A stretch of DNA of 64,000 nucleotides from assembly GCF_004135675.1 (NCBI RefSeq), contig NZ_QHLX01000006.1, positions 62,001-126,000 of the forward strand. Direction: 5' to 3'. Made by a program: the position numbers and the translations under genes. This document shows positions 1-64,000 of this stretch, in pieces (position 1 is the first letter of the stretch; each line of letters begins with the position of its first letter). The stretch comes from Marinitoga lauensis. GTDB lineage: Bacteria; Thermotogota; Thermotogae; Petrotogales; Petrotogaceae. The notes beneath the pieces were generated by a model. It had not been told where the DNA came from and made no database searches. It worked only from the letters and a program-made list of their open reading frames with translations.

Positions 1-643
1 AGAGAATGATATTTTATTATACTTAATTTCCAAAGGTTTTGAAAATAAAGAACAATATATTTATAGTGTTTACCATGAAAAATTATATCAACGTGCTGTT
101 TCAGCTATTTACCAATATTTAATTGATAATGTCTCAGTCTCAGAAAACGAAATTAAAGATGAATATAACAAAAATAAGGACAAATATTATAAGCCACAAT
201 CAGCAAATATTAAACTCGTTTTATTCAGCTCATCAGATGACGCATCTTTAGCTTATCAAAAAATAATAGATGGATATTATTCTTTCGATGATATCTATTT
301 TAATAAGCTCACAACTAAAGAAGCTACGATTATAAAAATTAATCTGGAGGATAATACAAGTAATTTGATAAAAACTATTAAATCATCATTTCCAGGTGCT
401 ATATTAAAACCTATGAAATATAATAATAATTATTACGCTTTAATAAAAATAGATAAAAAAATACCAAAACAGCAGATGTCTGTAGAAGAAGCTAAATCAA
501 AAATTATTGAAAATATAAAAGATGAAAAAGCTAAAAAGTTATTTGATAATTTAGTTGCTTCAGAATTTCAAAAGTTTAAAGATAATTCTGAAATTATTAT
601 AAATTCAAAATTTTTTAAAGGAGATGAATCAAATGGTAACTAA
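1..643 (+). CDS. SurA/PrsA-like peptidyl-prolyl isomerase (3' part)
   Basis: The frame is open from base 2 of the window to the stop at 643, so only the C-terminal ~213 residues are present. The start lies upstream. The visible part has the helical SurA N-terminal pattern (a KEQYIYSVYHEKLYQRAV-like helix, then an EIKDEYNKNKDKY segment), which normally precedes a PpiC-type domain, and it ends in a long charged helix. Proteins of this family sit outside the cytoplasmic membrane and help secreted or envelope proteins fold. The PpiC active-site pattern is weak here, so it may be a chaperone without isomerase activity. The next gene starts 10 bases before this stop, which suggests an operon. The family call is fairly secure; the activity is inferred. 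Confidence 0.65.
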   Translation, partial: ENDILLYLISKGFENKEQYIYSVYHEKLYQRAVSAIYQYLIDNVSVSENEIKDEYNKNKDKYYKPQSANIKLVLFSSSDDASLAYQKIIDGYYSFDDIYFNKLTTKEATIIKINLEDNTSNLIKTIKSSFPGAILKPMKYNNNYYALIKIDKKIPKQQMSVEEAKSKIIENIKDEKAKKLFDNLVASEFQKFKDNSEIIINSKFFKGDESNGN

Positions 644-932
644 AGAACAAGTTATGGAAGCATTAAAAAATGTATATGATATGGAAGTTGGTTTTGATGT
701 TGTATCTTTAGGACTTATTTATGATGTTAATATAGATGAAGAAGATAATGTTCATGTATTAATGACATTAACAACTCCTATGTGTCCGTTAGCAGGTTTT
801 ATTACAGAAGATGCTAAAAACAAAATAGGCTCTATTGAAGGAGTAAAAAGTGTAAATGTTGAATTAACCTTTGATCCTCCGTGGGATCCTTCAAAAGCAT
901 CAGATGAGGTTAGAACTATTTTAGGGATATGA
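633..932 (+). CDS. MIP18/DUF59 family metal-sulfur cluster assembly protein
   Basis: A 99-residue single-domain protein of the DUF59 family (SufT/PaaD-like), which helps Fe-S cluster assembly or delivery. Family hallmarks seen are VVSLGLIYDVNID, the TTPMCPL segment with its conserved cysteine, and VELTFDPPWDPS near the C-terminus. The ATG at 633 is chosen over one at 624. AAAGGAG at 617-623 is 9 bases upstream of 633 but directly abuts 624. It overlaps the foldase gene upstream and prmC downstream (ATGA at 929), so the three are probably co-transcribed. The exact client proteins cannot be inferred. Confidence 0.9.
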   Translation: MVTKEQVMEALKNVYDMEVGFDVVSLGLIYDVNIDEEDNVHVLMTLTTPMCPLAGFITEDAKNKIGSIEGVKSVNVELTFDPPWDPSKASDEVRTILGI

Positions 933-1756
933 CATTAAAAGAATACCTGAAAAAATATAAAAATATTATCACTAAAAAGGGGATTAAAAATCCCCTTTAT
1001 TTTGTTGCAAAAATTATTTCTGAAATCACCAATACAAATATAACCAAAATATTAATAGAAAAAGAATATATCCTTCCTGAAAATTTATTACATAAATTAA
1101 ATAAAATAATAATTGAAGATTATCCTCTTGAATACATTACACATAAAGTTATCTTTTATGGATATGAATTTTATGTGGATGAGAGAGTATTAATTCCGAG
1201 AATTGAAACAGAAGATTTAATAAAAATCGCTATTAACATAATAAAAGATAAACATTATAAATATATTATGGATATTGGAACAGGTAGTGGAATCATACCC
1301 ATAATACTGAAAAAAGAATTGCCCTATTTAAATATATATGGAGTTGATATTTCAAAAGATGCTCTAGAGGTGTCAAAAATCAATGCAAAAAAGCATAACG
1401 TTTCTATCAATTTCATCCAAAGCGATATATTTAATAATATTTCTGAAAATATTATAAATCGTTTAGATTTTATTATATCCAATCCTCCTTATGTAGAAAC
1501 CTCTTTTTTTGAAAATAGTTCTTCACTAAAATATGAACCTAAAATAGCCCTGGAAGCTGGTAATGATGGACAAGATTTCTTTAGAAATATAGCTAATAAT
1601 TATCCTGAAATTCTAAAAGCAAAACATTTTTTATTTGAAACCACTGAATTTAATATCGAAAAAACCGTTGAAATTTTATCCAAATTTGGAAAATGCAATA
1701 TTTATAAAGACTCTTTTAATTTTAGAAGATTTGTAGAAAAACTTCATCTAAATTAA
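929..1756 (+). CDS. prmC: Peptide chain release factor N5-glutamine methyltransferase
   Basis: 275 residues, the normal length for PrmC/HemK. The enzyme methylates the glutamine of the GGQ motif in release factors RF1/RF2 using S-adenosylmethionine. An N-terminal helical domain is followed by a Rossmann methyltransferase with IMDIGTGSGIIPI (SAM loop, near residue 115) and the diagnostic catalytic ISNPPYVE motif (near residue 185). The start overlaps the stop of the DUF59 gene. The gene ends about 60 bases before a bidirectional hairpin terminator shared with convergent ileS. Confidence 0.93.
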   Translation: MTLKEYLKKYKNIITKKGIKNPLYFVAKIISEITNTNITKILIEKEYILPENLLHKLNKIIIEDYPLEYITHKVIFYGYEFYVDERVLIPRIETEDLIKIAINIIKDKHYKYIMDIGTGSGIIPIILKKELPYLNIYGVDISKDALEVSKINAKKHNVSINFIQSDIFNNISENIINRLDFIISNPPYVETSFFENSSSLKYEPKIALEAGNDGQDFFRNIANNYPEILKAKHFLFETTEFNIEKTVEILSKFGKCNIYKDSFNFRRFVEKLHLN

Positions 1757-1813
1757 CAAATAAATATAATATAATATAATATAATAACAAAAAAGGATGA
1801 TAAAGATGAAAAG

Positions 1814-1842
1814 AAGTGCTGCCTTTAAATATGGCAGCACTT
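1814..1842. terminator. Bidirectional hairpin between prmC and ileS
   Basis: Perfect 10-bp arms (AAGTGCTGCC at 1814-1823 and its complement at 1833-1842) flank a 9-base loop between the convergent ends of prmC and ileS. On the minus side an AT-rich tract with several T residues follows. The T-run on the plus side is weak. Confidence 0.75.
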
Positions 1843-1851
1843 TGATGTTTA

Positions 1852-4599
1852 TTATAATTGTTCTAAAACATTCACACATCTTGGACATGCATCTGGATAT
1901 TTTTCATTTGTTCCAACTTCTGGATGTATCTTCCAACATCTTTCACATTTTTTACCTTCCGCTTTTACAACCTTTACCTTTGCATATTCACCTTCATATC
2001 CTTCATCAACTGTTCCTAATTCAAATTGAGAGGTTATGAAGAGATCTGCAACAAAATATGGATCATATGCGCTTAATATTTCTCTTAATTCTTCTGATTT
2101 TGGTTCAACTATTATTTTAGCGTCTAATGGATGACCAATGAATTTTTCTCTTCTCTTTTCTTCTAAGGCCTTTGTTATATCTTCTCTTAATTGGAATATT
2201 TTATTCCATTTTTCCTCTAAATCGTTATCAAAGTATTTTTCATTTACTTTTGGCCATTCTTCCAATTGAATAGTTTCGTATTTTTTAGTTGGTAAATAAT
2301 CATATATTTCCTCTGTTGTAAATGCTAATAATGGAACCATTAGTTTTGTTAACGTCACTAACGCTTCATACATAACTGTTTGAGCTGATCTTCTTAATCT
2401 TGATTTTGGTAATTCTGTATATACTCTATCCTTTATTATATCTAAATAAATAGAACTCATTTCTACTGTACAGAAGTTATTTATAAGATGATGAACTCTG
2501 AAAAATTCATATTTTTCATATGCATCAGTTACTTTTTCTATTAATTGATGAATCTTCATCATTGCCCATTTATCCAATTCTTCCATTTCTTCATAAGGAA
2601 CAGCATCTGTCTCTGGGCTGAAATCAGATGTGTTACCCAATAAAAATCTTATAGTATTTCTATATTTTCTATATACTTCTGTTTGTTGCTTTAATATATC
2701 AAATGATACTCTTATATCCCCTCTATAATCACTTGATGCTACCCATAGTCTCAATATATCTGCCCCGTATTTGTCTATAACATCAAATGGACTTATTACA
2801 TTACCCAATGATTTTGACATTTTTTTACCATCTTTATCTTTAATAAAACCGTGAGTTAATACTGTTTCATATGGGGCTATACCATTTTTAGCTACAGATA
2901 AGAAAAGTGAACTCTGGAACCATCCTCTGTGCTGGTCAGTGCCTTCTAAATACATATCAACAGGATATTTCTTTAAATCATCTCTTACATTAACTACTGC
3001 ATCCCATGAAGAACCGGAATCAATCCATACATCTAAAATATCTTCTTCTTTCTTAAAATGTACCCCTCCACATTTTGGACATTTATATCCTTCCGGCAAA
3101 AAGTCTTCTACAGGTCTTTCATACCATGCATTTGTTCCTTCTTTTTCAACGATTTTTATTACATTATCCATAACTTGAGGATCTATAAATGTTTCTCCAC
3201 AGTCACTACAGGATAATGCTGGAATAGGAATACCCCATGCCCTTTGCCTTGAAATACACCAATCCGGTCTATCCTGAACCATCGCAGTAATTCGATTTTC
3301 TCCCCAATCTGGAATCCATTTTACTTTTTTAATTTCTTCTAAAGCTTTTTCTCTTAAATTATTTTCATCAACTGATATGAACCATTGCTCTGTTGCTCTA
3401 AATATAACTGGATTTTTACATCTCCAACAGTGTGGATAAGAGTGTCTGATATCAGCTTGCGCAATTAAATGACCCGATTCTTTTAAATCCTCGATAATCA
3501 TTTTATTTGCTTTCCAGATATGTAATCCTTTATATTTTCCTGCTTCTTCTGTAAATACCCCTTCATGATTTACAGGAGATAATACAGGGAGGTTATATTT
3601 CAAACCAGTTTGATAGTCTTCAGCACCATGTCCTGGAGCAGTATGAACACACCCAGTACCGTCCTCAAGGGTTACATAATCTGCCAATACTATTAATGAT
3701 TCTCTATCCATAAATGGATGTTTTGCTTTTTTATATTCTAAATCCTTACCTTTAAACTCTTCTAAGATTTCGTATTCTTCAACTCCAGCTATTTTTAATA
3801 GATTTTCCAATAATCCTTTTGCCAATATCCAATTTTCATTACCAACTTTTACTTTAACATAGTCAAAGTCTGGATGTAAAGCTATTGCTACATTTGCCGG
3901 TAATGTCCATGGAGTTGTTGTCCATATAACAACATATGTATTTGGTTCATCTAATAATTCAAACTTAACATAAATTGAATGTGATGTGTGATCATGATAT
4001 TCTATTTCTGCTTCTGCTAAAGCAGTTTCACAACTTGGGCACCAATAAATTGGTTTTTTATTTCTAAATACATTTCCATCTTCTACCATTTTTTTCAAAA
4101 TTCCCAATACTTTTGCTTCGTATTCTGGTTTTAATGTAACATATGGTTTTTCCCAATCTCCTCTAATACCAAGCCTTTTAAATTCTTCTTTTTGTATATT
4201 TACATAATTCAAAGCATAATCTTCACATAATTTTCTTATTTCAATTTTAGACATAGATTTAGCTTTTTCTCCTAAATCTGTAGTAACCTTATGTTCAATA
4301 GGCAAACCATGTGTATCCCACCCTGGAACATAAGGTGCATTATACCCTTGCATTGTTTTATATTTTATAACAATATCCTTTAAAACCTTGTTTAATGCAT
4401 GTCCTAAATGAATATGGCCATTTGCATATGGAGGTCCATCATGCAAAATATAAGTTGGAGCATTTTCTCTTTCTTTTCTCACATAATGTTCCAGATCCAT
4501 TTCTTCCCATTTTTTTAAAGTTTCTGGCTCTTTGTTTTTTAAATTAGCTTTCATTTTAAACGCTGTTTTTGGCAAGTTTAACGTATCTTTATAATCCAA
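1852..4599 (-). CDS. ileS: Isoleucyl-tRNA synthetase
   Basis: 915 residues, a class I aminoacyl-tRNA synthetase charging tRNA-Ile. The HIGH-type motif is [11 protein letters not shown] (about residue 60), the KMSKS loop is [11 protein letters not shown] (about residue 600), and the editing (CP1) domain contains [10 protein letters not shown] and the [19 protein letters not shown] stretch. Two zinc-binding cysteine clusters are visible: CPSC plus CPKC inside the protein and CERCWK...CPRC at the C-terminus. The start is a TTG at 4599, preceded by GGAGGTG with 8 bases of spacing. This is a long gene with no frame break, unlike many neighbours. The receiver gene lies 15 bp upstream on the same strand. 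Confidence 0.97.
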
Positions 4600-4614
4600 T
4601 GTAAAGCACCTCCA

Positions 4615-4971
4615 CTAAATTTGTAAAAGTCTATTTATAGTATCTTTGAATTCTGTTAAATCCAACGATTTTACAACATATGCATCCGCTGCCCATGATG
4701 CCATATCACTCTTATAATGACTATATGCTGTCATCAGAATAATTTTTTTATTTGGATATTTTTTTCTAATTTCTGCAGCTAATTCCAAGCCATTCATTTC
4801 AGGCATCTCTATATCCAACGAAATAATATCAAAGTTTTGATCTTTTGACAAAATCTCTAAAGCCTTTTTTGCACAATTTGCCTCAATAACTTCATATCCT
4901 ATATCTTCTAATTCCTCTTTTAATAAGAGTCTAATATTATCTTCATCATCGACAATTAATATTCTTGCCAT
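4615..4971 (-). CDS. Single-domain response regulator (CheY-like receiver)
   Basis: 118 residues forming only a receiver domain, with no output domain. Acidic pocket residues D8-D9, phosphoacceptor D53 (SLDIEMPEMNG), a conserved threonine in ILMTAY and the lysine of VVKS are all present. It lies 17 bp downstream of the sensor kinase gene on the same strand, so it is the likely phosphorylation partner. Without a DNA-binding domain it probably acts by protein contact or in a phosphorelay. The following gene is ileS, which is probably unrelated in function. Confidence 0.92.
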   Translation of the reverse strand: MARILIVDDEDNIRLLLKEELEDIGYEVIEANCAKKALEILSKDQNFDIISLDIEMPEMNGLELAAEIRKKYPNKKIILMTAYSHYKSDMASWAADAYVVKSLDLTEFKDTINRLLQI

Positions 4972-4988
4972 ATTAACCCTCCCAAAAA

Positions 4989-7738
4989 TTAATTTAAAGG
5001 TAATTCAAATCTAAAAATTGTTGATTGTTCATCTGATTTTACTAAATAAAGTTTACCTTTATGTTCTTCTTCTATTATTTTTTTACAAATAGGCAGTCCT
5101 AAGCCTGTTCCCTGAACCTTTGTAGTAAAAAAAGGTGAAAATATCTTATTTTGTTCTTCTTCTGGAATAGGTTCCCCATTATTTTCAATTTGAAAATATA
5201 CATAATCATTTTCAATACCCGTTTTTATATATATAATTTTTTTCATTCGTCGCTTCAATAGCATTTTTTATTAAATTAATTAACACCTGTTTTATTCTAC
5301 TTCTATCACATTTTACATCTATTTTATCAAACATTTTTTCAAATTTCAACTCTAAACCTTTTTGATGTAAAAAATCTTGATACATTAATATGATTTCATT
5401 AATCATAGAATTAATATCGATATATTCAAATGTTGGTATTCTACTACCTCTGCTAAATTCCAATATTTCAGAAACAATACTTTCCAAATGAGATAGCTCA
5501 TCCATAATAATATGGGAATATTGTTTTATTTTTTCTGGTTGATCTAATTTTTTCATCATTCTATTAACAAATCCACCAATTATCGTTAAAGGATTTTTTA
5601 TTTCATGAGCCACTCTGGCTGTCATTTCTCCTATTGCCGCCAATTTCTCCCTTCGAGCAATTTCTTTTTCCATCTTATAATTTTCTGTAACATCATCAAA
5701 TGTTACAATAACCCCTTCTATTACATCAAGGTCTCTATTCCACAATGGAGCTAATTGAATATCAAAAACTTTTTCTTCATTACCCTGATATATTATATAT
5801 TTTGGCATTTTCATTTCTTCTCTGGTGAAAAAAATACTTTCAATAGAATTGATGACGTCTACTCCCAATTTCTCTTTCAATATTTCTGCACTTTCTCCAA
5901 CAATTTGTTCTCTACTCTTGTCAAAAAACAATTCTGCCTTTTTGTTCCATTCAAGTATTTTTCCTTTTCTATCTATAACTATTACTGCAAGAGCTAAATT
6001 TTGTAAAATATTTTCATTAAATCTCCTATAAAAATCTATTAGATTTTTTTGTTCTTCTAAAGATTTTGTTTTATCTTTCAGTTCTTCATAATTTTCAATA
6101 GTTTCAATTGAAAGACCTATACTATCCTGAAATAATCTTAATATTTCAATATCAACAGAAGTAATTTCCTGTCCAGTAAATTTATTATCCGCTATTACAA
6201 CACCTTTTGTTTCCCATTTTCCAGTTATTGGTATAATTACGAATTCATCATATTTTATAATGTCATAAAGATATTGAAGTTCATCATTTTTTAGCTTAAT
6301 CATTTGTGGAACAACATGAATTATATGTTTTTTTGTTACTGCTCTTTCTAAAATTGTTTGACCCTTATATACAATAATTTTATTTTTTACACTTTGCGTC
6401 AATTTGTTATTAGAAGGTAGTTGTATAGCTTCTTCTCTTAAATACTGAACAATATCACCATATTTTAATGCTCTTTTATTAGCTTCTTTCCATATAGCTT
6501 CAACATTTTCATCATCTGATGGACCAACCCAGATTTTTGGAATTAAAATGCCTCGTGTCCTATCTCTTTCTAGATATAACGCTCTATTAAATTTTAATCC
6601 TCTAACACTTGTTAATCCCATTAACATTATTTTTACCGCATTATTTTTATCAAATGTTGATCTAACTGCCTGACTAATTTTATGTAATGAATTCAACTTA
6701 TCCAGATGTTCCCTTTGAATTTTAATTAAGTTCTCATGATTCTTTTTCAATGTAATTAATTTCTCAATTTCATCTTTTAATTTATCATATAAATATATTC
6801 TACTCAATGCTAAACCCAATCTTCTGGTAATATTCCTCAATGAAGATAAATCAAAATTATCAAAATGCTTATAGGGCCTGAACCCAAATCCTTCTTTACG
6901 GTTATAAACGCTGACTACTCCATATTCAATATTGTCAATTATTATTGGAGCATAAATTGCTGATAATATTTCACTCTTAAGTGGCACTGTAAACTTTTCA
7001 AATCTACTTTTTCCTACAACTAAAAACGGTTTTTTATTTTTTTTACATAATCCTTCAAGAGAAACTATATCGTCTAATATATTTTCTTTAATATCTTCTT
7101 CAGAAAAACCTATATACTCTTTTAAAATTAATTTATTACCTTCAACTTTCCACAACAATACCCCTGAGCATGCAACATATTTTTTATTGTTTCCATTATT
7201 CTTTTCATTAAGGTATTTTCATCAAGAATATTTTCAAATAAATCGGTTATTTCTTCTATATATTCTAATCTATTTCTTGTTTCCTCCAATACAAGAAATT
7301 CCATTGTTAATTTTAGTATAATCCCATAACTTTCTGTTTCATTACAAAATTCTCTTAATTTTTCTCCTTTAAATTCATCAGGAACACCAAACGCCCCTAT
7401 TAATGAACCATTTAGAACAATTGGAATCAAATAAATATTTTCTACATTTAAACATTTTAACTCTTCATATTCATCTATTGTAATTTTATATGTTTTTCTT
7501 TCTATTAAATTTTCATATAATCCTTTATTATCTGAAAAATATATTTTGAATTTTTCAACCGCTTCACAATTTTTCGATGCTCCTAATAATTTAATTAAAT
7601 TCCTTGGGGTTCATGAATAAATATAAATATATCTCTATTAAATTTTTTTGATAAACTTTTCGCAGTATCATTTAATATTGTCTTTAGCAAATTAGATGGC
7701 TTTTCATTAGAAAAATTTTTTAATAATTCATTTATCAT
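4989..7738 (-). CDS. GAF/PAS-domain sensor histidine kinase (three frame breaks)
   Basis: Reconstructed as one protein of about 915 residues starting at ATG 7738 (GAGGAGTG just upstream). The frame is interrupted near 7610 (CCCC), 7141 (GGGG) and 5240 (A-run). One added base at each gives a continuous kinase. Order: N-terminal GAF-like region, a second GAF-like region (ALYLERDRTRG area), a coiled-coil linker, a PAS domain (VIVIDRKGKILEWNKKAELFF), a HisKA helix with VAHEIKNP (phospho-His near residue 710), then an HATPase with NLIKNAIEAT and GTGLGLPICKKI. No transmembrane helix is seen, so it is a cytoplasmic sensor. The catalytic part is NtrB-like. The ligand is unknown. The receiver protein encoded next is the probable partner. 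Confidence 0.85.
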
Positions 7739-7894
7739 ATAATCACTCCTCAATGAAAAAACAGAGAATTTTAGAAAATACATTATAACTATCTATATTA
7801 TACTATAAAAATCAAAAATTTTTAACAATAATACCCGGAAATTAAAATTATTTTGATATAATTAGTTATAATTAATTTGAAAGGAGATTTCAAA

Positions 7895-8742
7895 TTGAAA
7901 AAAGAAACTATAAAAGAACTTTTTTTATTACTTTAGGAACCTTTATTAATGCTATAGGCTGGACTTTATTTTTGATTCCATGGAAAATTGTAGGTGGTGG
8001 ATTAAGTGGTATAGGAACTATGATTTATTACGTTACTGGAATTCCCGTGGGAATCAGTTATTTATTAATGAATATTATTCTTCTTTACGTTGCAATGAAA
8101 ATTGTTGGAAAATCATTCGGTTTTAAAACCATTTATGGCATAGCAAGCTCTTCTTTTTTCATTACTTTTTTACAAAACTATTTTAACTCGCCAATAATAT
8201 ATGATCAATTTTTGTCAACAGTAGTTGGTGGAATATTATTGGGTACTGGTATAGGTATAGTATTCCTGGCTGGTGGAAGTACTGGTGGAACTGAAATAAT
8301 TGTTATGATTATTAATAAATATAGAAATGTCAGTCCAGGAAGAACTATGTTTCTATTTGATATAATAATTATTGGCAGTTCAATTTTTATTTTTGGTTCT
8401 TTTGAAAAAATTATATATGGTTATGTAACTATGGCAATAGCTGGATATGCAACTGATCTTGTTTTAGAAGGGCGAAAATCCTCTGTACAATTATTTGTCT
8501 TTTCTGAATCGTATGGTTATATTGCAGATGAAATCACAAAAACTCTTGGAAGAGGTGTTACTGTTATTCAGGGAACTGGATGGTATACCAAAGAAAATAA
8601 AAATATTATTTTGACCATTATAAAAAGAAAAGAATTACCTATTGTTTTAAAAATTATCAAAAAACATGATAAAAATGCGTTTATTTCCATGTCTTCAGCG
8701 GCAGGAGTTTTTGGACAGGGTTTTGAAAAATTAAAAGTATAG
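7895..8742 (+). CDS. YitT/DUF2179 family membrane protein (one frame break)
   Basis: About 282 residues after restoring one T in the T-run near 7926. The start is TTG 7895 behind AAAGGAG (spacing 8). Five to six hydrophobic segments are followed by a soluble C-terminal DUF2179 domain (VIQGTGWYTKENKNIILTII, then AGVFGQGFE at the end), the typical YitT layout. The function of the family is not well defined; transport has been proposed. thiI starts 28 bp downstream. Confidence 0.85.
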
Positions 8743-8770
8743 TATAATATATATAGAGGAGGAATACAAA

Positions 8771-9997
8771 GTGTATGATTTTGTTGTGATAAAATATAGT
8801 GAAATTGGTACAAAAGGCAAAAATAGAAAAGTATTTGAAAGCAAACTAATGAATAACATAATTCTGCAATTAAATCACAAGGTAACAGCAAAAAAAATAT
8901 ATGGAAGAATTATTGTAACTCCTAAAGAAAATAAGAAAATAGATAAAAATATGTTGAATTCTTTAAAAAAGGTTTTTGGTATTAAATCCATATCTCCCGC
9001 TATAGAAGTAAAAAAAGATTATGAAGATATTAGAAATAATATAATAAAATTATTAAAAGATAAAAACATAACTTCCGGTTCATTTAAAGTGGATTCTAGA
9101 AGAACTGATAAATCTTTTCCTATTAGAAGTTTTGACCTAAATAAAAATCTCGGTGCGGACATTCTTGATGAATTTCCTGATTTATTCGTAGACGTACATA
9201 ATCCTGATTATTTGATTAGAGTAGAAATAAGGCACGAACTAGCTTTTGTTTATCTTGAAAACATAGAATGTTTTGCCGGATATCCCGTTGGAGCTGGTGG
9301 AAAAGCAAGTATAATGTTATCTGGTGGAATAGATAGTCCAGTGGCTGCATGGATAATGATGAAACGCGGAATGAAACTAAATGCTATTTCTTTTTATAGC
9401 CCTCCAAGTAATAATGAAAAAACAGTAATGAAATTAATAGAATTAAGCAAAAAATTAAGTGAATTTTATCCTTTTAATTTCTATCATTATATTATCCCAT
9501 TTACAGAAGTACAATTAGCTATTAAAAATTTGAATATTGAAAGTTATTCTTTAATTATGCAGAGACGTTCAATGTTAAGAATCGCATCTAAATTAGCTAA
9601 ACACACCCAAAGCAATGCTTTAATCACAGGAGAAAATTTAGGCCAGGTTGCTTCTCAAACATTGGAAAATATGATAACTATATCAGATGCTACTGATATG
9701 TTAATATTAAGACCTTTAGTAGGATATGAAAAACTTGAAATTGTTAAAAAAGCTCAGGAAATAGGAACATATGATATCTCTATCTGGCCTTATAAAGATA
9801 GTTGTGTAGCATTTTTGCCAAAAAAACCTGCTACAAAATCTTTCCCAGACAAAATGAAAAAATATGAAGAAAAAATCAATAATCTCTTAGAATTAGAATT
9901 AAATGCTTTAAAAAATAGTCTGGTTTATGTGATTAAAAATGGTGAAGTAATTGATAATTATGTATTCTCAGACAAAGAGGTGTTTAAAAGTGAATAA
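8771..9997 (+). CDS. thiI: tRNA 4-thiouridine synthetase ThiI
   Basis: 408 residues; start GTG 8771 after AGGAGG. It adenylates and thiolates U8 of tRNA and can also supply sulfur for thiamine thiazole. An N-terminal ferredoxin-like/THUMP region (to about residue 165) precedes a PP-loop ATPase with LSGGIDSPVAAW near residue 183 and the FAGYPVGAGGKA segment just before it. The C-terminal rhodanese domain found in E. coli ThiI is absent, as in many Gram-positive and thermophile versions, so a separate sulfur donor is expected. The end overlaps the plsC start by 8 bases. Confidence 0.95.
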   Translation: MYDFVVIKYSEIGTKGKNRKVFESKLMNNIILQLNHKVTAKKIYGRIIVTPKENKKIDKNMLNSLKKVFGIKSISPAIEVKKDYEDIRNNIIKLLKDKNITSGSFKVDSRRTDKSFPIRSFDLNKNLGADILDEFPDLFVDVHNPDYLIRVEIRHELAFVYLENIECFAGYPVGAGGKASIMLSGGIDSPVAAWIMMKRGMKLNAISFYSPPSNNEKTVMKLIELSKKLSEFYPFNFYHYIIPFTEVQLAIKNLNIESYSLIMQRRSMLRIASKLAKHTQSNALITGENLGQVASQTLENMITISDATDMLILRPLVGYEKLEIVKKAQEIGTYDISIWPYKDSCVAFLPKKPATKSFPDKMKKYEEKINNLLELELNALKNSLVYVIKNGEVIDNYVFSDKEVFKSE

Positions 9998-10736
9998 ATT
10001 TATTTTATTTTTAAAGCAATTATTGTTAACCATATGGTTTTATGTTGGTTTTTTTGGATATGTTGTTATTTATGGATCTTTAGTTTTATTAATTTCAAAA
10101 ATTATGAAAATGGTTTCCGGAAAAGATAAAGCTGATTCTTATTTAAGAAAAGTTGTTTCTAATTTTGGAAAACGTTCTTTTAAATTAATGGGAATTAATG
10201 TTAACGTAAAAAAAGATTTTGAATTAAAAGATTTAGAGAATGAACCATATATTATAATCGCAAATCATCAAAGCTTATTAGACATTCCTTTAATCATTGG
10301 CTATATTCATCCTGTTGGATTTATTGCAAAAAAAGAACTGGAAAAAGCACCTATTATTTCAACATACATAAAAGCTCTTGGTTCTGTATTTATTGATAGA
10401 AAAAATCCTACTCAAGCTGCAAAAGCCCTCAGAGAATTAAGAAAAAAATTAAATGAAGGCAGAAAACTTGCACTTTTCCCTGAAGGGACAAGAACTCTTG
10501 ATGGAAAAGTTAAACCTTTCAAAAAAGGTTCTTTAATGATTCCATACAGATATGGTATTAAAATCATTCCCGTTACTATAGATGGAACATATCAAATAAT
10601 AAAAAAAGGTGATTATCATTTAACACCTCACGAAGTTAAAGTAAGGATATTTAACCCAATCAATCCAAAAAACTTTGAAAATGAGGAAGAATTGAGAAAT
10701 TATGTTTACAATCTCATTTCATCAGAAATAAATTAA
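9990..10736 (+). CDS. plsC: 1-acyl-sn-glycerol-3-phosphate acyltransferase
   Basis: 248 residues from GTG 9990, chosen because GAGGTG lies at 9977-9982. A longer upstream start would run far into thiI. The enzyme acylates lysophosphatidic acid to phosphatidic acid at the inner membrane. An N-terminal hydrophobic anchor (about residues 8-35) is followed by the acyltransferase motifs NHQSLLD (HX4D, near residue 91) and FPEGTR (near residue 166). It overlaps thiI by 8 bp and is followed 39 bp later by the DUF151 gene. Confidence 0.93.
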   Translation: MNKFILFLKQLLLTIWFYVGFFGYVVIYGSLVLLISKIMKMVSGKDKADSYLRKVVSNFGKRSFKLMGINVNVKKDFELKDLENEPYIIIANHQSLLDIPLIIGYIHPVGFIAKKELEKAPIISTYIKALGSVFIDRKNPTQAAKALRELRKKLNEGRKLALFPEGTRTLDGKVKPFKKGSLMIPYRYGIKIIPVTIDGTYQIIKKGDYHLTPHEVKVRIFNPINPKNFENEEELRNYVYNLISSEIN

Positions 10737-10775
10737 TTTCTGATAATATAGTTATATTTTAAAGGATGTGATTTT

Positions 10776-11327
10776 ATGTATAAAAAGATCGATGTTATTA
10801 CTATGGGACTCGATAAAGTTTCAAATTCTCCCGTAGTTTTTTTACGAATAGAAAATACACATATAGGTCTTCCAATATGGATAGGTGCATGTGAAGCTAC
10901 TTACCTTGCCCTGGCTATTAATGAACAAAAAACACCAAGACCATTAACTCATGACCTTTTACTTAATATACTGGAAAATGAAGGATATTTTTTAAAGAAA
11001 ATAGAAATAAATAACATGGAAAATGATATATACTATTCCAATATTTTTCTTGAAAAAGATGGTAGCGAAATAGTAATAGACTCAAGACCTTCTGACGCAT
11101 TAATATTAGCTGTTAAAAGTAAAGTCCCAATATATGTTAAAGATAAATTGGCTATTGAAAATGGAATAGATATATCGTTTATCCCAATAGAGGATCATGA
11201 TTCTGAAAATGAAGAAAACAAGAGAAAAGAATTTAAGGACTTCCTGGAAAACTTTGATATTGACACTATAAAAAAGCACTTTTTTGACGAAGGGAATGAA
11301 ACCGATGAAAGTGATGACAATAAGTGA
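10776..11327 (+). CDS. DUF151 bifunctional nuclease family protein
   Basis: 183 residues. The first ~130 match the DUF151/BFN family (PVVFLRIENTHIGLPIWIGACEATYLA, then SRPSDALILAVKSKVPIYV), compact proteins described with nuclease activity in plants and conserved in thermophiles. The C-terminus is an acidic, helical tail. RBS AAAGGATG lies just upstream. The gene overlaps the polyprenyl synthase start by about 22 bases, so the two are probably translationally coupled. Confidence 0.87.
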   Translation: MYKKIDVITMGLDKVSNSPVVFLRIENTHIGLPIWIGACEATYLALAINEQKTPRPLTHDLLLNILENEGYFLKKIEINNMENDIYYSNIFLEKDGSEIVIDSRPSDALILAVKSKVPIYVKDKLAIENGIDISFIPIEDHDSENEENKRKEFKDFLENFDIDTIKKHFFDEGNETDESDDNK

Positions 11328-12162
11328 CTTTAAATATTTCTTTGATAAAAAATCTAATTCTTTTTTTGATTCTTTAAAAATGTCGCATATCTTAGAGGCA
11401 TCTCTGAAATATTCTTTTTTTTCTGGCGGAAAAAGATTGCGTCCATGGATAATTTATAATATTGGACGATATTATAATATAGATGAAGAAAAACTTCTTA
11501 AAATAGGGTTTGCCACTGAAATTGTTCATACAGCTTCTCTAATCCATGACGATCTGCCGGCTATAGATAATAGTGACTATCGCCGGGGAAGTGAATCAAA
11601 TCATAAAAAATTTGGTGAATGGCGAGCTATTTTAACAGGTGACCTGGGTTTCATTTTACCCTTTAAAATATTTGCAGAATTTGATAATGATGAATCAAAA
11701 TATTTAAGCGAATTTTTTTCTGAAACAATATTAAGCCTTATTGATGGTGAAACTTTGGATGTTTCATTTGAAAAAAATATAATTAATCCAACACAATCTG
11801 ATATCGAAAATATGTATATAAAAAAAACTTCAGCATTATTCGAATTTTCCTTTGCCTGTTCTCCATTATTGTTAAATAAAAAAGAAGAGTTTGAATATCT
11901 GAAAAAAGCAGGTAAGAACTTTGGAGTAGCTTTTCAGATTTATGATGATTTAAAAGATGTGTATGGAAAATTTGAAGATGTTGGAAAAGATTTAAATAAC
12001 GATGAAAACAAATTTACATTCTTGAAAATTCTATCTATAGATGAAGCTAAAACTTATGCTAATAATTTATTTAATGAAACAATTTCAATACTTTCAAATT
12101 TAAACTTAACTAATTTTATTGAAGAATTACAAAAAATAAAATCCTTAATTGAAAGGAAATGA
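11305..12162 (+). CDS. Polyprenyl diphosphate synthase (FPP/GGPP type)
   Basis: About 285 residues. It condenses isopentenyl diphosphate with allylic diphosphates to make C15-C20 isoprenoids. The first aspartate-rich motif is HDDLPAIDN (DDx4D, near residue 81), and the second is YDDLKD near residue 213. GGKRLRPW is the substrate-binding arginine loop. ATG 11305 is preferred (GAAGGGA at about 11289-11295); starts at 11296 and 11314 are also in frame. With dxr at 50-51 kb it belongs to the MEP isoprenoid route. Chain length cannot be read reliably. Confidence 0.9.
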   Translation: MKVMTISDFKYFFDKKSNSFFDSLKMSHILEASLKYSFFSGGKRLRPWIIYNIGRYYNIDEEKLLKIGFATEIVHTASLIHDDLPAIDNSDYRRGSESNHKKFGEWRAILTGDLGFILPFKIFAEFDNDESKYLSEFFSETILSLIDGETLDVSFEKNIINPTQSDIENMYIKKTSALFEFSFACSPLLLNKKEEFEYLKKAGKNFGVAFQIYDDLKDVYGKFEDVGKDLNNDENKFTFLKILSIDEAKTYANNLFNETISILSNLNLTNFIEELQKIKSLIERK

Positions 12163-12163
12163 G

Positions 12164-14689
12164 AATGGCTAAAAAAGAAAAGAAAACAGATGCTGGATTA
12201 AAAAAGAAAAAAAATTTGATCTAAATAAATTTGCAAATATTTTAAAAAATTTAAATTTAAAAAAACTGGCAAAAAATAAATTTAAAAGATATTATAAATA
12301 ATATCAAGAACTTCAAGCAACTTGAGAAAAAGAAGAAAATAATGTTGCTTGGAGGTTTTTTAGTTTTTATCATATTAATTGCTGGTATTGTTTTTTTTAT
12401 TCCCCGTTTTACCACCAAAAGATTAAAAATTGAAAAAGAGGCTAAGTCTGCTTCTATATCCGATTTATTTTTATACGTTCCTCCAGATGCTTTTCAATAC
12501 AATAAAACATTTACAATAAAACCCTTAAAAGAAAATTCAGCTGAATATCAAAATTTAAAAACTATGGGGAATTTTTATGGCCCAATTTATGAAATAATTC
12601 CTGATGATAAAAAAGAAGAGTCGGCTTTAAAACCTATTAAAATCAAATATAGAATTCCTATGGATCTTTATTATGGGGATAATTTCAATAATTTTTCAAT
12701 TATATATGCTTCAGACGATAATCCACCTATAATAAAAAAATTACCTGGTTGTGAAATATATAAAGATGAATCTATAGGTTCTTATGTTGTTCAGGCAAAT
12801 ACCTTTCACTTTTCAAAGTTTGGATTATACGTTGATCCTACTCCAAAAGAGGTTTCTTTTGGATTAAAAACATTGATAGAAAAACCCCTTCTTTAGAGCC
12901 TGATCTTATATTAGTGCCTGGTATAGATAATAATTTTCTTGGTTTTATACCAAATACACAAACTATAAATAATATATATGGGGAAAATGTGTGGAGCTTA
13001 TATTTTCCTAATAGAACTATATGGTATTATAAATACCCATTGTTAGAAACAAAACCAAAAAGCTATATGGATGCTTTTTTTGGATATTATATTAGAACTG
13101 GTTCAAATAGCTATCTCGAGTTCGAAGCTGAACGCTTTGCTTCAGAATTGAAAGCTAAACAAAATAAAAAATTTGACATAATAACTCAAGGAATTGGAAG
13201 TTTAATTGTTCGTTATGCTTTAGAGAAACATCCTGAGATAAAAAATGTCAGGACTATCAGTATGTTTTCACCTCCAAATAAAGGAATAAATACAGTTAAT
13301 CCAATTTATTATAATGTTATTTATAAAAAAAGCCCTGAAATTATAGAATTAACCTATGGACTTAATAAAGAAGAGTATAATTCCTTATTTTTAAATATTT
13401 CATCTAAAATTGAACTTATTTCTTCATACTATAAAGAATTATTACCAGACTCAAAATTCATAAAAAAATAAATTCATTAAAACGAAGAAAAGATATTAAA
13501 TATTATATATATACAGGAACCGTACCAGATATTACTGTTCATATAAAAAATACTAAATTAGCAGCTTTTTATCCCGAATTCATAAACGGTGATGGCGATG
13601 GCCTTGTTACAGTTGATAGCGCCAGACTTGATGGTGCAAAAATGTATACATTTAAACTTCCTTACAATAAATTGTTTTCTGATAACAACGTTTTAAAATT
13701 ACTCCAAAAGAATTTATCTTCTGGAATAGAAAAAGTAAACATACCAAGTATTACAGATGATTCATTCCAGAAAATAAAAAAGAGTTATCTGAAAAAATTA
13801 CTACTGAAGAAAAGAAAAAGGAAGCTATTTCTGAAATCTATAAAAAACCTTTAAATTATCAAAAAAAAGCTTTATTAAATTTTTCAGAGCAATTGTTATA
13901 TTTAAATAATATTACATATGGAAAAATATATAATTTAAATGGTAATATTCTTTTAGTTACAAATAAAGGTGTTTTTGATCTTGATGGAAAAAATATTTTA
14001 GGCAAAAAAATCTTAGGTAGCATAGAATATAAAAACAGACTATATATTACAACTAATGATGGAGTTTATGCTATTGATAATAGTTCACATGAATTTGTTA
14101 AAATTAGAAATATTGATTTTGATATTCATGACAATATTTTTTATTTACCAGAAATACGAAAATATATTTATGTTGATTATACTGATGGATTGGCAAATAT
14201 TTATGAAAATGATCAACTTATTGACAATAAGAAAGTGTTTATAAAGTTAAAAGTATTAAATAATGACTATTATATGGTTTTGGGAGACAAAATATTAAAA
14301 AGAAAAAACAATCAATGGAGAACTATCGTAACCAAATCTGGAATTGAAAATATAATAAAAAAGAATATAGATTATTTTGCAGACTATTTCTCCGTGCTTA
14401 TTATATATATCTTTTAACATCTGACTATAAATTATTGATATACGATACAAAAAATTCAAAAGTTCAAATTCTTGGAGATAGTGATGTCGGAAAATTAAAA
14501 ATGTTAGAAAATAATAATAAACTCTGGATTTTTGATAAAAATTATATTACATATATTGACATGGAAAATAAAGTATTTCCAGGCGAATATCAAACACTTA
14601 ATAATTCGGATATTATTGATATTACGGATTATGATAAAAATTCATTCTTAATTTTTCTAAAAAAAGATGGGGATTTGAGTTATGGATAG
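12164..14689 (+). CDS. Membrane-anchored ZU5-like/pseudo-alpha-beta-hydrolase/repeat-domain protein (six frame breaks)
   Basis: Merged from fragments. Breaks near 12210, 12268, 12885, 13465, 13770 and 14392 are each healed by one added base, giving about 840 residues. The N-terminus is lysine-rich, then one transmembrane helix (around 12342-12400). Next comes a ZU5-like beta-sandwich (YVPPDAFQYNKTFTI, YEIIPDD, KFGLYV). An alpha/beta-hydrolase region of the PGAP1/lipase type follows: LILVPGID, DIITQGIGSLIVRYALEKHP, FSPPNKGIN, NGDGDGLVTVDSARLDGA. The nucleophile elbow reads QGIGS where lipases have HSMGG, so the catalytic Ser (and its His neighbour) is missing. The C-terminal third resembles a beta-propeller (ILLVTNKGVFDLDGK, LYITTNDGVYAIDN, LLIYDTKNSKV). 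It begins 2 bases after the synthase stop and overlaps the TPR gene by 8 bases. Probably extracytoplasmic and non-catalytic. Confidence 0.6.
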
Positions 14690-15916
14690 CTCATTATTAA
14701 AAAAAATTACTTTAATCTTATTCTTACTATTAATATTTACTTTATTTGGCCAGACATTTCTGGATAAAGCAGAAGTGTACTATTTTAATGGAAAAAGCGC
14801 TTTTCAAACTGGAGAATACAAAAGCGCCGAAAGATTTTTTGAAGAATCTTTAAAGCTTTCTGCTGAAATTGAGATTAAGTATCCTGATATTAGATATATG
14901 CTTGGGTGGACGAAATTTTATTTAAAAAATATAATGAAGCAAAAAATTATTTAAAAGATTACACAAATGATCCAAAAGTTGCGCTTGCTCTAAAAAGTAT
15001 AGAAAATGGAAATATCCAGGAAAATCTACATTTTGAAACCTTAAAAATTAAATCCACTTTACCATCCACCGAATCTACATCAAATAATAATTTGAAAATC
15101 GGATGGTTTTATTATATATTAGTTGCATTTGTAATATTTTTTGTTGTAGCAGTTATGGCATTTTTAATATACTTTTTTATTTTAAAAAAATATTCATTTG
15201 GAGAAAAAGTTACGGAACTTAAAAACACTGAAGAATCTATGGAATTTAATGTATCCGAAGAAAAAGAAGAAGAAGCCGCAATTCCAATAGAAGAAATTCT
15301 TGAAGTAAAAATCGATGAGTTAGAAGAACTATGGATGAATATGAAAAGATGAAAAAGAAAATGGATATAGATGAAAGTGAACCTATTGAGCCAATTAGTG
15401 TTTCAAGTAATCAATCTATAGAAACTAATACTGAAACAAATTTAGAAGAAATTGATGTTAACTCTTTATTAGATGAACCATTGCCCGAAGAAACTAAAGA
15501 TATTAATATGGATATTGAAGATGTCTTAGAAGATAATAATGTAGAAGAAAAAATAAGTTCAGAAAATATCGAAGAGCTATCTGATAATGAAACAGAAAAT
15601 ATAGATGAAGAAAATAATGAAAATAATGAAGATAATGAAGATAATAATATTGAATCTTTTATAGAAAAGAAAAAATGACTGATCTGGATAATATAGAAAC
15701 TGTTAAACCTAATATAGATGTAATTACTAAGTATAATAAAATTATGTCTGAACCTGAAGGAGCAATAGTTGTTTCAAACGTTAAAGGATTAGAAAGCTTA
15801 GAAAAGATTGACGAAGAAGTCGCAAAGAAAGGGGAATATTTTCAAAAAGTGATTTACATGCAATCTTTAAAGAAATTTTTGCAGATAAAAATAGAGATCA
15901 CCTTATGATAGAATAA
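14682..15916 (+). CDS. Signal/TPR/transmembrane protein with acidic cytoplasmic tail (four frame breaks)
   Basis: I do not recognise a named family. Merged from fragments with breaks near 14905, 15325, 15672 and 15846, each healed by one base (about 412 residues). An N-terminal hydrophobic signal (residues ~8-25) leads into a TPR-like region (AEVYYFNGKSAFQTGEYKSAERFFEESLKL). A strong transmembrane helix follows (around 15110-15190), then a very acidic low-complexity tail (runs of E, D, N around 15460-15660) and a short C-terminal domain ending KEIFADKNRDHLMIE. The start overlaps the pseudo-hydrolase gene by 8 bp, so the two proteins probably act together: one anchored outside, one spanning with an outside TPR face and an inside tail. 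The gene ends 5 bases from the tRNA gene on the other strand. Confidence 0.6.
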
Positions 15917-15920
15917 AAAA

Positions 15921-15993
15921 TGGAGCGGCGACGGACTCGAACCCGCGACCCTCAGCTTGGGAAGCTGATGCTCTACCAACTGAGCTACACCGC
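15921..15993 (-). tRNA. tRNA-Gly (anticodon CCC), three bases short
   Basis: Read on the minus strand: 5' GCGGTG, then TAGCTCAG (U8-A9 and D-arm), anticodon stem TCAGC/GCTGA with loop TTCCCAA (anticodon CCC), T-arm GCGGG-TTCGAGT, and an encoded 3' CCA (TGG at 15921-15923). Both acceptor strands have six bases instead of seven, and the 3' side of the T-stem has four instead of five. Each shortage falls in a GG or CC run that would be GGG or CCC in a normal tRNA-Gly. The gene is therefore probably normal, with three under-called bases, rather than a pseudogene. Confidence 0.9.
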
Positions 15994-16043
15994 ATCAGTT
16001 AATTATTATATCATTTTTAAATACTTTTTTCAAGGAGGAATTT

Positions 16044-16960
16044 ATGCAAGATAAACTTTTTAAAAATGTTTTAATCATTTCGACATCTTCTATGTTAATT
16101 CTGATAATTTTCTTATTACCTGAAGTTTTTTCAGGAAAACTTATTTTAAATCCCGTATTATTAACACTGGATCTTTACAAATCAGATGGTATGGATTACT
16201 TATAGCAACAGGAGTTTTTCTTAGTTTTTATCTTGCAAATAACACTGCGAAAATGTGGAATATTTCTGAAGATGATTTATCTACAGCTGTTATTATAGGT
16301 ATTATTTTCGCCATTATTGGCGCTCGTTTATATTATGTAACTTTTAATTGGGATATATATTCCAAAACACCTTCTGAAATCTTTAAAACATGGCATGGTG
16401 GCATGGCCATACATGGGGTATTTTGGGAGCATTATTATCTGTATACCTTTATACTAAATTGAAAAAAAACATAACCTTTAACTTTTTAAAAGGGCTTGAT
16501 TTAATGGCACATGTTTTACCTTTAGGTCAGGCTATAGGAAGATGGGGTAACTTTTTTAATTATGAAGCCTATGGTGGTCCTACTAACCTCCCATGGAAAA
16601 TGTATGTTCCAGCCCATATCGAATGCCAGGTTATGAACAATTTGAGTATTTTCATCCTACATTTTTATATGAATCTTTATGGATTTAGGAATCTTTTTAT
16701 TTCTATTCTATTATGCAAGAAATAAAAAGAAATTTGATGGAGAAATAATTTCTCTTTATTTAATTTTATATTCTTTAGGCAGAGCATGGATAGAACTTTT
16801 AAGAACTGATTCGTTGATGTTTATGGGAATGAAGGTTGCGGTGTTGATAAGTATTTTGTTTATTATTATTGGAATAGTAATGTATGTATTGTTAAAAAAA
16901 TATTCTTATGGAATAAAAAATAATTATAGATATAGTTCGGAGGAGGGAAAGTATGGATAA
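16044..16960 (+). CDS. lgt: Prolipoprotein diacylglyceryl transferase (three frame breaks)
   Basis: About 305 residues when breaks near 16171 (GG), 16418 (GGGG) and 16617 (C) each receive one base. Integral membrane enzyme adding diacylglycerol from phosphatidylglycerol to the lipobox cysteine of prolipoproteins. The signature GRWGNFFNYEAYGGPT is intact, as are WHGGMAIHG and FHPTFLYES once frames are joined. ATG 16044 follows AAGGAGG. Multiple hydrophobic segments fit the family. The gene overlaps the cupin gene by 8 bases. Confidence 0.92.
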
Positions 16961-17315
16961 AGCTTTTATTGGAAAATCTATGGATATTGAACCTATTATA
17001 TATGACGATGGTGGAAAGACTGTTAAAGGTGCTCATAAGAGAGTATTAATTGGAAATAAATTAGGTGCTCCAAACTTTGTAATGAGATTATTTACTTTAG
17101 AAAAAGACGGTTTTTCACCAAAACACACTCATGATTGGGAACATGAAGTTTTCGTATTAAAAGGTAAATTGGAAGTTTTTAATGGTGAAGAATACATAAT
17201 TGCTGAAGAAGGAGATTTTGTATTTGTTCCACCAAATGTAGAACATCAATTTAAAAACATAAATAATGGCGAAAGTCAGTTTATTTGTGTAATTCCAAAA
17301 AGTGGAGGGGAATAA
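16953..17315 (+). CDS. Small cupin-domain protein
   Basis: 120 residues forming a single beta-barrel cupin. Motif 1 is HTHDWEHEVFVLKG (metal-binding His/His/Glu near residues 58-66), and motif 2 is FVPPNVEHQF with its histidine. Members bind a divalent metal; substrates vary widely and cannot be predicted. It overlaps the lgt end and is followed 3 bases later by tatD, so it is probably one transcript. Confidence 0.9.
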   Translation: MDKAFIGKSMDIEPIIYDDGGKTVKGAHKRVLIGNKLGAPNFVMRLFTLEKDGFSPKHTHDWEHEVFVLKGKLEVFNGEEYIIAEEGDFVFVPPNVEHQFKNINNGESQFICVIPKSGGE

Positions 17316-17318
17316 TTA

Positions 17319-18077
17319 GTGAAATTAGTTGACACACATTGTCATTTAAATTTAATTGATAATAAAGAAGATATAATAAAAACCTTTGATGAAAATAACA
17401 TGGAATTTGTAATAGAAATTGGTATAAACGTTGAAAACTCTTTTGAAAACATAGAATTAGCAAATAAATTTGAAAAAATTTATTGTTCTGTCGGAATTCA
17501 TCCAAATGATTCCGCTAATTTAACAAATAAAGATTTTGATACTATAAAAATTCTCGCTCAAAATAAAAAAGTCGTTGCTATTGGTGAAATTGGACTGGAC
17601 TATTATAGAGAATATACAACAAAAAAAGAACAATTTAATTCACTTTCAAAACAGATTCAGATTGCCCAGGAAGTAAAACTTCCATTAATTTTACATATAC
17701 GCGAGGCATACAATGACGCTTTTGAGATATTAGTAAATGAAGGAATTTCTGATAAATCTGGAGTGGTTCATTGCTTCTCCTCTGATTGGAAAACAGCAAA
17801 AAAGTTTTTGGATTTAGGTTTTTATATTGGCATTGATGGACCAATCACTTTTAAAAATAATCATAAATTGGTTGAAGTAGTAAAAAATACACCTGTTGAA
17901 TACCTTTTACCAGAAACAGATTCACCATTTTTAACTCCTGTTCCATTTCGTGGTAAAAAAAATAACCCTATTTATGTAAAATATATAATTGAAAAGATTG
18001 CGGAAATTAAAGATATACCAACTGAACATCTATCGGAAATATTTTTAGAAAACTCAAAAAAATTATTTAACATATAA
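17319..18077 (+). CDS. TatD-family metal-dependent hydrolase
   Basis: 252 residues from GTG 17319 (GGAGGGG upstream). TIM-barrel DNase/hydrolase with metal ligands VDTHCHL (residues 5-9), GEIGLDYY, LHIREA, VVHCFSS and the aspartate of PETDSPFL. TatD proteins have 3'-5' exonuclease activity on single-stranded DNA/RNA. Followed immediately by a strong hairpin, so it ends the lgt-cupin-tatD unit. Confidence 0.93.
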   Translation: MKLVDTHCHLNLIDNKEDIIKTFDENNMEFVIEIGINVENSFENIELANKFEKIYCSVGIHPNDSANLTNKDFDTIKILAQNKKVVAIGEIGLDYYREYTTKKEQFNSLSKQIQIAQEVKLPLILHIREAYNDAFEILVNEGISDKSGVVHCFSSDWKTAKKFLDLGFYIGIDGPITFKNNHKLVEVVKNTPVEYLLPETDSPFLTPVPFRGKKNNPIYVKYIIEKIAEIKDIPTEHLSEIFLENSKKLFNI

Positions 18078-18105
18078 ACCTCCCAAAAATTGGGAGGTTT
18101 ATATG
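18071..18105 (+). terminator. Hairpin after tatD
   Basis: Perfect 15-bp arms (18071-18085 and 18091-18105) with an AAAAT loop overlap the tatD stop. The U-tract after the hairpin is short, so it may also act as an RNA stabiliser. Confidence 0.7.
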
Positions 18106-18152
18106 TTATTATGATATAATAACAATAGAATAAGCATATTGTGAGGTGAGTT

Positions 18153-18461
18153 ATGAAAATAATTAAAATTAAAAGAAATAAAATATATACTATAAAAATT
18201 ATGGGAGAATTTACTTTATATGATGTCCATGATTTTGAAAATGAAGTTATACCAATTATCTCAAAAAAAGATATAACTACAATCATTATAGATTTTAATG
18301 GGTTAATAACTATTGATAGTACAGGTATAGGACAACTGATTTCCTTACAAAAAAAATTAATTGAAAAAGGAAAAGAATTAGTTCTTATAAATATGAACGA
18401 AAAAATACAAAAACTATTTGCATTATTAAAGCTTCAAGAAGTTTTTAATATAAACAAATGA
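18153..18461 (+). CDS. STAS-domain anti-sigma factor antagonist-like protein
   Basis: 102 residues, a single STAS domain. The DSTGIGQLISL motif carries the serine phosphorylated by partner kinases in SpoIIAA/RsbV-type switches. No anti-sigma kinase is encoded next to it, so its partner is elsewhere. GAGGTGAG lies just before ATG 18153. It starts a short unit with the following small membrane protein and the ABC exporter. Confidence 0.85.
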   Translation: MKIIKIKRNKIYTIKIMGEFTLYDVHDFENEVIPIISKKDITTIIIDFNGLITIDSTGIGQLISLQKKLIEKGKELVLINMNEKIQKLFALLKLQEVFNINK

Positions 18462-18474
18462 AAGGGTGTTTTAT

Positions 18475-18699
18475 ATGAAAATATTGATTTTTTATGCTGC
18501 TATTTTTATAGCTGTTTTAGGCGTATTCTTTTCTCAAATACCAATATTGCCCATTATATTAGAAGCTCTGGCAGCCGTTGTTTTTTCTATGGTTTTTGAA
18601 AAAGGAAGATGGTTATACTTAATCATATTTTTTATAATATTTGTTTTGATAATCACAAACTATATTCCAGCATTTAATTTTATTCTCACAATAAAATAA
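18475..18699 (+). CDS. Small two-helix membrane protein, unknown
   Basis: 74 residues from ATG 18475 (AAAGGG upstream; an alternative GTG at 18466 overlaps that site). Two to three hydrophobic helices with a charged turn FEKGRW between them. I do not recognise a family. Its position between the STAS gene and the ABC-2 type exporter (13 bp gap) suggests co-expression with the exporter. Confidence 0.6.
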   Translation: MKILIFYAAIFIAVLGVFFSQIPILPIILEALAAVVFSMVFEKGRWLYLIIFFIIFVLIITNYIPAFNFILTIK

Positions 18700-18712
18700 A
18701 CGAGGTGATTAG

Positions 18713-19339
18713 ATGATAAAAACTATAAAATTTGTATTTGAAAAGGAATTCAGACAAAAATCTTATTATTTAATATTTATTTCCATTTTGCTATTCTTAC
18801 CAAATGATTTAGGTAATCTATTTGCCGTTATTTTTGCATCAACATTATTAACAAGAGAAATAGAAAATAAAAATTTTTCTTTGATTTCTACTTTACCTAT
18901 TTCAAGAATGGATTTTTATTTATCATATTATATTTTTGGAGCAAGTTTATTACTGCTTTCAAAAGCTTTATATTTTGGAATAACAAAAAATTCAGACTGG
19001 ATAGGATTATTGGGTAATCTATTATTTTTCGCTTTCTTTTATAGTTTAAGTGTATTATCTTCTATTAAAGGACTCGGAGGCATATATATTCCTATTTCAA
19101 TCTGGTTGGTTGATTTATTTTTAAAATCAAACGAAATGATAAAAGATTATAGTCTGGTTACTCAAAAAAATTTATTTATAAATTTAATTTCATTATTTTT
19201 ATTTTTTTCTGTAATGATAATATTTCATTACTCTGATTCATCTAATTATACAAAAAATAAAAATAAATTATTTACAATCTTAAGTCTTATATTTGTATTA
19301 ATTATTGTTGCATGGTTAATTACAAATTCTTTGAGGTGA
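18713..19339 (+). CDS. ABC-2-like membrane subunit
   Basis: 208 residues with about six hydrophobic segments. The pattern of an N-terminal FEKEFRQKSYYL lead-in followed by ATLLTREIENKNFSLISTLPISRMDFYLSYY is typical of ABC-2 exporter permeases. The ATPase gene starts 5 bp downstream. GAGGTGATTAG precedes both starts. Substrate unknown. Confidence 0.75.
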   Translation: MIKTIKFVFEKEFRQKSYYLIFISILLFLPNDLGNLFAVIFASTLLTREIENKNFSLISTLPISRMDFYLSYYIFGASLLLLSKALYFGITKNSDWIGLLGNLLFFAFFYSLSVLSSIKGLGGIYIPISIWLVDLFLKSNEMIKDYSLVTQKNLFINLISLFLFFSVMIIFHYSDSSNYTKNKNKLFTILSLIFVLIIVAWLITNSLR

Positions 19340-19344
19340 TTAGT

Positions 19345-20133
19345 ATGATAGAAGTTATAAATTTAGAAAAGTCTTATGGTCCAAAACCTGCACTAATTGA
19401 TGTAAATCTTACTATTAATCCAGGAGATATTTATGTTCTTGTAGGGCCAAATGGTGCTGGAAAAACAACAACATTAAAATGTATATACGGTGATTTAAAA
19501 CCTGACGAAGGAAAAGTCTTAATTAATGGGAAAAAATTAAATAAATTTAGAAAAAGAAATATATCTGTTTTGCTTGAAGATAGAATAACGTTTAAAGGAT
19601 TATATCCTTATGATTATGCTGAATTATGGAAAATTCTATATCCGACCTGGAATGAAAAAAAATATAAAGAGTTGATGATGGAATTTGAGTTACCCATAAA
19701 CAAACCTGTTCATGCGTACTCTTCAGGAATGAAAACGCTTTTTTATATTATTCTTATGTTTTCTTCTCAACCAAAAATCATGATACTTGATGAACCAACA
19801 CAAAATATTGATCCGGTAAAGAAAGATAAAATACTTAAAATGTTAAAAGAGTTTGTATCAAATAAAGAAAACATTGTTATTATGTCAACTCATCACATCG
19901 AGGAAGTTGAATTAATAGCAACAAGATTTGCCATAATAAATTCTGGAAAAACCACATTTGAAGGGAATATAGAAAAAGCTTTATCTGATCATAAAATTGT
20001 AAAACAAAGTGAAATGACGGAAGAAATGGAAATCATAACACCTTTAGATGATGGAATACTGGTAAAAACCGAAGAGAATATCGGAAGGTCTCCCGATTTT
20101 AGGGAAGTTGTTCTTGGATATTTAAAAAAATGA
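19345..20133 (+). CDS. ABC exporter ATP-binding protein
   Basis: 262 residues from ATG 19345, chosen for the GAGGTGATTAG site at 19333-19343. Walker A is GPNGAGKTT, the Q-loop region is weak, the signature is YSSGMKT (a variant of LSGGQ), Walker B is MILDEPTQNIDP, and STHHIEEVE carries the H-loop. The DrrA/CcmA-like short form fits drug, lipid or peptide export. It pairs with the upstream membrane subunit. A terminator follows 55 bp after the stop. Confidence 0.9.
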   Translation: MIEVINLEKSYGPKPALIDVNLTINPGDIYVLVGPNGAGKTTTLKCIYGDLKPDEGKVLINGKKLNKFRKRNISVLLEDRITFKGLYPYDYAELWKILYPTWNEKKYKELMMEFELPINKPVHAYSSGMKTLFYIILMFSSQPKIMILDEPTQNIDPVKKDKILKMLKEFVSNKENIVIMSTHHIEEVELIATRFAIINSGKTTFEGNIEKALSDHKIVKQSEMTEEMEIITPLDDGILVKTEENIGRSPDFREVVLGYLKK

Positions 20134-20188
20134 ATCATTTTTTAATATTACAAATTAAAATATTACATGTATTTAAGCATGTTTAAGA

Positions 20189-20217
20189 TGCAATTTCGGA
20201 AGAAATTGCATTTTTTT
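20189..20217 (+). terminator. Intrinsic terminator after the ABC exporter
   Basis: 9-bp perfect stem (TGCAATTTC at 20189-20197 and its complement at 20202-20210), GGAA loop, then a run of seven T. Textbook shape. Confidence 0.92.
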
Positions 20218-20227
20218 ATTTTTTTAC

Positions 20228-20257
20228 TTGTAAATAATGATATTTTTATGTTATAAT
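20228..20257 (+). promoter_or_regulatory. Probable sigma-A promoter of the peptide ABC operon
   Basis: TTGTAA at 20228-20233 and TATAAT at 20252-20257 are separated by 18 bases, about 85 bp upstream of the solute-binding protein start and just after the previous terminator. Confidence 0.55.
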
Positions 20258-20343
20258 ATGATTATCAAAAAAATAAAGTTAGTTAATTTTTACATTGTAG
20301 TAGTATTATTTTTACATAACCATTATATAAAGGGAGGGATTGT

Positions 20344-21843
20344 ATGAAGAAGTTTTTATTGATTTTATTGCTCATCGTTTCTGTATTGGCTTTTTCTTCA
20401 AAGGTATTAGTTGTTGGAACTACGGACAAGATTAGGACTTTAGATCCAGCAAAATGTTATGACTACTTTTCAAGTAACATTCTTCAAAATGTTTTAACAG
20501 GTTTGGTTGATTACGAAGTTAACACTTCTAATCTCATTCCATCATTAGCAGAAAAATGGGAAGTTTCCCCTGATGGTTTAGTTTATACTTTCTATCTTAG
20601 AAAAGATGCAAAATTCGAAGATGGAACAGCCATTGATGCTTCTGTTATGAAATATTCTATTGACAGAGCTATGAAATTAAATGGTGATCCTGCATTCTTA
20701 TTAACAGATATTGTTGACAGCACAAATGTTGTTGACAAGTATACATTCCAGATAAAATTAAAGTACCCATTTTCAGCATTTTTATCTGTTTTGGGTTATA
20801 CAGTGGCATGGCCAGTAAATCCAAATTTATATCCAGCAAATGCATTTTATGAAGGTGCTCCTTCTTCTTCAGGACCATATAAAATCGCTGAATGGATAAG
20901 AGATGTTAGAATAGTTTTGGTTAAAAATGATAAATATTTTGGTCCAGCACCAAAAGTAGATAAAGTTGTTATTACATTCTATGAAAGTGCTGCCACATTA
21001 AGATTGGCTCTGGAGACAGGCCAAATCGATATTGCATTTAGGCATTTAGATCCAAGAGATATTTCTGATCTTGAAAACAATCCAAATATTAATGTTATAA
21101 AAGGCAGCAGTCCTCAAATAAGATATCTTGTATTAAATACAAAACAGGCTCCATTCTCAAATCCTCTTGTAAGAAAAGCTATAATGTATGCTGTTGACAG
21201 ACAGAGAATTGTTGATGATGTTTTTGTTGGATTAGCTCAACCATTATACTCAATGGTTCCAATGGGAATGTGGAGTCATAAAGATATATTCCCAAAAAGA
21301 AATTTAAGAGCTGCTAAAAGATTATTACAACAGGCTGGTTATTGGACAGATAAACCATTAACTATTGACTTATGGTATTCACCTACACATTACGGAACAA
21401 CAGAAGCTGATGTAGCTCAAGTATTGAAAGAATCATTAGAAGAAACAGGTATTATTAAGGTAAACATTAAATATGCAGAATGGTCAACATATGTCGACTA
21501 TTTCTTAAATGGAACAATGGGATTATTCCTACTAGGTTGGTATCCAGACTATATAGATCCTGATGATTATCTATGGCCATTCTTAAGTATTAATGGTGCA
21601 AAATCAATGGGTAGTTTCTATGAAAACCCAACTACAGAAGCTATTATGAAAGCTGCAAGAATCTGTGTTGATCAAAATACAAGATCTGACCTTTATGAAC
21701 AGGTTCAAAATCATTTAGTTGTTGATGTTCCTAATATTCCTCTTTGGCAGGGAGTTGCAGTAGTAGCTACTCAAAAGAATATTAAAGGTGTATTATTAGA
21801 ACCAACACAAATATTTAGATATTATTTGATCGAAAAGAAATAA
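20344..21843 (+). CDS. Peptide/oligosaccharide ABC transporter solute-binding protein (family 5)
   Basis: 499 residues. An N-terminal signal peptide (MKKFLLILLLIVSVLAFSS) without an obvious lipobox is followed by a family 5 extracellular binding domain: TLDPAKCYDYFSSNILQNV, LAEKWEVSPDGLVYTFYLRKDAKFEDG, KAIMYAVDRQRIV, and the C-terminal NIPLWQG. RBS GGAGGGAT. First gene of a complete five-gene importer. In Thermotogota many family 5 systems carry oligosaccharides rather than peptides, so the substrate is open. Confidence 0.93.
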   Translation: MKKFLLILLLIVSVLAFSSKVLVVGTTDKIRTLDPAKCYDYFSSNILQNVLTGLVDYEVNTSNLIPSLAEKWEVSPDGLVYTFYLRKDAKFEDGTAIDASVMKYSIDRAMKLNGDPAFLLTDIVDSTNVVDKYTFQIKLKYPFSAFLSVLGYTVAWPVNPNLYPANAFYEGAPSSSGPYKIAEWIRDVRIVLVKNDKYFGPAPKVDKVVITFYESAATLRLALETGQIDIAFRHLDPRDISDLENNPNINVIKGSSPQIRYLVLNTKQAPFSNPLVRKAIMYAVDRQRIVDDVFVGLAQPLYSMVPMGMWSHKDIFPKRNLRAAKRLLQQAGYWTDKPLTIDLWYSPTHYGTTEADVAQVLKESLEETGIIKVNIKYAEWSTYVDYFLNGTMGLFLLGWYPDYIDPDDYLWPFLSINGAKSMGSFYENPTTEAIMKAARICVDQNTRSDLYEQVQNHLVVDVPNIPLWQGVAVVATQKNIKGVLLEPTQIFRYYLIEKK

Positions 21844-21849
21844 TAATCT

Positions 21850-21871
21850 CCCGCCAATTGGCGGGGTTTTT
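21850..21871 (+). terminator. Hairpin between binding protein and permease genes
   Basis: CCCGCC (21850-21855), AATT loop, GGCGGG (21860-21865), then a short T-run. It lies between the first and second genes of the operon. The likely role is partial termination or 3'-end stabilisation so that the binding protein is made in excess. Confidence 0.75.
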
Positions 21872-21887
21872 AAAAGAGGTGATGATT

Positions 21888-22893
21888 TTGTCCTTGAAAG
21901 ATTACATACTCACAAGAATTTTATTAGCTATACCTATGATGTTTATTCTTTTAATAGTTATTTTCTTTGTTCTTAGAATTATTCCAGGTGATCCTGTATT
22001 AGCAATTCTAGGAGGTAAAGCTCCACAGGAAGTTATTGATCAAAAACGTCATGAATTGGGATTAGATAAACCTATCATAATTCAATTTTTCGATTATGTT
22101 GGGGACCTCTTAAAAGGTGATCTTGGTAAATCAACATTAACCTCAAGACCTGTATGGAATGAAATAAAAGATCGATTTCCTGCTACTGTTGAATTAACCT
22201 TATTCGCTTTCATAGTTGCCGTTCTAATCGGGGTTTTTTGGGAGCAGAAGCGGCGGCCCATAGAGATGGTGTTATTGATATTACTGCAAGAGTTTATTCA
22301 GTTTTCATATATGCTATTCCTGTATTCTGGTTCGGTTTAATGATGCAATATTATTTTGGAATGGTATTAAGATGGCTACCTGTTGCAGGAAGATTATCTC
22401 CTATCGTTTCTCTAGATACAAAAACAGGCTTCTTTTTATTGGATTCTATTATTTCTGGAAATTGGGAAGCTTTTGTTGATGTTTTAAAACATCTATTAAT
22501 GCCAGGCATTACGCTTGGTTTGGTTATTTCAAGTATATTTTTAAGAATGGTTAGAAACAATACCATTTTAATGCTATCCCAGGATTTTTCCACAGCAGCA
22601 AGAGCACGCGGAATAAGTCAAAGAAGAGTGCTATACAAACATGCATTAAGAAATGCTATGGTTCCTATTCTAACTGTCATGGGACTTCAATTGGCTATAT
22701 TATTGGCTGGTGCTGTTTTAACTGAAACTACATTTTCATGGCCAGGATTAGGAAGTTATCTTGTCATGAAAATAAGATATAGAGATTTTCCAGCTATTCA
22801 GGGACCATTGTGTTTTTCGCATTTTTTGTTATAGTTATTAGTATCGTTGTTGATATAATTAATGCACTTATAGACCCAAGAGTCAGATATTGA
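21888..22893 (+). CDS. dppB: Peptide ABC transporter permease, DppB/OppB type (two frame breaks)
   Basis: About 335 residues from TTG 21888 (GAGGTGAT at 21876-21883). Breaks near 22232 (T-run after GGGG) and 22803 (GGG) each need one base. Six transmembrane segments. Family hallmarks are FFVLRIIPGDPVLAILG at the N-terminus, the periplasmic GDLGKST, and the EAA-like ARARGISQRRVLYKHALRNAMVPILT loop. The restored C-terminus ends DPRVRY. The stop merges with the ribosome-binding site of the next gene (TGAGGTGA). Confidence 0.9.
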
Positions 22894-22902
22894 GGTGATA
22901 TA

Positions 22903-23774
22903 ATGGAAAATAAATTTTTTTCACATAAAATAGGCTCTTTTTTCAAAGAACTTTTTAAAACAGGGACTGGTTGGATAACTTTTGTTGGGGCAATGATATT
23001 AATTTTTTATACATTAATGGCTATATTCGCACCTCAACTATCTCCATACAATCCAATCCAAAGGGTAGGTAAAGCTTTAAGCGCTCCAAATAGTCAATTT
23101 GTTTTTGGTACAGATAATTTAGGAAGAGATATATTTAGCAGAATAATGTACGGTGCAAGGATAGCTTTATCTATAGCCTTTATATCTGTTGGTTTTGCTT
23201 CGGTGTTTGGCATACCTTTAGGACTATTATCCGGTTACATTGGCGGACCATTGGATAGAATCTTAACTTTAATCATGGATGCCATATATTCCTTTCCGGG
23301 ACTAATCTTGGCAATTGCTATTGCAGCAGTTTTAGGCCAGGAATGGTTAATATTGCATTATCCATTGCAGTCGTTTATACACCTACTTACTTTAGAGTTA
23401 TAAGAAATCAGGTATCTGGTATAAAAAATGAACTGTACGTGGAAGGTGCAAGAGCTATTGGAGCAAAAAATTGGGAAATTTTATTTAAATATATTCTTCC
23501 AAATGTTTTACCTTCTGTTGTTGTAGTTTTATCCATGAATTTAGCAGATGCAATAATGACTGAAGCCGGGTTAAGCTTTCTGGGTTTAGGTATTGCTCCA
23601 CCAACTCCAGATTGGGGTTATGATTTAAGTAATGGTCAGAGATTTGTTTTATCACGTGCATGGTGGGGGATATTATATCCAGGTATGGCTATAATAACTA
23701 TAGTTTTAGGATTTTCGTTATTTAGCGAAGGACTTAACGAACTATTGAATCCTACTATTCGTGAAAGAAGGTGA
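22903..23774 (+). CDS. dppC: Peptide ABC transporter permease, DppC/OppC type (one frame break)
   Basis: About 291 residues. The single break near 23337 turns GGCCCAGG into GGCCAGG. With one C restored, AAVLGPGMVNIALS reads through as in other DppC proteins. Features: N-terminal helix, FGTDNLGRDIFSRIMYGARIAL, and the EAA loop EGARAIGAKNWEILFKYILPNVLP. It forms the second half of the membrane channel with dppB. Confidence 0.91.
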
Positions 23775-23780
23775 CGTTTT

Positions 23781-24740
23781 ATGATTTTAAATATTAAAAA
23801 CTTACATATAAATTATGAAGTTAAAAATGGCTATGTTAGTGCTGTGCAGGATGTTAATATAAGCCTTTCAGAAAATGAAACACTTGGCTTAGTTGGTGAA
23901 TCTGGATGTGGAAAATCTACACTAGGAAAATCATTATTAAAAATACTTCCAAAAAACGCAAAAATTCTGGGAGAAATATCCTTTAAAGGACAAAATATTG
24001 CACAATATAATGAGAAGGAAATGAGAAAGATTAGAGGAAAACATATTTCTATGATATTTCAGGATCCAATGACTTCATTAAATCCCATAATGAAAGTAAA
24101 AGACTTATTTTTAGAAACCATAAAAGCACATTATCCTGAAATACCTGAAGATGAAGCTTTGGAAATGTCAGGGAAGATATTATCAGATGTTGGAATAGAT
24201 CCTATTCGTATGAATGAATATTCATTTCAATTTTCTGGTGGTATGAGACAAAGGGTTATGATTGCATTATCTCTCGTTTTAAAACCGGAGATAGTTATTG
24301 CAGATGAACCTACAACATCATTAGATGTTATTGTTCAAGCTCAAATAATGGAAGTTCTAAAAAAACTAAAAGATGAACATAAAATGTCTATGGTTTTAAT
24401 CACTCACGATCTTGGTGTTGTTGCTGAATTAGCTGACAGAATAGGAGTTATGTATGCGGGACATTTAGTTGAATTATCTACAGCTGAAAAAATATACTAT
24501 GAACCAAAACATCCTTACACCCAGGCATTACTAAAATCAATACCAAATACTAATATTGATGATAGAGAATTAAGATATATTCCTGGAGATTTACCAAATT
24601 TAGTCAAACCACCAAAAGGATGTAGATTTGCATCTCGTTGTCCTTATGCTAAAGAAATATGCCATGAAAAAGTTCCACCAGATTTTGAAGTCGATGAAAC
24701 AAGGGTAAAGTGCTGGTTATATGAGAAGGTGAAAGCATGA
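23781..24740 (+). CDS. dppD: Peptide ABC transporter ATP-binding protein DppD
   Basis: 319 residues. Walker A GESGCGKST (near residue 40), signature FSGGMRQRV, Walker B VIADEPTTSLDV, H-loop LITHDLG. The C-terminal oligopeptide-transporter domain has the cysteine pattern CRFASRCPYAKEIC...CWLY, which in this family can hold an Fe-S cluster. Overlaps dppF by 4 bases (ATGA). Confidence 0.95.
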   Translation: MILNIKNLHINYEVKNGYVSAVQDVNISLSENETLGLVGESGCGKSTLGKSLLKILPKNAKILGEISFKGQNIAQYNEKEMRKIRGKHISMIFQDPMTSLNPIMKVKDLFLETIKAHYPEIPEDEALEMSGKILSDVGIDPIRMNEYSFQFSGGMRQRVMIALSLVLKPEIVIADEPTTSLDVIVQAQIMEVLKKLKDEHKMSMVLITHDLGVVAELADRIGVMYAGHLVELSTAEKIYYEPKHPYTQALLKSIPNTNIDDRELRYIPGDLPNLVKPPKGCRFASRCPYAKEICHEKVPPDFEVDETRVKCWLYEKVKA

Positions 24741-25729
24741 ATGATGTATTAATTGAAGTCAAAAATCTTAAAAAATATTTTCCATTAAAAAGATCTATAT
24801 CAGAATTTTTAACTAGAAAAGAGCAAAAGTTTGTCAAAGCTGTTGATGATATATCTTTCACAATAAAAAAAGGTGAAACACTTGGCTTAGTTGGAGAGTC
24901 CGGTTCGGGAAAAACCACTACAGGAAGAATGGTTTTAAGATTATTGGACCCAACCTCTGGAACAATAAAAATTAATAATGTTGATATTACATCCTTATCA
25001 AATGAAGAATTAAGAAGATTCAGAAAAAAAATCCAGATAATTTTCCAGGATCCAATGGCAGCTTTAAATCCTTACATGAAAATAGGTGAAGCTATTCGCC
25101 ATGCACTTCAAATACATAAAATTGGCCAAACTTATTCCGAACAAAAGAAAATAGTTTATGAAATAATGGAAAGAGTAAATTTAAAACCTGCTGAAGAATA
25201 TTATAATAGATATCCAAGAGACTTATCTGGTGGTCAAAGGCAACGTGTGGTTATAGCAAGAGCTTTAGTTTTAAAACCAGAATTTGTCGTAGCGGATGAA
25301 GCCATTGCAATGCTTGATGTATCAGTTAGATCTCAATTATTAAAACTTATGATTGACTTAAAAGAAGAATTTAACCTTACATATTTATTTATCACACATG
25401 ATTTAGCTACAACCAAATACATATGTGATAGAATAGCTGTTATGTATTTAGGAAAGATAGTGGAAATAGGAACATTTGAAGATATATATAGAAATCCTGC
25501 TCATCCATATACCAAAGCTTTAATTTCAGCTGTTCCTGAACCAGATCCAAAACTTAAAAAGAATAAAATAATTCCAAAAGGTGAAGTACCAAATGCTGTA
25601 AATCCACCTAAAGGATGTAGATTCCATCCAAGATGCCCATATGCAATGGATATATGTAAAGTTGAAGAACCAAAAACCGTAAAACTTGACGAACAACATG
25701 AAGTAAGTTGTCATCTATTCAACAAATAA
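24737..25729 (+). CDS. dppF: Peptide ABC transporter ATP-binding protein DppF
   Basis: 330 residues. Walker A GESGSGKTT, signature LSGGQRQRV, Walker B VVADEAIAMLDV (an alanine replaces the usual proline after DE), H-loop ITHDLA. The C-terminal cysteine set [14 protein letters not shown]...CHLFNK is present. The last codons and stop lie inside a long palindrome. The final 163 bp of the gene are part of a 215-bp segment repeated beyond the adjacent insertion sequence; this copy is the complete gene. Confidence 0.95.
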   Translation: MNDVLIEVKNLKKYFPLKRSISEFLTRKEQKFVKAVDDISFTIKKGETLGLVGESGSGKTTTGRMVLRLLDPTSGTIKINNVDITSLSNEELRRFRKKIQIIFQDPMAALNPYMKIGEAIRHALQIHKIGQTYSEQKKIVYEIMERVNLKPAEEYYNRYPRDLSGGQRQRVVIARALVLKPEFVVADEAIAMLDVSVRSQLLKLMIDLKEEFNLTYLFITHDLATTKYICDRIAVMYLGKIVEIGTFEDIYRNPAHPYTKALISAVPEPDPKLKKNKIIPKGEVPNAVNPPKGCRFHPRCPYAMDICKVEEPKTVKLDEQHEVSCHLFNK

Positions 25730-25781
25730 GCCACAGCGTTTGCTGTGGCTTATTTGTTGAATAATCCTTCTAAAAGTTTTT
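25567..25781. repeat. 215-bp direct repeat, left copy (target duplication of the IS)
   Basis: By eye identical over 215 bp to 27696-27910. It holds the last 163 bp of dppF, the palindromic terminator, and the last residues of the convergent minus-strand gene. Its right edge abuts the left terminal inverted repeat of the insertion sequence. Confidence 0.95.
25718..25761. terminator. 20-bp palindromic bidirectional terminator, copy 1
   Basis: Perfect 20-bp arms (25718-25737 and 25742-25761) around a GTTT loop. The arms contain the dppF stop. The same bases on the minus strand spell the same last residues, FNK-stop, of the convergent gene in its complete copy beyond the IS. Confidence 0.88.
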
Positions 25782-25795
25782 CCTGAGTTTGACAG
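25782..25795. repeat. Left terminal inverted repeat of the IS
   Basis: CCTGAGTTTGACAG, an exact inverted match to 27682-27695; marks the element boundary. Confidence 0.92.
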
Positions 25796-25918
25796 CGATT
25801 TCATGATTTTTGAAAAATCGAAACGGTAGAATGCGGGTTTGCGACGATGAAAAGGGTGAAAATTGGGGTTGAAAAATTTTTGTAGTGACACAAATATTTT
25901 TAACAATAGCGTTATATT

Positions 25919-25972
25919 CTTGATTTCATAATATTTTTGTGGTATAATAAGTAATGGTATTATGAAATCAAG
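25919..25972 (+). promoter_or_regulatory. Transposase promoter embedded in a 15-bp foldback
   Basis: TTGATT (25920-25925) and TATAAT (25943-25948) with 17-base spacing form a good sigma-A promoter. The -35 lies in the left arm (25919-25933) of a perfect 15-bp inverted repeat whose right arm (25958-25972) touches the ribosome-binding site AGAGGTGAT at 25971-25979. A transcript from this promoter starts inside the loop and lacks the left arm. Read-through transcripts from dpp carry both arms and would fold over the start region. Confidence 0.7.
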
Positions 25973-25983
25973 AGGTGATTTTT

Positions 25984-27590
25984 GTGTTTTTGAGAGTAGT
26001 TAAAAATAACAAAGGTGTTGAATATTTAAGAATTGTTGAAAGTTATAGGGAAAATGGTAAGATAAAGCAAAGAACTGTTGCAAACTTAGGAAGGATTGAC
26101 TCTTTTAGCGAAAATGAAGCGAAAAATATAGTAAATAAACTCATACAAATATTTGATTTAAAAAATTATATTGATACAGAAGATATAAAAAAGGCACCGG
26201 ATAAAAAGAATTACGGAGCCAAAGTAATAGTAAATAAGATATTCGAAAGATATGAGATGAAAAGATATTTTGAAAGACTGGATAAAGAAATAAAATACAA
26301 TGCAGAAGAGATGCTAAAAATAATGGTGATGAATAGAATAGTAGAACCGAAAAGTAAATTGGGAATATTTAATAATTTAGAGTATTTTGGATATAACAAA
26401 GTGGAAGTTAAAAAAGAAAAAGACCTGGAAGAAAAAGATGTAATGCTGCACTGGTTATACAGAACATTGGATATATTGGCAGATAATAAAGAGTCGATAG
26501 AAAAACATATGTATAATCAAAGGATAAGTTTGTTTAATACAACGGTAGATTTAGTATTTTACGATGTAACAACATTAGCGTTTGAACCACAACAAACAAA
26601 TGAAATATTACAAATGGGATATTCAAAAGATAAGAAATTTAATGAATCACAAATAGTATTAGGGATGTCAATAGATCAAGATAGAATGCCAGTTAGTTTT
26701 GATATATATGCAGGAAATACATTCGAAGGGCATACATTCAAAGATTCAATAGAAAAAATGAAAAAAGAATATCAATTAGGAAAAGTAATAGTAGTAGCAG
26801 ATAGAGGAATGATGAGTAAAAAAAATATAGAAGTAGTAGAAAATTCTAATTATGAATTCATAGTAGGAAAATCAATAAAACAGTTAAAAAAGTAAATATA
26901 TTTGAAGGAGAATTCATAGAAATAGCAAAAGGAATAAAATATAGAGAAGTAGAATATGAAAATAAAAGATTACTCATAATATATTCAGAAGAAAGAGCCA
27001 AAAAAGACAGAGCAGATAGACTACGATTAATAGAAAAAGCGAAAAAAATGTTAGAAGAAGGAAATATAGATTCAAAAAGTAAAAGAGGAGCGAAAAAATA
27101 TTTAAAAGAACAGAATAAACAAAATTATATACTGGACATAGAAAAAATAGAAAATGATGAAAAATACGATGGATACTATGGAATAATAACAAACACAAAA
27201 CTATCTCCAAAAGAAATATTAGAACAATATCATACATTATGGAAAGTAGAAGAAACATTTAGAACATTAAAAAATTATCTTGAAACAAGACCGGTATTTC
27301 ATTGGACACCAAAAAGAATAAAAGGACATATTGTAATGAGTTTCATATCTTACATAATTCAAAGAACACTAGAATTAGAACTGGAAAAAAATAATGTTGA
27401 ATACTCTCATGAAAAAATAAGAGAAGCTATTAAAAATATGGAATACATTGAATTTAAAACACAAAAGCAACATCTTGTAGCGAGAATGAATTTAAATAAA
27501 TTAGGACAAAGAATATTAAATACATTAAATATCCCTGTACCAAAAATAATATCACCTTATACAGAATTCAAAGAAAAATATAAAATTTAG
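25984..27590 (+). CDS. IS1634-family transposase (one frame break)
   Basis: About 535 residues from GTG 25984 (AGAGGTGAT upstream). The single break at 26890 is in a six-A run; a seventh A restores the frame. DDE catalytic residues can be placed in FYDVTTLAFEP (near residue 194), VVADRGMMSKKN (near 273) and KVEETFRTLKNYLETRPVFHW (near 423), as in the IS4-like/IS1634 families. The N-terminus (RIVESYRENGKIKQRTVANLGRI) is the usual family start. Probably functional if the frame break is an assembly error. Confidence 0.9.
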
Positions 27591-27681
27591 GGGTGTAATG
27601 ACACTTTTGTATTTAATAAAAAATTAACAATTGTTGTTTTTTAGAATAATTCTGCTTTTTAGAATTTTATTGAAAAAAATA

Positions 27682-27695
27682 CTGTCAAACTCAGG
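27682..27695. repeat. Right terminal inverted repeat of the IS
   Basis: Exact inverse complement of 25782-25795; directly followed by the right copy of the 215-bp repeat. Confidence 0.92.
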
Positions 27696-27858
27696 AATAA
27701 TTCCAAAAGGTGAAGTACCAAATGCTGTAAATCCACCTAAAGGATGTAGATTCCATCCAAGATGCCCATATGCAATGGATATATGTAAAGTTGAAGAACC
27801 AAAAACCGTAAAACTTGACGAACAACATGAAGTAAGTTGTCATCTATTCAACAAATAA
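27696..27858 (+). pseudogene. Duplicated 3' fragment of dppF
   Basis: The last ~53 codons of dppF, identical to the intact copy and preceded by IS sequence. It can be read as a short open frame starting in the IS end, but it lacks the ATPase core. It is a by-product of the insertion. Confidence 0.93.
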
Positions 27859-27890
27859 GCCACAGCGTTTGCTGTGGCTTATTTGTTGAA
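27847..27890. terminator. 20-bp palindromic bidirectional terminator, copy 2
   Basis: Same 20-bp arms and GTTT loop as copy 1. Here it carries the true stop of the minus-strand gene (TAA at 27879-27881 on the minus strand) and terminates it. Confidence 0.85.
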
Positions 27891-29414
27891 TAATCCTTCT
27901 AAAAGTTTTTTTAATAAAATTCTTTCTCTTAAATCAAAACTATAATATCCAAAAATCAAATTATTTAATCTTAGCTTATATTTCTTATGAAATTTTATTA
28001 ATATCTCATTTTTCCCATAAAACAAATACTTTTTACCTATTATACCATTATATCTTGCACTATTTCTTAAAAAAGATCAAATTTATATTTTTCATATGTT
28101 TTAAGCTTGAAATATGTATATGCAAATTCTTTTACATTTTTCAGCTTTTTAAAAAAGCAAAAAGAACATTTTTTCTTCCTAATATAAAAGGATTATTGCA
28201 ATTAATCGGATTTTTCAAAACCATTATATTAAAAAAAAGCATTTTATCATAACTATCAGAAAAATATTTCATAATACTTTCTTTATTTTGTTTAAAAAAC
28301 ATGGATAATAGAGATTTTTTTTAAAATTTGGGTTTGTGTGTATAAGAAATCAGAGTTGCCAAAAAATTGATAAAAATTATATTTTTTTCCATTTTTTAAA
28401 TTCATCTATATTAGTATTAAAAATATCTTTTATTTGCATCTTATACAATTCATTTCTAATCGCATAAGGTTTTTTGAGTGATAAATAATAATATTATTAT
28501 TTATCATTTCTTTTATTTCTTTAGAACTTACATATTTTGATTCTATATTTTTGCTTAATTTTTTAAATAAAAATTCCCTCAATTGTTTATCAACTATATA
28601 TTTTTTGCTTTCAAATTTGGAATATATTTTTTCATTTTTTGCTTTTAATTTATAATATTTATTATATTCTACTAATGTTTGAACAGTGGAAAAGATACTA
28701 ATATCATTAGAAAATTAATTTTCAAAATAAAATTTAGCCATTTATTTATTCTGAAAATATCATCAAAATAATATCCTACATAATATTGAAGCATTTTATA
28801 AAAATAATATACTTTTACTTTATCCTTTTTTTTAAAGACTTTAATACCATCTTCTAAAGTCTTACATATTAAATGCGGATGCCCAAGTTCAAAAGAAAAT
28901 TCATAACTTCTCAATAAGATATTCCATAATTTATTATAATCCTTTTCTTTGATATATTCTTTGGACAACATTTTTAGATTTAATAACTCTAAAAAAACGT
29001 TTGAATAAGATTTTTTACTATATTTTCTAATTAAAATTTTTTCATAATTTTCAATACTAAGAAATTCTATAGCTGGTATAATAATTTCTCTTCCATAATT
29101 TGGTAAATGGGATAAATTCTTTTTTAATTTATTAATTTCATTTTTGGCAGTACCATAATATTTAATATCTAATAATCTTTTTATTCTAAAAAATCTAATT
29201 ATTTCCTTTAATAAAATTGTGGACAAAACATCTTCTTCTTTACCCTGCTCATAAATAAATTTTTTGATTTCAAATTCCAAATTCTAATTAATTTTTGAAA
29301 AAATTCCTTTTTCTCTTTATTTTCAACATTCTCCTTTAAAATATTGATTATTGGTTTTGAGTAATCACAATAGAAAATAATATCCATGATCTCTTTAACA
29401 CTTATATTTTTCAT
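27879..29414 (-). CDS. Unrecognised helical protein divergent from a Cys-rich peptide gene (about eight frame breaks)
   Basis: I do not recognise this protein. It is assembled from fragments. Breaks near 29279, 28683, 28478, 28383 and several T/A-runs between 28340 and 28060 each need one base, giving about 510 residues from ATG 29414 to a stop inside the palindrome (last residues LLEGLFNK). It is highly helical and lysine-rich. The middle (YKMLQYYVGYYFDDIFRINKW) and repeated ~35-residue helical hairpins recall TPR-like superhelices. No signal peptide or catalytic motif is visible. The region 28384-28400 could instead be a stop plus a new ATG at 28392, giving two genes. It is divergent from the small peptide at 29767 across a 350-bp AT-rich gap, so a regulatory link is possible. 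The many breaks could also mean real decay. Confidence 0.5.
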
Positions 29415-29766
29415 CCCATCCCACCTTTTTAAAACAAAATTGTTACTAAAAAATAATCCAATTTTAAAAATTGACGGTTGTTAAAAATTTTTAATTTGAT
29501 AAATTAATTAAAATAAAAGAATTTACTTTTTATCCTTTTTTTAAAAAAGATTATTAAACTTAATTATGTTAAAAACCAATAAAAATATCTACCCATACAA
29601 TATTCTTTTTTCAAATCATTATGAAATACATCTTTGCCAAATCGATAAATTTGAAAACCATGTGATAAATGTTATATTTATTATGATATAAATTAAAACA
29701 TATTAATTATATCATAAATACAAAATTTTAACCTTTTAAACCATATCTAAAAAAAGGAGGGATTTC
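29415..29766. promoter_or_regulatory. AT-rich divergent promoter region
   Basis: About 350 bp without a gene between the helical protein and the peptide gene. A possible plus-strand promoter is TTGAAA (29651-29656) with TATATT (29673-29678), 16-base spacing. A nearby imperfect inverted repeat (29682-29694 with 29705-29716) could be an operator. AAAAAAGGAGGG at about 29750-29761 is the strong ribosome-binding site of the peptide gene. Both promoter elements are weak matches. Confidence 0.4.
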
Positions 29767-29883
29767 ATGAAATGTAGTTCCAGCAAAAGTTTTGATGGTT
29801 ACGGCGAAGTATCTGGCACTATTGATTGTCACCCTGCTGGAAGTGGTGCATATTGTTATAAAAATGTTAGCTGTAGCGATTAA
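29767..29883 (+). CDS. 38-residue four-cysteine peptide
   Basis: A short frame (ATG 29767, TAA 29881-29883) that gene finders would skip. Support for it being real: a near-perfect ribosome-binding site (AAGGAGGG, about 5 bases before ATG), a composition unlike the surrounding AT-rich lysine/isoleucine proteins (Ser, Gly, Cys rich), and a secreted-protein gene whose own RBS follows the stop at once. The product starts MKCSSSKSFDGYGEVSG and has cysteines at 3, 21, 30 and 36 plus a single His22, with no hydrophobic signal peptide. It could be a RiPP precursor, a disulfide-bonded secreted peptide or a small metal-binding protein. No maturation enzyme is recognisable nearby. Confidence 0.65.
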   Translation: MKCSSSKSFDGYGEVSGTIDCHPAGSGAYCYKNVSCSD

Positions 29884-29899
29884 ATGGAGGTGAAAAAAT

Positions 29900-31048
29900 A
29901 TGAAAAATTTTATTTTTTTGATTTTTTTATTTATCCCTATATTTATATATGCTTCTTTTTCCATTTCCTTGGAAAATACTATCCCTGGTATGATGCAAAC
30001 GCTATTTATACCTATAGAATTACATAATAATTCTTCAGAATTATTGGTTTATCCATCATTTGAAAATATAAAATTCGGAAAAATTTATATTGCTAATTCA
30101 TATTATAATGTTATATTTGGAAGATTAAACGGAAGGGAAATAGCTATCGTTGATAGTAATAAAAATAAAAATTTTACAGATGATTATTCATCCAATACAG
30201 TTATAAAATATGAAAAAGATACTCCTGTGATCCTTTCAAAATTATTTATTTCTTCAAACGATAATTATAAAAATTATTATATCATAATAAAGAAATGTAA
30301 TAATAAATGGGGATATTTTGGGATTACGAGAAAAGAAGGGTTACTAAATTTAAATGGAAAAAATTATAGAATTTTTGTCTCCGAAATAAATTCTGATGGG
30401 ATTTTTGATCTTAATGATATTATTGCTGGTATTGATCTAAATAATGATGGTATTTTCGAAAGCTATGAGATTTTTAATAAATATTTCCAGATTAATGAGC
30501 AAAACTATGTAATCACAAGTATAACCCCTGATGGAAATAATTTAATTTTTGAAAAAACAAATGAAAATATAGTTAACCCTCTTGTTAACAGTTATATTCC
30601 CGAATATATTATATATTCCAATAAAAAAATAGAATTTGTAGAAAAAAAATGGAATATTATTATTTCAGGTGTTTTTAATGAGGATATGAAAAATATTCTT
30701 TCATATTTAAATGAACTTAATGCAAAAAATATAAAAATCCAATATATATATCTTTATGAAAAAAATTGTTGTAATAATGATTATATTGACACCTTGAACA
30801 ATATCAGAAATACTTATGTTAATATAAAAATTATTCCTATTAATATGGAAACTGAATTTAACGAAATTCATCAAAAAATGAAAATATTATTACCCCAGAC
30901 TATTATGATTATCTCTCCTAAAAATAAATTAATTTATTTTACAAAAGTTGTTTTAAATGAAAAAAATTTAATATGGAATATTATAACTCCTTCTTTTGCC
31001 GAACAATTCAATAATTTAAAAAATATTATCGAAAATATAATTCAATAA
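29900..31048 (+). CDS. Secreted protein with EF-hand-like loops and possible thioredoxin-like C-terminus
   Basis: 382 residues; GGAGGTG lies 7 bases before ATG 29900. A clear signal peptide (residues 1-18, FIFLIFLFIPIFIYA) is followed by a beta-rich region. Two or three calcium-loop-like stretches are visible: DSNKNKNFTDD, NSDGIFDLNDI, DLNNDGIFESYE. The last ~120 residues (WNIIISGVFNEDMKNILSYLNEL ... PQTIMIISPKNKLIYF) look like a thioredoxin-type alpha/beta fold, but the CxxC is replaced by an adjacent pair in EKNCCNND. It is 16 bp downstream of the Cys-rich peptide, so a role in handling or oxidising that peptide outside the cell is a fair guess, no more. No known family recognised with certainty. 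Confidence 0.55.
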   Translation: MKNFIFLIFLFIPIFIYASFSISLENTIPGMMQTLFIPIELHNNSSELLVYPSFENIKFGKIYIANSYYNVIFGRLNGREIAIVDSNKNKNFTDDYSSNTVIKYEKDTPVILSKLFISSNDNYKNYYIIIKKCNNKWGYFGITRKEGLLNLNGKNYRIFVSEINSDGIFDLNDIIAGIDLNNDGIFESYEIFNKYFQINEQNYVITSITPDGNNLIFEKTNENIVNPLVNSYIPEYIIYSNKKIEFVEKKWNIIISGVFNEDMKNILSYLNELNAKNIKIQYIYLYEKNCCNNDYIDTLNNIRNTYVNIKIIPINMETEFNEIHQKMKILLPQTIMIISPKNKLIYFTKVVLNEKNLIWNIITPSFAEQFNNLKNIIENIIQ

Positions 31049-31050
31049 TA

Positions 31051-31087
31051 TTCAACAAATAAGCCACAGCGTTTGCTGTGGCTTATT
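31051..31087 (+). terminator. Third copy of the dppF palindrome, right arm shortened
   Basis: The full 20-base left arm, the GTTT loop and the first 14 bases of the right arm match the palindrome after dppF. It sits 2 bases after the stop of the secreted-protein gene and before a convergent gene, so it works as a terminator here too. Confidence 0.8.
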
Positions 31088-31122
31088 TTATTCTCTTTCT
31101 TAAATATATGAGAGTATAAATT

Positions 31123-32661
31123 TTATAAATTCTCTATTATATAATCCACAATATTTCTTTTTTTAGAATTTATGTTTATTCCTATGAGATATATTTCTTT
31201 TCCTCTGTATTTTTCATAGTATTTCCTCTCTTTTATCTGATTTATTGCCTCTTCTGCACTTTTATCTAATTTTGCTTCAAATATATATACTCTTTCATCG
31301 AATTCCAATACTACATCACTTCTTCCAAGATTTGTCATTTCTTCTGCTCTTACATTTAATCCGGCTATTGCCAGTATTGCAAATATTAATGAGTGATAAT
31401 ATCTTTCTTCTTTTTGATGTAGGTTATACGGTATTGCACTTATTACTTTTTTTATTTCTTCTATTAATCCTTCTATATCATTGTTGTATATTTTTTCATA
31501 TATTATATTTTCTGCTTCATCTAATCCTTTTAATCCATAGTTTGCTTCTAATATCAATCTTGAGAAACTACTTTTTACTTCTATGTTTGGATAGTCAAGT
31601 ATGTATTTTTCTTTTAATCCCAATTTTTTTATTCCTTTAAAGGTTAAATATCCTGCCTGTGTGAAGAATATGTTTGCATTTGCATCTTCTATTTCTCTTG
31701 TTGAGAAATCCATTGCACTTACTGTGTCTTTTACTAAGTCTTCATAGGTTATCTTTCTGTTTTTTATATATTCGTATAAGAATGATGGTGATCCACTTTC
31801 AAACCAGTAATTTTTAAACTTCTTTTTTTGAAAGAAATTTAATATTGAGAATGGATTATATACATAATGTTCTCCATCAAATGAAAATCCATTATAATAT
31901 TCTTTTAATCCTTTTAATAATTCTTCTTCACTTATTCCCAGTTTTTTTGATGTTTGTTCTATATGGTCGCTAAAATACGTTTCCAATTCTTCCTGTGTAT
32001 ATCCTAACATTTGTGAATAATCCACATCCAACGATATATCGTTTAAATTATTTAATGCAGAGAATACTCCTGTTTTTGTGAATTTCGTTATTCCAGTTAA
32101 AAACACAAATTTTATGTATTCATCTTTTGTTTTTATTTTTTTATAAAACTCCCTTAGAAATCTTCTTACTTTTTCAGCTTCTTCTTTATTGTTTAAATGT
32201 TCTAATATTGGCGCTTCATATTCATCTATTAATATTACCACTCTTTCTTTATATTTTTTGCTTAATCCAGTTATTAAGTTTCCAAACATTGTTGGTAAAT
32301 CATCTGTTGTCGGTTCTATTTTCTGCTCTTTATATAATTCATTAATTTTATCATATAATGATTTAATAAATTCTTCATATGAGCTCAAATTATTATCAGA
32401 CATATCCAGTTTTATTATTGGATATTCTTTAAATTCCCATTTGTCATATATATAAGTATCTTTGAATAACTCTTTTTCTCCTTTAAATATATAATACAAT
32501 GTTGATACTGTTAAGCTCTTTCCAAATCTCCTTGGACGAGATAAAAATATCGGCACTTCTGAATTTATCAGGTCATATATATATTTCGTTTTATCTACAT
32601 ATACATAATTTCCTTCTATTATCTTTTTATAATCCTGCACCCCTATTGGTAATTTTTTCAT
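31123..32661 (-). CDS. AAA-ATPase-like / PD-(D/E)XK nuclease superfamily protein
   Basis: 512 residues from ATG 32661 (AAAGGGGTGG upstream); an in-frame GTG lies nine bases earlier. An N-terminal AAA-ATPase-like domain (starting LPIGVQDYKKIIEGNYVYVDKT, P-loop RPRRFGKS near residue 45, Walker B VVILIDEYEAPIL) is joined to a C-terminal PD-(D/E)XK domain (DVVLEFDERVYIFEAKLDKS, with D and ExK). This architecture is multi-copy in many anaerobes, including Thermotogota, and is often suspected of mobility or defence. The role is unproven. The gene is intact with no frame break. Confidence 0.9.
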   Translation of the reverse strand: MKKLPIGVQDYKKIIEGNYVYVDKTKYIYDLINSEVPIFLSRPRRFGKSLTVSTLYYIFKGEKELFKDTYIYDKWEFKEYPIIKLDMSDNNLSSYEEFIKSLYDKINELYKEQKIEPTTDDLPTMFGNLITGLSKKYKERVVILIDEYEAPILEHLNNKEEAEKVRRFLREFYKKIKTKDEYIKFVFLTGITKFTKTGVFSALNNLNDISLDVDYSQMLGYTQEELETYFSDHIEQTSKKLGISEEELLKGLKEYYNGFSFDGEHYVYNPFSILNFFQKKKFKNYWFESGSPSFLYEYIKNRKITYEDLVKDTVSAMDFSTREIEDANANIFFTQAGYLTFKGIKKLGLKEKYILDYPNIEVKSSFSRLILEANYGLKGLDEAENIIYEKIYNNDIEGLIEEIKKVISAIPYNLHQKEERYYHSLIFAILAIAGLNVRAEEMTNLGRSDVVLEFDERVYIFEAKLDKSAEEAINQIKERKYYEKYRGKEIYLIGININSKKRNIVDYIIENL

Positions 32662-32689
32662 CGATTCCACCCCTTTCTGCTATAATTAT

Positions 32690-33215
32690 ACCAGAACTTT
32701 TTGCTTCGCAAAAACACATCGCTTCGCGAAAGGTTTTTGATTAGATTTTATAATAAAAATTTTTATTTCAAAAACCCTTCACATAGTGAAGAGTTAACCC
32801 GTTGATAAAATAAAATAATCAAAATTAATATGAGCAAATCCCAAACATTTCGCGGAGCGAAAAGTTTAAGGTTTAAAGAATTTTATTATTAAAATATTTT
32901 TTATAAACTCTTCTCAAAGCGAAGAGTCAGTTTGTAGACAAAGTACAAAATAAAATAATCAAATAATATTCGCTCATCCAGTGAAAATTCTTATTCCTCA
33001 AAAATGTTCATTCCCACCGGTCGCTCAAACTCACATCCTTGTTCGGTTTCGCTCAATTTTGCATCCGTGCAAAATTGACCGGTTCCATTCACATTTTTTC
33101 GGGAATTTTCAAGGATTCGCTCATATTATTTTTCTTATTTTATTTTGCCGGCAGTCTGACTTTTCACATAGCGAAGAGTTTCGCTTTGCGAAAGGGTTGA
33201 AGTGAAGCATAGGCT
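32690..33215. repeat. Cluster of degenerate palindromic repeats
   Basis: A 570-bp gap without a gene. It holds many short inverted repeats of the types TTCGC...GCGAA and CTTCAC...GTGAAG, at about 32700-32730, 32777-32793, 32848-32862, 32909-32927 and 33163-33200. The AT-rich linkers match those of the tandem array at 51.3-51.9 kb. The segment 32939-32993 matches 51909-51963 in inverted orientation at 53 of 55 positions. Open frames here are not credible genes. Confidence 0.8.
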
Positions 33216-33231
33216 TTCGCCTCATTTTAGG

Positions 33232-34446
33232 CTATTTTATTTTCTTTCTTAATATATCCATTTCTTCTAAATCCAGATACACTTTAACAATTACATTTGG
33301 ATTTGCTGTTTCTATTATACCTTCTTCCTGACCTTTTCTCATTTTAATCATTTCTGGCATTACAACCTTTATTGGATCACCTAAAGGTTTTATAATTTCC
33401 ACTTCTTCACCTGTAGATACTTTACTTCTTATTTCTAAAACGCTTTTATTATCCTTTGATTTCCCTATAACCTTTGCAACAATTTCATGTGTTTTATTAT
33501 ATGAGGAAGAGTCATAATTTTGTCCTTCTGGTCCTGGATTTCCAAAATAAAATCCTCTGGTATATTTTCTATTACTTACAGAATTTAAAAATCCCATCCA
33601 TTTAGGATCATATTTGAAATTGCCTTCATAATATCTATCTATTGCTTCTCTGTATACCTTTGTAACCATTGCACCATAATATATTCCTTTCATTCTTCCT
33701 TCAATCTTTAAACTATCTACACCTGTATCTAAAATCCTATCAATAAATTCTATTGTACACAAATCACGCGAATTCATTATAAATGTTCCTCTTTCATCTT
33801 CATATATTGGATAATATTCTCCAGGTCTATTTTCTTCTACAAGATGATACTTCCATCTACACGGTTGAGCACATGCACCTCTATTTGCATCTCTACCTGT
33901 TAAATAATTACTCAACAAACATCTTCCAGAAATAGACATGCACATTGCACCGTGTATAAACACTTCCAATTCAACATCTGGAACCTTTTCTCTAATTTCT
34001 TTAATTTCTTTTAAAGAAAGTTCGCGGGCCAGTATTATTCTTTTAGCCCCCATTTCTTTCCATACTTTTACACTCATCCAATTAGTATTACTTGCCTGAG
34101 TACTTACATTAATTTCTAAATTTGTATTATCCCTAACTACTTTAAACACACCCAAATCAGCAACAATTACTGCATCAACCCCGGCAGACTCCAAAAATTT
34201 TGCATAATCTGCTACTTTTTCTATTTCATGATTATGAGCTATTATATTTAATGTTACATAAATCTTTTTCCCTAAAGAATGTGCATAATTAACCGCTTCA
34301 ATGATTTCTTCATTTGAAAAATTCCCCGCTAATGCCCTTAAATTGAAAAATTTTCCGCCAAGGTAAGCTGCATCAGCACCATAGCGGAAAACCATTTTTA
34401 ATTTTTCCATATTACCAGCTGGGGAAAGCAATTCAACCTTTTTCAT
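33232..34446 (-). CDS. Peptidase U32 family protein (tRNA/rRNA hydroxylation type)
   Basis: 404 residues. U32 TIM-barrel start KVELLSPAGNMEKLKMVFRYGADAAYLGG. The diagnostic cysteine cluster HGAMCMSISGRCLLSNYLTGRDANRGACAQPCRWKY is complete, together with SLKIEGRMK. Such proteins were called collagenase-like proteases, but better-studied members (TrhP, RlhA) use prephenate-dependent chemistry to hydroxylate uridine or cytidine in RNA. The TrhP-like length fits tRNA 5-hydroxyuridine formation; the substrate is inferred. Confidence 0.88.
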   Translation of the reverse strand: MKKVELLSPAGNMEKLKMVFRYGADAAYLGGKFFNLRALAGNFSNEEIIEAVNYAHSLGKKIYVTLNIIAHNHEIEKVADYAKFLESAGVDAVIVADLGVFKVVRDNTNLEINVSTQASNTNWMSVKVWKEMGAKRIILARELSLKEIKEIREKVPDVELEVFIHGAMCMSISGRCLLSNYLTGRDANRGACAQPCRWKYHLVEENRPGEYYPIYEDERGTFIMNSRDLCTIEFIDRILDTGVDSLKIEGRMKGIYYGAMVTKVYREAIDRYYEGNFKYDPKWMGFLNSVSNRKYTRGFYFGNPGPEGQNYDSSSYNKTHEIVAKVIGKSKDNKSVLEIRSKVSTGEEVEIIKPLGDPIKVVMPEMIKMRKGQEEGIIETANPNVIVKVYLDLEEMDILRKKIK

Positions 34447-34469
34447 TGTCTTTCCTCCTACATAAAATT

Positions 34470-34895
34470 TTAATTAATTTCTACAATTTCAATTTCAAAT
34501 GTTAAATCTTTTCCAGCTAATGGATGATTGGTATCCATTTTTACTGTTTCATCTGTAACTTCTAATATTTTAGCGAGAAATACGTTTCCTGATTGATCTC
34601 CTAATTGAACTGTTTGACCTAAAGCTTCATCAATATTTGGTGGAAAACTTTGCCTTGGTAATTCAAATACCTTTTCTTCTGAATATTCACCATATGCTTC
34701 TTCTGCAGGAATAGTAAATGTTTTCTTTTCTCCTATTTCCATATCCATTACAGCTTTATCAAAACCAGGAATTACCTGCCCTGCACCTGCAGTAAATTCT
34801 AACGGTTCTCTTCCTTCTGAAGTATCGAATACACTTCCATCATTTAATGTTCCTTTATAATGTAATTTCACTACACTTCCTTTTTGTACTTTCAT
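34470..34895 (-). CDS. FKBP-type (SlyD-like) peptidyl-prolyl isomerase
   Basis: 141 residues from ATG 34895. FKBP core: VVKLHYKGTLNDGSVFDTS, GAGQVIPGFDKAVMDMEIGEKKTFTIP, an inserted flap domain, and the SlyD-type return NHPLAGKDLTFEIEIVEI. No His-rich metal tail. In the given sequence it reads in frame with the helicase upstream, giving an apparent fusion. However, AAAGGCGG sits just before the ATG and a stop (TAA at 34897-34899) appears in the helicase frame if one G is added. A separate gene is therefore more likely. Confidence 0.88.
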   Translation of the reverse strand: MKVQKGSVVKLHYKGTLNDGSVFDTSEGREPLEFTAGAGQVIPGFDKAVMDMEIGEKKTFTIPAEEAYGEYSEEKVFELPRQSFPPNIDEALGQTVQLGDQSGNVFLAKILEVTDETVKMDTNHPLAGKDLTFEIEIVEIN

Positions 34896-34896
34896 A

Positions 34897-36487
34897 TTAG
34901 TCCGCCTTTCTCTTTTTTCTTTTGCTTTTGATATTATAGGCTTTCTGCCTCTCTTTTTCTTTTTAAATGCCTGTAAAATTATTTCCGCTTCTTCAAATGG
35001 CACAGTCATGAATGAAAATTTGTCTAATATTCTAACATCTTTTAAATAAATATTCTGTATGTTTGTATATTCTTTAATCATATTTTTTAACTTTTCTATA
35101 GTTAAATCATCATCTCTACCTAAAGCAACAAATAGTCTTGTTTTTCCTTTTTTATCTACAGAGGAAACCTCTTTTATCTCTCTATAATTTCTTTCATCAA
35201 GTTCATCCTGGAATGCATATTTTAAAACTGCTGCCATTACTTCTTGAGGGTCATGATCTTCTAACATTTCCTTTGCTAATGACATATAGTTCTCATATGT
35301 TCCATGTTCTAAAATACTGTTAATTTCACTTTTAATTCTTAATTTCTTAGTTTCTATTACATCTTTAACTTTTGGTATAGGCATTTTCTTTATATTGCTT
35401 TTTGAAATTCTTTTTATAAATAATAATTTTCTATATTCTTCTGGAGTTACAAATGTTATAGCTGTTCCTTCTTTACCTGCTCTTCCAGTTCTTCCTATTC
35501 TGTGAACGTATGATTCTGGATTTTGAGGTAATGAATAATTAATAACATGGGTTAAATCATTTATATCTATACCTCTTGCTGCAACATCTGTGGCAACCAA
35601 TATATTAGCTCTTTTTGATTTAAACTTTCTTAGGATTCTTTCTCTTTGATATTGAGATAAATCCCCATGTAAAGCTTCTGCATTATATCCTCTATCTATT
35701 AGCCTATTAGATACTGTATCAACATCTACTTTAGTTCTACAAAATACTAGTCCGTAAAATTCTGGTTCAATGTCGATTATTCTACATAAAGCTTCGAATT
35801 TGTCCTGTTCTGATACTTCAAAATATATTTGTTCTGTTAATTCTGTGGTTAATTGTTCAGGCTTTACAGAAATAATTTTATAATTTTTCATATGTTTCTT
35901 TGCTAATGATATAATCTTTGATGGCATGGTTGCTGAAAACAATAATATTTGCCTGTTTTCTGGAGCATTTGACAAAATATCTTCAACATCATCAATAAAT
36001 CCCATATCAAGCATTTCATCAGCTTCATCCAAGATAAAATATCTAACATGACTTAGATCTAATGTCCTTCTTTTTATATGATCAAGTACCCTGCCGGGAG
36101 TACCTACAACAATATCCACGCCTTTTCTTAATCTACTAATTTGATTCTCTATTGATTGGCCCCATAGATTGGAAATACAACGAGTTTATTGCTTCCTTTC
36201 AAAGAATTAATTTCTTCTGCTACCTGAACGGCTAATTCTCTCGTTGGAGTTAATATTATTGCTTTTACCTTTTTAGAAGGTTTTAGCTTTTCTATCAAAG
36301 GTAATCCAAATGCAGCAGTCTTACCTGTTCCTGTTTGAGCCTGTCCAATAACATCAACATCCTGTGCTAATAATAAAGGAATAACCTTTTCTTGAATTGG
36401 GGTTGGTTCTTCAAATCCCTTCTTTTTTAAAGCTTTTAACGTACTTTCTGATAAACCTAATTCTCTAAACTTTTCTAATTTTACCAT
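34897..36487 (-). CDS. DEAD-box RNA helicase (one or two frame breaks)
   Basis: About 530 residues. The break near 36140 (GGGG, restoring YGGQSIENQI) splits the N-terminus from the rest. A second probable missing base near 34905 hides its stop. Motifs in order: Q motif GFEEPTPIQ, AQTGTGKT, PTRELA, VGTPGRV, LDEADEMLD, SAT, and HRIGRTGRAG. The C-terminal RRM-like fold (RLFVALGRDDDLTIEKLKNMI) and basic tail are of the CsdA/DbpA kind, used in ribosome assembly and cold adaptation. It overlaps the end of aroQ by 23 bases; GAGGTAG lies 6 bases before its ATG. Confidence 0.9.
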
Positions 36488-36920
36488 CTTCTACCTCTTT
36501 CCATAATAAATTTTTCAGGTATTCTAATGCCAATATATACCCATCGAGTCCTAACCCTGTAATCTGTCCATCACATACAGGGGCTATTACACTTTTTTTT
36601 CTAAAATCTTCTCTCTTATATATATTAGAAATATGCAATTCAATTTTCGGCAATTTTAAAATTTCTAAAGCATCCCTTATTGCATAACTATAATGTGTAT
36701 AAGCTCCTGCATTTATTATTAGCCCTTTATAATCTTCTTTTTGAAGTCTATTTATAATTTTCCCTTCAACATTTGACTGAAAAACCTCCACTGGTATTCC
36801 ATTTTTTAATGACCAGTTCTCAATTTTTTTAAGTAAATCATTATAAGTAAAGCTTCCATAAATATTTTCTGGACGTTTCCCTAACATATTAAGGTTAGGA
36901 CCATTAACTATTAATATCAT
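36465..36920 (-). CDS. aroQ: 3-dehydroquinate dehydratase, type II
   Basis: About 151 residues from ATG 36920 (an upstream ATG at 36935 is less usual for the family). Third step of the shikimate pathway. Motifs: NGPNLNMLGKRPENIYG (Tyr of the active loop), EVFQSNVEGKIINRLQ, NAGAYTHYSYAIRDAL, and ELHISNIYKREDFRKKSV. It sits apart from the other aro genes at 41-45 kb, and its 3' end overlaps the helicase start. Confidence 0.94.
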   Translation of the reverse strand: MILIVNGPNLNMLGKRPENIYGSFTYNDLLKKIENWSLKNGIPVEVFQSNVEGKIINRLQKEDYKGLIINAGAYTHYSYAIRDALEILKLPKIELHISNIYKREDFRKKSVIAPVCDGQITGLGLDGYILALEYLKNLLWKEVEDGKIRKV

Positions 36921-37149
36921 ATCATAATTCCCCATAATTTATTTTATATTTTACTTTCTTAACTCAACCTTTCCAATATTGTTACTGCAAAATACTTTTT
37001 GCTTTTTTATTATTATATCATAAAAGTTTATATCTCATAAAATATAATATTTCTCTGAAGTTCTGTTAATGAGTTATTATATGTATATCATTTTTAAAAA
37101 TCAAAAAATTTTATTTTTAAATATTTCTTTTCGTTAATTTTACAAACAC

Positions 37150-37178
37150 TTGACAAAAGTTGAATAAAATTGTATAAT
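37150..37178 (+). promoter_or_regulatory. Consensus sigma-A promoter of a chemoreceptor gene
   Basis: TTGACA (37150-37155) and TATAAT (37173-37178) with exactly 17 bases between. This is the best promoter match seen in the window; 46 bp upstream of the chemoreceptor start. Confidence 0.9.
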
Positions 37179-37224
37179 ACATATATATGTATTTTGAATA
37201 CCAAAAGTAAAAAGGAGGGATATT

Positions 37225-39183
37225 GTGAAGTTACTGTACAAATATCTTATTTATTTTATTATTATCGGATTGCTACCAATATTATTTCTATCTTTATTTA
37301 TAAGATTTGAAAATAATAAACGAACCACATTTGAACTAAATCATAGATACTTAGTAGCTAAGGACTCTATAAAAGAGGTATTTAATATAAATTTTGAAAA
37401 TTTAAAAAAGATCGCGGAAGAAAACGCCAAAAGTCCTGAAATAATAAATGCGTTGAAAAATTCCGATAGAGAAAAAATCAAGGAAATTCTAATTTCCCGT
37501 TTTAATGTTTTAAAAGTTACTGGTTTAAAAGTATTGGAAATAGAAGACGCAACTGGACACGTATTTTATAGAGGACATCATCCGGGCAAATTTGGCGATA
37601 ATAAAAGCAACATAACCGGTGTCAAATTAGCTTTAAACGGAAAAGAAAATTGGGGATTCGATTATGGTTCAAGTGGTTTTGGACTCAGAGCTTTTGTTCC
37701 AATAAAAGACGGCTCAAAAGTAATAGGAGTTATGCAAACAGGTATTCCTTTTTCAGAAGAATCTATGCAATCTTTCAAAGATATGTTCTCTGCTGATATT
37801 CTTGTTTATACTAAAAAAGGATTATATTCCAGCACCAATAATGAATATTTATTGCCTGAAAACAAAATAGAAGAATTTATTAATGAATTAAAAAATAACG
37901 AATATTTAGTATATGACTCAAAAGAAAAAGGTATAGCATTTCTTATTTATCCATTAAAAGAAGCTGATGGGAACATTGTTGGTTTTTTAAGTATTGTTGA
38001 AAATTATGAAAAGTTTAACAACTTCATTAATCATACTACTAAAACCATTTTTATAACAATACTCATAATGGCAACTTTGATTATTATTTTTGCATATATT
38101 ATTACCAAAATATTGGTAAAAAGAATTAAGGTTCTTGAAAATAATATTGAAAAAATTTCCGAAGGTGATCTAACCATAGAAATCTTAAGCTCTGGAAAAG
38201 ATGAAATCCATCAAATATTTAATAGATTAAGAAAAATGGTGGACAATTTCAAAAATATGTTAAAAGCCGTTATAAATACTGGGTATGATTTAGATAAATC
38301 TTCAGAAACCTTATTGAAGGTAACGGAAGAGAATGTAAAAAGTTCAGAAATAATATATGAGAACAATGTCAAAATAGAAAATAGTATTAATGAAGTCGCC
38401 TCGATGATGGAAGAAATAAATTCTGGAGTTGAAGAAATAGCCTCATCCGCACAGGTTGTTTCAAATAGCGCTCAGGAACTATCTTCAATTACAGCCGAAA
38501 CAATAGAAGAAGCAAATAATGGTACTAAAAGCTTACAGGAAATTTCTGAAGTTGTAAAAAATGCTGTAAAAAAATCAAAAATAACTGAAAATAAAGTGGA
38601 AGAATTAATATCTCTTGCAAATAATATTGGTGAAATAGTTGAAACAATAAATACTATAACTGAACAAACAAATTTATTGGCTTTAAATGCGGCAATAGAA
38701 GCAGCAAGAGCAGGAGAAGCAGGAAAAGGTTTTGCAGTAGTTGCAGATGAAATTAGAAAACTTGCAGAAGAATCTAAAAAAGCAACAGAAAATATTGCCG
38801 AGATACTTTCTCACGTTCAATCCGGTGTTAAAGAAGTAAATGATGTAACTATTGATACAGTAAATACAATAAATAATATCGATAATGCTACTAAAGAAAT
38901 AAATGAAAACTTTAAAGTTATTTCAGAAAAAATAGATTTAATAAATACAAAAATAGAAAGTTTAACTTCAAGTTCAGAGGAGCAAAGCGCATCAACAGAA
39001 GAAATGGCCGCTGCTATGGATAAGAGCATGAAAAATGTTATGGAAATAGTTGAAGAAATTAATAAGATGACAAAATCCGTGGAAAGTCAGAAAAATGATA
39101 TTAGCAGATTATATAATATCGCCGAAGAATTGAAAAAACACTCTGAACTATTAAAAGAAAATATTAAAAAATTCAAAATATAG
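37225..39183 (+). CDS. Methyl-accepting chemotaxis protein
   Basis: 652 residues from GTG 37225 (GGAGGGAT upstream). One transmembrane helix near the N-terminus (residues ~7-25), a periplasmic Cache-like sensor (~27-275, with [16 protein letters not shown] and [22 protein letters not shown]), a second helix (~276-298), HAMP, then the cytoplasmic coiled coil. The tip sequence [33 protein letters not shown] lies near residue 492. Ligand unknown. Methylation-type Glu/Gln pairs occur in the flanking helices. Confidence 0.95.
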
Positions 39184-39203
39184 GTGCCACCAATAGGCAC
39201 CTA
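39181..39203 (+). terminator. Terminator after the chemoreceptor
   Basis: TAGGTGCC (39181-39188) pairs with GGCACCTA (39196-39203), then an ATATTTTTT tract. It starts at the stop codon. Confidence 0.85.
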
Positions 39204-39237
39204 TATTTTTTAACGCTATTCTTAGATATTACAAACA

Positions 39238-39829
39238 TTACCTTTCGTATTTTTTTAATTCCTCTACCAGTTTATAAACATTTGTGTATGGATTCTTTTT
39301 AGAAAAACTTTTTATATCTTTTTTCAACTCTTCAAGTTTTTTAGCATTATCTATAGCTATTTCCATTTTATCTTTTAGTTTATTATACATATCTTCACTA
39401 TTTTTTTCATATTCAGGAATTTTTTCCTTCAATTTTTTTAAACAATGTTCTTTACTCAAAGATGCTTGATAAAAATCATAATGTAGCAAATACCATAATT
39501 CAAAGCATGGATTAGAATAAATAGCTTTATAACCATTTTTTTCAAGTTTATTTATAGTATTGTTAAAATCTTGATCTTTTACTTCATCTTTATCAAAAAC
39601 AAACCATATCTGATCATAATCATTTTCTTTAAAATATTTTTTGGCTGCATCCAATAAAACATTTGCTCCTCTTCCTTCCCTTTAACTTGTGCATTTGGAA
39701 CTTCAAACGCTTCGAAATAATACTTTTCTGTTTTTTCTCCTTCGCACACTATTAATATTGAAGGTTTCATAGCTCTTATATCTTTTTTCTTTTACTTCTC
39801 TTTTTATTAAAATGATTCTTTCGACTCAT
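39238..39829 (-). CDS. rloB: RloB-family protein (two frame breaks)
   Basis: About 197 residues. The frame is broken at the GG near 39663 and an A-run near 39794. When both are healed the gene starts at ATG 39829 with the basic lead MSRKNHFNKKRSKRKKDIR typical of RloB, then ILIVCEGEKTEKYYFEAF and WFVFDKDEVKDQDFN, a Toprim-like arrangement (E in the first strand, DxD later). It overlaps the RloA stop by 4 bases (ATGA). The family pairs with RloA ATPases in phage-defence (AbiL-like) and anticodon-nuclease loci. Toxic nuclease activity is inferred. Confidence 0.82.
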
Positions 39830-41072
39830 TCTATATCAAATCCTTTTAAAATTTTCCTCAAATACGGTATTGCTCCATATTTACCTTTTAAATATTCCTT
39901 TTCAAAATTAGCGTTCTTTCTTACCCCTTTATTTCCAAAAGCGAATATAATTCAGATTTCCCATATTTATCTTTACTTACAAACCATATCTGATCTCTGC
40001 TAAATAACTCAGAATTTAAAATAAGTGTATTATGCGTTGTAAAAATTAATTGAGCATTTTTCTTGTTTTTTTCCGAATGGAAAAGTTCTATAATTGTTTT
40101 TAATAGCAAAGGGTGAATACGTGTATCAAGTTCATCTATAAATAATATAGAACCATTTTTTAAAGTTGCCAATATTGGGCCTAAAATCCCAAAATACTTT
40201 TTAGTTCCCTCGGATTCTTCTTTCAAGAAATCAAATTCAATATTTTCTAAAAAATTATTATTTTCATCAAAAAACGGATGATAAGTTATAATTTTATTTG
40301 AATAAATCTTTTTATTTTTTGTCGAAATAATTCCCATATCATTTATACTTAATGGAACTTCTTCACCTATTTTTATTTCTATTTTTTTAGTTTTAAAATC
40401 GCTTATTCCCATATCTGCATTTTTCAACATATTTAAAAATTCTTCCTTATTAATAATTCCTTTTTCAATAAAATCTAATGCAATTAATAGAGGAAAGTCT
40501 GTGGATATAAAGTTCACATTTTGAAAAAATTTCATTATTTTAATTGCAGTTTGGCTATTCCATTGGGCCAAAGATGAAAGAAAAAGCGTATTTTCTTTTG
40601 TTTTTTCTTCAACACCTTTTCCTTCATTAAATCTTCCTCTTGTAAATTTTTGTCCATCCCTTTCAAAAATCCTTGCTTCACGACCTTTTGGCCTGTAATA
40701 AAGCCATTCACTTTCAATTATTCCTTCTTTTATTGAAAAACCATATCTATAATAAACATTGTCTATTATAAATCTACATTCAAAAATAGTAGGCTCATTT
40801 AAAAATCTTTTATTCAACTTAAAACGTTCATCAGGAATTTCAAAAGTTGGTTCAAATTTAGCAGATTTTAAAATAAGGTCTATATAGAACTTAAAAGCTT
40901 TAAATACATTACTTTTTCCACCGGCATTAGGGCCATAAATTGCCGCTGTTTTTAATAATTTAAACTTTTCAGCATTAAAACTATTTTTTGCTTCTTTATC
41001 ATCTGCAATCATTGAAAACTCTGTTTCATCTGCAAATGATTTAAAATTATAAAAATTAAAATCTATCAACAT
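39826..41072 (-). CDS. rloA: RloA-type AAA ATPase (one frame break at the C-terminus)
   Basis: About 415 residues. The N-terminus is MLIDFNFYNFKSFADETEFSM, the P-loop IYGPNAGGKSNVFKAF, the SMC/ABC-like Walker B GSILFIDELDTRIHPLLL, and the H-loop FTTHNTLIL. The given frame stops at 39921. One more G in the GGGG at about 39934 extends it with GVRKNANFEKEYLKGKYGAIPYLR to a TGA overlapping the RloB start. The restored tail is typical of RloA and supports the correction. Together with RloB it forms a probable two-gene abortive-infection system. Confidence 0.87.
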
Positions 41073-41232
41073 AATAACACCTCACAATTCGCAGGATATT
41101 TCACCATTCATATGCTAAAATTATACAATATAATATTTTAAATGTCAAATTTGAAAAAAAACAACATATTTATATATTAAAATACTAAAAACTTATTTAT
41201 AATGTCTCATTAGTCAAAAAAATAAATTAATA

Positions 41233-41266
41233 AAAAAGCACCTGCTATTTTTACAGATGCTTTTTT
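41233..41266 (-). terminator. Terminator between aroKB and the RloA/B pair
   Basis: AAAAAAGCACCTG at the left pairs with CAGATGCTTTTTT at the right (one mismatch in the stem) around ATTTTTA-type loop bases. The A-rich left flank gives a T-run on the minus strand. It follows the aroKB stop on that strand. Confidence 0.75.
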
Positions 41267-41297
41267 GATGATAAGATTTTTAAGACTATAAATAATT

Positions 41298-42769
41298 TTA
41301 CGTAAATAAAGAAACAACGTCTTTGCTATCAAAACTTTTTAAATCGACCTTGCCGATTTTTTCAATTATAGGAATATCGATTTTATTGTTGGAATTGATT
41401 TTTTTGTCCTGAACAATATATTTCTTTAATTTATCCATATCAACGTCTTTATTTAAAATTTCCTCAGGGATAATATTCTCTAAAAATTCAATTATTAACT
41501 TTTTGGATTTCAAATCTATATTTTTACCAAACAATTCTATTTCTTTTTTTATTCCCCAGCCAACTGATAATCCATGAGATGTTCCTGTAAAACTTTCAAA
41601 TGCATGACCTAAAGTATGCCCTAAATTTAACAATCGTCTTAAATTATCATCAAATGGATCTTTTGAAACAATATTCAACTTTACTCTTACTGAATATTTT
41701 ATAATATCTATAATAGTTCCCAAATTTCTTTTCTTTAATTTTTCAATATTGTCCAAAAACAAGGATATGTTTCCGTCAATAATTGCAACTTTAAAAGCTT
41801 CTATTATTCCCTCACGATAATTTTCATCTTTTTGGGATATAACAGTAAGAGGATCGATTATTACATTATCAGGAATATTAAATGTTCCTATTATATTTTT
41901 TATTCCTTCATAGTCTATAGCATTTTTCCCGCCAATTGCTGCATCAACCTGGGCTAATAATGTTGTTGGATAAAATTCGAATTTAATACCTCTTTTAAAG
42001 GTAGTTCCAATAAAACCTATTAAATCCGTAACCGTTCCACCACCAACACCATATATTGTATCTTTTCTATTTACATTATTTTCTATTAAATAAGAGTATA
42101 TTCTTTTGACATTGTCAAAATTTTTTATTATTTCTCCATCCTCTAAAACATAAGGATTGGAAAATTTTTCATTATATATTCTATTTATGCTTTTAGAGGT
42201 AAATATATATTTTTTATTTTTTAAATCGTTTAATCCTTTAATTTTATTATGATATTTTGAAAATCATTTTCTATTATTTCTTCTTTAGCTTCGCATATTT
42301 CATACAATAATTTCGCTGTTGCTTCATATGGAGTTAATTCTGATAAATCTATCTTTTTAAATTCCTCATATAAAACCTTTCTATTATGCCATATTTTATA
42401 TAACTCTTCCTTACCTTCTTTTAATAACGGTCTATTTTCCGTTTCTACTCTTTTTATTAATTCATCAACTGAGGCATATAAAAAAAACGTATTATGTTTT
42501 TTAAGTAATTTCCTATTTTTTTCTTTTAATATTACTCCTCCACCAGTTGATATAATTGCATCTTTGTTTTCTGTATTAAAAAGAACCTTACTTTCAATAT
42601 TTCTAAAATATTCTTCTCCATATTCTGAAAATATTCTATTTATTGTTTTTCCTTCTAATTTCTCTATTTCTGTATCAAAATCTATATATTCCTTATTTAA
42701 CACTTCACTTAATAATTTACCTATCGTGGTTTTCCCCGAACCCATCATTCCAATTAAATATATTGGCAC
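41298..42769 (-). CDS. aroKB: Bifunctional shikimate kinase / 3-dehydroquinate synthase (one frame break)
   Basis: About 490 residues. N-terminal shikimate kinase (GTG 42769, SD AAAGGAGG): P-loop GMMGSGKTT, FDTEIE, STGGGVI, NRPLL lid. C-terminal 3-dehydroquinate synthase: GVGGGTVTDLIGF, AAIGGKNAID, NLGHTLGHAFES. The kinase frame stops at 42230, but the synthase frame has no ATG, GTG or TTG between that stop and a TTG deep inside (41762). Adding one G in the GG at about 42235 joins the two. Thermotoga maritima has the same fusion at nearly the same length. The enzyme carries out steps 2 and 5 of the pathway. Confidence 0.9.
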
Positions 42770-43785
42770 TATGGTACCTCCTTTTCAATTCGCTCATATT
42801 ATCATTTCCAAATCTTTCTATAATGCTTTCCATTAATATTAAAGCCAGAGCATTTTCAAAGATAACCAAACTCGAAGGAATTACTGTAACATCTGATCTT
42901 ATATAAGGAGCTGAATTTTCTTTAAAAGTTTTTAAATCTATTGAATTCAAAGGACTTCCCAATGTTGGAATTGGCTTTAAATACACTGTTATTTCTATAT
43001 TTTCACCATTGGTCAATCCCGCTTCTATACCTCCAGCATTATTGGATTTTCTTTTTATTTCATTATTTTCTATTATAAACTCATCATGATATTGTTTTCC
43101 TGTTAATGAAAAATCCTCATTACCAATGATAACGCCTTTCACAGAAGGAATTGCCATAAAAAGTTTTCCTATTTTCGAGTCTATTCTTTCAAAAATAGAA
43201 GAATAACCACCTATTCCGGGTATAACGTTTTTTGCAATCACTTTTATAGAACCACCTAAAGTATCGCCCTTTTTTTTGCTTCATCAATATATTTTTTTAC
43301 TTCTTCTGTTATTTCGCCATTATTTATTTTCATCTTTCCTATTGTTTTTACATATCCATGTATTTCAATATTTAATTCATTTAAAAATTGCTTTGCAATT
43401 GAACCTAAAGCTGTTAAAACCACTGTCCATCTGGCACTATTTCTTTCTGTATATATATTTAAATCTGGTAATTTATATTTCATATATGAACTATAATCCC
43501 CATGACCAGGCCTTGGAACACTTCTAATATCTTTTTCTGTATTTGCACCTCTATTTTTGATTAAAAAGGTTAAAGGTGCTCCTATTGTATAATCTTTCCA
43601 TATACCTGAAACAATATTTATTTCATCTTTCTCAATTTTCATTCTTTGCCCACGACCATATCCTTTTTGTCGCCTTTCCAGATCCTTGTTTATTTCATCA
43701 ATATTTATCTTTAAACCTGCTGGTAAATTCATTAATGTTCCCACCATATATAAACCATGAGAATCCCCGAAATAAAGAAATTCAT
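42717..43785 (-). CDS. aroC: Chorismate synthase (two frame breaks)
   Basis: About 355 residues. The true start is taken as ATG 43785 (AAAAAGGGGTGG upstream). The frame as given runs further upstream only because one G is missing at about 43768. Restoring it gives the expected opening MNFFISGDSHG. A second break at the A-run near 43262 separates the two halves. Motifs: ERRQKGYGRGQRM, SVPRPGHGDYSSYMKY, ERNSARWT, KNVIPGIGGYSSIFERID, RKSNNAGGIEAGLTNGE, RSDVTVIPSS. The reading frame overlaps aroKB by 53 bases, past the aroKB ribosome-binding site, so its 3' end may also be off by a base. Last step to chorismate. Confidence 0.9.
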
Positions 43786-43860
43786 AAAACCACCCCTTTT
43801 TACTGAAATAAAAGAAATATTTTTTCATAAAATTATTTTTTAATTTTAATCATTTCATTT

Positions 43861-44622
43861 TCATAACTTTATTTTATTAAAAATTCTTTCATCATATATA
43901 TTCCATATTTTCAAATTTTCTATTGCTTGATAATACCACATCATTTTTCCATTTATAAATTTAATCCCCTTTTCCTTCGCTTCATTTTGCAAAGGAGTGG
44001 CATAATATACTACATCATATACCAGATTAATATTATTACTTAATCTTAAAGGTATTTTTTCTCCAAACATCCCTATTGATGTAGTATTTATAAAAACATT
44101 TGTATCTTTTATTTCTTCATTTAGCTTATCAAAATCTAAAACTTTAATATCCATTTTTTTATCAAATAAATTCTTCAATTTAATAGCTCTATCATATGTT
44201 CTATTTATCAAAACCACTTTATCAATACCCAATTTATATAAACCATACAAAATTGCTCTGGCAGCACCACCTGCTCCAAAAACCATTATTTTCCCATTTA
44301 AATCTTCATTTTTTATCGAATTATAAAAACCAATCCAATCTGTGTTATATCCTATTCCTTTATGAATTGTATTAATAGCAGACAAAAATATAGCGCTGTC
44401 TGTTGCAGCGCTTAAATATTTAAAAACCCGTTCTTTAAAAGGAACTGTAATATTTAAGCCAAAATAATTATCCAGAATATTTTTTATTTTTAAATCAAAA
44501 TCCTCTGGATTTATATTAATCCCTTCGTAAATGGCATTTATATTTATTTCTTTAAAATACTCATTAAATATCTTTTCTGATAAACTTAGTTTTGCTGGAT
44601 ATTGTATTATTCCAAAACGCAA
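43861..44622 (-). CDS. aroE: Shikimate dehydrogenase
   Basis: 253 residues from TTG 44622 (AAAGGTGGG upstream). Substrate domain with the catalytic lysine in NITVPFKE, GYNTDWIGF; NADPH domain with VFGAGGAARAILYGL, LINRTYDRA and NTTSIGM. Reduces 3-dehydroshikimate to shikimate. Directly upstream of aroC in the aroE-aroC-aroKB run, which with aroQ at 36.5 kb covers steps 2-5 and 7. aroF/G and aroA are outside the window. Confidence 0.95.
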   Translation of the reverse strand: MRFGIIQYPAKLSLSEKIFNEYFKEININAIYEGININPEDFDLKIKNILDNYFGLNITVPFKERVFKYLSAATDSAIFLSAINTIHKGIGYNTDWIGFYNSIKNEDLNGKIMVFGAGGAARAILYGLYKLGIDKVVLINRTYDRAIKLKNLFDKKMDIKVLDFDKLNEEIKDTNVFINTTSIGMFGEKIPLRLSNNINLVYDVVYYATPLQNEAKEKGIKFINGKMMWYYQAIENLKIWNIYDERIFNKIKL

Positions 44623-44638
44623 AATTTTTATCCCACCT

Positions 44639-45529
44639 TTATTCTATTCCTTTAACTACATTTATTAAATCGTCATATGTATTGATGTATGCCACCTGTT
44701 TTCTTAACTCTCTTGCATTTTTCAAACCTTTTGTATAACCTATAAAAATCTTCTTAAATCTTCTTATTGCTTTTTCTTCTCCATAATCATTTATCATCAT
44801 CTTAGAGTGTTTTAATATAACCTCTTTTAATTCTTCTATATCAGGCTTTTTATCAGAAAAAATCCATGGGTTTCCAATACTACCTCTCGCAATTACCACA
44901 AAATCAGCACCATACTCTTCCATTAATATTTTTGCATCATTATAAGAGTATATATCTCCACTTGCACCAAGAGGAATGTCACATAATTTACTTAAATCTT
45001 TAAATCTTTTCCAATTAGCCTGTCCAGAATATAATTGTTTTTGTGTTCTTGCATGAACGATTACATAATCAGCATTATTTTTTTGAACAGTTTCAACGAT
45101 TTTTTCTGCTATATCTTCATCAAATCCCAATCTAACCTTTACTCCTACAGGAATATCTACATTATTTTTTAATTCTTTTATTATCTTTCCTAATTTATCT
45201 AAATCCTTCAGTAAAGCAGATCCTGCACCTTTTTTTATTACCTTTTTTACCGGACATCCTGCATTTATATCAATCCAATCACCATAATTTTGAACCATTT
45301 GACCTGCTTTAATAAAACTTTCAATATTTGAACCAAATAACTGTATTCCTATATTTCTTTCATTTTCTTTTGGTAACATATTAAAACTTTCTTTTTTATC
45401 TCTTATCAATGCTTCTATACTTATCATTTCAGTAAATGTAAAATCTGCTCCATAATTTCTACATAGTTCCCTATATGCATAGTCAGTATAATCAGCCATT
45501 GGAGCTAAACCTATTTTCCCTTTTAGCAT
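44639..45529 (-). CDS. dus: tRNA-dihydrouridine synthase
   Basis: 296 residues, an FMN-dependent TIM barrel reducing uridines in the tRNA D-loop. Motifs: GLAPMADYTDYAYRELCRNYGADFTFTEM, catalytic Cys in DINAGCPVKKVIKKGAGSALL, VKVRLGF, VHARTQKQLYSG and ARGSIGNPWIF. The start overlaps the tsaD stop by a few bases. Which of the Dus subtypes it is cannot be told by eye. Confidence 0.94.
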   Translation of the reverse strand: MLKGKIGLAPMADYTDYAYRELCRNYGADFTFTEMISIEALIRDKKESFNMLPKENERNIGIQLFGSNIESFIKAGQMVQNYGDWIDINAGCPVKKVIKKGAGSALLKDLDKLGKIIKELKNNVDIPVGVKVRLGFDEDIAEKIVETVQKNNADYVIVHARTQKQLYSGQANWKRFKDLSKLCDIPLGASGDIYSYNDAKILMEEYGADFVVIARGSIGNPWIFSDKKPDIEELKEVILKHSKMMINDYGEEKAIRRFKKIFIGYTKGLKNARELRKQVAYINTYDDLINVVKGIE

Positions 45530-46525
45530 ATATCTTTCAACCCCAAATTTGGAACTGCATCAAGATTTAAATCTGCAAATTGATTTCTGATATATTTTTC
45601 ATATGCAGCTCTTGCTATCATTAAAGCATTATCTGTACAAAGGTTTAATGGCGGAAAATATATATTTAATTTTTTATTTTTGGATTTTTCTTCGTTAATT
45701 TTCTTTCTTAAATAAGAATTTGCTGCAACACCACCGGCTATAATAATATCGTTAACTTTTAAGTCTTTTGAAGCTTTTATTGTTTTATGAACCAACGTAT
45801 CTATTAATGCTTTTTGAAATGATGCTGCAACATCTTCAATTTTATAATTATTATTCTCTTTCGTAAAGTATAACAAAGCAGTTTTTAAACCACTGAAACT
45901 AAAATCATAACCTTTATGATACAATGGCTTAGGGAATTCGTATATAGGTTCTCCTTTTTGGGCCAATTCATCAATTTTTGGGCCACCAGGATATCCAAGA
46001 TTAAGCATTCTTGCTACTTTATCAAAAGCTTCACCAGCAGCATCATCCATTGTTTGACCAACTATTTCAAAATGCAAATAATCTTTTGCATGTAAAATCA
46101 TGGTATGTCCACCTGATACTAAGAGAACTAAAAATGGTGGTTTTAAATCCGGAAAAGCTAAAAAGTTTGCATATATATGACCATATAAATGATTTACACC
46201 TATTAAAGGTTTATTTAAATTCAATGCCAGACCTTTTGCAAAGTTTAATCCAATAAGCAAAGCCCGACTAAACCGGGCCATATGTAACTGCAACAGCAGA
46301 AATTTCTTCTGGTTTTATTTGAGCTTCTTCAAAAGCTTTTTCTGTTAAATTATTTAAATAATTGAGATGTTTTCTTGCGGCAATTTCTGGTACAACTCCA
46401 CCAAAAATCTTATGAATATCTATTTGTGAAACTACAAGATGCGAAAGAACTTCTGTTTTACCTTTCAGGATTGCAACTGCTGTTTCATCACAGGAAGTTT
46501 CTATTGACAATATTATGGGTTCCAT
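45523..46525 (-). CDS. tsaD: tRNA N6-threonylcarbamoyladenosine transferase TsaD (two missing bases)
   Basis: About 335 residues; essential enzyme making t6A37 in ANN-decoding tRNAs. The frame breaks between 46265 and 46280, where TYGPGLVGALLIG is restored by one G in each of two short G-runs. ASKHA fold: LSIETSCDETAVAIL, PEIAARKHL, metal ligands in NHLYGHIYA, VSGGHTM, GEAFDKVARML and AGGVAANSYLR. The first base of its start codon overlaps the last base of clpX's stop. Confidence 0.93.
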
Positions 46526-47760
46526 TATGCACTCTCCCGTTCAATCATTATAGGTTCTTTCTCTCCCTTTACTACATCTTTATCAATTATAACCTTTTCA
46601 ACTATACCTTTTTTACTTGGAGCTTCAAACATTATATCAAGCATAACATCTTCGAAAACACTTTTTAAAGCCCTTGCTCCTGTTCCACGTTTTAATGCTT
46701 CTTTTGCTAATTCTAATAAAGCATCATCTGTAAATTCCAATTGTATTCCATCTAATTCGAGCATTTTTTGGTATTGTTTTAAAATAGCATTTTTAGGTTC
46801 TTTTATTATTTTCACTAAATCTTCAGCGCTTAAATCATTTAATGTTGTCACTACTGGAAATCTTCCAACAAATTCAGGAATTAATCCATAATGAACTAAA
46901 TCATCTTGAGTTACATGCTTTAAGATTTCTCCAAGTTTCATATCATTCTTGCTTTTAACTTCTGAACCAAAACCCATTGTGGTTGTTAAAATTCTTTGTT
47001 TTATTATTTCATCTAATCCGTCAAATGCTCCACCTGCAATAAACAGGATATTAGAAGTATCAACTTTTATAAATTCCTGATAAGGGTGTTTCCTTCCGCC
47101 TTGAGGTGGAACATTTGCTACAGTTCCTTCAACTATTTTAAGTAATGCCTGTTGAACTCCTTCACCTGATACATCTCTTGTAATTGACGGATTTGGAGAT
47201 TTTCTTGTAATTTTATCAATTTCATCTATATATATAATACCCATTTGTGCCTTCTTAGGGTCAAAGTTAGCGGACTGCAATAATCTCAAAATAATATTTT
47301 CAACATCTTCACCAACATATCCAGCTTCCGTTAAAGGAGTTGCATCCGCTATTGCAAAAGGTACTCCTAATATTTTAGCTAACACTCTTGCCATCAATGT
47401 TTTACCTGTACCGGTTGGACCTATTAATAATACATTAGATTTTTCTATTTCAACATCATCATGAGTATTTCCGTAAAATACCCTTTTATAATGATTATAT
47501 ACTGCTACTGAAATAGTTTTTTTGGCATGTTCCTGACCTATAACATATTTATCCAACTCTGCCTTAATTTCAGCTGGAGTTGGTAATTTTTTATTTTCAT
47601 TTAATTTAGTGCTTTTTGGTTCTTCTTTAGCATATTCTTCTTCTATTAAATCAGAAAACAAATCTATACATTCATTACATATATATACACCTGGTCCTGC
47701 TATTAGAGTTCCTACTTTACTTGCAGGTCTTCCACAAAACGAACAATGTTTTTCTTTCAT
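46525..47760 (-). CDS. clpX: ATP-dependent Clp protease ATP-binding subunit ClpX
   Basis: 411 residues. N-terminal zinc-binding domain with C6, C9, C28 and C31, then the AAA+ core: Walker A GPTGTGKT, Walker B IIYIDEID, sensor region ARVLAK, the RKHPYQEF loop and the arginine motif GTGARALKS. Unfolds substrates for ClpP. AGGAGG lies 9 bases before ATG 47760. No frame break. clpP is not in the window. Confidence 0.97.
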
Positions 47761-47907
47761 ATTTAAATCCTCCTACTTTAATAAGTTCAATTTATTTTAA
47801 CACCCTCATATGGACTTTTCAAGACGTTTTTTTAATATTTTGTTAAATATACTTGTTAAAAAACAAAATTCAAGTTTTACCTTTAACTTAGATTATAACA
47901 TAAAACA

Positions 47908-47940
47908 TTCCGCAAACAGAAAGCTATTCTGCTTGCGGAA
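47908..47940 (-). terminator. Hairpin after the second chemoreceptor
   Basis: TTCCGCAA (47908-47915) pairs with TTGCGGAA (47933-47940), with an inner CAGA/TCTG pairing. It lies 39 bp beyond the chemoreceptor stop on the minus strand, followed there by a T-rich tract. Confidence 0.75.
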
Positions 47941-47978
47941 TAATTAAAGACTTTCCAATGACAAAGAATTTAACTTTT

Positions 47979-50161
47979 TTAGATTCTAAACTTTTTAATT
48001 AAATCTTTCATATTTTGAACAGCATTTTCTAATTCTTTAGAAATATTCTGTAACTCTTCACTTCTGCTTTCAATATTTGAGAAGTTTTCTTTTGAACTTC
48101 TAATATATTCATTTACATTAATTACATTCTTAGAAGCTTGATCCATTGCAGCAGCCATTTCTTCAGTAGAAGCACTCTGTTCTTCTGAACTCGAAGCCAG
48201 ACTATCAACCATAGAAACTATATTTTCAATTGCATCTTTAATGTTCCCAAATTCTTCAGAAACCTTTTCGCTCTTAATTGATACCTTCGAAATTATTTCT
48301 GATAATGATGATGACTTTTCCCCTACAGCATCTGCTTCATCCTTAATACCCTTTAATAATTCTGAAATGTTTTCTGTTGCTTTCCTTGTCTCTTCAGCGA
48401 GTTTTCTTATTTCATCCGCAACAACTGCAAATCCTTTTCCTGCTTCACCTGCCCTTGCTGCTTCTATTGCAGCATTTAAAGCCAATAAATTGGTTTGTTC
48501 TGCAATACTTACTATCGTATCAACTATTTCACCAATATTGGCAGATTTTTCCTGTAATTCTTTAACCTTCTCGGCATTATCTTCTGCAGCAACTTTCGCT
48601 TCATTTGCTATATCATGAATTTCTTTAATGCTATTTTCACCTGTTATAACGGAATTCTCAACCTCATTACTTTTCTGACTTAAATCCTGAGCAGCAGAAC
48701 TTACCATTTGTGCAGCTGACGCCACTTCTTCAATACCAGAAGTCGTTTCTTCAATTGATGATGCTGCATTATCAGACTCTTCAGATGCTATTTCCAGAGA
48801 TTTTTCAACATTTCCTACTATTTCTTTTAATTCTTTCGCACTCTCTAATACCTTATTTTTTTCAGTATCTATCATTTCATTTCCTTTGATTAAAGAGGAA
48901 ATTAATTCTTTTAATGATTTTCTCATATTCTCAAAAGAATGTTCTAACAATCCTATCTCTGTTTTAGATGTAACTTTTACTTTTTCATTTAAGATTCCTT
49001 TTTCTATTTTTCCAATATTTTCTATTAACTTATGAATAGGTTTAGAAACCAATACTTTAATCGAAATAGATACGACTATTATAATTATAACAATGGTCAT
49101 TAATAAAGCTACTATATTTGTTATATTTGATCTCATCAGCGGTTGGTAAATTTCATCTTCATAAACTGCCAAAACAATATATAAATTATCTACACTCTTT
49201 ACATATGCAAGTTTTTTATAGAGTTTATCCGATCCTTTAACTTTTGGATACATATATTCATAAAATCCATTTTTTGTTTCCATTGCCAATTGAGATATAA
49301 TTTTACCAGATATAGGGTCTTTTGCCGAAGATTTTGTTCCTATCTTTGTTTTATCCTTATACATAAAAAATGAACCATCTTTATTATAAACAATTGGATA
49401 TGTATTATTTCCAACATATGATCTTGAATATAATTCATCATATAATTTATTTAAGAATTCCTCTTTTTTTGCTTGAATTTTTTTGTCTATTTCATCAATA
49501 TAAACCCCAGTTCCAACCATCCATTTAAATTCTGGAATCCAGAATGATACTCCTAATTTAGGAAATAATTTATCTTCTGGCTCTCCAGGTTTTGGCCAGT
49601 AATAAACCACTACCCCGCTATCGTTATTTTCATAGGCTTTTTTTGCTTCATTTATTAATTCTTGAATTAAATAAATACCCGTTTTGTCCTGTAAATTATA
49701 TAGATTTTTTCCTTCTAATGATGGCTTTACAGCATGCATAATATTTACACCATTTTCATCGTATATAAAATAATATCCCTGCCCATTATCAAATCTTATT
49801 TTTCTTAATTCCTCCCTTACTTTTTCTTTTGCATCCTTTTCTGTGATTTTTCCATTTTTCATTTCTTCAAGAATATTATTTACAAGACTTTTTGTTGCAT
49901 CATTTATTGTTTTCATTCTGTTTATTTCATCATTTCTCAATGTATTTTCCAACGTTTTTAGTCCTTCATTAAATGTTTCTATTGTAGCAGAAATATTCTC
50001 CACACTTTGTTTCATCAATCCTTCTCTAACAAAATCATCTGTTAATTTTTTCATATTATAGTATGAAACAAACCCATTTATCAAAAATGCTAAAGCAATT
50101 ACTACTGAAACCATAAATATAGTTTTAAATCCATAGTTTGATGAAATTTAACTTTTTTCAT
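47979..50161 (-). CDS. Methyl-accepting chemotaxis protein with sCache-type sensor (one frame break)
   Basis: About 727 residues. The given frame opens at 50114, but ATG 50161 is the natural start. It overlaps the dxr stop as ATGA, and one missing base near 50118 separates the first 15 residues. TM1 near residues 17-40, extracellular sensor with two sCache_2-like modules ([20 protein letters not shown]; ...[19 protein letters not shown]), TM2 near 340, HAMP, then a signalling tip identical to that of the other receptor ([32 protein letters not shown]). Small organic acids are common ligands of such sensors; the ligand here is unknown. Confidence 0.93.
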
Positions 50162-51282
50162 AATACCATCCCTTTCACAAAATTTTTAACTTTTTCATCT
50201 GTTAATATTATATCACTAAATTCATTAATTTCTATATTTTTATTAATAAATTCATCAATCGATTGATATATTAATTTGTATATTTCCGTATATTTTATTT
50301 TTCCCTCTAAAAACAACTGAACTGCAACTTCATCTGCAGCATTATAAACTATTTGCAATAGCTGATTACCTAAAATATCAAAAGCTAATTTTAACGCTGG
50401 ATATCTATTATAATCAACTCTTTCAAACTTTATTGGTTCTAAAGTTAAATCTGGAAATTCATATTCGTATATTCTTTCTGGATAAGTAATAGAATATGCT
50501 ATAGGTATTTTCATACTGGGAACACCATAGTGAAATTTCATAACTCCATCAGGATATCCAACAATCGCATGAATATGACTATTTCTATTAATTAATACAT
50601 CTATATCTTCTTTTTTTAAATTAAATAAATGATATGCTTCTATTACTTCTAAACCTTTATTTACCATTGTTGCAGAATCGACTGTAATCCTTTTCCCCAT
50701 AGACCATACAGGGTGATTCAACACATCCTTAACAGTAACTTCATTTAATTTGTCTATTGGCCAATCCCTCAAAGCTCCTCCAGAAGCAGTAATAATAATT
50801 TTCGAAGGCTTTATATCTCCTAATTTCAGCTGAAAGAGAGCACTATGTTCGCTATCAACGGGTATAATTTCTGTATTATTCTCTTTAGCATATTCAAGTA
50901 ACATATTTCCACCACATACTATTGATTCCTTATTGGCAAGACCTATTCTTTTTGATACCTCAATAGCTTTTAATGTATGCTTAATTCCAATTGCTCCACC
51001 TGTAGCCACAAGTACAAAATCAGGTTTGGATTTTTCTAACATCTCAATGGTAGAATCTATACCAGTTAAAATCTTTGTCTTATTAAAAGACTCAAGTTCA
51101 ACATTTTCAAGTGCTGCATATTCTGGTTTCCATTTTTTTATTATTTCAATCATCTTTTCTTTATTAGAACCAGCACTTACTCCAACTAACTCAAACTCAT
51201 AATCCTTTTCCCTCAAAAATTCCAACACTTCTAAGGCTTGAGTCCCAATAGACCCCGTAACTCCAGTTATTGCAATTCTCAT
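50158..51282 (-). CDS. dxr: 1-deoxy-D-xylulose 5-phosphate reductoisomerase
   Basis: About 374 residues; ATG 51282 is chosen since GGAGG precedes it by 6 bases (the ATG at 51288 lies inside that site). First committed step of the MEP isoprenoid pathway. NADPH loop GVTGSIGTQALEVL, LANKESIVCGG, metal/substrate residues DSEHSALFQ, ASGGALRDWP, HPVWSMGKRITVDSATMVNKGLEVIEAYHLF. Stop overlaps the chemoreceptor start. Confidence 0.96.
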   Translation of the reverse strand: MRIAITGVTGSIGTQALEVLEFLREKDYEFELVGVSAGSNKEKMIEIIKKWKPEYAALENVELESFNKTKILTGIDSTIEMLEKSKPDFVLVATGGAIGIKHTLKAIEVSKRIGLANKESIVCGGNMLLEYAKENNTEIIPVDSEHSALFQLKLGDIKPSKIIITASGGALRDWPIDKLNEVTVKDVLNHPVWSMGKRITVDSATMVNKGLEVIEAYHLFNLKKEDIDVLINRNSHIHAIVGYPDGVMKFHYGVPSMKIPIAYSITYPERIYEYEFPDLTLEPIKFERVDYNRYPALKLAFDILGNQLLQIVYNAADEVAVQLFLEGKIKYTEIYKLIYQSIDEFINKNIEINEFSDIILTDEKVKNFVKGMVL

Positions 51283-51329
51283 AATCATCCTCCTCCAAAA
51301 ATCCTTATTTTATTTATTATACCAAAACA

Positions 51330-51898
51330 TTTCGCTTCGCGAAAGGTTTAAGGTTTATAGAATTTTATTATTAAAATATTTTTCCTAAAACCCTTCACGT
51401 AGTGAAGTGTTTTCGCTTCGCGAAAGATTTAAAGTTTATTTTTTTATTTTACAATAAAAATATTTTTCCTAAAACCTTTCACGTAGTGAAGTGTTTTCGC
51501 TTCGCGAAAGGTTTAAGGTTTATAGAATTTTATTATTAAAATATTTTTCCTAAAACCCTTCACGTAGTGAAGTGTTTTCGCTTCGCGAAAGATTTAAAGT
51601 TTATTTTTTTATTTTACAATAAAAATATTTTTCCTAAAACCCTTCACGTAGTGAAGTGTTTTCGCTTCGCGAAAGATTTAAAGTTTATTTTTTTATTTTA
51701 CAATAAAAATATTTTTCCTAAAACCCTTCACGTAGTGAAGTGTTTTCGCTTCGCGAAAGATTTAAAGTTTATTTTTTTATTTTACAATAAAAATATTTTT
51801 CCTAAAACCCTTCACGTAGTGAAGTGTTTTCGCTTCGCGAAAGGTTTAAGGTTTATAGAATTTTATTATTAAAATATTTTTCCTAAACCTTTCGAGAA
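51330..51898. repeat. Tandem array of seven 81/84-bp palindromic repeats
   Basis: Each unit contains two back-to-back hairpins: CTTCAC-GTA-GTGAAG and TTTCGC-TTC-GCGAAA, joined by TGT, and an AT-rich linker. The second hairpin recurs at 51331, 51412, 51496, 51577, 51661, 51745 and 51829, with spacings 81, 84, 81, 84, 84, 84. Two linker types alternate: one with GGTTTAAGGTTTATAG, one with GATTTAAAGTTTATTT. The last unit decays into TTTCGAGAATCGAAG. There are no unique spacers, so it is not CRISPR. It fills the gap between dxr and the envelope operon. Confidence 0.95.
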
Positions 51899-51908
51899 TC
51901 GAAGAGTT

Positions 51909-51963
51909 TAAGAATTTTCACCAGATGAGCGAATATTATTTGATTATTTTATTTTGTACTTTG
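51909..51963. repeat. 55-bp dispersed repeat, inverted relative to 32939-32993
   Basis: Its reverse complement matches 32939-32993 at 53 of 55 positions. It flanks the tandem array on the right, so the array and this element travel together as one repeat family. Confidence 0.88.
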
Positions 51964-51974
51964 GCTAAAAACTA

Positions 51975-52000
51975 AACACCTGCGCAAAAGCGCAGGTGTT
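51975..52000. terminator. Terminator of the envelope operon
   Basis: AACACCTGCGC (51975-51985), AAAA loop, perfect 11-base complement (51990-52000). T-rich tracts follow on both strands. It closes the minus-strand operon ending at 52005. Confidence 0.88.
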
Positions 52001-52004
52001 TTTA

Positions 52005-53594
52005 TCAAAAATATATTTTAATATTTAAGGAGATTGTGTTTAACTCTTCCATTGGTTTTAAAGAATGATTTTCATCTTCCGAATAAGCGTATTTCAATTG
52101 AATTGAAGGCTCAAAATTATCTATTCCTGAATATGCAATCTTTATATTTGTCATATATCCTGGTTTATATTCATCATTTATCTTCGAAAAGGCTATTAAA
52201 CCTAATCCTTCAAAGGCTATATTTGAAATCTTTGTTTTTAAATATATATCTGAACCAAAAGATATATGATCTTTTAACTCTTCTGTTGGCAATCCGTTAA
52301 ACGCTTCTATACCTAAAGTAAAATCTTCTCCTTTAGTATATTCTAATCCACCAACTGCTTTAATATAATATTTGTCAAATATTTCTACATCTGTTGAAGA
52401 TGTTGTTAAAGTTGTTTTTGTTGGTTCTTTGCTATCTGGAATATAATAACCTGTATTTACTTTTACAAATGTCTTTTCTGGCATTACAAATGCTGCTTCA
52501 CCATGATAACTAATTGAATCAAAGAAATTAGATACACCCTGAATATCTAAAGTAACAGAATTTCTTGCTGGTCTATACATTATTGTATTTGCAACGCCAG
52601 TTCCATCATCAGAATATTTTACATTAATTGTTTCTGGAACCATAAAATGATAATGATCATGTACAAATCCCAATTTTAAATCATAATTCAAAACATTAAA
52701 AGATACTTTAGCTGCGTAATTCATATTTTCTACACTTAATTCATCTATATCAGTTGCATTAGCTGTTATTGTATTTACTTCATATGTAGAAGGCAATGTC
52801 ATTAATGTTTGACCAGCATATACTTGAGTTATTTGCTCTTCAGTTAATCCTGCATTTTTTAATAATTCTGGATCAGCTAACATTGCGTTTATAGTATTTT
52901 GATCCAGTCCAGCTGCTGTTAGTTGAGCTATTAGATCCTCTGTTGTTTTTTCTACTGCCTTTTTGCTTTCTGTAAATTGATAAGTTAAGGTTGCTGCATT
53001 TTCTTCAAGAATATTTTCATTTATAGTTTTTGGATACAATGCAAAATTTGGAATATCATCAAATGTCTCTGGAATTATTGCTAAATCATATCCATAATCT
53101 CCTAAATAACCATTTACATTAATTCCTTCAACTGGCAATGTTTTATAATTTTCAAATGGGTTTAATCCATCATGTGCGCTTAGCAAAACAGAAGGGCTAT
53201 ATAATGTTGAACTTCCATTTTCCTGAATAAACCTTCCAAATCTTATCGTTGCTTCATCTAAATATATATCAGCATAAACTTCATTTAAAACATATAACAT
53301 CCATGGAATATTTGGTTTTATTAAATATACTTCTGAAGGTAAAAACACTGAATAATCACTGCTATCAAATTCAAAATAGTCTTTTCCATTTTTTATTTTA
53401 AATAGATCAAGTGATAATTTATAATATAATGTATCCAATGAATTTTCCAGAGTTATATTTGTTTTTAATCCGCTAATAGTAGTTGAAGCTTCATCTGAAA
53501 AATTATATCCATAAAAATATTGTAAATCTCCACTATATGCAAAAATTATTAATGCTGATAAAATCATTAGAATTGTAAGAATACTTTTTTTCAT
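52005..53594 (-). CDS. Outer-membrane (toga) beta-barrel protein, DUF1302-like
   Basis: 529 residues with a signal peptide (MKKSILTILMILSALIIFAYS). Alternating amphipathic beta-strands run throughout (for example ATIRFGRFIQENG and the last strand TISLNIKIYF). The C-terminus ends in a phenylalanine, as in barrel proteins. An Ala/Gln-rich helical insert (LTAAGLDQNTINAMLADPELL) sits in the middle. Third gene of an operon with a LolA-like protein and an MMPL exporter, 13 bp after the second, which suggests it is the outer partner in lipid or hydrophobic compound export. Confidence 0.75.
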   Translation of the reverse strand: MKKSILTILMILSALIIFAYSGDLQYFYGYNFSDEASTTISGLKTNITLENSLDTLYYKLSLDLFKIKNGKDYFEFDSSDYSVFLPSEVYLIKPNIPWMLYVLNEVYADIYLDEATIRFGRFIQENGSSTLYSPSVLLSAHDGLNPFENYKTLPVEGINVNGYLGDYGYDLAIIPETFDDIPNFALYPKTINENILEENAATLTYQFTESKKAVEKTTEDLIAQLTAAGLDQNTINAMLADPELLKNAGLTEEQITQVYAGQTLMTLPSTYEVNTITANATDIDELSVENMNYAAKVSFNVLNYDLKLGFVHDHYHFMVPETINVKYSDDGTGVANTIMYRPARNSVTLDIQGVSNFFDSISYHGEAAFVMPEKTFVKVNTGYYIPDSKEPTKTTLTTSSTDVEIFDKYYIKAVGGLEYTKGEDFTLGIEAFNGLPTEELKDHISFGSDIYLKTKISNIAFEGLGLIAFSKINDEYKPGYMTNIKIAYSGIDNFEPSIQLKYAYSEDENHSLKPMEELNTISLNIKIYF

Positions 53595-53607
53595 TATTAC
53601 ACCTCCA

Positions 53608-54369
53608 TCATTTGTATTTCAATACTGGTTTTGAAATATTTCTTCTGTCAAAGAATTTCTTTGTTATAGGAATTTCAAATTCTGCTTTTTTAATTTCTAA
53701 TACTGTAGAATGATTTTCTTCTAAATTATTCAATTCAACTATAGTAGCTAAAAGATGTCCGCTAAAATCCTTTACATCTTTAAAGTTCATAACTTTAATT
53801 AATCTATTGTCTTTACTATAAAATTCTATTTTATTGAATAAAAGATGATCTTTTGTAATATCCATAATTATTTTTCCATAATCTGTATCTTTATCATGAG
53901 GTATAACTTCAACAACATAATTTGTATCTGTTTCTTTCAATAAATTTGCATCATAATCCCCACTTTGTTCATTGTATAATAATGTAATATCATTGTATTT
54001 AAAGTCTGATCCTACGAATTTCCCATTTTTTGCGCCACCAGAAATTCTTTTTGTTTTTCTATATGCTGGCATGTATAAATAAATTTCGTCATCTGATAAA
54101 GTTAATAGGGTAATATTTTTTACTTCTGATGGTTTGTTAAATCTTACCAATGCTAACGAATCATCACCTTCATGCATTAAATACATATTAAATTCTCTTT
54201 CCCTTACTTTCCCATTTGAATCTATTAATTTCATTACAACAACGGATTTTTCTGTTTTGAAATTATTATGAAAATCCTTTACGTTATCCAATACTTCTTT
54301 ACCTGTAATTGCAAAAATAGAAGTGATAAATAAGGTTAGAACTGTTAATGTAATAACTACCTTTTTCAT
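53608..54369 (-). CDS. LolA-like outer membrane lipoprotein-sorting protein
   Basis: 253 residues. Signal peptide (residues 1-20), then a LolA/LolB-like half-barrel: KSVVVMKLIDSNGKVREREFNMYL, IYLYMPAYRKTKRISGGAKNGKFVGSDFKYNDI, NKIEFYSKDNRLIKVM. This DUF4292/PF17131-type protein is typically encoded with MMPL exporters and acts as a periplasmic lipid carrier. Overlaps the MMPL gene by 4 bases. Confidence 0.88.
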   Translation of the reverse strand: MKKVVITLTVLTLFITSIFAITGKEVLDNVKDFHNNFKTEKSVVVMKLIDSNGKVREREFNMYLMHEGDDSLALVRFNKPSEVKNITLLTLSDDEIYLYMPAYRKTKRISGGAKNGKFVGSDFKYNDITLLYNEQSGDYDANLLKETDTNYVVEVIPHDKDTDYGKIIMDITKDHLLFNKIEFYSKDNRLIKVMNFKDVKDFSGHLLATIVELNNLEENHSTVLEIKKAEFEIPITKKFFDRRNISKPVLKYK

Positions 54370-57090
54370 GCTACTTCCTCCCTTTTCTTTAATTTTTGTT
54401 TTATAATTGACTCTTTTGAGAATTTTTTTAATAATTTTTCACTTAATAAGGTCATCAATATTGGGAAAATTGTTAGAGTTAAAAATGGTGCCACTATCAT
54501 TGCTGTTGCCGTTAAAATACCGAATTGTTTCAACATTCCTATTTCTGAGAAAATAAATGTTGCAAAGCCTAAAATAACTGCTAATGAGTTTATAACTATA
54601 GCTCTTCCTGAGGTTGCTGATGTTCTAACTGCTGCTTTGAATTTATCGTTGCTTTCTCTATATTCTTTTTTGAATCTTGATAAATAATGAATTGTATAGT
54701 CAATTCCAGTTCCTATTGTAATGGAAGCTATGGTAACTGTTGCTGCGTTTAAAGAAATACCCGTTAATCCCATAATTCCAAAATTTACTATAATTGTTAA
54801 GGTAATAGGTATTAATGCCAATAGACCCAAAATAATCGAATGCATCTGGATGGCAAATAATATAAACACCAGAACATAAGCCAACATCATACTTTCTTTT
54901 TGATTATCAAAGACCATATCATTAACCTTATTTGTTAAAACTGGAATTCCTGTTACTCTAACTTCAAGAATATTATTTCCTTTTTCTACCGGAACCTGCT
55001 CATCATTTACATATTGTGATAATTCTTCAAGATGTTTTTCTGATAAATTTGTATTTAATGTTTCTAATTTCTTTTTGGCATATGTCGCTCTTAGATTTGG
55101 TTCATAATCGTATAAGAAATAATCATAATATTCTGAAATATATTCATCAACACTATTTCCATTTATCAAATTTGAAAATGTATCATAGTCAATTTGGTTT
55201 TCTTCATTATATTCAAGATAATTATTAAACATATTAAAGAGTGTTTTTGTATCAATATCTTTAATCAAAGCATCTATTTCCTGAGATTTTGCATTTATCA
55301 TTACATCTAAAATCGCATCATCATACTCTCCGCCTCTTGAAATAACAAATTGTTTTATTTCATTGCCATATGCTTTAACATGTTGTGGATTTTCAATATC
55401 AAAATCCTCTATTTTATAATTTTTCATTATATTTTTATCTATAAAATCCTTTAATGATTTTTCTAACACTTTTACATCACTAAAACTCTTTGTATTTACC
55501 ATTATTTGTGAAATAGCTTCATTTTTTTCAGAAGATAATATTTGGTCTATACCTTCACTACCTTCAATTAACATATAATTCTGTTCCATTGCATAATTAG
55601 AACCAGGAACATATGCAATTCCTATAAATCCTTTTGTTAGATTTGCTACAACATCGCCAATATTAGTTATTTGAGAAACTATTGAATAATTTTTTGCATA
55701 CATAGAAATATCTCTTATTGAACGATTGAAATAAAAATCTCTAAAAGAATTGTCTCCTTTTGCAACTAAATCCACAAAAATATAATCATTTCCACCAAAG
55801 TTTTTCCTGAGGAAATTAGATCCCTGAACCATATGTGTTTTTTCGCTCATAAAATTCTCTATTTGCATATCAGATTTAATTTTAGGAATAAAAAATGTTG
55901 TTAATCCTATTAAAACCAATATAATACTTAAGGTTATAGCTCTATGGTGAACAATTTTTTCTGTGATGTTTCTCAATAAGTGGCTTTCTCCATCCTGGAT
56001 AAATTAGCCTTTGATTTTGGTTGGAAAATCATTAACATTGCAGGAACAAATACTGTTGCCATTAATAATGCCAATGCTATTCCAAGAGATGTAAATATAC
56101 CCAATTGCCAGACTGGGTTAAATCTGCTGTTAATAATGATAGAAATCCTGCAATAGTTGTTAAAGCACTTAATACAACAGCAGTACCCACATGCTTTAGA
56201 GTAGCGTTAACAGCTTCTGATGCTGATATACCTCTATGTAATTCTTCATAATATTTACTTATAATATGTATTGAATAAGCTGTTCCTATTCCTACAACTG
56301 CTATTGGTACAGCGGAAGTAGTAATATTAAAATTAATACCTAAAAGATACATTATTCCAACTGTCCATATATCTGCTATTAACACTGAAATTATTGGCAA
56401 TAATACCCTGCTATATTCTTATAACTGAAATACAAAACGAGCATTACCAATATCAACACTATAGGTATAAGTTTTAAAAGATTATCTTTAACTATTTCTT
56501 CAATTTCTCTATTTGCTATTGCAGTACCGAAAATATAATAATCAACCCTGCATCTTTGAAAACATTTTCAACCATTAAACCCGCAGATTTTTCTTCAACG
56601 TCTTTTTTAATCCAATTGCAAATAACACACTTTTACCATCTTCTGAAATAAATTTTCCTTTTATCATATCATCATTTTTTAATATACTTTTGAGCTCATC
56701 TGGATCATATGAATTTTCAGAAGAAAAATCATAACTCGACTTTAAATTCCCAACCGAAATATCACCATCTTCTGTTACACTAATTCTTGGTGCTGTAACA
56801 GGAGATATTACGTTATCCACTACATCTAATTTTTTAAGTTTTTCTGTCAACTTATCTATTTCGCTAAAATGTTTATATGCATCATCAAACTTTATCCCTG
56901 TGAGAATAATGCCATTTAAACCAAACTCATCAGCAACTTCATCGTATATCTTCTTATCTGGATCATTTTTTGGAACATAACTGGCAATGTTATCTTTAAC
57001 GCTTACTTTTGATGCATAGAATCCAAAAAAAACTGTTAAAATAGTAACTAAAATAACTATAAATACTGAGTTTTTTCTATTTAGTTTCAT
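54366..57090 (-). CDS. RND/MMPL-family exporter (five frame breaks)
   Basis: About 908 residues as one protein. Breaks near 56608, 56555, 56413, 56110 and 55977 each need one base, mostly in GGG or CCC. Duplicated layout: helix, large extracytoplasmic loop (NDPDKKIYDEVADEFG; later SEKTHMVQGSNFLRKNFGGNDYIF), then five helices, twice. The RND signatures VVGIGTAYSIHIISKYYEEL and ITIGTGIDYTIHYLSRFKKEYRE each carry the membrane Asp/Tyr type residues. Halves join at ...SRMEKATY / LRNITEKIVHHRAI. HpnN-like exporters move hopanoids or other lipids; the substrate here is unknown. First gene of the trio. Confidence 0.85.
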
Positions 57091-57101
57091 ATACTCCCTC
57101 C

Positions 57102-57197
57102 TTTGGTGGCAAATATTAAATACTTATTTCAGAATATACTTTACTCCCTAATTGTTTCATTTGTATTTAAAAATAAAGAAAATTTTGGTGGCAAATA
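57102..57197. promoter_or_regulatory. Pair of 14-bp direct repeats between divergent genes
   Basis: TTTGGTGGCAAATA occurs at 57102-57115 and 57184-57197, 82 bp apart, in the 169-bp gap between the exporter operon (minus) and the zinc-ribbon gene (plus). The left copy overlaps the exporter's ribosome-binding region. The GGTGGC core stands out in very AT-rich DNA. Probable operator sites. Confidence 0.55.
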
Positions 57198-57259
57198 ATT
57201 AAGTCTTTATTAATGTGGTAAAATAGTAATAGACAAAATAATGAAAAATGAGGTGAGTT

Positions 57260-58000
57260 ATGAAATTAGAAGAATTAAAAAACGATATAGAGGCTGAAAA
57301 GTTTTTAATTGAAATAGGAGTCTTAAATATAAAAGAAGAATGCCCTTATTGTGGCAGTAATGAAGTGTATTCAATAAGAAGAAATCATTTTAAATGTAAA
57401 AATTGCAGAAGAGAATGGTCTAAATATAATGGAACTATTTTTAAAGATATTAGAATAAAGCCTTAAAGTTTTTGAAGATTGTTCATGAGCTTTCAAAAGG
57501 AAGATTAATAAAAAGAATTTCAGAAGATTTAGAAGTTTCATATAATACTGTTTTAAAAATCAAGAATTTGCTCTTAAAAAGATTATTAAAAAGATTTTTT
57601 GATATAGATGAAATTAAACCTTTATTTTCCATAGGTATAAGAATAGATAATGATAAATTAGATATGAAGTATATAGAAGATATCGATATAGATGATTTAT
57701 CAAATTTAAAGAATGAAAAAATAGGAAGACTTTACATTTTCAAAAATTATAATAATTATGATTTGTATATAGTATTTTCAGAAAAATTATAAAACCTTTA
57801 GAAAAAATTCTCATAAATTAGACATAAAAACTGCAAGGAAAGAATTAAGGCAAATATTAAAAAATTTTTCTGAAAAAGTTTTTCACGGAAAGATATCAAA
57901 TATGGAAACACTATTGTTTACCTTAACCCATAGTCATTTGGTACAGCAAGAAGGCGAAGACAGGATCTTTTATATCTTTTTAGAAATATTAAAAAATTAG
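57260..58000 (+). CDS. Zinc-ribbon/HTH protein, transposase-derived (three frame breaks)
   Basis: About 247 residues after adding one base near 57470 and two near 57787-57798. N-terminal zinc ribbon CPYCGSNEVYSIRRNHFKCKNC RREWS of the IS1595-transposase type, then an HTH (SKGRLIKRISEDLEVSYNTVLKIKNLL). The remaining ~140 residues show no DDE-type catalytic set and are short for a transposase. No terminal inverted repeats flank it. It looks like a domesticated DNA-binding protein. It is divergent from the exporter operon and ends in a terminator shared with the purine permease. Confidence 0.6.
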
Positions 58001-58024
58001 CCCGCAAAATGCGGGCTAATTTTT
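57997..58024. terminator. Bidirectional terminator
   Basis: TTAGCCCGC (57997-58005), AAAAT loop, complement at 58011-58019, then TTTTT. Both the zinc-ribbon gene and the convergent purine permease end in or beside it. Confidence 0.88.
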
Positions 58025-59364
58025 AGTGTTGTAAAAATACAAGATAATATACAAAGGCCAATGCAAGGAACCAATTAAACCAATGAATTTCTTTTCCTTT
58101 ACCAGAAAAAACTTTAACTAATGGATATACTACTAAACCAAGAGCAATACCATTTGCAATAGAATAAGTAAGAGGCATCATTATAATTGTAATGAATGCA
58201 GGAACAGCTTCTGTAGTATCTTCCCATTTTATATTAACTAAATTTTTAAGCATTAATGAACCAACAAAAATTAATGCTGGTGCTGTTGCTGCTGCTGGAA
58301 TAGTCAAACCCAATGGTGAAAAGAAAAGCATTAATAACATTAATACTGCAACTGTTACTGATGTTAATCCTGTTCTTCCACCCTGAGCTATACCCGTTTC
58401 ACTCTCAATATATGTAGTAACTGTAGATGTTCCAAATAAAGCCCCAACAGTAGTTCCAATAGCGTCTGCCATATATGCCCTATTTGATCTTGGAAAATCA
58501 CTTTCCCTTTTTTGATGAATCCTGCACTTTGTGCTAACCCTGTTAAAGTTCCCAATGTATCAAAGAAATCAACAAAGAAGAAGGTTAAAACAACTACCCA
58601 AAATGACCCTGTTATCAAATCTCCCCACGTAAGTTGCATTTTAAGAAAAGTAGGAGCAATGCTTGGTATTTTTCCAATAATCCCTTGATAATGAGTAACC
58701 CCAAATACCGGAAATGCACCTATAATCGTCGTTAAAATAATCCCAGTAATATCGATCCAGGAACTCTTAAAGCAAATAATACAGCTGTTAAAATTAATCC
58801 TATAATAGCTAATAAAGAATCTGGTTTAGTTAAATCTCCTAATCCTACAAAAGTAGCTGGATTAGAAACAATTATATTAGCACTTTTCAAACCAATAAAT
58901 GCAATGAATAAACCTATACCTGCGCTTGTTGCAAATTTAATATTTTGCGGAATTACTCTAACTACAAACGTTCTTGCACCAGATGCCGTTAATATAATAA
59001 AAATTATACCTTCAACAAAAATAGCACCTAAAGCTATTTGCCATGGTATCCCCATTTTAAGAACGACTGTATATGTAAAATATGCATTTAACCCCATACC
59101 TGGAGCTAAGGCAAAAGGATAATTAGCATAAAGCCCCATTACCAGAGTTGCTGTTGCTGCACCAAAAATAGTTGCTACCATTAAAGCACCAAAATATTGC
59201 GCATATACTGATGTTTCCGGTCCAGCACCAGGTGCCATAGCCGTTACTAAAATGCTCGGGTTAACAAATAATATATATGCCATACTTAAAAAAATAGTTA
59301 ACCCAGCCAAAATCTCAGTGGTCACCGTTGTTCCGTTTTCCTTTAACTTAAAAAACTTTTCCAC
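58023..59364 (-). CDS. AzgA/PbuG-type guanine/hypoxanthine permease (two frame breaks)
   Basis: About 448 residues; breaks near 58755 (GGG) and 58502 (A-run) each need one base. NCS2/AzgA uracil-xanthine superfamily transporter with ~12 helices. Hallmarks: LAGLTIFLSMAYILFVNPSIL at the N-terminus, FALAPGMGLNAYFTYTVV, VDFFDTLGTLTGLA, and GALFGTSTVTTYIESETGIAQGGRTGLTSV. Start ATG 59364 with GGAGGTG 11 bases upstream. A purine riboswitch of the guanine type lies in its leader, which supports guanine/hypoxanthine uptake. Confidence 0.92.
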
Positions 59365-59496
59365 CCCTTAACACCTCCTGAGTTATAAAAATATAAAAAA
59401 CCTTAACATTATTGTATAGTTAATTGATTGCTTATTTTTTTCTATTTCTTTAAAAAAATGTAAACTTTAATCCTATATTCATATTATACATAAAAT

Positions 59497-59520
59497 AAAA
59501 AAACCTCTCTGGAAGAGAGG
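59497..59520 (-). terminator. Riboswitch-controlled terminator
   Basis: Minus strand: CCTCTCT, short loop, AGAGAGG, then seven T. It lies between the purine aptamer and the permease start, so it is the expected expression platform. Confidence 0.85.
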
Positions 59521-59543
59521 CGTGATTATATTAATATTCACAA

Positions 59544-59623
59544 CTCCCTTCCTATAGTCAAACAGTTTACGGCTGTTTGGTAGAAACTCCTGAGCCGTAT
59601 TCTCAGGATTATATAGGAAGAGT
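59544..59623 (-). promoter_or_regulatory. Purine riboswitch aptamer, guanine class
   Basis: Minus strand: P1 strands CTTCCTATA and TATAGGAAG close a three-way junction. Conserved core TATAATCCTGAG, loop with ATACGG, junction GAGTTTCTACC, second loop CCGTAAA, then TTTGACTATAGG. The base that pairs with the ligand (position 74 of the xpt aptamer) is C in GACTAT, which marks the guanine/hypoxanthine class; adenine riboswitches have U there. A terminator follows. Confidence 0.95.
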
Positions 59624-59698
59624 CCATTTATTTACTTTTCAAGTTTAAAAATACTAAAAAAATTAAGATGATAGCATTAAATAATTGAAAAAATAATG

Positions 59699-61396
59699 TT
59701 AATTTACTCTTTTAAATTCTTTCATCTTTCTACTTTGGATATTTCTATTATTAGTCTCCATTTTCTTATATTCAGTATATATTTTATCAAACTCAATATG
59801 ATACTTCTTAAATACTTCTAATACTTCAGGATCAAATATCGATGGTTTCGTTTTGAAATCTCCATTCACTATAATGTTATATGCTTCCTTATGATCATAC
59901 TCATCTTTATATGGCCTTTCGCTTCGTAATGCATCGTAAATATCTGCAAGTGCTACTATTCTGGCTTCAATAGGAATTTCTTTACCAGATAATCCAAATG
60001 GATATCCACTCCCATCATAGTTCTCATGATGATACATTGCTATATTTTTTGCCATTATAAAACGCTCATCATCCCCAAATATTCTATCTGCAAATATTGT
60101 ATGCTTTTTCATTTCTTCATATTCATCTCTGGTTAAACCACCTGGTTTATTTAAAATTTCATGTTTAACCATTAATTTACCTATATCATGTAACGACGCA
60201 TATGCTTCTATATCATTAACAAACTTCGGGTTGAATCCCATTTTTTCAGCTATTAACCTGGAATATTTTGCTACTCTTTCAATATGATTACCTGTTATTT
60301 CATCATATTCTTCAGCTATTGCTGAAAGATGTGCTGAAAATTTCCTATATGAATCTTCTAAATCATTATATGCTTTTTCAACTTGCAAATATAAATCTTC
60401 AAGTTCTTTATTTGTTGCTTCCAATTCCTCTGTAGAAGCACTAATTTCATCAAATAATTCTAACATTTCTTTTATTGAAAGAAACTCTACCTCTTTTAAC
60501 TCTTTTAATTCCTCAAAATAAAAATCTTCATTTTTTATAGGATTTAGTACATCCTGAAAATCATTTTCTGATACATTTAAAAAACTCTGTCTATCTAATA
60601 TCCTTAATTCTTTCAAAAAGTTTTCCATACTTTTTATTATTTCAGAAAATTCGATATCAAATCTATTCATAAACTTCAAACTGTTTTTTCTTGAAATAAA
60701 ATTCCATACTATTATTAAAAACATAAATATTGAGATTAAAAAATTATACAATAATTGATTTGTTATATCGAGAAATGTTGATAATGTAAGATTATTCCAC
60801 CGAGCAGATGTACTTATATAAATCCTACTTTTAATTAAAGCAATTTTTGGGAGATGGTTTAATTTATATCTCGAATAAATAATATCTCCTTTTTCATCTT
60901 CTATTGTCAAAAAATAATTAGAATCCGTTTCAAATTCTGGATTTTTTAATTGCCCTACTAAATAACTTTCATTAAATTTACCACCAATATATAAATGAGA
61001 AACGCCATCAGGAAATTCACTTTTAAAAATAAAAATACCTGTATTATTTTCCAATAATTGATTATAAAAAACTGTATTTGAAATATTTGAATTTATTTCA
61101 AATTCAGCTGGTAATGTTTTTCTTATAATTCCATTTTTTCCTACTACAAAAAATTTCGATATGTCTATATCTTCCAATAATTTTTCATCATTTATAATAC
61201 TAATATATTTCAAATGATAATAATAATGATTCATAATATTATTAAAATTATTTAGATTAATCTTAGAAACCGATTTTAACATTGAATTAATATTTAAAAA
61301 CGTCAAAATCCACAATACTAATATAATTAAAATAAAAATCATATTTTGTATTGTGGAATTTTTTATATGTTTTTTTATTAACTCACCATATCGCAT
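59699..61396 (-). CDS. Membrane HD-GYP domain protein (probable cyclic-di-GMP phosphodiesterase)
   Basis: 565 residues from ATG 61396 (GAGGTCAC upstream). Two transmembrane helices (about residues 17-36 and 215-235) enclose an extracytoplasmic sensor. A coiled coil follows (EELEATNKELEDLYLQVEKAYNDLEDSYRKF), then the HD-GYP domain: HIERVAKYSRLIAEKMG, LHDIGK, HHENYDGSGYPFGLSGKEIPIEARIVALADIYDALRSERPYK. All HD and GYP residues are present. Divergent from the chemosensory operon at 61.6 kb. Confidence 0.92.
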   Translation of the reverse strand: MRYGELIKKHIKNSTIQNMIFILIILVLWILTFLNINSMLKSVSKINLNNFNNIMNHYYYHLKYISIINDEKLLEDIDISKFFVVGKNGIIRKTLPAEFEINSNISNTVFYNQLLENNTGIFIFKSEFPDGVSHLYIGGKFNESYLVGQLKNPEFETDSNYFLTIEDEKGDIIYSRYKLNHLPKIALIKSRIYISTSARWNNLTLSTFLDITNQLLYNFLISIFMFLIIVWNFISRKNSLKFMNRFDIEFSEIIKSMENFLKELRILDRQSFLNVSENDFQDVLNPIKNEDFYFEELKELKEVEFLSIKEMLELFDEISASTEELEATNKELEDLYLQVEKAYNDLEDSYRKFSAHLSAIAEEYDEITGNHIERVAKYSRLIAEKMGFNPKFVNDIEAYASLHDIGKLMVKHEILNKPGGLTRDEYEEMKKHTIFADRIFGDDERFIMAKNIAMYHHENYDGSGYPFGLSGKEIPIEARIVALADIYDALRSERPYKDEYDHKEAYNIIVNGDFKTKPSIFDPEVLEVFKKYHIEFDKIYTEYKKMETNNRNIQSRKMKEFKRVN

Positions 61397-61655
61397 TTTG
61401 TGACCTCTCAATGTAAAATTTTCATTTGTTAACTTAATATTAATATATCACCTGATTAATTAATTTTATTTTTCCCGAAAGATTATATCACAATAATTTT
61501 TTTTTCTCAAGAAAAAATATTTCTATAATCTCAATCTTGTGTTTAAATATTTTTAAGATAATTCGATTTCTATTCTCATTATATTTTTCGACGATTTAGT
61601 AAAAAAACCTTAATTGTTTGGTATAATATTTATAACAATTATAAGGAGAGATATC

Positions 61656-62739
61656 ATGCTTGAAAAAAGAATTAAAGATGTTTTAGATAAATACGGTCTT
61701 AAATATGATGAAAAAAGAATTAAAAACATTAGAAACATAATTGGCTATTTTAAAAATATATCATATGATGTTTTAGAAAATATAATTTTAGAAAACTATA
61801 CAATAGGCGAATCATATTTTTTTAGAGATAAAAAATTATGGAATGTTTTAAGAAAATACTTTTTAAAAAAAGAAAATTGGAATATCCTAAGTTTGGGATG
61901 TTCCAGAGGGGAGAGGTTTATACATTATCTTTTTTGTTAAATGATATAAAGAAAAATTATTATATTTTAGGTGTAGACGCTTCAAGAGAAAGAATAATTC
62001 AGGCTAAGGAAGGGAAATATAAACACTGGAGTATTCGACACTTATCTTCCACAGAAATAAATAAATACTTTGAAGTAAAAAATAACTTTTATTATGTAAA
62101 AGATGAATATAAAAAAAATGTAGAATTCAAAACGGATAATATTACAAATACTATAAAAACAAATGACAAATATGATATAATTATCATCAGAAGAGTTTTG
62201 ATTTATTTCAATAATGAACAAATTATAAAAATACTAAGATCATTAAATAGAATTTTAAATAACGACGGAATTCTCATTTTAGGTCATGGAGAATTTTACC
62301 CTATATTACCAGAAATTTTCAATTTTGAAATAGAAAATAAAATAGTTATCTGGAAAAAATACAATAAATCAAATTCTATTAATATTTTTCCATTTAAAGA
62401 TGAGAAGAATAATATTCTCAAAAAAATTTTCCCAATATTAATTCTCTAGAGAAAAAAAGAAAAAATAAACTTTTAACTTCTTTCACAAGTATATCCGAAG
62501 AAGAATATATAGAAATCATAGAAAAGCTGATAAAAGAAAAAAAATTTCTTTTTGCATATGATTTGATTAATAAAATATGTAATAATTCATTAAATTATTT
62601 AATATGGAAGTATAAAGCATTTTTGGAAATGCAATTAGAAATCGACCCTACAGATTCAATAGGAAAAGCTTTATTTTTAAATCCTGATGATAATGAATTA
62701 TGGAATATGAAGCATTTAAATGATCATAGGAGTGGATAA
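61656..62739 (+). CDS. CheR-type methyltransferase with C-terminal extension (two frame breaks)
   Basis: About 361 residues from ATG 61656 (AAGGAG upstream). Breaks near 61905 and 62428 need one base each. CheR fold: N-terminal helices, then ENYTIGESYFFRDKKLWNVL (the ExYFFRD motif), SLGCSRGEEVYTLSFLL (SAM loop), GVDASRERIIQAKEGKY, and YDIIIIRRVLIYFNNEQI. The last ~90 residues look TPR-like, as in CheR proteins of non-classical chemosensory systems. It methylates glutamates on chemoreceptors. It starts an operon with CheW-like and CheA-like genes. Confidence 0.87.
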
Positions 62740-62740
62740 A

Positions 62741-63489
62741 ATGAATTATTATATATGTGAATTAATAGATGAAAATAATGAAATAATCAAAATTGCTTTA
62801 AAAGATGAGATTTTGGGAGTTTCAAAAAAATTTATCAAGAAAAATGTTGAAGGAAAATTCTTAGGTTACTCCAAGTTTAAAGATACACTTTATCCTGTAT
62901 TAACATTACCTGGAAAAAAATCTTTTATATTAAAGAATTTTCTAATATATAGTTCTTTTGCTTTTGGTGTAACTTCAATAGTCAAGAAAGTATCCATTGA
63001 AAAATTTGAATCTTTTAACGATGAAACTTTAAAAATTTTCCCGGATTTGGAAATTTTTTCAGGATATTTTGAATATGATTTTGAAGATGTATTCATATAT
63101 AATATAAATAAAGCTGATGTCAAACTCCCAAAAAATTATATTATTAAAACCACTAAAGAAAAAGATTTTTCAAAAAAGGAAGAAAATATTCCGAATGCTT
63201 TTATTATCGATAATAAATTTGCCATATTAAAAGGAAATAGCATCTTAAGTATTATTGATAAAAACAGTTATTGCCCTTTTAAATATAAAAATTATTCTGG
63301 TTTTATTGAATACAAAAATAAAATATTTCCGGTAAAAAAAACTTCGAATAATTCGAAATGGATAATTGTAACTAAAAAATAGCAATTTTGTGTGAAAAAA
63401 TTATTTTTGAATATGGAGAAATTTTTACGGATAATAATGGTAAACATCTTTTAAAATTTAAAAATATGACTTTACCTATTCTGGAGTGA
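62741..63489 (+). CDS. CheW-like coupling protein, divergent (one frame break)
   Basis: About 249 residues. The frame stops at 63382 but continues with one added A near 63378 (TKKIAILCEKIIFEYGEI) to a TGA at 63487. Beta-rich, with alternating strands such as YYICELIDENNEIIKIALKDEILGVSKKF and LYPVLTLPGKKSF that fit one or two CheW-like barrels. The identity rests mainly on position between cheR and cheA. GGAGTGG precedes ATG 62741. Confidence 0.5.
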
Positions 63490-63493
63490 TTAT

Positions 63494-64000
63494 ATGGAAT
63501 TTATGGATATTTATTTCACTGAAATGGAAGAAAAATTAAATGAAGCAATAGAATTGCTTAAAAAATATTTAAAAAAACATGACCAAATCATTATAAAAGA
63601 TTTATATAGAATATATCACACTTTAAAAGGATCTGCTGGATTGGTTGGACTTCCAAAACTTGGTGAATTTATGCATAAATTAGAATCTGCATTTAAAGAA
63701 AAAGTTAATAAAAAACTCGATGAAGACTTCGTAGCAAAAATAATGAAAATCTCCAGTGAAATTATTAATAAAAAAAAGATTTAACAGATGCAGAAATTAA
63801 ATATTTTGAAAATATTCTTAGTGGAAAAGAAAAAATAGAAAGCTCTATAAACAAAATAACAACAAATAATAATATATCTTATGAGTTTCTGGAGAATTTT
63901 TATGAAAGAATTCTTAAAATAGAGAATAATTTAATCAATAATAACTATTCCATTGCCCTAAAAGAGATACAACAATTAAGAATTTATACTCAGAATTTAA
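63494..64000 (+). CDS. CheA-like histidine kinase, N-terminal part (cut by window end)
   Basis: The Hpt domain is clear: FMDIYFTEMEEKLNEAIELLKKYLKK, then the phospho-His in RIYHTLKGSAGLVGLPKLGEFMHKLE (near residue 45). A break at the A-run near 63777 needs one base, after which the frame stays open to the window end. The remaining CheA domains lie outside. Together with the CheR and CheW-like genes it forms a second, non-classical chemosensory pathway. Confidence 0.82.

Follow-up and report, generated by a model that had tools for sequence, protein, structure and literature searches.

A membrane-anchored pseudo-lipase with a predicted beta-propeller, inherited together with a TPR protein in Thermotogota

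Most known non-catalytic proteins of the alpha/beta-hydrolase fold whose function is clear are animal proteins. Neuroligin and the cholinesterase-like adhesion proteins are membrane-anchored and carry an inactive, extracytoplasmic hydrolase domain. The NDRG family (NDRG2/NDRG3) consists of non-enzymatic proteins in which the triad of the alpha/beta-hydrolase fold is substituted (PMC7022630). Here we describe a bacterial example from Marinitoga lauensis, encoded in a 64,000-nucleotide stretch of DNA (the window, positions 1-64000). It is kept across most of its phylum and has a domain order that curated families do not match.

Domain architecture and catalytic columns

The features of the gene, which we call the pseudo-lipase gene, are as follows.

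12165-14689, + strand: gene for the pseudo-lipase/propeller membrane protein, about 850 codons when intact, delimited from the intact orthologues L002-L006
12342-12410, + strand: N-terminal transmembrane anchor (L002 residues ~60-83) following a Lys-rich tail, from helix 60-83 of the model and a hydropathy scan
12447-12842, + strand: all-beta sandwich domain (L002 residues ~98-232) of no known family, from the models
12898-13735, + strand: lipase-like alpha/beta-hydrolase domain (L002 residues ~250-525), from the model, Foldseek and weak Pfam matches under cut-off
13187-13201, + strand: nucleophile elbow QGIGS, with a Gly codon at the Ser position (13190-13192), from the alignment and the model (strand 342-347, G348, helix 349-360)
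13597-13599, + strand: Asp of GDGxV, counterpart of the lipase catalytic Asp, invariant (53/53)
13663-13665, + strand: Tyr at the catalytic His position, from alignment to active paralogues; aromatic in 49/53
13896-14686, + strand: C-terminal seven-bladed beta-propeller (L002 residues ~572-851), from the model and Foldseek propeller matches

The gene starts at the ATG at 12165, or at 12159, overlapping the upstream stop, and frameshifts split it over several frames in the M. lauensis assembly. Six congeners carry it, five as an uninterrupted ORF of 849-855 aa and the sixth (G006) likewise frameshifted, and the hydrolase domains of the five intact copies are 82-98% identical to the corresponding window piece (185 residues). 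Frameshifts also interrupt the TPR gene described below, lgt, two peptide-ABC permeases, a DEAD-box helicase, aro genes and a methyltransferase; split genes throughout the window point to systematic indel errors in this assembly, a draft that is 88% complete and lies in 18 contigs. Because five congeners are intact and many neighbours are broken alike, the breaks in the window copy are most likely assembly errors, a real lesion in the M. lauensis strain being the other possibility.

We modelled the closest intact orthologue, L002 (851 aa), at full length from a 16-sequence alignment, with a mean pLDDT of 75.6. Because the propeller swamped the fold search with the whole model, a second model was built of the sandwich and hydrolase domains, using 50 sequences from the whole class (pLDDT 93, pTM 0.91). 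The L002 model runs from a disordered Lys-rich start through helix 60-83, a beta-rich domain and an alpha/beta domain to a C-terminal propeller, whose seven four-stranded blades (pLDDT ~90) were counted from the strand list. The N-terminal anchor, also named in the original prediction, is single and is found by the hydropathy scan in 50 of the 53 orthologues; most have a basic tail, although some lineages have a shorter one or one with almost no net charge. The sequence of the sandwich, predicted to be ZU5-like, does not bear that name out: neither a Pfam match in any of 31 members nor a PDB sequence match was found. In the fold searches, run with models that also held the other domains, the lists were taken up by lipases or propellers. 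The repeat strands do correspond to a predicted seven-bladed propeller, at the C-terminus, and the domain order that had been called unusual is covered by no curated Pfam or NCBIfam family.

For the hydrolase domain, Foldseek places bacterial lipases on top of hundreds of hydrolase fold matches, with a target-normalised TM of 0.71 for BlEst2. The predicted model has the central sheet and the strand-turn-helix elbow of the alpha/beta-hydrolase fold superfamily, so that the structure prediction proposed at the outset returns, in the domain model, a hydrolase fold with intact elbow geometry. None of the Pfam models Palm_thioest, PGAP1 and LCAT scores above its curated cut-off (Palm_thioest reaches 21.0 against 26.8 with the window part). 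The core motifs listed in the original prediction are all present on the + strand: (L)ILVPGID ends at about 12925, FSPPNKG lies at 13265-13285 and GDGDG at 13588-13602.

The triad was examined in an alignment of 53 orthologues with three small lipase paralogues of the same class (L109-L111), which keep AHSMGG or AHSKGG together with the Asp and the His. The window reads TQGIGS at the elbow. Among the orthologues the Ser column holds Gly in 43, Glu in 5, Asp in 4 and Ser in 1, and the Asp column holds Asp in all 53. The His column holds Phe (39), Tyr (5), Trp (5), Ala (2), Ser (1) or Val (1), and His in none, with a His two positions before it in one orthologue and one position after it in another. 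The single Ser elbow, ANSVGG, belongs to L009 (contig 330 of G020, an uncultured Petrotoga-like MAG), which lacks a nearby His and falls within a clade whose other members carry Gly; none of the 53 has both Ser and His. On the gene tree the elbow departs from Gly four times, twice to Asp and once each to Ser and Glu.

In the model the elbow Gly forms the turn between strand and helix, at the exact nucleophile site (pLDDT 93). Because the ORF is uninterrupted in five of six congeners, this Gly is genuine; sequencing error as the source of the absent Ser is ruled out by these congeners and the 53 orthologues. The original prediction was therefore right to read QGIGS in place of HSMGG, and too narrow in holding that just the Ser was lost, as the catalytic His is gone too and only the Asp is invariant. 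Because the nucleophile is replaced by Gly, Asp or Glu and the His by an aromatic residue, the lipase domain is predicted to be incapable of Ser-His-Asp chemistry. That the Asp never varies might reflect some remaining part in chemistry, though GDGxV is also structural.

Conservation, gene order and co-inheritance

Of the 103 Thermotogota genomes, 77 carry the pseudo-lipase, each of them once, as judged with a sandwich-hydrolase profile and also with a full-length profile, and its gene tree groups by genome family, as expected for vertical descent. Two scans of genome contigs returned no relatives beyond Thermotogota, the first finding none and the second Thermotogota records only (short patterns); no relatives were found on plasmids or viral contigs in short-pattern scans, which distant relatives in other phyla may escape. 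We propose that the triad was lost before Thermotogota diversified, which would make the protein an ancient pseudoenzyme of the phylum. Within the genus of M. lauensis, dN/dS is about 0.05-0.12 for the hydrolase domain and 0.04-0.11 for the sandwich, and is higher for the propeller; between the window and L002 the hydrolase piece gives 0.006 at a dS of 0.78. The hydrolase domain is thus under strong purifying selection, and because a dead enzyme is so well kept, we infer a function other than catalysis.

Most loci share one gene order: acyltransferase, DUF151, polyprenyl synthetase, pseudo-lipase, TPR protein. The corresponding neighbours in the window are the following.

9951-10736, + strand: acyltransferase (PlsC-like) gene, conserved upstream neighbour, from Pfam PF01553 and synteny
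10776-11327, + strand: DUF151/bifunctional nuclease domain gene, conserved upstream neighbour, from Pfam PF02577; homologue of TM0160 (PDB 1vjl)
11284-12162, + strand: polyprenyl synthetase gene, conserved upstream neighbour, from Pfam PF00348 on the L022 orthologue and synteny
14682-15678, + strand: TPR membrane protein gene, frameshifted here, from Pfam TPR_2 on the intact L022 copy, synteny and co-occurrence

The TPR gene overlaps the pseudo-lipase gene by 8 nt in the window. Of the 47 loci with an automatically placed pseudo-lipase, 38 have the TPR gene immediately downstream, the frames overlapping in most. The TPR protein begins, in most members, with a hydrophobic stretch; one or two TPR units, another hydrophobic, transmembrane segment and an acidic C-terminal tail follow. 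The net charge of this tail lies between -6 and -63 in each of the 32 members aligned. In a Thermotoga genome (G090) the pseudo-lipase follows a polyprenyl synthase that scores 586 bits to PDB 2ftz over 272 residues. We take 2ftz to be TM0161 of T. maritima, which appears to carry the pseudo-lipase right after this synthase; its member would presumably be about TM0162, a number reckoned from TM0161. Literature searches under the locus names of T. maritima turned up no relevant paper.

In Fervidobacteriaceae-like genomes the polyprenyl synthase no longer adjoins the pseudo-lipase and the TPR gene lies elsewhere. A conserved membrane protein of 203-221 aa, which starts like MLHLFLGHFVADHG and has no Pfam match, follows the pseudo-lipase there (L080, L081, L106, L093-L096, L107).

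Elsewhere in the window we observed a transposase-like gene in two pieces (25975-27590, +), two adjacent genes resembling an RloA/RloB-type ATPase pair that is possibly defence-related (39238-41072, -), and a tandem repeat of about 90 bp read as an ORF (51567-51872; KCFRFAKDLKFIFLFYNKNIFPKTLHVV repeated).

The pseudo-lipase and the TPR gene are gained and lost together. Counting strong matches (E below 1e-30) in the 103 genomes, 76 have both and 25 neither, with one exception each way: G055 has only the pseudo-lipase and G021 only the TPR gene, and these drafts are 71% and 79% complete. In G021 a C-terminal fragment of the pseudo-lipase adjoins the TPR gene. Linkage does not account for one of the joint absences. 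In genera g27, g28, g29 and g31, of one family, both genes are kept but lie far from each other, with the TPR gene in another context, in several loci beside a Rho-like transcription factor gene. Genus g30 (G081-G084) is without either gene, and a tree of two concatenated MreB copies nests it in that family, next to g29 and with g31 and g27/g28 outside. Because g30 is nested among genera that keep the two genes apart, it is a case of two unlinked genes lost together. Family f2 (G038-G054, 17 genomes), which is probably Kosmotogaceae, also has neither gene. Independent joint losses are few, namely g30 (the clearly unlinked one), the whole of f2 and some draft MAGs, in which absence of the pair may be assembly loss. 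MreB, the sole other gene compared against the joint-absence pattern, served as a control and does not follow it. Such co-occurrence could mean a common pathway rather than contact; profile comparison may find further members of the co-inherited set.

Two candidate links were rejected. mreB stands beside the locus in one family, but MreB is present at some level in 103/103 genomes, those without the pair included, which argues against a link to cell-shape genes; the Pfam MreC model is too insensitive in these genomes. Homologues of the toga protein OmpA are reported throughout the Thermotogales, Kosmotoga and Mesotoga among them (PMC3387000), yet the pair is absent from f2, so that, with f2 taken as Kosmotogaceae, there is no simple toga correlation.

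Proposed function of the pair

The reading we favour, with somewhat better than even confidence, is that the pseudo-lipase serves without catalysis as a scaffold or ligand binder in the membrane and has the TPR protein as its partner. Because Ser-His-Asp chemistry appears to be impossible, the lipase domain is most likely a binding or scaffolding module, and the ancient lipase domain would have become a recognition module. We propose a single-pass protein whose N-terminus anchors it in the inner membrane. The Lys-rich tail would probably be cytoplasmic, and the sandwich, the dead lipase domain and the propeller would lie outside. The TPR protein would have its TPR probably outside and its acidic tail inside. 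The sequences of the two proteins thus suggest a topology in which the main domains of both are outside and oppositely charged tails inside. The product of the overlapping downstream gene may then act with the pseudo-lipase outside the inner membrane, and the two proteins could dock through their charged cytoplasmic tails and their outer domains to form a physical complex. The pair may also have a role in the envelope, in building or anchoring the toga. A binding or scaffolding role was part of the original prediction, and the fold kept without its nucleophile, the confident elbow, the phylum-wide loss and the strong selection speak for it; the loss proved wider than the Ser, and the TPR partner had been missed.

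A more specific version is that the two proteins form a Thermotogota-specific inner-membrane complex, catalysis having been lost before the phylum diversified, whose extracytoplasmic part organises the peculiar envelope, the toga. We offer this version tentatively, as a possibility with the balance of probability against it.

The main rival, which we judge rather improbable, is a ligand or lipid sensor for envelope lipid metabolism, in which the pocket of the dead lipase would bind an acyl chain or polyprenyl lipid and report on what the presumably co-transcribed acyltransferase and polyprenyl synthase make. The lipase fold of the domain and the acyltransferase, DUF151 and polyprenyl synthetase genes upstream in most loci agree with such a role. 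The gene nevertheless persists in the Fervidobacteriaceae-like genomes without an adjoining polyprenyl synthase, bulky aromatics in place of the catalytic His may fill the pocket, and operon partners may share expression only.

Three further explanations are less likely. It is improbable that the pair serves in envelope assembly, the propeller taking the part of BamB and the TPR protein that of BamD. BamB is among the Foldseek matches of the C-terminus, all of the top ones being propellers, and the TPR stretch weakly matches BamD/YfiO models; WD40 and designed propellers, however, score as well as BamB or better, BamD scores far under its cut-off, and the anchor is a transmembrane helix rather than a lipoprotein signal. 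Very improbable, too, is a decaying gene, with the absent Ser and the frameshifts as signs of a pseudogene in M. lauensis. Both the window copy and that of G006 are frameshifted, but many other window genes, housekeeping genes included, are broken alike in an incomplete genome, the ORF is intact in five congeners and the gene is found across the class, and the hydrolase part has the very low dN/dS given above. Least probable of all is an active hydrolase with other chemistry, such as the Asp nucleophile that haloalkane dehalogenases use. Four orthologues do carry Asp at the elbow and five carry Glu, and the GDGxV Asp is invariant, but the elbow is Gly in 43/53 and the catalytic column has no His, a residue that Asp-nucleophile alpha/beta-hydrolases also require.

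For the favoured reading of a scaffold or ligand-binding protein, the co-inherited TPR partner makes a concrete test possible. The pair offers a lead into the poorly understood Thermotogota envelope, and both structure and partner should be approachable in Thermotoga maritima.

Comparison with known hydrolase-fold proteins

The best fold matches are the family I lipases of Proteus mirabilis (4gw3) and Pseudomonas aeruginosa (1ex9) and BlEst2 of Bacillus licheniformis (6wpy), with TM values of at most 0.71 and 12-16% identity. The pseudo-lipase retains their GDGxV and elbow turn; unlike them, it lacks the Ser and the His and adds a single-pass anchor, a beta-sandwich and a propeller. Closer to home, the small PGAP1/LCAT-like lipases of Thermotogota (L109-L111), of the same class, are distant homologues of the hydrolase domain, but keep Ser-Asp-His, are about 350 aa long and have no propeller.

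Other likenesses are to proteins in which a hydrolase fold serves another end. The mS79 protein of the Tetrahymena mitoribosome (6z1p chain BK) places a lipase-like fold in a multi-protein assembly and is a weak sequence and fold match; it is a soluble ribosomal protein and has no other domains in common with the pseudo-lipase. NDRG2 is among the fold matches of the hydrolase domain, and the pseudo-lipase, with substitutions in its triad, is probably non-enzymatic as well. NDRG proteins, however, are eukaryotic, have neither membrane anchor nor propeller and have all triad residues substituted, whereas the pseudo-lipase keeps the Asp; the likeness shown here is one of fold, not of sequence. 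Neuroligins would work like the pseudo-lipase if the scaffold reading is right, although they come from animals, belong to a different hydrolase subfamily and have a different domain order. As expected of such a scaffold, the pseudo-lipase has lost its triad under a conserved fold and under selection. On the evidence here, it is a member of neither the NDRG family nor the neuroligins, but would work like them.
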